Assembly: GCA_018054835.1 (NCBI GenBank)
Contig: JAGPIS010000003.1
Coordinates: 1 to 32,120, forward strand
DNA: 32,120 nucleotides
Direction: 5' to 3'
Source: Breznakibacter sp.
GTDB lineage: Bacteria > Bacteroidota > Bacteroidia > Bacteroidales > Marinilabiliaceae
The translations under genes were made by a program, and so were the position numbers. The notes beneath the pieces were generated by a model. That model worked only from the letters and a program-made list of their open reading frames with translations, was not told where the DNA came from and ran no database searches. Numbering within the stretch: the first letter of the stretch is position 1; each line of letters starts with the position of its first letter. Below, in pieces: positions 1 to 32,120 of the stretch.

Positions 1-678
1 GCCCAGGCCTCACAATACAAGAAGCAAGCATCCGACCTGGAAAAAGCGATTCACAATTATTTCTCTGCAACAGTCGAAGGATTTGACACCTACGCCTATT
101 ACAAAGGGAACGACATACTCCGCTCCTGGATTTGCATGCCCCTTACCGTTGGTATTTACGGGAAAGCAAAAGGAACGATCGATGCCCTTTTTTCACCACG
201 ATTGTGGACCAACGATGGATTGCTCACCCAGGCAGGGAGCGAAACATTTTGGGACCGGTCAACCCTTTATGCCCTACGTGGGGTATTCGCTGCCGGTGAA
301 ACCCAGCGAGCCATGAAATTCTTAAAACACTACTCAACCGTCAGATTGCTAGGCGAACATGTTCCCTATGCCATTGAAGCATGGCCCGAAGGCAGCCAAC
401 GCCATCTTTCAGCTGAAAGCGCTTTGTATGCACGAATCTTCACCGAAGGGGTGTTCGGCATCCGTCCCACAGGATTCAACTCCTTTGACATGACGCCACG
501 AATGCCGCAAGAATGGAACCACATGGCACTTAAAAACATCCATGCCTTTGGTAACAAGTTCGACGTTGTAGTTAAAAGAACCGAAGCGAACCGCCTGTAC
601 ATGACTATCGACAAGAACGGCAAGCCTTACTATTCGAAAACCATAAAAGAGGGCGAAACCATCCATTGTAAATTATAA
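1..678 (+). CDS. Six-hairpin glycoside hydrolase, C-terminal part (5' end outside window)
   Basis: The reading frame is open from base 1 and ends at TAA 676-678, giving the last 225 residues of a larger enzyme. The residues show the look of an (alpha/alpha)6-barrel glycosidase: a helical stretch with GSETFWDRSTLYALRG and EAWPEGSQRHLSAESALY, then a beta-sandwich tail starting near PRMPQEWNHMALKNIHAFG. That tail is common in Bacteroidota six-hairpin glycosidases. I recall very similar sequence in proteins annotated DUF4450, but I cannot verify this and the substrate is unknown. The HTCS gene starts 13 bp after the stop, so the two are probably cotranscribed and this enzyme likely belongs to a PUL extending left of the window. 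A Met at 136 could be mistaken for a start, but homologous-looking sequence precedes it. Confidence 0.75.
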   Translation, partial: AQASQYKKQASDLEKAIHNYFSATVEGFDTYAYYKGNDILRSWICMPLTVGIYGKAKGTIDALFSPRLWTNDGLLTQAGSETFWDRSTLYALRGVFAAGETQRAMKFLKHYSTVRLLGEHVPYAIEAWPEGSQRHLSAESALYARIFTEGVFGIRPTGFNSFDMTPRMPQEWNHMALKNIHAFGNKFDVVVKRTEANRLYMTIDKNGKPYYSKTIKEGETIHCKL

Positions 679-691
679 GGACAAACACCAC

Positions 692-3600
692 ATGATGCCA
701 TTCCCGCGATTGAAACCATTTCTGGCCACCCTATTATTCCTCCTATCATTTTTGCCCTTGTATGGCTATCATTTCCGCCATCTGACGATAAATGATGGAT
801 TGTCCAACAATGCCGTTTACAGCATTTTCCAGGACTCAAAAGGATTTATGTGGTTTGGAACGATTGATGGAATTCATTGCTATGATGGCAAGCACCTCCG
901 GGTTGTTCGTCCGGAAAACCCGGAGGTATATATTGGAAACCTCATCTATTCCATTGCTGAAGATGACCGGCAACGATTGTGGATCGGAACCGACAATGGA
1001 TTGGCCCTATACAGCTTGAAAGAGGAGAAATATATCCCATTCAACCATCCAGCAGGCAAGTTAAAAACATTTGAGTCGCGCATATTGCACCTGTTTCTAG
1101 ATAGCCGCAAATGCATGTGGATCGCAACCTCATCGGAAGGGTTATATTGTCTTGACATGCAAACCGAAAGGATGAAGCATTTTTCCACACCGGAATTGAA
1201 CTCCAATAGTGTGAGAAACATTATGGAGGATAAAAAAGGACGCATTTGGATTACTCTGGTGGATCGGGGTGTTGTATGCTACGAGGTTGAAGCAAACAGA
1301 TTCACCAACTATAGTGATCCCGGGGTCAATTCGGGATTACTCACCTTCGAAGATTCCAACACCAACATCTGGGTGGGCACATCTGGAAACGGCCTCTTCC
1401 AAATTGATCCCGAATCACACAAAATAACACAAAAAATCGCCCCACTCAGCAAACATTCCATGCTTCAGATCAGAAGCATCTTAGAACCAAAAATAGGGGA
1501 ATTACTCCTGGCATCCGATGAAGGGCTTATCACATACAATATCAAAACAAACAGCTATGGGGTTATTAAAGCCAATCCAACACAATTTGGACAATTGAAT
1601 GACAACTACCTGCATGCTTTATTCATCGATCAGGAAAATGGCATATGGGTGGGCAGTTATTTTGGCGGGGTCAATTACATATCACCAACATCCAACAATT
1701 TTTCATCCTTTTCGTGCTACAACTCGCCATTCAAAGGCAAAGTCATTAGTGCCTTTGCCAAAGATGAAAAAGAAAACCTTTGGATAGGGACGGATGACTC
1801 CGGATTCTTTTATTGGAACCGCACCAGCAATACCTTCAAGGAGTTCTACCCTTCACAAGGGGGGAAAAACTCCCCCACCTATCAAAACGTCCATGCCTTA
1901 CTGCCCGATGGGGATAAACTCTACATCGGCATGTATATGGGAGGATTGGACATACTTGACATCAAGACCAATCAAATCAAAAACCACAACGTCAATAAAT
2001 CCGAACGATCACTATATTCATCAGGCGTCTATGCCTTATACAAGGATCCCTACGGGAAAATATGGGTGGGCACCTCAGCAGGATTGAACAGCTACAACCC
2101 GAAAACCGACGACTTCGACAGGATAAGTGAGGTCTCGAAGGTCGATGTGACATCGATACAGGAGGATCAAAGAGGATTCCTTTGGGTGACCACTTTGGGA
2201 AGTGGAATATTCCGCTTAAATCGGAAAACCAACAAGTGGGAAAACTTCAAATTTGAGAAAGACAAAAAAAACAGCATCGCTGTCAACAAAGTGACCACCC
2301 TTTCATTGGACCAGCACAACAACTTGTGGTTTGGAACCGATGGCGGCGGGATATGCCGTTTCGACTATGACAAAAATGAATTTATCAACCACACCACCAG
2401 TGAGTTCCCAAGTGAAGTTATCTATAAAATAATACCCGACAATGACTACCTGTGGATTTCAAGCAGTAAAGGTCTTATAAAATTCCACCCCGAACAGAAA
2501 ACCTTGCGCGTTTTCAACAAATACGATGGATTGCAAGACAATCAATTTTCGCCCAACGCGGGTGTCAAAATGAACGACGGCACGGTATATTTTGGTGGAA
2601 TCAATGGATACAACGGATTCAAACCATCGGAGATCATGCAGAACAGTCAAGTCCCAACGGTTGTATTGACCAACTTCAGGCTGTTCAACAAACCGGTTGG
2701 TGTAAATGAGGGAAACTCGCCGCTGAAAACATCAATCACCTATACCGACCGTTTGGTGTTGGGTAAAAAACATGCCATCTTCAGCTTGGAATTTGCGGCG
2801 CTAAGCTATACAGGAGCCCATAAAAACAGGTACAAATACATGTTGGAAGGATTCGAGACTGAATGGACGGAAGCCTCGAATGAACCATCGGTGACCTACA
2901 CCAACCTTCCTGCTGGGCAATACACATTTCGGGTAAAAGCATCAAATGGCGATGGAATCTGGAACGAGGCAGGGATTGCACTACCCATCAAGATATTGCC
3001 ACCAATTTGGCTCTCCTACCCTTTCCTAACTGGATATTTCGCAATTCTGCTATCTCTTTTGTTTTTGTATTTACGCCGACTCAAACGCAGACATCGAAAT
3101 GAGATTGCCAATATTTCGATTGAAAAGGAAAAAGAAATATATTCAACCAAACTAAACTTCTTTTCCCATATTGTTCATGAGATCAGAACTCCTTTAACCC
3201 TCATATTAGGACCGCTGAAACACATCATGTCGTCCGATGGGGAAATAAAAGATGTGATGCCTCAGCTGCAACTGATTGAGCGTAATGGGAGCCGCCTACT
3301 TTCACTGGTCAACCAACTCATGGATTTCCGTAAAATTGAAGATGGCGGCATGACAGTCATTCCCAAGCCTACGTGCGTCAATCAGCAATTGGAAGATCTA
3401 CACAGCCGGTTTAAACTATCGGCCGAATTAAAAGGCGTGGCATTGCATCTGAATGTGCCGGCCAAAACCTATTATGCTTTGCTCGACGATGATGCCTTTT
3501 CCAAAATAGTGAGCAACTTATTGAGCAATGCCCTGAAATTCACCAAAAACACCATCTCCATCTCATTAATACCGAGTGACGAATCCCAAACCATCGACAT

Positions 3601-4675
3601 CGAAATAAAAGACAATGGCTGGGGTATTGATGAAAACGAACAGGAGAATATATTCAAACCATTCTACCAAATCAAAGAAAACCGCCCTTCGGATTATATC
3701 GGTACTGGAATCGGGCTCCTGCTTGTGAAAAAATTGGTGGAGATGCTTCAAGGGGAGATCTTCCTTAAAAGTGTGAAGGGCGAAGGCGCCTCTTTTACCG
3801 TGCGCTTCCAGATGATTCCATCTCCACAACAAATCGATGATACATCAAAAACGGAATCGGAATCAACCACCCTTCACGAATCGTTGCCTGTTGCCCAATC
3901 CAAACCGTCTCTCCTCTTGGTGGATGACAACCGGGACCTTTTAAGTTTCTTGGAGAACCTATTGTCGAAAGATTATCAAACCCTCACTTGCCTGGATGGG
4001 AATGAAGCCCTCCTGATCCTGAAATCGAAAACCATCGATTTGGTGATCAGCGATGTGATGATGCCAAACATGGATGGACTGGAACTATGCTCGGCCATCA
4101 AACGCAATATCCTTACCAGTCACATTCCTGTATTGCTCCTGACAGCCAAAGTTGGGATGGAAGACCGGATCCAAGGCCTTGAGAATGGGGCTGATGTTTA
4201 TGTGGAAAAACCCTTCTCCGCCGAAGTGTTGAAAGCCCAAATCGTCAGTTTATTGACCAACCGCAACCGGGTGAGGAGAAGTTTCAAGGACGATTCGTCC
4301 ATTCCATTAACCTCCATTGCCAACACAAAAGTGGACGAACAATTCCTTGGAAAAATCCACCAATACATCGAAGACAATATTTCCGACACACAACTATCCG
4401 TTGAGATGATTGCGAAAGAAGTTGGCATGGGGCGTTCTAACTTTTTCACGAAGGTAAAATCGTTATCTGCAATGACTCCAAATGATTTGATTCGGGTAAT
4501 CAGGCTCAACAAAGCCAAAAGCTATTTTGATGCCGGGGATTCGAGCATCAGTGATGTCTGCTTCCGGGTAGGTTTTTCAGCGCCCTCCTATTTTAGCAAG
4601 TGCTTTCAACAACAATTCGGACAAACACCCTCCGAATATGTTAAGAATAAGAAAGAACGAAGCAGGCACGCGTAA
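692..4675 (+). CDS. Hybrid two-component system regulator (HTCS): sensor kinase, receiver and AraC-type DNA-binding domain
   Basis: One-protein sensor and transcription activator of the kind that controls PULs in Bacteroidota, sitting in the inner membrane with a periplasmic sensor. The 1327 residues show, in order: a signal peptide or N-terminal anchor (about 1-25); a two-component propeller with many WxGT-type repeats (about 30-680); a Y_Y_Y domain (about 690-765); a transmembrane helix (about 773-795); a kinase core with H-box HEIRTPLT (His829), N-box SNLLSNALKF (Asn946) and G-box DNGWGID (Asp974); a receiver with acidic pair Asp1078/Asp1079, phospho-acceptor Asp1121 and Lys1173; and an AraC-type helix-turn-helix domain (about 1225-1320). 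All key phosphotransfer residues are present. It starts 13 bp after the upstream glycosidase, so it probably regulates the PUL to the left. The start at 692 is followed by a second Met at 695. The ligand cannot be inferred. Confidence 0.96.
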   Translation: MMPFPRLKPFLATLLFLLSFLPLYGYHFRHLTINDGLSNNAVYSIFQDSKGFMWFGTIDGIHCYDGKHLRVVRPENPEVYIGNLIYSIAEDDRQRLWIGTDNGLALYSLKEEKYIPFNHPAGKLKTFESRILHLFLDSRKCMWIATSSEGLYCLDMQTERMKHFSTPELNSNSVRNIMEDKKGRIWITLVDRGVVCYEVEANRFTNYSDPGVNSGLLTFEDSNTNIWVGTSGNGLFQIDPESHKITQKIAPLSKHSMLQIRSILEPKIGELLLASDEGLITYNIKTNSYGVIKANPTQFGQLNDNYLHALFIDQENGIWVGSYFGGVNYISPTSNNFSSFSCYNSPFKGKVISAFAKDEKENLWIGTDDSGFFYWNRTSNTFKEFYPSQGGKNSPTYQNVHALLPDGDKLYIGMYMGGLDILDIKTNQIKNHNVNKSERSLYSSGVYALYKDPYGKIWVGTSAGLNSYNPKTDDFDRISEVSKVDVTSIQEDQRGFLWVTTLGSGIFRLNRKTNKWENFKFEKDKKNSIAVNKVTTLSLDQHNNLWFGTDGGGICRFDYDKNEFINHTTSEFPSEVIYKIIPDNDYLWISSSKGLIKFHPEQKTLRVFNKYDGLQDNQFSPNAGVKMNDGTVYFGGINGYNGFKPSEIMQNSQVPTVVLTNFRLFNKPVGVNEGNSPLKTSITYTDRLVLGKKHAIFSLEFAALSYTGAHKNRYKYMLEGFETEWTEASNEPSVTYTNLPAGQYTFRVKASNGDGIWNEAGIALPIKILPPIWLSYPFLTGYFAILLSLLFLYLRRLKRRHRNEIANISIEKEKEIYSTKLNFFSHIVHEIRTPLTLILGPLKHIMSSDGEIKDVMPQLQLIERNGSRLLSLVNQLMDFRKIEDGGMTVIPKPTCVNQQLEDLHSRFKLSAELKGVALHLNVPAKTYYALLDDDAFSKIVSNLLSNALKFTKNTISISLIPSDESQTIDIEIKDNGWGIDENEQENIFKPFYQIKENRPSDYIGTGIGLLLVKKLVEMLQGEIFLKSVKGEGASFTVRFQMIPSPQQIDDTSKTESESTTLHESLPVAQSKPSLLLVDDNRDLLSFLENLLSKDYQTLTCLDGNEALLILKSKTIDLVISDVMMPNMDGLELCSAIKRNILTSHIPVLLLTAKVGMEDRIQGLENGADVYVEKPFSAEVLKAQIVSLLTNRNRVRRSFKDDSSIPLTSIANTKVDEQFLGKIHQYIEDNISDTQLSVEMIAKEVGMGRSNFFTKVKSLSAMTPNDLIRVIRLNKAKSYFDAGDSSISDVCFRVGFSAPSYFSKCFQQQFGQTPSEYVKNKKERSRHA

Positions 4676-4727
4676 CAGCTCAACATTAATCCAGTAGGAC
4701 AATACAGTAAAGGACAATTACCCATAA

Positions 4728-4754
4728 TAAAAAAACAAAACCCGGGCACCCGGG
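4728..4754 (-). terminator. Intrinsic terminator of the TPR sensor kinase gene
   Basis: Read on the minus strand, two CCCGGG blocks (4741-4754) form a short GC-only stem with a tight loop. A T-rich run follows at 4729-4740, interrupted by one G. It lies directly after the kinase stop codon at 4757-4759. The convergent HTCS ends at 4675; on the plus strand no T-run follows the hairpin, so it should act only for the minus-strand gene. Confidence 0.8.
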
Positions 4755-4756
4755 CA

Positions 4757-7093
4757 TCATGCCTGGGCGGCTGCATTTAGTTTTCGCCTGACGGATCCAT
4801 CTCCATCAACAGAAGTATTTGCTGGAAGCAGCACCGTGAACGTGCTGCCCTCACCAACCGAACTCACGACCCGAATTGTCCCTTTGTGCCGGGAAATAAA
4901 CTCCTTGCAAAGCAACAAACCCAATCCGGTGCCCTTCTCCTTTTCGGTGCCAGGCATCGAAACAGTTCCCTTCACACTAAAAAGCTCGCGCACCACTCCT
5001 TCATTCATGCCAACACCATTATCCTTAACTGAAATTTCAACCCAATGCGCGACTGTCGTGGCTTCAATCGTGATGCACCCGCCACGTGGCGTAAACTTGA
5101 TGGCATTGGCAATCAGGTTACGCAAAATGGTACTGAGCATATCGGGATCGGCCAGAACACTTATGGAGTCGCCACCAAGGAAATCGACCCGAATACCCTT
5201 AACTGCCGCCTGAACACACCAGGCATCCTTATTGGCGTCCATAAAATATTTAAGGCTCAACAGGTTTGGGTTGAAACCAATCAGCCCAAGGCTGGCCATT
5301 GACCACTCCAGCAAGTTTTCGAGCAACTTATGGGTGTTCTGCGCCGAAGTACGGATGCTTTGCCCAAAGGTCAACATCTCGTCCTTGCTATATTCGTCAC
5401 CACCCAAAACCAACAAGTCGGAAAAGCCTAAGATGGAATTGAACGACCCTCTCAAATCGTGCGCTATAATGCTGAAAAACTTATCCTTGGTAGCAATCAG
5501 TTCCTGGAGTTGGTTGTTTTTCTCCAAGATCTCATTTTTATGCGCCACAAGCAGGCGATTGTTAAAATGCTTGATCCGGTAGGAACGGTAAATTAAAATG
5601 GCCAGGGTGGAGACCAGCAGAAATGCACCTATGAGCAAGGCAATAACCGTGAGTTGGAACTTTTCTTCGGCATTTCTTATGGCATCGCGTTTCTGTTGCT
5701 CCAATTCGAGCAACTGCTTCTCTTTCTCAAAACGGAATGCATATTCAACTTCAGCCATCTGAAGCACATTCTTCTCATTGTAAATACTATCGTTCAAGTC
5801 TTTGAACATTTTTTGATGCTGGTAGGCATTCTTGAAATCTCCCAAAGAGGCATACAACTCCGACAGTTGTTGATGAGCATCCTTTTGATCATTCAGCAGG
5901 TTTAAATTATCAGCTATTTCCAAACTTTTGAGGGAATGGTTCAATGAATTTTGATAATCACCTTGCCGCATGTAAATGGCACCCATCTTCAACCATATCT
6001 GGCAAATCGTGCGGTTGCGTTTCATCCTCCGAGATAGATCCATTGCCCGAGAATAAAAGTACAAAGCCTGATCCGGCTGGCCAACCAAAAGGTAATAATC
6101 GCCCATCTTGATGGAAACAGTCACCATAGGAGTGGTGTACGATAGCCCATCAACGATGTCCCACGCCTTTTGCAGGTAATCCAACGCGACAGGTTGCTTG
6201 GTAAGCAAATATACTTCGCCCATATTCTCGTAACAATCGGCAATCTTACGCTTGTCCTGAAGCTCCATGGCAATTACCAGCGCCCGCTCAAAGTACTCCA
6301 GCGCTTTTGTGTAATTCCCTTGTTTGCTCATCACACTCCCAATGTTACAAAGGCTATTCACCGTGCCCATGCCATCTTCCATCTGCTCCCTTATTTTGAG
6401 CGACTCGAAAAAATAATCCTGGGCTTTGGGGTAAAGGCCCAAGTACTGGTAGATGGATCCAATGTTGTTTAGGGTGGAGGCTTCACTCTTCCTCTCGCCA
6501 ATCTCCTGGCAGACTTTCAACAGATGACGGTATCCTTCGAGTGCCTTTTCATAGTGACCCTGACCGGTATTTAATACGCATAAGTTCCCCAAAAACCGAA
6601 TCATGGCCGGCTGGTTGCCCAGCCGCAGCGACAATTGATGCCCCTTTTCGTGACAGGCCTTGGCTGAATCAATACTTCCTACCGATGAGTAAGTCAAACC
6701 CAGTGATGTCAAATATTTCATCAAGGCAGGCTGATCGCCGGAAGCTTCGGCTAGATCCACGGCATTTTTAAAATATCCCAAGGCCAATGAATCCGAACGG
6801 TGATAAGAGATTGCTCTCCCCAGAACCCACAAACTTTCAGCTTTCCCTTTATTGAAATTCAACCTGTTGGACAAAAGCATGGCTTGCGTGGCATTCCCAA
6901 TGGCTTTGGATGAATCGGACTGAAAAACTGCGGCAGCAATTTGATTGAGCCAATTAACACTTACCGTATCGTCAACCTGGTAACCCGTCAACAGCCGCTC
7001 CAAACTATCGATCCTGGAGGGTTGAGCAACCAAAAGATCCACAGACATCAGACAAAAAAACAGTGCCAAAAACAAAAGACGCTTTCTGTTCAT
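4757..7093 (-). CDS. TPR-repeat sensor histidine kinase (no receiver or output domain)
   Basis: Membrane histidine kinase of 778 residues. It begins with a signal peptide (MNRKRLLFLALFF..., probable cleavage after VAQ at about residue 24). About ten tetratricopeptide repeats follow (roughly 40-430), typified by TLNNIGSIYQYLGLYPKAQDYF, then a coiled segment, a transmembrane helix (about 479-501) and a kinase core. H-box is IIAHDLRG with His545; N-box is LRNLIANAIKF; G-boxes are DNGVGM and GTGLGLLLCKEF. The N-terminal repeats are probably periplasmic and the catalytic part cytoplasmic. There is no receiver or DNA-binding domain, and no response regulator gene adjoins it, so its partner lies elsewhere. 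It is convergent with the HTCS and divergent from the aldehyde dehydrogenase gene. Signal and targets are unknown. Confidence 0.93.
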   Translation of the reverse strand: MNRKRLLFLALFFCLMSVDLLVAQPSRIDSLERLLTGYQVDDTVSVNWLNQIAAAVFQSDSSKAIGNATQAMLLSNRLNFNKGKAESLWVLGRAISYHRSDSLALGYFKNAVDLAEASGDQPALMKYLTSLGLTYSSVGSIDSAKACHEKGHQLSLRLGNQPAMIRFLGNLCVLNTGQGHYEKALEGYRHLLKVCQEIGERKSEASTLNNIGSIYQYLGLYPKAQDYFFESLKIREQMEDGMGTVNSLCNIGSVMSKQGNYTKALEYFERALVIAMELQDKRKIADCYENMGEVYLLTKQPVALDYLQKAWDIVDGLSYTTPMVTVSIKMGDYYLLVGQPDQALYFYSRAMDLSRRMKRNRTICQIWLKMGAIYMRQGDYQNSLNHSLKSLEIADNLNLLNDQKDAHQQLSELYASLGDFKNAYQHQKMFKDLNDSIYNEKNVLQMAEVEYAFRFEKEKQLLELEQQKRDAIRNAEEKFQLTVIALLIGAFLLVSTLAILIYRSYRIKHFNNRLLVAHKNEILEKNNQLQELIATKDKFFSIIAHDLRGSFNSILGFSDLLVLGGDEYSKDEMLTFGQSIRTSAQNTHKLLENLLEWSMASLGLIGFNPNLLSLKYFMDANKDAWCVQAAVKGIRVDFLGGDSISVLADPDMLSTILRNLIANAIKFTPRGGCITIEATTVAHWVEISVKDNGVGMNEGVVRELFSVKGTVSMPGTEKEKGTGLGLLLCKEFISRHKGTIRVVSSVGEGSTFTVLLPANTSVDGDGSVRRKLNAAAQA

Positions 7094-7324
7094 TACAATC
7101 GGGGTGAAAATAATATCGGAAACAAGGCATAAAAGAAATAAAAATTAAACGGAAAATAAGGCTCATTTCAAAAAAACCACACAAAAAACCAACAACCATT
7201 CAAATGCTAAGGTGCGAAAGATGGCAAACCCACGATTAGTATTTTCGACAAGTGATAGAGAAATGGCAATTTTTCATGATCTTTGGACGTGACAAATCCA
7301 TAATGTCATAATAAAACCTGAACA

Positions 7325-8695
7325 ATGGGAATAGAACAGATCATCGCGAACCAACGAAACTTCTTCAACACGAACGCGACGAAAGATACCGGTCTTAGAA
7401 TTGAACAACTGAAGAGAGTAAAGGCATTGCTGAAAGCAAACGAACCCCTTTTATTCAAAGCCATATACGACGATTTCGGCAAGTCGGAATTCGACACCTA
7501 TGTTTCGGAACTGTCGATGATCTATCACGAGATCAACCTCGCCATCAAACATGTGAAGCAATGGAGCCGAGTAAAAAAAGTCCCAACCGGTTTCGCCAAC
7601 TTCCCGGCCAAAAGCTACATTATGCCCGAACCGTTGGGCACAGTATTGGTTATTGGGGCATGGAACTACCCCTACCAGCTCTCGATTGTGCCAGCCATCA
7701 CTGCCCTGGCAGCAGGGAACACCGTCGTTCTTAAACCGAGCGAACTGCCCTCGCGCACATCCCAAGCCATGGCCTCGCTGATCAACTCTCATTTCGACAG
7801 CGCTTATTTCCATGTGGTGGAAGGCGGAGTTGCTGAAACAACTGCACTTTTGGAGCACCGTTTCGACAAGATATTCTTCACCGGAAGCATCCCCGTTGGG
7901 CGGTTGGTGTACCAGGCTGCCGCCAGGCACCTCTCCCCAGTGACACTGGAATTGGGAGGCAAAAGCCCCGCCTTTGTGTTTGCCGACTGCGATATGAAAA
8001 TGACCGCCAAACGGTTGGCTTGGGCCAAGTTTTTCAATGCTGGGCAAACCTGCGTTGCGCCCGACTACATCCTGGTGGAAAAAAGCGCCGAAGAGCAATT
8101 GATTAAAGCCCTGTCGGAAGAGCTTGAAAAATACCCATCCTCCAATGATAATTTTGCCGACCACTACACCCGGATCATCAACACGAAAAACTTCGACCGC
8201 TTGAACGGGCTGATCGATGCCAACAAGATTTGCTATGGTGGCTACACCAACCGGGAAGCCCGTTTTATCAGCCCCACCCTGCTTAGGAATGTATCGTTTG
8301 ATGACAAGATTATGGAAGATGAAATATTTGGCCCTCTACTGCCCATCCTCTCCTTCACCAAACTGGATGCCACCATCCAAGAAGTGAAAGCAAGGCCCAA
8401 ACCACTTTCGTGTTACATCTATTCATCCAACAAGAAGACAGTAAAAAAACTGTTGCACGAAATTTCATTTGGTGGCGGGGCGGTAAACGACAGTCTGATG
8501 CACCTATCCAACAGCAACTTGCCATTTGGTGGCGTTGGACACAGTGGCATTGGCAGCTACCATGGCATAGCAGGTTTCGACACCTTTTCACACTACAAAA
8601 GCATCCTGCACAAGCCATTCTGGTTCGAGTCGAACTTCAAATATGCTCCCTATTCAAAATGGAAAATGGGATGGATAAAAAGGTTGATAGAGTGA
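7325..8695 (+). CDS. Aldehyde dehydrogenase, class 3 (ALDH3) type
   Basis: NAD(P)-dependent oxidation of an aldehyde to the carboxylic acid, normally cytoplasmic or membrane-associated in this class. The 456-residue length fits the short ALDH3 group rather than the longer ALDH1/2 group. Visible motifs are VIGAWNYPYQLS near the N-terminal third, KPSELPS, the general-base motif LELGGKSP (Glu209) and the catalytic-cysteine motif FFNAGQTCVAPDY (Cys243), followed by EDEIFGPLLP and PFGGVGHSGIG. The C-terminus is basic and aromatic (YSKWKMGWIKRLIE), as in fatty-aldehyde members that touch membranes. It is divergent from the TPR kinase across 231 bp in which I see no convincing consensus promoter. 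The esterase follows after 36 bp, so the two may form one transcript. The exact substrate is not readable; long-chain aldehydes are plausible. Confidence 0.95.
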   Translation: MGIEQIIANQRNFFNTNATKDTGLRIEQLKRVKALLKANEPLLFKAIYDDFGKSEFDTYVSELSMIYHEINLAIKHVKQWSRVKKVPTGFANFPAKSYIMPEPLGTVLVIGAWNYPYQLSIVPAITALAAGNTVVLKPSELPSRTSQAMASLINSHFDSAYFHVVEGGVAETTALLEHRFDKIFFTGSIPVGRLVYQAAARHLSPVTLELGGKSPAFVFADCDMKMTAKRLAWAKFFNAGQTCVAPDYILVEKSAEEQLIKALSEELEKYPSSNDNFADHYTRIINTKNFDRLNGLIDANKICYGGYTNREARFISPTLLRNVSFDDKIMEDEIFGPLLPILSFTKLDATIQEVKARPKPLSCYIYSSNKKTVKKLLHEISFGGGAVNDSLMHLSNSNLPFGGVGHSGIGSYHGIAGFDTFSHYKSILHKPFWFESNFKYAPYSKWKMGWIKRLIE

Positions 8696-8731
8696 TAATT
8701 CCTCCTTAAACCTTATTAACTGAGCAAAACA

Positions 8732-9670
8732 ATGAGAAATAGAATACCCACCAAACTACTAATAGCCGTCACCATAATGAGTTCGATCTTTACTCAACAG
8801 GTTCTGGAAGCACAAAATAGTGTCATAGACCTATATCCCAAAGGGAGAATGCCTAACACCATTGCAACGGAAATTGCAGAAAAATGGGACTCCACGGATA
8901 TATTGAGGATAAGCCAAGTAACCAACCCCAATATTGCCGTTTTTCTTCCATCGCCTAAAAATGCCACAGGCGAAGCAATTGTCATTTACCCCGGAGGAGG
9001 TTATAGCATTCTTGCCTACGATTGGGAAGGCACCGACATTGCGAAATACTGGAACGCCAAAGGGGTGGCTGCCATCGTGTTGAAATACCGGCTCCCTGAC
9101 ATGGCCAACCATCGCGAATCGTGGCAATACCCACTCCTGGATGCCCAACGTGCCTTAAGAATGGTTCGTTTCCATGCCAAAGAATGGAACATCCATCCGG
9201 ATAAGGTTGGCATCATGGGATTTTCTGCCGGCGGTCACTTGGCCTCCTCGCTTTGCACCCACAACGATCTAGGGAATCCAAATTCCACAGACCCTGTGGA
9301 GCAAATCAGCTGCATACCCGATTTCGCCATGCTCATTTACCCCGTTATTTCATTTACAGAACCTTACCAACACGCCGGATCGCACAAGAATTTGCTTGGC
9401 GAGAATCCTGATCCAGCGCAATCATTATTCTTTTCAAGCGAAATGCAAGTAACCTCGCAAACTCCACCCACCATCCTAATCCATGCCTCCGACGACACGG
9501 GTGTTCCGGTTGAAAACAGCATCGCCTATTATCGCGCCTTACTGAAACACAACATCCCTGCAGAACTCCATATTTATCCATACGGGCAACACGGTTTTGG
9601 CCTAGCGATTGGGAAAGGTTACCTTTCCAGTTGGCCGGAAAGGTGTTATGATTGGTTGAAGGGGCTATAA
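8732..9670 (+). CDS. Exported alpha/beta-hydrolase esterase (BD-FAE / acetylxylan-esterase-like)
   Basis: Serine hydrolase of 312 residues, probably a carbohydrate esterase removing acetyl or similar groups from glycans. Many relatives carry the misleading name endo-1,4-beta-xylanase B. A signal peptide is visible (MRNRIPTKLLIAVTIMSSIF..., likely cut near LEAQ at about 29), so it acts outside the cytoplasm. The oxyanion region is YPGGGYSIL, the nucleophile elbow is GFSAGG (Ser165), the acid is in HASDDTGVP (Asp254 or Asp255) and the catalytic His is in GQHGFG (His287). The fold order is complete. It follows the aldehyde dehydrogenase by 36 bp. A minus-strand frame (9354-9953) overlaps its last 317 bases; the esterase is the real gene there, judged by its motifs. 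Confidence 0.93.
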   Translation: MRNRIPTKLLIAVTIMSSIFTQQVLEAQNSVIDLYPKGRMPNTIATEIAEKWDSTDILRISQVTNPNIAVFLPSPKNATGEAIVIYPGGGYSILAYDWEGTDIAKYWNAKGVAAIVLKYRLPDMANHRESWQYPLLDAQRALRMVRFHAKEWNIHPDKVGIMGFSAGGHLASSLCTHNDLGNPNSTDPVEQISCIPDFAMLIYPVISFTEPYQHAGSHKNLLGENPDPAQSLFFSSEMQVTSQTPPTILIHASDDTGVPVENSIAYYRALLKHNIPAELHIYPYGQHGFGLAIGKGYLSSWPERCYDWLKGL

Positions 9671-9953
9671 ACAGATGAAACAAGGCTGAGAGACCGGCAA
9701 AAAAGAGATATCGTAAATTCCAAACAAAGAGAACGTTTGCAAAACTTTCAAAGGCTTTTGGAGATTCTAAATCAAGGTATTTCAGCACGGTTTCTTCGTT
9801 CAGGTCGGCGAACTCCTTGGCGGAGACGAATTGGAGGGGCTGCTTGCCCAACTGTTTCCGCAGCAGGCGCAGGATTCGGTGGCCGGTTTTGAGGCTCTTA
9901 CCGGTGATGCGCTTGATGTACTTGGCGTATATGCAAATCCTCTGCTGTTTCAT
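9354..9953 (-). CDS. Small basic helix-turn-helix-like protein; 3' part reads antisense into the esterase
   Basis: From the ATG at 9953 the first 65 or so residues look like a genuine small Bacteroidota protein: MKQQRICIYAKYIKRITGKS, a basic helical stretch (TGHRILRLLRKQLGKQ), then FVSAKEFADLNEETVLKYL. From memory, this resembles a family of short (roughly 70-90 residue) proteins with a probable DNA-binding helix-turn-helix, but I know no assigned function. The frame then continues without a stop through 9671-9770 and into the antisense of the esterase, ending at 9354. The C-terminal 110 or more residues look like accidental coding, so the native stop was probably lost at a rearrangement. An ATG at 9986 would add 11 residues but overlaps the 11-bp repeat array, so I prefer 9953. 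Translation past about 9755 is doubtful. Confidence 0.5.
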   Translation of the reverse strand: MKQQRICIYAKYIKRITGKSLKTGHRILRLLRKQLGKQPLQFVSAKEFADLNEETVLKYLDLESPKAFESFANVLFVWNLRYLFFAGLSALFHLFIAPSTNHNTFPANWKGNLSQSLGQNRVARMDKYGVLQGCCVSVRRDNRRCCFQPEHPCRRRHGLGWWVEFARLLAFRLKRIMIALDQDSRQANSCAIRRVGKVL

Positions 9954-9973
9954 GATCCTTTTTTGGCGTTTTG

Positions 9974-10050
9974 ATACACCATCCATACTGTAATTATACT
10001 TTATCTATACCGTATGTATACTGTATCTATACCTGAACCATACCTAAAGT
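9974..10050. repeat. Seven degenerate 11-bp tandem repeats (ATACnnnAnnn)
   Basis: ATAC begins at 9974, 9985, 9996, 10007, 10018, 10029 and 10040, exactly every 11 bp. In all seven units the eighth base is also A; the consensus is close to ATACTGTATCT. The array lies 21-97 bp upstream of the small minus-strand gene at 9953. It could be a phased operator for a DNA-binding protein, a decayed minisatellite, or intrinsically bent DNA. No such array is seen elsewhere in the window. Confidence 0.85.
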
Positions 10051-10086
10051 GTGGTTTTGGGTGCCAGTTTGGATGGCTCCGTAGCC

Positions 10087-10587
10087 TTAAGTACATGAAA
10101 AAAAACAATAATACCTAGCTGTATTCATCCGCCAATCAACAGAATCAGTTCCATCCAGAAAATCATTCCACTCACCATCAAAAGTAAGAGCCTTGGCGGG
10201 CAGATCATGCGGTAAGCCATTGAAAAAATAAATATTACTAGCATCTCCTCCAGGAAACCTGATCAATCCTGGTTCAAGACTACTTAGGTGGCGCATTAAA
10301 GCAGAGTCCTTCAGATAATACCCAGTATAGGTTGTGATATTTACACCATTCATAAAGTCAGACACCTTATTGATTTTTTGCCAGTAATGCACAGTAACAT
10401 GAGAGTTTTTGACATTGGAAGCCACTATCCTTTCCGTGTAATTGGGAGGTATAACCAATGCTTTTCCCTTCCATGAATCGAAAAAGAGCATCTGGTCATT
10501 TAAACCAACCTTATTTTGGTTGGCACAAGAACAAAACAAAACCAGCAGAAAACCCAACAGCCCAAACCCTGATATACGATTATCCAT
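10087..10587 (-). pseudogene. Truncated lipoprotein, N-terminal part of a glycosidase-like protein
   Basis: From the ATG at 10587 the frame gives a lipoprotein signal (MDNRISGFGLLGFLLVLFCSC) and about 140 residues of globular sequence, including LEPGLIRFPGGDASNIYFFN and DGTDSVDWRMNTARYY. The latter segments resemble the start of TIM-barrel glycosidases of the GH39/arabinofuranosidase kind, where a long catalytic domain should follow. Instead, at a run of eight A on the plus strand (10097-10104), the protein breaks off with CFFSCT and a stop. None of the missing domain is found before the esterase, so the 3' part was probably deleted rather than displaced. It starts 22 bp after the ribokinase stop and was probably the last gene of the ribose operon. 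The ATG at 10647 lies inside the ribokinase and lacks a good signal peptide, so I reject it. Confidence 0.7.
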
Positions 10588-10609
10588 AATACAACACACA
10601 ATTAACGTT

Positions 10610-11530
10610 CTAAAAATCAATTTTTTGCATAAACGACTGAATCTCATCTAACAAAGGAATAGAACTTTGCGCTCCTTCCTTTTGAACAGATAATGCCGCC
10701 GCCGCATTGGCAAATGAGAGGCTCCTTCGAATAGGCATCCCGCTGGCTGTTGCAGCAGCTAATGCCCCATTGAAAACATCGCCCGCCGCAGTTGTATCGA
10801 CAACATCTACGTTGTATGCATCAATAAATCCAAAATAAGAGTGATAAACACCCTTAGAGCCCAAAGTAATAATAACTGTTTTCACTCCTTTATTCTTAAA
10901 GACCTGGCAGGCCATGGCGATAGCAGAATCTGAGTCAGGTTTGATGCCCGTCAAAAGCTCAGTTTCTGTTTCATTGGGAGTAATCACGTCGATATTTTGA
11001 AAGAGTTCATCGGGCAAGAAAGCCGCCGGAGCAGGATTCAAAATAACCTTTATGTGATGATTTTGTGCTATTTTAGCTGCATACACCACCGTTTCCAATG
11101 GTGTTTCCAATTGCATTAACAGTACATCAGCCTTGAGAATATGCGATTTGAAGAGGTCGATATCCAGAGAGGACAAAGAACCATTGGCTCCAAGAGCAAC
11201 GGAAATACTGTTTTCGCCTTCCTCTGAAACATTAATCAATGCCACTCCAGTAGGGTGATTTGCGTCCAAAATAATTGCGCTTGTATCCAAACCGCATTCA
11301 TGATAAGCGGCTAAGGCCGCATGCCCTAAAGAATCATCCCCTACACGTGCGATAAAGGTGACGTCAGCACCTGCTTTTCTTGCAGCAATAGCTTGATTTG
11401 CGCCTTTTCCGCCCTGCATGGTTGAAAAAGCACTTCCTATTATGGTTTCGCCAGGTCTGGGGATTCGAGGAACACGAATAACCAAATCAGTATTGGAGCT
11501 ACCAATTACAACAATTTTTCCACACATCAT
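10610..11530 (-). CDS. rbsK: Ribokinase (PfkB family)
   Basis: Phosphorylates D-ribose to ribose-5-phosphate with ATP in the cytoplasm, feeding the pentose phosphate pathway. The 306 residues match the usual size. The N-terminus has the substrate-binding pattern VIGSSNTDLVIRV and GGKGANQA; NPAPA and TPNETE appear in the middle; the ATP/anion-hole signature DTTAAGDVFNGALA holds the catalytic base Asp251. Two Met codons open the gene (11530 and 11527); either is possible. It starts 5 bp after the permease stop, so translation is probably coupled, and it is the third gene of an operon with the ADP-ribosylglycohydrolase and the permease. That pairing supports ribose over other PfkB sugars. Confidence 0.93.
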   Translation of the reverse strand: MMCGKIVVIGSSNTDLVIRVPRIPRPGETIIGSAFSTMQGGKGANQAIAARKAGADVTFIARVGDDSLGHAALAAYHECGLDTSAIILDANHPTGVALINVSEEGENSISVALGANGSLSSLDIDLFKSHILKADVLLMQLETPLETVVYAAKIAQNHHIKVILNPAPAAFLPDELFQNIDVITPNETETELLTGIKPDSDSAIAMACQVFKNKGVKTVIITLGSKGVYHSYFGFIDAYNVDVVDTTAAGDVFNGALAAATASGMPIRRSLSFANAAAALSVQKEGAQSSIPLLDEIQSFMQKIDF

Positions 11531-11535
11531 TCGAT

Positions 11536-12534
11536 TTATTTAGCTACGATCAATAATCCCAAACCCAATATGAAAGAAAGAAACATGAAGACCAACAATC
11601 GGTTGGTACCACGTGATCCATTTTTAAATTCTTTCCAGACAAACACCCCCCAAAGGGCTGCAATCATAGTGGCACCTTGCCCTAATCCATAAGCAATGGC
11701 CGGACTGGCAACAGCAGAAGCAATGATATTAAATGCCATACCTGTTCCCCAGATTAAGCCCCCAAACATCCCAATCAGGTGTAATTTTGGCGTTCCAAGC
11801 TTAAAATAGTCTTTGTAGGTAACCGGAGTGCCGAAAACGGGCTTATACATATTAATGGTATTCAATACAAAATTGGAAATAACAATACCCACTGCAAAAA
11901 TAACTAAGGCGGTATAAAGGGTCAGTTTACCGGACTCTGGCACTAAAAAATCTGACGCCATGGACTGGGCAATGTATTTATAAAACAAGCCCATTGAGAG
12001 TCCGGCCAGCAGGGATATGATAATCCCCTTGGTAGCGCTCTTCTCATCTGATGATGAAATTTTTTTATACGCGACAGCATCCATCAATATGGCCACAACG
12101 ACCAGTGCAACCCCGCCAAATATAAGCAGAGGATCCCCGTCGGGTTTCATCAGGTAATTGAGTAATACCCCTTGTACTAATGCAATACCAATACCAATGG
12201 GAAAAGCAATGGCCATGCCTGATAAATTAATGGCAATAACCAGTAATAAATTAGCAAAGTTAAAGATGACACCAGACCAAAATGCTGATCCGATATGACA
12301 CCATTCGGCTTGCGTCAGATCAACCAGGAAACTTCTCCCAACAGTACCGAAGGATCCTAAAGAAAAAGCCAACACCAGGGTAGTTAAAAGAATACCAAGC
12401 ACATAATCCCAGTAAAACAGCTGAAAAGGCCAGGCTTTTCCGGATAACTTTTGGGTATTCGCCCACGAACCCCAACACAACATGGTCACAATGCAAAAAA
12501 GAATAGCCAGTTGATATGATTCGATTACAAACAT
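11536..12534 (-). CDS. GRP/RhaT-like sugar permease, probably for ribose
   Basis: Inner-membrane sugar transporter of 332 residues with about ten hydrophobic segments, as in the drug/metabolite-transporter fold used by the glucose/ribose porter and RhaT families. Recognisable pieces are TMLCWGSWANTQKLSGKAWPF at the start and GGLIWGTGMAFNIIASAVASPAIAYGLGQGATMIAALWG toward the end, both typical of this family (seen as conserved Gly/Pro/Trp positions). It has no signal peptide beyond its first helix. It lies 53 bp after the ADP-ribosylglycohydrolase and 5 bp before ribokinase. Bacteroides thetaiotaomicron has a ribose utilization locus with the same three functions (permease, ribokinase, ADP-ribosylglycohydrolase), so ribose is the best guess. 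Confidence 0.88.
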   Translation of the reverse strand: MFVIESYQLAILFCIVTMLCWGSWANTQKLSGKAWPFQLFYWDYVLGILLTTLVLAFSLGSFGTVGRSFLVDLTQAEWCHIGSAFWSGVIFNFANLLLVIAINLSGMAIAFPIGIGIALVQGVLLNYLMKPDGDPLLIFGGVALVVVAILMDAVAYKKISSSDEKSATKGIIISLLAGLSMGLFYKYIAQSMASDFLVPESGKLTLYTALVIFAVGIVISNFVLNTINMYKPVFGTPVTYKDYFKLGTPKLHLIGMFGGLIWGTGMAFNIIASAVASPAIAYGLGQGATMIAALWGVFVWKEFKNGSRGTNRLLVFMFLSFILGLGLLIVAK

Positions 12535-12587
12535 AAAAGCAATAAGAAAAGATTAATAGATTGACAACAAACCCATAAGGACTATTT

Positions 12588-13931
12588 TCACTGAGTAATA
12601 GGCACTAGCCAGTTACCCGATTCCAAGTCAACTCCCCCTCCCATTTCTTCCTGCACAACCCGGTCGATAATCCATACTCCCTTAAGAGCCATATTTTCAA
12701 AATCATCAAGGCCTTTTTCAAAGCCTATACGGGTGCGGTGAATATCAAACCGATCAGAAAAAGATTGGCCAAATGCCTTTTCGATCCTTTCTTTGCCAAT
12801 CATAAAACCAATTAATCCGCCCCAGGTGGCAGTCGGATTATCCGAATCCCATCCCACCAGGGTACCAATTTTAATAGTCTCAATGATATCGCCTTCACCA
12901 TAAAACAAACTGATTAAACTGGAGGCAAAGTTGATACCGGCAGTAAATCCCACTTCATGCGGAGCACGCCTGGAGGTCAGATCATAACCATCCAATCCCT
13001 TCACCTGGTAACGGTAATAAACGGAATCCCGGGTTTGTTCCCAGGGTAAGCCCTGATCATACTTGCTTTTCACAAAATCGTACATGTGGGCAGAATAGGA
13101 CGTGTCCGGTAGATGCGTGCGAGCTTTTTCGGCCATGGAAACAATCTGATCTTTTAAGTTCAAATTCTTATCCACATCCGAAGCCAGTGAAAACAGGATC
13201 ACATAAAACTCCGAAATCCATTGACTATTACCCCGCGCAGTATTTTGAATGGGTAATTGTGACATTTTCAGCGCCACATCCGGACGACCAGGCGCAAATA
13301 ATCCAAAAATCTCGGTGGTAAGCTGGGCATCAATCATCTCATAATCCGGATTATTTTGCGGATCACCAGTTGCGGGAGGTACCAGCCCTGTTTTCATTAA
13401 ATCAAATGCCCGTTGATTGGATACCCATAGGTAATTTTCTTCCTCGCTTTTAATATGCTTCAACCAACCGTTGCGGATTTGTTCACCGGTCAAAACCGAT
13501 GTTTTGTTTTGAAGCAACAGTTCCTGATAAATATACTCTATATCTGTATCATCGTCGGCACCCCAAATACTGTCGGGGTCAGCAAAAACAAAATCAATTG
13601 TATTGGACAGATTACTGGGAATACCTTGTCCCCAGATACTGGGTTGATCAGGTTTTCCCCATTCGTTTCGAGTATAGAAGGCACCTGTCTGAATATCGCC
13701 TATATTTCCAATTTTGTCCATCTCTGTAACCAAACCGGTCCAATTGGCAATACAAGTTCCCAACCAAAAACCCTGCAATTTATTATAATAATCTTGGCGG
13801 CTGACAACCAAATCCCCCTTCTTCGGCTGATAAAAACCATAAGCAAGCTCGGGGTTTTGCATAAGTTTCACTTCACGCGAACAACTTAACAAACCGAATA
13901 AAACACAAATTGAAAAAATATACCTTTTCAT
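12588..13931 (-). CDS. Lipoprotein ADP-ribosylglycohydrolase
   Basis: Hydrolyses N- or O-glycosidic bonds of ADP-ribose or related ribosides using a two-metal site. The 447 residues start with a lipoprotein signal (MKRYIFSICVLFGLLSC, Cys17), implying a periplasmic or outer-membrane location, unlike most cytosolic family members. The first metal motif is GADDDTDIEY (Asp126-Asp128, Asp130), and the second is GWDSDNPTATWGG (Asp362, Asp364). An N-terminal KLQGFWLGTCIANWTG matches the usual opening helix. It heads an operon with the permease and ribokinase. The chain would free ribose outside the inner membrane, import it and phosphorylate it. The actual substrate (ADP-ribose, nucleosides or another riboside) is inferred only from context. 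An inverted repeat lies 42-78 bp upstream. Confidence 0.9.
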   Translation of the reverse strand: MKRYIFSICVLFGLLSCSREVKLMQNPELAYGFYQPKKGDLVVSRQDYYNKLQGFWLGTCIANWTGLVTEMDKIGNIGDIQTGAFYTRNEWGKPDQPSIWGQGIPSNLSNTIDFVFADPDSIWGADDDTDIEYIYQELLLQNKTSVLTGEQIRNGWLKHIKSEEENYLWVSNQRAFDLMKTGLVPPATGDPQNNPDYEMIDAQLTTEIFGLFAPGRPDVALKMSQLPIQNTARGNSQWISEFYVILFSLASDVDKNLNLKDQIVSMAEKARTHLPDTSYSAHMYDFVKSKYDQGLPWEQTRDSVYYRYQVKGLDGYDLTSRRAPHEVGFTAGINFASSLISLFYGEGDIIETIKIGTLVGWDSDNPTATWGGLIGFMIGKERIEKAFGQSFSDRFDIHRTRIGFEKGLDDFENMALKGVWIIDRVVQEEMGGGVDLESGNWLVPITQ

Positions 13932-13972
13932 GCGATGATTATCTTTAAACTTGCAGATTGCCTATGACTTAT

Positions 13973-14009
13973 TAATAATCGAGCGGTCCAACAATCGACT
14001 CGATTATTA
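13973..14009. promoter_or_regulatory. Inverted repeat upstream of the ribose operon, candidate operator
   Basis: An 11-bp inverted repeat (arms 13973-13983 and 13999-14009, core AATAATCGAG / CTCGATTATT, 15-bp spacer) lies upstream of the ADP-ribosylglycohydrolase start at 13931. Within its right half is a shorter perfect palindrome with a central C, AATCGACTCGATT (13993-14005). No T-run follows on the minus strand, which argues against a terminator for the preceding GH3 gene. It could bind a dimeric sugar-responsive repressor, but no matching regulator gene is nearby. I see no convincing TAnnTTTG box for this operon. Confidence 0.5.
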
Positions 14010-14130
14010 TTTATCACAATCGCAAGTAGTTATGACTGTTATTTTTGTATCGTCACTATTCCTATTTTTGCAATTCCCCAAAATGGAATTCTCTCAAAAA
14101 GAAGAGTGAGGAAAAAATGGATCCAAACCC

Positions 14131-16326
14131 TCATGGAATCTCGACACCAATGGTTTGCATAATTTGACGGGATGAGACTCCAACCAGCAATTTAAACCAT
14201 CCAGGTTCAAGAGACCATCCTTTGGCAACGGCATCATAAAACGCCAATGAAGAAACGGGAATCTTTATACTAATGGTATTGGCTTGACCAGGTGATAAAT
14301 AAACTTTCTGAAGCCCCTTCAATTCCTTCTCAGGACGTGGTACGGAAGCTTTCTCGTCGTGCGAATAAATTTGAATAACTTCAGCCCCGCTTACCTTACC
14401 AGTGTTGCGAACGTTCAATGAAACAGAGATGGTATCACCCATGGCATAACGGACTTTATCACTTGTGACATTTGTAATTTCAAAAGAGGTATATGACATT
14501 CCAAAACCAAATTCAAATTGCGGTTTGATATTTTTAGTATCCAACCAGCGGTATCCCACCAAAATATCTTCCAGATATTCCTGGTAAGTTCCGTTTCCCG
14601 GGTAAGAAATTTCGCCAAATGCATGTGCTCCATTGTCGGAGAGTTTAACAGGGAATGAGAAGGGCAATTTACCAGATGGCGTCACATCGCCTGAAAGCAA
14701 ATCGGCAATGGCGTTGCCCCCTTCACTACCCAAATACCAGGCCTGCATCACAGCTTTCACATCTTCGAGCCATGGCATGGCAACGGCGTTGCCACTCACA
14801 AGAATCACCCCGACGTTCTTATTGACGGCGATTATCTCTTTTAACAATTCATCTTGGCCAAAAGGCAGATTATAACTTTGACGGTCGCCATTTTCACAAT
14901 CCTGCTCATGGTTTTTATTCAATCCGCCCACAAACAAGACCAAATCAGCCTTTCGGGCAATCTCTAAAGCAGCTTTCTTCAGGGAATCGGCATTTAAAGC
15001 GGATGGGATCACTCGGCCATAAGCAGAGGGGCCAGAGGCATAACCCATGGCATAAAGTATGGTGGCCTTTTCAAACCGGTTTTGAAATCCCTGCAATGGA
15101 GAAATTTCATGAACTGCTTTGAGTTCGGATGAACCGCCACCAACGGTCATCATACGGGTCGCATTCTCCCCAATTATTGCTATGGTCTTTTTAGTATGAG
15201 GGTTTATGGGGAAAAATGAATTTTCATTGCGGAGCAGGACAATTCCCTCACGGGCCACTTTCCTAGCCACATCGAAATGAGCCTGATTGGTCATGCTGCC
15301 CAAGGATTTTGATGGATTCATATAGGTGCGGAACATCAAACGCAAGATTCGTCGCACCTTATCATCGACAACACCTTCATTAATTTGGCCACTCTTAAGC
15401 ATTTCCAAGAAAGGCTTAGCCAAATAATAGTAATCGTAAGCATTCTCGGTGGATGAAGTAAGCCCATCGGTACCGGTTCCCATTTCAATATCCAAGCCAT
15501 TCAAGGCCGCTTCGCGGGTATCATGCGCGCTTCCCCAATCGGTTACCACCACCCCATCAAAAGCCCAATCACCTTTGAGTATATCGTTTATCAACACTTT
15601 ATGGTGGCTGGTATGCTGACCATTGTATTGGTTGTACGCACCCATCACCAACCAAACACCGCCATCCTGAACGGCTGCTTTAAAGGCAGGGAGATAAATC
15701 TCGTGCAAAGCCCGGTCGCTTACTTTCACATTGATATGCCCCCTCCACAATTCCTGATTATTAAGCGCGTAATGTTTCACGCAGGCGGCGACTCCGTTGG
15801 ACTGAACCCCTTTGATGTAAGGGACTGCTAACGCAGATACCAGAAAGGGATCCTCTCCCAAATATTCGAAATTTCGCCCGTTTAAAGGTGTGCGGTAAAT
15901 ATTGACCCCTGGCCCCAGAAGAATATCTTTGCGCCGATAGCGAGCCTCTTCCCCAATGGCGACACCATACTCAAATGCCAGCTTTGGATTAAAGGTTGAT
16001 GCCAGGCAGGTTAAAGCCGGGAAAGCCGTACAGGAATCGTTGGTCCAACCGGCATAGCCCCAATCATCCCAATTGATTTCAGCCCTTACGCCATGGGGAC
16101 CATCACTCATCCAGATTTCGGGGATACCCAAACGGGCAACGCCGGGGGAACTAAACTTCGACTGCGCATGACACATCCGAACTTTCTCAACCAAAGTCAT
16201 CTGCTTCAACAAGCTGTCAATTTTACATTCAATAACAGGATTCAATTTCTGGGCGGAAATATGAATTCCGCCACATAATAGAATAAAAAAACTCAACAAC
16301 ACTCTTCTAACAGCTATCATCTTCAT
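14131..16326 (-). CDS. GH3 beta-glucosidase, exported
   Basis: Releases terminal beta-linked glucose from oligosaccharides. The 731 residues carry a cleavable signal peptide (MKMIAVRRVLLSFFILLCGG..., cut near ISAQ at about 25), so the enzyme is likely periplasmic. The GH3 N-terminal barrel shows MSDGPHGVR, LLGPGVNIYRTPLNGRNFEYLGEDP, KHYALNNQE and the nucleophile motif VVTDWGSAHD (Asp263). The C-terminal sandwich includes VLLRNENSFFPI and YLGSEGGNAIADLLSG, and a fibronectin type III-like domain closes the protein (about 625-725). It is the last gene of the PUL operon, 42 bp after GH5. The substrate-pocket motif order fits beta-glucosidases; other beta-glycosides cannot be excluded. The second Met (residue 3) is an alternative start. 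Confidence 0.94.
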   Translation of the reverse strand: MKMIAVRRVLLSFFILLCGGIHISAQKLNPVIECKIDSLLKQMTLVEKVRMCHAQSKFSSPGVARLGIPEIWMSDGPHGVRAEINWDDWGYAGWTNDSCTAFPALTCLASTFNPKLAFEYGVAIGEEARYRRKDILLGPGVNIYRTPLNGRNFEYLGEDPFLVSALAVPYIKGVQSNGVAACVKHYALNNQELWRGHINVKVSDRALHEIYLPAFKAAVQDGGVWLVMGAYNQYNGQHTSHHKVLINDILKGDWAFDGVVVTDWGSAHDTREAALNGLDIEMGTGTDGLTSSTENAYDYYYLAKPFLEMLKSGQINEGVVDDKVRRILRLMFRTYMNPSKSLGSMTNQAHFDVARKVAREGIVLLRNENSFFPINPHTKKTIAIIGENATRMMTVGGGSSELKAVHEISPLQGFQNRFEKATILYAMGYASGPSAYGRVIPSALNADSLKKAALEIARKADLVLFVGGLNKNHEQDCENGDRQSYNLPFGQDELLKEIIAVNKNVGVILVSGNAVAMPWLEDVKAVMQAWYLGSEGGNAIADLLSGDVTPSGKLPFSFPVKLSDNGAHAFGEISYPGNGTYQEYLEDILVGYRWLDTKNIKPQFEFGFGMSYTSFEITNVTSDKVRYAMGDTISVSLNVRNTGKVSGAEVIQIYSHDEKASVPRPEKELKGLQKVYLSPGQANTISIKIPVSSLAFYDAVAKGWSLEPGWFKLLVGVSSRQIMQTIGVEIP

Positions 16327-16368
16327 ATATTATAAATAATTTTCCTAACCAAAATAGAAATTCGAATA

Positions 16369-17670
16369 TCACCAGTTCCTGATAATATCTCGGCTAAGTT
16401 TACCAGACTCGGTCAATTGGCTATCAAGCCATTGTCCGTTAATACCAACGTCCTGTTTCACAATAGACCAAGGCTCAGGTTTATCATTAACCGCCCAACT
16501 GCAATGAATCAATTGATTGGTTTTACACCAGGCCATCCAGCTTTGTGTTTCGGGATCGTTTTGTGAATCGCCCACCGCGCCCCATTCCGTTACCACCAGT
16601 GGCAGACCAGCCTTCAGGGCTGCCGAAGCTCTATCCCGAAGCCATTGCTTGTGATTTATTGAATAAAAATGGAGTGCATACGCGATATTGTCAAACCCAT
16701 CAATAGGATTAGCCGAAGCATCATCGACCTTTTGGGACCATTCGCCAGTCCCTACCACAATCAGATTATCCGGATCAATGGCCCTAATGGCAGCAATCAC
16801 CTTCTCAGCATAGGGTTTGATGTGTTCATTCCAGGTTGCAAATTTTCCATCGTTAGCAGGCGTGGCATCCACATATTTTGGTTCATTATATATTTCATAA
16901 ATGACATTATCGTATCCACCATATTTGTGAGCCATTTTTTGAAAAAAATCAATGGCATCCTGCTCATACAAATGGGCATAATGAGAATGCCAGTCAATGA
17001 TGACATACAATCCAAGTTTGATGGCTGCATCCACCAACGTTTCCACTCGCTTTAGATTATCATCTTTCTTCTGAAGATAACCACCGGCATCTTCCACTCC
17101 CATAGCAGCCCTGACAATGGTGGATCCCCAATCAATTTTAAGCCATTGCACCACTGATTCGTTGTAAAAACGGTTACCGCCCCAGTCGTTGTTGCTCCAA
17201 AAAAAACTATTTCCGGCCAAACTAACGGCAAGATCATTATCCCCCAGAATTTTATTTCCTGCAACCTTCAATTTGCCGAAATAATCAACAGCAGATGAAA
17301 ACTTGAGTTTATTATATTTTAGCGTGTAGGTTTTTGTTGTTTTACCATCTTCGGCGGTTACCAAAATAGTGCTTAAAACTCCAGAGCAGTCAATGGATTG
17401 TCCCACCTTGACCGTTGAGGTTGCTCCAGGAGAAAGTTGCATTGAAGCCACATCAAGTAGGAGGGCATCCAAAGGAATTTTGCGTTGAATGATCACTTGC
17501 TCCCCTTCTACTTGGGCATTGAACAGCGATTTTTTATAACTGAAGACGATTTGCTTCAAAACTGCCTCACCTGATAACACCGTAGGCTCCACTTCGTCAT
17601 AACTTGCAGACGAACAGCGAATAAAAACAACCCCCAGAACAAGGAGAGTAATAAGCCTTAATTTTTTCAT
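16369..17670 (-). CDS. GH5 endo-beta-glucanase with N-terminal beta-sandwich, probable lipoprotein
   Basis: Retaining endoglucanase-type enzyme. The start at 17670 (MKKLRLITLLVLGVVFIRC) gives a likely lipoprotein signal with Cys19, although Arg before the Cys is unusual. An ATG at 17679 is possible. Residues of about 35-115 form a beta-sandwich like the DUF5018/cadherin-type modules placed before PUL enzymes (LSPGATSTVKVG, AEDGKTTKTYTLKYN). The catalytic TIM barrel follows, with YVIIDWHSH, acid/base Glu263 in YEIYNEP and nucleophile Glu362 in VVTEWGAVGD. Both GH5 glutamates are present. The layout resembles GH5_2-type cellulases, but linkage preference (beta-1,4 or beta-1,6, or mixed-linkage glucan) is inference from GH16/GH3 neighbours. 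It is coupled to GH16: before the GH16 nonsense codon, the GH16 reading frame ran to 17676. Confidence 0.92.
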   Translation of the reverse strand: MKKLRLITLLVLGVVFIRCSSASYDEVEPTVLSGEAVLKQIVFSYKKSLFNAQVEGEQVIIQRKIPLDALLLDVASMQLSPGATSTVKVGQSIDCSGVLSTILVTAEDGKTTKTYTLKYNKLKFSSAVDYFGKLKVAGNKILGDNDLAVSLAGNSFFWSNNDWGGNRFYNESVVQWLKIDWGSTIVRAAMGVEDAGGYLQKKDDNLKRVETLVDAAIKLGLYVIIDWHSHYAHLYEQDAIDFFQKMAHKYGGYDNVIYEIYNEPKYVDATPANDGKFATWNEHIKPYAEKVIAAIRAIDPDNLIVVGTGEWSQKVDDASANPIDGFDNIAYALHFYSINHKQWLRDRASAALKAGLPLVVTEWGAVGDSQNDPETQSWMAWCKTNQLIHCSWAVNDKPEPWSIVKQDVGINGQWLDSQLTESGKLSRDIIRNW

Positions 17671-17717
17671 AATAATCAATAATATAACTGATAAATTCTT
17701 ACATAGTCCACTTCCAA

Positions 17718-19016
17718 TTATGCAGGAAAGATAGCATCATCCACCCCCTTTGCACCACCATAATCGCCACCAACCGCCATATTGAGCAGTAAAAAAAAGG
17801 GCTGGTCAAAAGGCCAGTTTTCTTGTGTGGCAACAGCTGGTTTACGATAGGTTAATATCACATTATCTCGATAGAATCTCAGGAAATTTTCACTCCATAT
17901 CAGCCCGTAGTTATGAAATTCCTCTTCGGCGGTTGCAAAAGGAATATGCCCCGAACCAATGCTATTACCATTCTTATGGTTATTGCTTTGAGTGTGAATA
18001 GAGCTTGAGGAGGTATTGGGATCAAAACTCACATACTCCATAATGTCAATTTCACCACAAAGAGGCCAACTTGTTCCATTTCGGATAGACTCCCCCAACA
18101 TCCAAATGGCAGGCCATATACCAGGACCTTTATCCTCCGGCATCTTAGCCCTAATCTCAAAGACGCCATATTTGAAAGCTTGGTTTGAATTAAGCCTTGC
18201 CGAGGAATAGTCACCGACCTTTTGCCCCGCGCCAATTTTTTTCGCAATAATCTTAAGTATCCCATCAGCCACAACTATGTTTTCACCGTTGGTATAATTT
18301 TGCCATTCGGCATTACCCCATCCATGGGCACCAGTTTCTTGCACCCACTTTTCACCATCCAAGTTTGTGCCACCAAACTCTTCACTCCAGCAAAGCGTGT
18401 AATGGGAGAAAAAATCAGGATCATCCTTATCAACAGAGATGATTTTTGACACCACCTTTTCGTAAGTACCTTGTGTGATTTTCAAATCAACTTTATTTTG
18501 ACCCTCAAAAGGAAAATACACTTCCATCTCGCTATTTTGACCAACAGTTATTTTACCATTGGTGGCCCAATGCGAATGAGCATAGTTGCCTGATGTGGTA
18601 TTTTTCAGAAGAAAGAAATTTGTTTTCCCAGAAAATGGCTCCACGGTAAAATCAGGCACAAACACCTCATCGGTAATTGTTACTTTTTTTGTAATCGATT
18701 TACTGTCAGACAGATCGTACTTGCTCCCCCAAATAGTGAGCGTCACCTCGTACACCCCTTTCTCAGGATAGAAACAATTCAAGTCCTTATCTTCAAAGGG
18801 AGTGCGGGCACCGGCGTCTCCATTGCCAAAATTCCATTGCCAATAATGATGTTCACCTTGGGTAGTATTGGAAAAAACAATCACATTGGGGTCGGAGGGA
18901 TGAGCTGCAAACTCAAAATCCGGTTGAAACCCCGGAACTTCATCTTTCACCCCACAACCACAAAAAAGAGATGCCATCAACGATAAAGCAAAAAAAACAA
19001 CCATACGACAAAACAT
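17718..19016 (-). CDS. GH16 laminarinase-type endo-beta-glucanase with two PKD-like domains, C-terminus cut by an in-frame TAA
   Basis: Endo-acting beta-1,3 or beta-1,3/1,4-glucanase, predicted surface lipoprotein (MFCRMVVFFALSLMASLFCGC). Two PKD-like domains follow (about 30-110 and 115-195; VFSNTTQGEHHYWQWNFGNG is typical), then GH16 (about 205-432) with WSEEF, WGNAEWQNYT, IWPAIWMLGE and catalytic EIDIMEY (Glu322, Asp324, Glu327). The six-residue spacing with the bulge is that of laminarinase/lichenase members. Translation ends in IFPA at TAA 17718-17720. The same frame continues LEVDYVRIYQLYY to TGA at 17676-17678, and this is the conserved last beta-strand of the family, where Gln or Glu normally stands in place of the stop. 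So a codon changed to TAA, or the base call is wrong. The intrinsic terminator of the preceding GH3 lies 51 bp before its start. Confidence 0.93.
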   Translation of the reverse strand: MFCRMVVFFALSLMASLFCGCGVKDEVPGFQPDFEFAAHPSDPNVIVFSNTTQGEHHYWQWNFGNGDAGARTPFEDKDLNCFYPEKGVYEVTLTIWGSKYDLSDSKSITKKVTITDEVFVPDFTVEPFSGKTNFFLLKNTTSGNYAHSHWATNGKITVGQNSEMEVYFPFEGQNKVDLKITQGTYEKVVSKIISVDKDDPDFFSHYTLCWSEEFGGTNLDGEKWVQETGAHGWGNAEWQNYTNGENIVVADGILKIIAKKIGAGQKVGDYSSARLNSNQAFKYGVFEIRAKMPEDKGPGIWPAIWMLGESIRNGTSWPLCGEIDIMEYVSFDPNTSSSSIHTQSNNHKNGNSIGSGHIPFATAEEEFHNYGLIWSENFLRFYRDNVILTYRKPAVATQENWPFDQPFFLLLNMAVGGDYGGAKGVDDAIFPA

Positions 19017-19061
19017 AAGTAAGATTTTAAAATAGATTCAGATGGAAGACTATGAGTTATT

Positions 19062-19098
19062 AAAAACGTGCCCCGGAAAACATCGTTTCCAGGACACG
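19062..19098 (-). terminator. Strong intrinsic terminator after the BglX-like GH3, inside the PUL operon
   Basis: On the minus strand, CGTGTCCTGGAAA (19086-19098) pairs over 13 positions with TTTCCGGGGCACG (19067-19079). Two pairs are G-U, the loop is six bases, and TTTTT follows (19062-19066). It sits 8 bp after the GH3 stop and 46 bp before the GH16 start. It probably attenuates rather than fully blocks expression of the downstream GH16-GH5-GH3 genes, because no consensus promoter is visible between it and GH16. Confidence 0.8.
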
Positions 19099-19105
19099 CA
19101 AACAA

Positions 19106-21379
19106 CTAATCAACAAATACAAACTCTTCCGTTAATGGCAAATTATTGGACGAGCTACCAACAAAAATTTGGAATAGCCCAGCTTCAGGGGCAAACTGTT
19201 TGTCAAGCCGCCAAAAGGCTAAATCCTCAGGAGTAATAGTGAATTCCACCTTCTTAGATTGGCCTTTGGCAACCATTACTTTTTCAAAACCTTTCAGCTC
19301 TAAAATAGGTCGGGAAACCCCATTTCCAACCAGGTCGCGCACATACAATTGCACCACTTCTTCGCCGTCGTAATCTCCAGTATTCTCTATTTCAATGACC
19401 ACTTTTAAAGCACCATCAGGCTTTAGCACATCAGTGTCCAATTTGATTCCCTTGTAGGCAAAAGCGGTATAGCTCAAACCAAAACCGAATGGGAAGAGCG
19501 GCTCATTTGGTATATCGCGATATTTTGAACTAAAAGTATTGGGGTCTGGATTGTAAGGCCGTCCAGTTGTCATCTGGCTATAGAAAACCGGGATCTGTCC
19601 AACATGATAGGGGAAGGAGGCAGGCAGTTTACCGGAGGGATTATAATCTCCAAACAGCACATCAGCAATAGCATTACCAGACTCAGATCCAAGCAACCAA
19701 CAATTCAGAATGGCATCGGTATGATTCACAACATCGGTGAGCACCAACGGACGACCGGTAAACAATGTGAGAACCACTGGTTTTCCCAATTTCTTGATCT
19801 CTTTCAACAGCTCGAGCTGAAGACCTTTAAGGGAAATATCGGCATAACTGCGGCATTCGCCGCAAAAATAGGCTGATTCACCCAACGCCATTACCACAAC
19901 GTCTGCTTTTTTTGCTGCGGCAATAGCTGCGGGAAAACCACTCCGATCAGTTGTATTTACATCCAACTGGGTGAAAAATTGATGGTTGGAATTGTTGGTC
20001 AACTTGCATCCTTCTGCATAAACCACTTCGACCTGATCATTCACAGCCGCCTTTAATCCCTCCAACAGTGAAACAGCAGAATTTGGATTAGCGGTTCCTC
20101 TCCAGTTGCCCAGCGGGGCATCTTTATCGGCAGCCAATGGCCCTATAAGTGCAATACAACCACGCTGCTTGGATAATGGCAAAACCATTTTGTCATTTTT
20201 CATCAACACAATGGATTTACGGGCAACATCGCGTGAAGTGGCCAAATGATAGGGATGCAGTGTTAATTTTTCCTGCTTTTCCACATCACAATACCGGAAA
20301 GGGTCGTCGAGAAGCCCAAGCTGCTCTTTTACGCGAAGGATCCTGCGAACCATTGCATCTATTTGGGATATATGTATTTTACCTTCATCCAGGAGCTTTT
20401 TCCCAAATTGGCCATAAAGATTGGCCATCATATCCATATCTATCCCGGCATTGATGCCTTGAGCCCCTGCATTCTCCGGCGATTCTGCACTTCCATGGTA
20501 AACCAATTCACCTACTGAGGCCCAATCAGAAACGACAAATCCTTCAAAACCCCATTCATTGCGCAAAACATCGGTAAACAACCATTTGTCACCAGAGGCA
20601 GGAACCCCGCCATTGGTGTTGAACGAAGACATGAATGTTGCAACCCCTGCTTTCACCGCAGCCTGAAAAGGGGGGAAATATGTTTCGCGCATCATCCGTT
20701 CGCTCATATCAGCCATGGCATAATCGCGTCCTCCCATGGCGGCTCCATAACCTAAAAAATGTTTTGCGCATGCGGCAATGGTATTGGAATCGGACAAATT
20801 ATCTCCCTGAAAACCGTTCACCCGAGCAATTGCAGCTTGTACTCCAAGGTAAGGATCCTCACCAGCACCTTCCATAATTCGTCCCCAACGGGGATCGCGT
20901 GAAATATCGACCATGGGTGCAAAAGTCCAGTGCAACCCATTGGCGGCAGATTCCACGGCAGCGATATGGGCACTGAGCTTCATGGCCTCCCTATCAAAAC
21001 TGGAAGCCTCGGCCAATGGTATGGGAAACAACGTTTTAAAGCCATGAATCACATCAAAACCAAATATCAAAGGAATTCCCAAGCGGGTCTCCTCCACAGC
21101 AATTGTTTGCAACCGTCTGGTATCCTCTGCACCAATCACATTCAAGAAGCTACCAATACTACCTGCACGAACCTGGTCGTCGTATCCCCTATTAAGGTCA
21201 TTTGATTCACCGGTTCCCGTAGACAAATATGGGTTAGAAACCTGATTCATTTGTCCCAACTTCTCTTCGAGAGTCATTTTAGACAACAAATCCTCCACTC
21301 GGTCATTTTTTGAAACAGATTGACAAGCCATGAGGCCCAATGCTGCCAATCCAGTAATAAAGTATTGTATCCTTCTCAT
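19106..21379 (-). CDS. bglX: GH3 beta-glucosidase, BglX-like lipoprotein
   Basis: Cleaves beta-glucosides or short beta-glucan oligosaccharides to glucose. The start at 21379 (MRRIQYFITGLAALGLMACQS) gives a standard lipoprotein signal with Cys19; an upstream ATG at 21409 is less likely. The mature protein follows BglX closely in layout: DLLSKMTLEEKLGQMNQ, GFDVIHGFKTLFPIPLAEA, PMVDISRDPRWGRIMEGAGEDPYL, KHFLGYGAAMGGRDY, and nucleophile motif FVVSDWASVGEL (Asp285). The C-terminal sandwich has VLMKNDKMVLPLS and the fibronectin-like end ELKGFEKVMVAKGQSKKVEF. It is unlike the other GH3 here, so this is a distinct pairing rather than a recent duplication. It follows the SusE-like gene across a hairpin at 21466-21495. 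Confidence 0.94.
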   Translation of the reverse strand: MRRIQYFITGLAALGLMACQSVSKNDRVEDLLSKMTLEEKLGQMNQVSNPYLSTGTGESNDLNRGYDDQVRAGSIGSFLNVIGAEDTRRLQTIAVEETRLGIPLIFGFDVIHGFKTLFPIPLAEASSFDREAMKLSAHIAAVESAANGLHWTFAPMVDISRDPRWGRIMEGAGEDPYLGVQAAIARVNGFQGDNLSDSNTIAACAKHFLGYGAAMGGRDYAMADMSERMMRETYFPPFQAAVKAGVATFMSSFNTNGGVPASGDKWLFTDVLRNEWGFEGFVVSDWASVGELVYHGSAESPENAGAQGINAGIDMDMMANLYGQFGKKLLDEGKIHISQIDAMVRRILRVKEQLGLLDDPFRYCDVEKQEKLTLHPYHLATSRDVARKSIVLMKNDKMVLPLSKQRGCIALIGPLAADKDAPLGNWRGTANPNSAVSLLEGLKAAVNDQVEVVYAEGCKLTNNSNHQFFTQLDVNTTDRSGFPAAIAAAKKADVVVMALGESAYFCGECRSYADISLKGLQLELLKEIKKLGKPVVLTLFTGRPLVLTDVVNHTDAILNCWLLGSESGNAIADVLFGDYNPSGKLPASFPYHVGQIPVFYSQMTTGRPYNPDPNTFSSKYRDIPNEPLFPFGFGLSYTAFAYKGIKLDTDVLKPDGALKVVIEIENTGDYDGEEVVQLYVRDLVGNGVSRPILELKGFEKVMVAKGQSKKVEFTITPEDLAFWRLDKQFAPEAGLFQIFVGSSSNNLPLTEEFVFVD

Positions 21380-21465
21380 AGGAAGTAGAATTATTAAATT
21401 AAACCGCATCTATCTTCTGCTTCCAAAAACCATCCTGCCCTTTGGAAATTAGCAGCAACAAAAGA

Positions 21466-21495
21466 ATTGGGTCTGACTTGAAGAACAGACCCAAT
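21466..21495 (-). terminator. Stem-loop between the SusE-like gene and GH3, probable attenuator
   Basis: A perfect 10-bp inverted repeat (ATTGGGTCTG at 21466-21475, CAGACCCAAT at 21486-21495, ten-base loop) lies 20 bp after the SusE-like stop. On the minus strand it is followed by a moderately T-rich TCTTTTGTTG. It could end part of the susC-susD-susE transcripts or protect their 3' ends. Confidence 0.6.
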
Positions 21496-21515
21496 CATTC
21501 TTCCCTTTAAAAAAG

Positions 21516-22334
21516 CTATTTAACTGCTTTAAATACCCAAATCCATCCAGTACCACCTTTACTTGTAGAAGTATGCAAAACCATTCTATCATTGGACAGC
21601 TCGATGATCGTGTATTTGGAATCGGGATTAACCCTATCTGCATTATAACCTAAAATGGGTTGGCCTTTAAAAGAGATGGCCGTAAAATCACCATTAAAGG
21701 CAAAACTACCCTTTACCCCAGCTCCATCGGCTGAGTTGTAATAGGTGTAATTTGGTGCGCCAGCCAGGTCAAAAACCATCTTCCCGTTGGCATCGGCAGG
21801 TGCACAGCAATCACCAGCATTCCACCATAGCTCTTTCCAGTTGGAACCATTCACCATGGCCCAGAAGAGATACTGCCCATCAGACCATTTGTTCCCTTTG
21901 TCCAACACCCAAGTTTTTCCACCCAAATCACTTCCCACTAAAGCGTAGTATGCTTCAGGAAGTGTTTCATCAAGCTTATCAATGGTTACAGAAACCTTTT
22001 TGCTGACATACTCCTTTGATTCTGGAGAATCATCGGTCATAAAAGGAGTGGTCACATAATAGGTAAATTCGTGTGTCCCGGTAAATGGAAAAACAGTTTC
22101 TACACGGTCGGTTGTTTTCGTATCCAAAATATAGTTCCAATAACCAGTTACGCCAGGGGTGTTCATTCTAATGGAGAGTTTATTGCCTCCCTGAGTAGCT
22201 TGAATAACTTCAAGTTTGATTTTATCAACATCAAAACTGTTTTTCAACTCATCCCTATCTTCAATGGGATTGCAGGAACACAAGGCAAACAAAGACACTC
22301 CTGCAAGAAAACCTATAGATTTATTTATTTTCAT
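21516..22334 (-). CDS. SusE-position surface glycan-binding lipoprotein
   Basis: The 272-residue product starts with a lipoprotein signal (MKINKSIGFLAGVSLFALCSC, Cys19 or Cys21 lipidated). Its place 31 bp after susD is that of SusE/SusF-type binding proteins. The N-terminal half (about 45-140) is a PKD- or Ig-like sandwich (GYWNYILDTKTTDRVETVFPFTGTHEFTYYV). The C-terminal half is rich in Trp and Tyr (GKTWVLDKGNKWSDGQYLFWAM, NWKELWWNAGDCCAP, GTGWIWVFKAVK), as expected of a carbohydrate-binding face. I do not recognise a named family for this half. No catalytic motif is visible. It probably holds beta-glucan at the cell surface for GH16 and SusCD. Confidence 0.8.
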   Translation of the reverse strand: MKINKSIGFLAGVSLFALCSCNPIEDRDELKNSFDVDKIKLEVIQATQGGNKLSIRMNTPGVTGYWNYILDTKTTDRVETVFPFTGTHEFTYYVTTPFMTDDSPESKEYVSKKVSVTIDKLDETLPEAYYALVGSDLGGKTWVLDKGNKWSDGQYLFWAMVNGSNWKELWWNAGDCCAPADANGKMVFDLAGAPNYTYYNSADGAGVKGSFAFNGDFTAISFKGQPILGYNADRVNPDSKYTIIELSNDRMVLHTSTSKGGTGWIWVFKAVK

Positions 22335-22365
22335 GTTTTTTCCTTTTTAAAAATTAGAAGAATTA

Positions 22366-24114
22366 TTACCACCCAGGATTTTGAGTATAAATGCCATTCG
22401 ACAAACGAATTTCACCTTCAGGGATTGGCAGCAAACCTTTGGTTTCGGATCGATAAGTGACTTTGTAAGTTGCATCGGTTCCTGAGTTGTTCACTTTAGC
22501 TTCGACTCCATAAAAGTTATTGTTGTTTTCCACATCACCCCAGCGAACGAGGTCAAACCAGCGTAAACCTTCGAAAGCAAATTCATGCAATCGCTCGGTC
22601 TTCAGGTTTTCGAGCGAATAATCAATTGGGGCCAACCCGGCACGTTGGCGAACTTCATTCATGCCATCGGCAGTTCCAGTCAATTCGGAGTGCATCAACA
22701 ACACATCGGAAAAACGCAGGTAATAGAAATCTTGTGCAGCCCATAACTGCATGGGATCACCATTCACCATATTGAGGAGGTAATAGAACATGCCCTTCAC
22801 ACCGTCCTTGCCTTTATGCTGAAGTGTTGTGTACTTCTTATTCACCAATCCAGTGTTATGATCACCTTTACCGATGTTCCATCCAGACAACCCCATCTCC
22901 GGATCTTTTGAATTCAAGTTGAGCACGGAGCCTTCCTTTCGCAAATCCTCATTAGACCAATTGGAATACAATACATTATGAACGGTTCCCCAACCCCAGC
23001 CTTGACCAAATGGAACCATGGAGTGGTCGCGGATGCCGAAAAACAAGCACAACCTGTTGTTGTATTTTTGACCAGCCCCATTATCAAAACTCCAATTACC
23101 CAAACCATAACGCAAGGAAAACATGACTTCAGTATTACCTGTGCCGATGGTAGAATTGGGCCCATCCTGGCCTGCCCACTTCAACCCTTCCTTCTCAGCC
23201 CAAGGCAATACGGGATGAGATCCTTCTGGATCAAACTGACGGGCATTTTGATTCACGTAAGAGTAAGGCCAAAGGTTTCTGAAATCTGACACCAATTTAT
23301 ACCCACTATTGTCATGCACATCTTGCAAATGGGCAATGACTTCAGTTTTGGAAATGCTACCACCGTCAGTCAAAGGCAAAACGTCGGTTGCCTGCTTTTC
23401 GATGTTGGTCATATAACCAGTATAAAACAGATAGGTACGGGCAATATAGCTCTTTGCCACCCACAAATTGGCATGACCATAATCATCTAAGGCAAAATCC
23501 CCTGCTTTTACACGAGGAAAATACTCGGCTGCTGCTTTAAAATCAGAAGCAATAAATGCCCATGTCTCAGAGAAAGAAGCCCTAGGTGCTTTACGGTCGG
23601 CTTCGGTTGTTGCAATTATAGGCATACCGCCAAAGAAACGTGCAGCACGGTACATAAAGAATCCCCGCATAAAGTGGGCTTCACCTAGAGTGCTCATTTT
23701 GAAGGCCTCTGCTTCTTGTGCTGTTTCAAAAAAGCGACTAAAATCTTTTGTATTCACCGCTTCAATAATGGCATTTGCCCTTACAACACCATTGTAAGTT
23801 TCAGTCCACAATGAACGATATGTATCTTCGGATGGATCAACAAAATTATCAACATCCTTTGCCGATTTGTCATCCGGGCCTCCTCCTGCGAGCATCTCAT
23901 CGCTCAACAAGTTGGCCGCAGTATGTTCATCACTATGGATACCATTAACAAACAGGGCATTGTAAACCCCATTCATAGCCTCACTAATATCCTTAGGAGA
24001 ACTGTAAAATGTCTCCTGGCTCTTATCGTACAAGTTTTTGGTATCCAAATGATCGTCGCAACTACTGCAAACCACCACTGCCCCAACAACTAGAATATTA
24101 AAAATATTTCTCAT
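22366..24114 (-). CDS. susD: SusD/RagB-type nutrient-binding outer-membrane lipoprotein
   Basis: Surface glycan-binding lid of the SusCD importer. The 582 residues begin with a lipoprotein signal (MRNIFNILVVGAVVVCSSC, Cys19). The N-terminal TPR-like helical core includes DISEAMNGVYNALFVN and TLGEAHFMRGFFMYRAARFFGGMPII. The C-terminal signature shared by the family, ERLHEFAFEGLRWFDLVRWGD, is complete, followed by the typical last line LLPIPEGEIRLSNGIYTQNPGW. It lies 43 bp after susC in the same operon. The substrate is inferred from the downstream GH16/GH5/GH3 genes to be a beta-glucan. Confidence 0.96.
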   Translation of the reverse strand: MRNIFNILVVGAVVVCSSCDDHLDTKNLYDKSQETFYSSPKDISEAMNGVYNALFVNGIHSDEHTAANLLSDEMLAGGGPDDKSAKDVDNFVDPSEDTYRSLWTETYNGVVRANAIIEAVNTKDFSRFFETAQEAEAFKMSTLGEAHFMRGFFMYRAARFFGGMPIIATTEADRKAPRASFSETWAFIASDFKAAAEYFPRVKAGDFALDDYGHANLWVAKSYIARTYLFYTGYMTNIEKQATDVLPLTDGGSISKTEVIAHLQDVHDNSGYKLVSDFRNLWPYSYVNQNARQFDPEGSHPVLPWAEKEGLKWAGQDGPNSTIGTGNTEVMFSLRYGLGNWSFDNGAGQKYNNRLCLFFGIRDHSMVPFGQGWGWGTVHNVLYSNWSNEDLRKEGSVLNLNSKDPEMGLSGWNIGKGDHNTGLVNKKYTTLQHKGKDGVKGMFYYLLNMVNGDPMQLWAAQDFYYLRFSDVLLMHSELTGTADGMNEVRQRAGLAPIDYSLENLKTERLHEFAFEGLRWFDLVRWGDVENNNNFYGVEAKVNNSGTDATYKVTYRSETKGLLPIPEGEIRLSNGIYTQNPGW

Positions 24115-24157
24115 AATTCTTTTCTAAAAAATTAAATAACAAAACGATGATAGCAGG

Positions 24158-27100
24158 TTAGAAAGTTAGGTTAACTCCAAACATGACGGTGCGGGGCAAG
24201 GGATAGAGACCCAAGTCAACCCCGCTCGACCAGTTGTCGGGGCCATAACCAACTTCGGGATCCATGCCATCGTATTTGGTAAAGGTGTAAAGATTGTTGA
24301 CAGAGACATAAACCTTAGCGGCACTCATCCAGGAAACATCTTTCAGCAACCGGTCAAACTTATATCCAATTGTCAGATTGTTGATCCTCATATAGTCGGC
24401 ATCGTGCATGTAGATGTCAGAGATCAACTGGGTATTGGCATTACTATTGTAGGTCAGGCGAGGCAATCGGTTTGACGTTCCTTCACCATGCCACCTGTCG
24501 AAAATGGCCGTGGTGTAGTTCTGACTCAACTGGTCGGAAAAAGAGCGGTACGATTGCATCACTTGAAGGCCAAATTTACCCGACATGGTCATATTGGCAA
24601 AAACACCTTTGTATTCAGCATTCAATTGAACCCCCAATTCAAAATCTGGCAGGGGTTTACCCAGCATCACCCGGTCATCGTCGTTGATCACACCGTCACC
24701 ATTTTGATCAACAAAACGCACATCGCCAGGTTGGCGCAGTTTGTCCTTTTCAATTCCAATAACAATGGGAGAGCCGTTGGAACCCACATAGGCATCCACC
24801 TCGGTTTGATTCTGGAGAATCCCATCAGCTTTGTAACCATAGAAAAATCCGATGGGTTTGCCTACCTGAACCCTGGCAATATCGGAGGTACCCTGCGACA
24901 AAACAGAACCAGCGCCATAAATAATCCCTTCGGCATTGGCCAAACGGGTAACTTCATTTTTGTTGTAAGCACCTGTGACACTAACACCATATTTAAAATC
25001 AGAAATATTGTCGTTCCAAGAGAGCATCATTTCAAAACCTTTGTTTTCTACGTCACCTCCGTTAATGTATGGGGCTCCTGCACCAAAAGTTCCCAAAATG
25101 GGTGCTTTCACCAACCAATCCTTGGTTTTCTTCTTATACCAGTCAAAATTGAACTCCAAGCGGGACTCGAAGAAACGCGTATCCAAACCGAAGTTCAACT
25201 GTTCCGATGTTTCCCAAGTCACATTAGGATTGGGCACGTTGGCAGGAATTGCACCAATTTGAGGCACATCCTTATTGGGTCCGAAATAATAGCCTTGAGC
25301 TTTGTAAGCAATATTATTCAGATAAACGAAATTAGGAATGGCCTGATTACCATTTTGTCCCCAACTGACGCGCAATTTGGCAAAATCTACAAAATCAAAT
25401 CCTTGCATAAAATTCTCTTCTGAGAAATTCCAACCGGCAGATACAGATGGGAAATAACCCCAACGGTTTCCTTCGGCAAAATTTGAAGAGCCATCGGCAC
25501 GCATGGTCACTGTGGCCATGTATTTTTCGCTGAAGTTATAGGAAAAACGCCCCATATACGACATCAAGCCGCCACCTTGAGCTGCCCAATCTTTGCCCCA
25601 AGTGCCAATTTCGGAAACTTTTATAGGATTATTCGTGTTGTCGAGATAACCATAGATAGGATCAGCAAAAAGAGTGTTTCGTTTTGATCCACCCACATTC
25701 ATATTCAAAACATCTTTCACCATCTCAGAACCCGCTAAAAGAGAAAAGCTATGGTCGTTGATGTCAAAATCGTAGGAGGCAATATTGGTCCAAGTATATT
25801 TGGCCCCCTGATACATATCCTGCTGCACTCCGGTTACTGTATTTTCATACTGCCTAGCTAATTCATAGGTTGGAGACCATGAGCGGCTATGCCCAAACCA
25901 AGCTTCCACACCAAATGAAGAGCGAATTTTCAAATTCCGCAGAGGTTCCAAAACTCCATAAACATTACCAACCACATTATTACCTTTACTCCAGTTATAA
26001 TTGTGGCGGTAAAACATTTGGGCGATTGGGTTGTGCTGTCCCATGGAGATTCCTTCCAATGTTGGCGCAAAGCCCCCTGTCCGGTGGTTGATTTCTAAGT
26101 TGCTCCAATAAACCGGCATCAAAGGATTTGTGACCAACGCATTGTGCAGGTCATTGAAATAAATATTTCCTGTTGCCACAGCCCTATTTTCGGTATTGGT
26201 GTAGGAAAAATTCTCACCGATAGCAAGCAGCGTTCCTCTATTGTTTTTAATTACCGCAAATTCGGTGTTCAAACGAGCCGTCAAACGCTTGTACCCAGCA
26301 TCCGTAATATCTCCGCCTAAAACACCTGCTTGGTCAAAATAAGAGAAACCTGCCGAATAGGTTGACCCCTCAGTCGCGCCGTTGATGTTAAAGGAGTGGC
26401 TTTGCATGGGAGCATTATCCTTTGTCATTTCATCAACCCAATTGGTGCCTTTCCAACCGCGTTGAAGATTATCCCAAATCTGTTGGCCATAAACATTACC
26501 CAAATTCCCACCAGGAAAAGTAGTATTCATATAGTTGTTGCCCTTCACAATCTTATCCTCCCAATTGAATGGGGTTATGCGTTCATTGGAATGAGCCTCA
26601 TCGATAATAAACATATACTCCTGGGCATTCAGCACCGGAAGTGTTTTGTAAATGTTTTGGATGCCATAATAGCCATCGTAGGAAATAAGGGGTTGCACAC
26701 CTTTGGTTCCTTTTTTGGTTGTCACCAAAATTACGCCATTGGCAGCCCGTGATCCATAGATGGCTGCAGAAGCAGCATCTTTCAACACATCAATCGACTC
26801 AATATCGGAGGGACTGAGATAATCGATATTCCCGACAGAAACACCATCCACAATATACAAAGGAGCGGCATTACCTATTGTGCCAGCCCCACGGATGGTC
26901 ACTTTGGTTCCTGCGCCAGGAGCCCCATTGCTTCGCGTGATGTTCACCCCTGGAGCCAAACCTTGCATCGCCTCGATGGCACTGGAGGTATTCAATTCAG
27001 CCAAGGCATCCCCCTTCACATTGGCATTAGCGCCAGTCACCAACGCTTTCTTTTGAACACCGTAACCAACCACCACAACCTCTCCCAAATCAGTTGCCTC

Positions 27101-27382
27101 TTCCTTTAGCACAACATTAATGACCTCAGAGGTCACTTCAACGGTAGCAGGTTCCATTCCGATGAATGAAAAGACCAACAGATCACCCATGGATGCCTTG
27201 AGCGAATAATTACCATCCATATCGGTGATGGTTCCTTGAGAGGTCCCTTTAATAATGACACTAACACCAGGGATGGGTTTACCATCGCCGGCTCCAGTAA
27301 CTGCACCGCTGACAGTTCTTTCTTGTGCCTGGCCTTTTGCCACCAGCAAAAAAAGGAAAAGTAGTCCTAAAACATGTTTCAT
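24158..27382 (-). CDS. susC: SusC/RagA-type TonB-dependent outer-membrane importer
   Basis: TonB-dependent transporter of 1074 residues moving oligosaccharides across the outer membrane together with SusD. The start at 27382 ([21 protein letters not shown]) gives a clean signal peptide; the ATG at 27430 would overlap the predicted promoter and is rejected. A carboxypeptidase-regulatory-like domain follows (about 20-105; [23 protein letters not shown]), then the linker [14 protein letters not shown], the plug (about 115-235; [61 protein letters not shown]) and the barrel ending in [16 protein letters not shown] with a terminal aromatic, as outer-membrane proteins require. It heads the PUL operon. 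Four phased (A/G)CCTCA boxes and a TAGGTTTG box lie upstream. Confidence 0.97.
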   Translation of the reverse strand: [1074 protein letters not shown]

Positions 27383-27415
27383 AGTTAATTTGATTTTAAG
27401 TAATAATTGCAGGGA

Positions 27416-27423
27416 CAAACCTA
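27416..27423 (-). promoter_or_regulatory. Candidate -7 box of the susC operon promoter
   Basis: On the minus strand, TAGGTTTG matches the Bacteroidota -7 consensus TAnnTTTG, 33 bp before the susC ATG. No TTTG stands at the expected -33 spacing, which would fit a promoter dependent on an activator bound to the repeats just upstream (27455-27504). Confidence 0.45.
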
Positions 27424-27454
27424 ATAACAAGTGTTAATAGACTATAATATTTGT

Positions 27455-27504
27455 GCCTCACAAAAACCTCACCATGGATAAAAAAACACCTCATTAATAC
27501 CTCA
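27455..27504. promoter_or_regulatory. Four direct (A/G)CCTCA boxes on an 11-bp grid upstream of susC
   Basis: GCCTCA at 27455-27460 and ACCTCA at 27466-27471, 27488-27493 and 27499-27504 start 0, 11, 33 and 44 bp from the first. On the minus strand they read TGAGGT (or TGAGGC) in two N5-spaced pairs. A fifth ACCTCA at 27555-27560 is one base off the grid. They lie just upstream of the candidate promoter and are the best candidates for the binding sites of the SusR-like regulator encoded next door. Confidence 0.6.
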
Positions 27505-27650
27505 TCAAAAACAACCTATTACTTTTTAAACCAATTGCTTAAAAAAGAAAAAACACCTCAAACATCAAACTATAACAACACGTTTAAAGGACAGTACTCA
27601 AGGAAGAGGATTGATACATTTTTTAACAATAAAGACAGGGAAATTGAAAC

Positions 27651-27674
27651 CCCTGGGACAATATATTGCCAGGG
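27651..27674 (-). other. Hairpin in the regulator-susC intergenic region
   Basis: CCCTGG (27651-27656) and CCAGGG (27669-27674) enclose a self-complementary CAATATATTG with a two-base offset, forming a plausible stem-loop 124 bp past the regulator stop. A good T-run is lacking on the minus strand, so it is a weak terminator candidate for the regulator transcript or an RNA-protecting structure. The rest of this intergenic stretch (27383-27797) is AT-rich, and apart from the susC promoter elements I see nothing coding in it. Confidence 0.35.
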
Positions 27675-27797
27675 CTCACTGTGGAAACTTAACACGAATT
27701 ATTACTTTACAACACGACTTTGGCTGCGGTGGAAATAGAACATGAAGGATAATTTCTAAAGCGATGTAACCAAGACAAAGAAAAAAAGAGAAGTAAA

Positions 27798-30698
27798 TTA
27801 GATCTGTCCAATAAAATCAGAAAGGTTGTCGTCGGATTGCAACCCAAATTTCTGACGCAACTTATAACGATTATTCTCAACCGCTCTGGTTGAGACATGC
27901 ATTAATGAAGCAATTTCCTTAGATACCATTCCCATTTTTATAAAGGCGCAAAGTTTTTGCTCTTTTACGGTCAATTCAGGGTGTTTTTCTTTCAATTTAC
28001 TCAAAAAAGAGTGGTGAACCAGCTCAAATTGTTTTTCAAACAATTGCCAATTGCTCTCGTTCTTAATATCCTGTTCAATTTTTTTCACAAGATTATTGAT
28101 TTTACGTTCGGCCTCATTAACCTCTTTAATGCGCTTCAAACGGAGAAGTTGGCCTTGTAATTCGGATAACAAATCATTCTTTTTAATGATGTGCACGGTC
28201 AAACTGGCCAGTTCCTTTTCCTTATAAGCCATTTCATTATTGAGCTTTTCATTTCTAATCTTAATAACCTCTTTCTCCTTTAACAAAGCCTCGCTTCTCA
28301 ATTGCGCCTCAGTGGCTTCGAACTGTTTCCTTTGTTTAAAGGTAGCTTTGTTTTGCATGGCAAGTATGTGCCGTTTAAAGAACATATAACCCAGTCCGAT
28401 CAGAATTACAAAAACTACAGCATAAAACATTTTTGCAACCCAATGACGGTACCATGGCGGTAAAATTATAAATTTGAAGGAAATGGGATTTGCTTCAACA
28501 CCTAAACTATTGCGCGCATAAACAATGAGTTCATACATTCCTTCCGATAGGTTTGAAAAACTACGAGAGGTATGCGATGACCAGCCTGTAGGCACTTCGT
28601 CAAAGTTTTCAATGAAGGTAGAATAATATACTTGATCGTCGCTAAAACAAGGAGCAGCAAACTCAACATCAAAGCTATTCTTTTGAAAAGAGTACTTGGG
28701 AATCTGAACTTGGGTAAAACCGATCTCCTTTGCAAAACCTATTGAATCGGTTCCACCACGAAAAGAACGAATCAACACATTGAATACATTATTATTGATA
28801 GTAGCTTTATTATTCATAAAATGAGCAAAACCATCTTCTATTCCAAAAAACACGGTTTGGTCCTGCTGTAAAAACACAGATTCAAAATTACTCACCATCC
28901 TGTTTTCAAGAGACATAAAGGGCTCCACAAATTTTGAATAACTATGATTCCCGTTGTATTTTAACATTCCGACATGACCATCGGAAAAATACCAAACATC
29001 TAGATTTGAATCCTGCTTAATTAAATACGGATATTTCCCCTCCTCAAAGAACTGATCAAAACGGCTATCCCTGAAAGTTTGCCTTTTTTTCTTATCATAG
29101 GAAAAGATGCCATCTTCACTAGTAAACAAACAATCATCACCTATCTTGACCAAATTCAACGGTTTGCTGTTACCTTCAAAATCAGAAAACTGGAAGGTAT
29201 CGATTTTAGAATATGATAAGAAATCCGGTTCGAAAACAAGTCGAAATACACCTTTGTTACCATTTGACATCCACAGGTTCCCTCCCTCATCCCACTCCAA
29301 AAAGCGGGACGACTCATCAAATCCTGGGATCTTTGTTTTGAACACCCACTTTTCCTTATTTTTCTCAAAAAGAATCAATCCACTATAAGTTCCAGCCAAC
29401 AAGAGTTCTGGGTTTTCCCGTATGGTTTTAAACAGCCACACACCATTCTCATAAGGAGGAGTTATCAGTTCACTACCGGTCTCTGTAATCCGATAAGCGC
29501 CCTGATTATGTCCGCACAACAATTCATCCTGATCATGAAACAAGGTCCAAACCTGCCCAGAACTTCCAGATACCACTTTAAAATCACGCCGTTCCTTAAG
29601 CGGATCATATAGCTTTTCCTTTTCAATCTTATACAATGCCTGATTGGTGCCGAAATAATAAAATCCTTTGAAAAAATCCATGGCATAACCGGTTCCCATG
29701 TTAAAGAATCCATCAAGGAAATCTACAGAGGAGTTGAAGTTCACCCTCACAATACCATTATCCAAACCACCCCATATATTACCTTCCCTATCCACAAAAA
29801 CGCTCAAAACAGTATTGTTTCCCAATCCCCTGTCTTTATCAATAAGGGAAACAACCCTTCCGCTGGTGTCTGTTATCACCAATCCATTTTGAATGGTTCC
29901 AAAAACAAAATAATCGTTCTGGTATTTTGTTCCACAAAAGATATCAGCCCTTTTTAACAACGCATTTGCAGGCACCTTCCATTCCTGAAAATTTTTCATA
30001 TCCCACAAATAAAGACCATCGTACATTGAGCCAATAACAATTTGGTTCTCGGATAATGCCAGGATGGTTCCCAATTGCTTGCCGGAAAAAATAGTCCCAT
30101 TTACAATAGGATACAATTTATCACCTCGCACCTCCATCAGCCCTTGCTTTTCATCATTAACCAACAGCATCCCATTGACACAGTGAATGGATTCGATCCG
30201 AGAGAAAGCAGGAACAATCGAAACCAATTTATCATCTCGAAAGATACAGATGCCCTTGTCAGATTGAAAAACAACAGAGCCATTCCAATCGAAAATATTC
30301 CAATAATCACCTTGATTCTTCAGTTCATTTGTTATAGCCAAAGAAAAATACCTAAGCTGTCCCCCTGAATCGGGCTCATAATAGCCAAGCTCATTAAACG
30401 AACCTGCATAAATCCGGTCACCAATAGCCTTTACACAACGAACCACATACGGGCCCATATCCTTATGCAACTGCCAACTGACATCGTCATAAGACAATAA
30501 ACCTTCTGTATTTGCAAAAAAAAGCCGATCACTCAAAACTTGAGTCACTTTCCAATTTTGTGTGCCTCCCCCATACAAACGACGGTTAAAATATTCGACA
30601 TCGGGGATACCAACCTGAACAGTTTGTCCATGAGAACTTAATGGCAAACAAAAAGATAGGAGAGCTAAAAATGACAGCAGAAAAATAGACCTGGCCAT
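27798..30698 (-). CDS. SusR-like membrane regulator: propeller, Y_Y_Y, coiled coil and LuxR-type HTH
   Basis: Predicted sensor-activator of the beta-glucan PUL, spanning the inner membrane. The 966 residues show a signal peptide (MARSIFLLSFLALLSFCLPLSSHGQ), a periplasmic two-component propeller (about 35-650; NTVLSVFVDREGNIWGGLDNGI is a typical blade), a Y_Y_Y domain (about 680-765), a transmembrane helix (VVFVILIGLGYMFF, about 775-795), a long charged coiled coil (about 795-890) and a C-terminal LuxR/GerE-type helix-turn-helix (LTVKEQKLCAFIKMGMVSKE through VSTRAVENNRYKLRQKFGL). It has no kinase or receiver, so ligand binding must be relayed by the coiled coil. It is transcribed in the same direction as susC, 415 bp upstream, with its own promoter. 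Confidence 0.93.
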   Translation of the reverse strand: MARSIFLLSFLALLSFCLPLSSHGQTVQVGIPDVEYFNRRLYGGGTQNWKVTQVLSDRLFFANTEGLLSYDDVSWQLHKDMGPYVVRCVKAIGDRIYAGSFNELGYYEPDSGGQLRYFSLAITNELKNQGDYWNIFDWNGSVVFQSDKGICIFRDDKLVSIVPAFSRIESIHCVNGMLLVNDEKQGLMEVRGDKLYPIVNGTIFSGKQLGTILALSENQIVIGSMYDGLYLWDMKNFQEWKVPANALLKRADIFCGTKYQNDYFVFGTIQNGLVITDTSGRVVSLIDKDRGLGNNTVLSVFVDREGNIWGGLDNGIVRVNFNSSVDFLDGFFNMGTGYAMDFFKGFYYFGTNQALYKIEKEKLYDPLKERRDFKVVSGSSGQVWTLFHDQDELLCGHNQGAYRITETGSELITPPYENGVWLFKTIRENPELLLAGTYSGLILFEKNKEKWVFKTKIPGFDESSRFLEWDEGGNLWMSNGNKGVFRLVFEPDFLSYSKIDTFQFSDFEGNSKPLNLVKIGDDCLFTSEDGIFSYDKKKRQTFRDSRFDQFFEEGKYPYLIKQDSNLDVWYFSDGHVGMLKYNGNHSYSKFVEPFMSLENRMVSNFESVFLQQDQTVFFGIEDGFAHFMNNKATINNNVFNVLIRSFRGGTDSIGFAKEIGFTQVQIPKYSFQKNSFDVEFAAPCFSDDQVYYSTFIENFDEVPTGWSSHTSRSFSNLSEGMYELIVYARNSLGVEANPISFKFIILPPWYRHWVAKMFYAVVFVILIGLGYMFFKRHILAMQNKATFKQRKQFEATEAQLRSEALLKEKEVIKIRNEKLNNEMAYKEKELASLTVHIIKKNDLLSELQGQLLRLKRIKEVNEAERKINNLVKKIEQDIKNESNWQLFEKQFELVHHSFLSKLKEKHPELTVKEQKLCAFIKMGMVSKEIASLMHVSTRAVENNRYKLRQKFGLQSDDNLSDFIGQI

Positions 30699-30720
30699 AG
30701 GTGGAAAATTAAGTAAAATT

Positions 30721-30750
30721 CAAAAATAATAAAATCACACACTTTGCAAA
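30721..30750 (-). promoter_or_regulatory. Promoter of the SusR-like regulator gene
   Basis: On the minus strand, TTTG (30747-30750) and TATTTTTG (30721-30728) are separated by 18 bp, close to the Bacteroidota TTTG / TAnnTTTG promoter. The box lies 22 bp before the regulator ATG, giving a very short leader. Confidence 0.55.
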
Positions 30751-31482
30751 ACCAAAAGAGAAATCTTATTTGCTACACCGAGACCATCTCCTTGATTAAC
30801 GACAAAAAGGACGAATGATTTATTAACATCTTGGATTTATTTTATAAAGAACAGTTTCGATCCTTTATGATGTGAACTTTGAGCTTTAACTGACCCTCCG
30901 CGATGAGATTAACGCCACCAGTTACTTTCCTGCCGAAAGCGGCAGAGTCGAGCATTGCTAAGTTTGCGAATTATGTTTTAGTGCTGACTGGAAATGGAAC
31001 ACGAATGAACGCGGATTTAGACTGATGAACATCGATTATTTGTTTTTGATTGTGGTTGTTTATGAGTTTTGAATTGAGGCGTTTTGGGGGAACTGCGAAT
31101 TTTGCGAATTTATTAAATAGAGATAGGATGGACTAAAAAAGTTGAAGAGTTGAGAAGATCTGGTTCTTGAGTCAGTGTTTAAACTTTGAAGATTTTTTCA
31201 CTTTGAAGAACTTTCAACGAAAGCAATGAAGTTTGCGCCCCTCCAAATTGAACCACTTTAGACAAATATTGCCACTCATGTGTTTGCCCTCCCTTTTCAG
31301 AATGGATAATCACATTGGCAGCAAGCACCACTTTTGCCTAGATTTTAAAAGCGACCTCATCGGCCGCTATTTTGGTTTAGTAGTGGAGCATAACGGGCAG
31401 TTCTTCAGACTTCTCTATCCAGGAGAGGATCTTGCAGAGTGAAATGGTTGCTTTTGGCTTGAGATGGAGGGTTTTTGCTCGC
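30751..31482. other. Non-coding or degraded stretch
   Basis: No convincing gene is found here. The stretch includes phrases such as AACACGAATGAACGCGG near 31000 that look like dispersed non-coding sequence. A 69-codon frame starting at a TTG (31233-31442) has a protein-like ending (DLIGRYFGLVVEHNGQFFRL), but I recognise no family, and it may be a fragment of a lost gene. Confidence 0.4.
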
Positions 31483-31512
31483 TTTGATTTGACTTTTTTT
31501 GGTTTAATTTTG
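31483..31512 (+). promoter_or_regulatory. Candidate promoter of the AlbA_2-type gene
   Basis: TTTG (31483-31486) and TAATTTTG (31505-31512) are separated by 18 bp, the same arrangement as in the regulator promoter. The broken gene's ATG follows 53 bp later. Confidence 0.5.
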
Positions 31513-31564
31513 TTGTAGATAGTTGAACCATTTTTTCCAGTACCACCTTATCTATTGGTAGCTC

Positions 31565-32120
31565 ATGAAATTGATTGAACAGATAAAACAGGGTGAAAGC
31601 ACACGGCTTGAGTTAAAAGAGACGTTGCCCAAGAATGATGCCATCGCAAAAATGGCAAATCTTATCCCACCAATGCCTTGATGATTTTGCTAGGATTGTT
31701 TCCTCATTGCACAATCAAATGTGCAAGGTTTAAAGGAACCACCATGTCGGTTTTTACCGATAAAAAAGAGTACGGTGGTGATATTTTCTCGATGTTGGAA
31801 AATACGCAAAGCTTTGTTTTGAACCATATCAACCTGAAAGGTGAAATCAAAGGGCTTTACCGTACTGACACCTATGAAATTCCTGTTCCAGCATTGCGCG
31901 AGGCTTTGATTAATGCCATTGTACACCGGGACTACGTAAACCAGGGGCGTGATATTAAAGTGGGTATATATGATGATATCGTAAATATTGTCTCTCCTGG
32001 AGGTTTGCCCCACAGCATCACCATGGAAGACGTTTTCAATGGGCGTAGCGAAGCGCGCAACCGGGTTGTTGCCCGTGTGTTCAAAGAACTGGGACTGATT
32101 GAGCAATGGGGCAGTGGCAT
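31565..32120 (+). pseudogene. Schlafen/AlbA_2-type ATP-binding protein, broken by an internal deletion and open at the window end
   Basis: Two pieces of one protein lie in different frames. The first (from ATG 31565) reads MKLIEQIKQGESTRLELKET...KNDAIAK, the start of an AlbA_2 DNA-binding domain, then drifts into a stop at 31679-31681. The second, readable from about 31651 (NGKSYPTNALMILLGLFPH), continues TIKCARFKGTT, then PALREALINAIVHRDYVN and IVSPGGLPHSITMEDV to the window end. This matches the later part of the same family, including the ATP-binding HATPase_c_4-like region. Perhaps 150-160 residues between the pieces are missing relative to intact relatives. The second frame has an ATG at 31681 and could yield a fragment. 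Proteins of this family are suspected regulators or defence-related ATPases; no specific function can be given. Confidence 0.75.

Follow-up and report, generated by a model that had tools for sequence, protein, structure and literature searches.

A phased 11-bp GTAT array as the candidate operator of a small helix-turn-helix-like protein gene in Bacteroidota

To our knowledge, few bacterial regulators read direct repeats that lie one helical turn apart. BldC of Streptomyces, a helix-turn-helix (HTH) protein of 68 residues, occupies a variable number of direct repeats over promoters, one protomer per repeat and head to tail; it is a MerR-like winged HTH protein and a global regulator, with the repeat AATTXXXX(C) of approximately 9 bp (PMC5859096). 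According to a second account, the protomers of the filament that BldC forms on smeA-sffA are one DNA turn apart (PMC11963761). The small HTH excisionases RdfS and lambda Xis also oligomerise along DNA, and they drive excision (PMC11963761). Here we analyse a phased array of direct repeats in a 32,120-nucleotide stretch of Breznakibacter sp. DNA (the window) and its counterparts in related genomes. Judged from sequence, the array most probably serves as the phased operator of a small HTH regulator, the companion of an undescribed Bacteroidota module.

The array in the window and before homologous genes

The following features of the window are referred to throughout.

9974 to 10050, minus strand: GTAT-N7 array of seven units with an exact 11-bp period (ATAC on the plus strand); candidate operator and leader of the gene starting at 9953.
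10044 to 10051, minus strand: CACTTTAG, adjoining the array on its upstream side and differing by one mismatch (T to C) from the -7 box TAnnTTnG of Bacteroidota; weak.
9765 to 9953, minus strand: small HTH-like protein, conserved part MKQQRICIYAKYIKRITGKSLKTGHRILRLLRKQLGKQPLQFVSAKEFADLNEETVLKYLDLE, assigned by homology; family members end at the position that corresponds to 9765.
9354 to 9764, minus strand: read-through extension of the small open reading frame, antisense into the esterase gene at 8732-9670; absent from relatives.

A preliminary description of the window had reported seven ATACs on an exact 11-bp grid, the eighth base of each unit being always A and the other positions variable, just upstream of a gene for a small DNA-binding-like protein, and these observations were confirmed. 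ATAC occurs at 9974, 9985, 9996, 10007, 10018, 10029 and 10040, a step of exactly 11 bp, and is found nowhere else between 9901 and 10100; base 8 of the unit is A in seven of seven units, and the small gene starts at 9953 on the minus strand. When all periods from 5 to 30 were scanned, the array was the longest ATAC chain of the whole window, while among 100 copies of the window generated by a first-order Markov model the longest chain had 2 members in 99 copies and 3 in one. Tandem Repeats Finder detected only the middle of the array (9981-10032, 11 bp, 73% matches). The four-unit array pattern was found at no second site in the 1.95-Mb draft genome containing the window, and a reversed control pattern gave no match.

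Read in the direction of the small gene, on the minus strand, the units are GTATGGTTCAG, GTATAGATACA, GTATACATACG, GTATAGATAAA, GTATAATTACA, GTATGGATGGT and GTATCAAAACG, and the constant eighth A corresponds to the T of the consensus AGAT on that strand. The seven GTATs extend from 10043 to 9974 and the spacer of the last unit reaches 9967; the last GTAT begins 24 bp ahead of the start codon at 9953, leaving a gap of 20 bp between the array end at 9974 and the start. The spacers following the ATACs are all different (ACCATCC, TGTAATT, TTTATCT, CGTATGT, TGTATCT, CTGAACC and CTAAAGT). Because they differ from unit to unit, a fresh tandem duplication was rejected as the origin of the array, in line with the earlier reading of selective conservation.

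A bend had been put forward as an alternative to protein binding. The array is AT-rich and phased close to the helix repeat, as this reading would have it, but the letters kept from unit to unit are GTAT rather than A-tracts, and the predicted curvature is ordinary: calculated with wedge parameters, it was 27, average for the window, compared with 34 +/- 18 in shuffled sequences (62% of which reach 27) and 121 for phased A5 tracts by the same method. An intrinsic DNA bend was therefore rejected, and we regard it as scarcely credible.

The search of related genomes that had been suggested as a check revealed the same ATACnnnAnnn (GTAT-N7) array directly upstream of homologs of the small gene in other genera. 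In a sample of 45 non-redundant loci, with a unit counted as G(T/C)AT at period 11, at least two units were found upstream of the gene in 33 loci and at least three in 21. Three units were never reached at periods 7-10 and 12-16 in these loci, and random segments from the same loci gave two units in 17 of 1604 cases and three in 0 of 1604. The four-GTAT pattern matched at the gene in 7 of 61 genomes, the window's included, and in each of them nowhere else. The array is real, non-random and conserved across Bacteroidota families and orders.

Derived from 100 units in 33 loci, the family consensus unit is GTATAGATAAA, in which conservation of the spacer letters reaches 64-76%; that of the GTAT core is not independent evidence, since units were sought by this core. 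Spacers in the window fit this consensus almost as closely as the family's own spacers do, and the window array, with seven perfect GTATs, is the longest and cleanest of the gene-linked arrays seen. A clear array was absent in 12 of the 45 loci, among them solo genes fused to other sequence (L038 and L042) and some loci that keep the partner operon described below (L107).

Arrays without the small gene were also detected, four in one Flavobacterium-type genome (G128) and one in another (G081), including the following.

L177, 7391 to 7493: ten near-identical units GTATAGATAGT, one of the four gene-less arrays of G128, approximately 130 bp before a topoisomerase gene.

Linkage between array and gene, which held before homologs across genera, is therefore very strong yet not absolute.

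Minisatellites typically have near-identical units, free changes in copy number and no gene linkage, and the array shows none of these. Period-11 GTAT minisatellites with unrelated spacers do exist in other relatives (G023 and G053), which would favour a neutral minisatellite that lies here by chance. Against this, unit, place and gene are the same across families and orders, the window contains no fresh duplication, and copy number is stable rather than freely variable, with 89 of 147 pairs of close relatives having equal numbers of units and 53 of 147 differing by one. We consider a neutral minisatellite very improbable.

The small protein and the promoter register of the array

The small protein has approximately 65 residues and belongs to an HTH-like family without a name. 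Its N-terminus in the window is MKQQRICIYAKYIKRITGKS, and it shares 69% identity over 51 residues with a Marinilabilia homolog; another ATG further upstream, at 9986, falls within the array and does not line up with the starts of family members. Neither Pfam nor NCBIfam has a family for the protein, and PHROGs likewise names none. Among 39 family members, HTH_17 was matched by eight (best E 0.0033) and MerR by one (0.0033), all weakly, and weak matches to HTH_3 and Sigma70_r4_2 had similar scores. A structural model of the Marinilabilia homolog (pLDDT 91) contains four helices (residues 10-17, 21-35, 45-52 and 56-63), arranged as two HTH-like pairs, and two very short strands. Compared with solved structures, the model gave no significant match in a fold search (best Z 3.9, AcrIIA1), nor did the sequence match those of solved structures significantly. 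The confident model with two HTH pairs, together with the weak HTH-type family matches, makes it likely that the small protein binds DNA.

With dN/dS of 0.02-0.15 in 14 pairs, the family is under strong purifying selection. Of 61 genomes sampled among relatives, 19 have the gene (a count that includes the window's genome), as do 14 of 198 genomes sampled phylum-wide; a larger genome collection held at least 443 loci, the best 80 of which were fetched for study. Viral contigs and phage records contained no relative of the protein, and among plasmid records one Marivirga record was matched in the relative search.

Several observations concern the surroundings of the gene. Fic-family genes adjoin or directly precede it at L175:9051-10640, L176:1605-3182, L059 and L111 (Pfam match checked for L059 and L175 only). 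Downstream of it, a possible small RNA unit was seen at L039:6480-6700, L043, L040, L071 and L105, consisting of a -7 box followed by 100-130 nt with conserved stretches (AACGAATGAGAACAAAATGGTGAACA), at whose end stand TTCGAATCC...GGATCACA, which resembles the 3' end of a tRNA, and a terminator hairpin; it has no match in Rfam. Rfam searches returned nothing in the window and only sub-threshold matches in five module loci.

In Flavobacterium psychrophilum the -7 box TAnnTT(A/T)G lies at -12 to -5 (PMC9723704). Ten exact copies of this box were found in the 66 bp before the array at 33 loci, compared with a mean of 2.7 in shuffles (fraction reaching ten, 0.0005), and seven of the ten share one phase modulo 11, as did none of 2000 shuffles. 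At some loci the box sits within a unit (GTATATTAGAA in L052, GTATCTTAGAA in L060). The array keeps a fixed register with the sigma-A -7 box. With the box at -12 to -5, the array would begin at about +1 and span the start site and the leader, where a bound protein would keep RNA polymerase out; it is chiefly on this account that the array is read as an autoregulatory operator. Taken together, these findings make it probable that the array is the operator of the very gene that encodes the small protein. Against this reading stand the gene-less arrays, the loci without a clear array, the model's lack of a significant match among solved structures, and the altered residues, lost stop and poor promoter of the window copy. 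The small protein would occupy the array units of its own promoter (we infer both the binding and its stoichiometry on the units), and occupancy of units running from the -7 box over the start site and leader would block the promoter, resulting in autorepression. The divergent partner operon may share control from the same intergenic region.

It is also conceivable, though quite unlikely, that the array acts as a leader-RNA element, in which repeated GUAU in the 5' leader is bound by the small protein or another factor and controls translation. The array does lie within the presumed transcribed leader, and at many loci of flavobacteria the start codon follows directly on the last GTAT (GTATNATG). 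However, a pitch of exactly 11 bp corresponds to a full turn of duplex DNA, and nothing evident would call for it in RNA; the register also takes in the -7 box, an untranscribed element.

A long, conserved inverted repeat, TTAAAATATTGATAACAC..GTGTTGTCAACATTTTAA, was observed in flavobacterial intergenic regions (e.g. L063:5885-5935); two of its pairs are changed on both sides, and it may be a second operator or an RNA hairpin.

The divergent partner operon, breakpoints and the window copy

Among the best 80 of at least 443 loci, 70 have a divergent gene across the intergenic region that encodes a protein of approximately 250 residues starting MA(K/R)Q; DUF5675-type and related small genes are added in 52 of these 80 loci and a membrane protein of approximately 70 residues in 45. 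This operon, conserved and undescribed, occupies approximately positions -150 to -2300 relative to the small gene (L036-L115). In other groups of loci an amidase or a GH108 hydrolase takes the place of DUF5675, the hydrolases of the operon being DUF5675, Amidase_2 and GH108. One representative of the small membrane proteins matched a holin PHROG (E 2.5e-7), and others did so weakly. The operon looks lysis-like in its predicted gene content.

The 250-residue protein is encoded by the first and most conserved gene of the operon. It has no Pfam family, no PHROGs family, no sequence relative in the PDB and no relative among 50,697 phage records. Its model contains a C-terminal beta-sandwich, for which a fold search returned generic beta-sandwich matches only, none of them trustworthy, and no paper was found under DUF6266, a name guessed for the protein. 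All 17 sampled genomes with the 250-residue protein also carry the small gene, and only 2 of 19 small-gene genomes are without its gene, namely that of the window and another that is cut off by contig ends. This near-complete co-occurrence argues that the two genes belong together. In one genome (G009, MAG16; L049, L050, L054, L057, L061 and L078) the small gene is present in at least ten copies or fragments, several of them stop-broken and some in tandem, and the partner in eight.

The junction between array and gene is a recurrent breakpoint, which raises the alternative that the array is a recombination or mobile-element site: the small protein would be excisionase-like and form a filament on repeats near an insertion site, with the array end as the breakpoint. 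Where the array is missing, foreign sequence comes first and the gene begins at about codon 2 (L038 and L042), and gene-less arrays stop within the first codons. Partner operon and gene are split by insertions in G012 (20 kb) and G027 (a Fic gene), IS3-like elements (rve_3) end tens of base pairs before the array at five Flavobacterium-type loci, and 9 of the best 80 of at least 443 loci have a tyrosine recombinase in the vicinity of the gene. Most loci, on the other hand, have no recombinase, a search for bounding tRNA genes or direct repeats around the module found none that were convincing, and the array is locked to a promoter element, which is not required of an att site. We consider a recombination site unlikely, and retain an operator of the small gene as the preferred reading. 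The IS3-like ends by the array (L178, L179, L180, L182 and L183) look as if the array region attracts insertion. Several gene-less arrays adjoin IS3-like ends or a broken copy of the 250-residue protein gene and are best read as remnants, while the one before the topoisomerase gene could be a target in trans.

In the window, the 250-residue partner was found neither in the stretch itself nor in its draft genome (72% complete, so that absence is not proved), and the neighbours are instead an esterase, a small open reading frame without a family and a PfkB kinase. D12, Q14 and G53, invariant in 39 relatives, are replaced in the window protein by Y, K and a deletion; the family stop is lost, and reading continues to 9354. 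The promoter of the window copy has no exact -7 box, and no matching -33 element was seen. Its small gene looks worn, or at least strongly diverged, in sequence; the array itself is not worn. As the partner was not found and the regulator gene is eroded, the window copy is read as a solo, possibly decaying, descendant of the module.

Comparison with known systems

Like phage lysis cassettes and systems of holin-based protein release (PMC9527704, PMC10101115), the partner operon has a wall hydrolase together with small membrane proteins that are partly holin-like; it differs from them in being led by the 250-residue protein, which lacks Pfam, PHROGs and PDB matches. The array provides a sharp candidate operator for a protein family unnamed in Pfam, NCBIfam and PHROGs, with at least 443 loci, and points to an adjoining conserved module of undescribed purpose. 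We tentatively suggest, as a possibility that goes well beyond the operator itself, that an undescribed regulator family reads the phased array of 11-bp units by forming a head-to-tail filament and in this way silences an undescribed chromosomal lysis- or release-type module (250-residue protein, wall hydrolase and small membrane proteins) common to many Bacteroidota, the window holding a switch that has outlived its module.

Whereas RdfS has no clear consensus motif (PMC11963761), the motif here is sharp and locked to a promoter. By analogy, BldC offers the closest known way of working: in both cases, a small HTH or HTH-like protein is associated with direct repeats at helical spacing in a promoter. 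The unit here, however, is GTATAGATAAA, of 11 bp, and not the BldC consensus AATTXXXX(C) of approximately 9 bp; the model, with its four helices, lacks a three-stranded wing; and the array goes with a single gene, unlike the targets of a global regulator. Because the repeat is unlike that of BldC, the sequence matches are weak and no fold match is significant, we propose that the small protein may work like BldC, and do not claim that it is a BldC. If so, it would be a second reader of direct repeats at one-turn spacing, with a repeat of its own and without clear kinship to BldC, and would show how general this mode of DNA recognition is.
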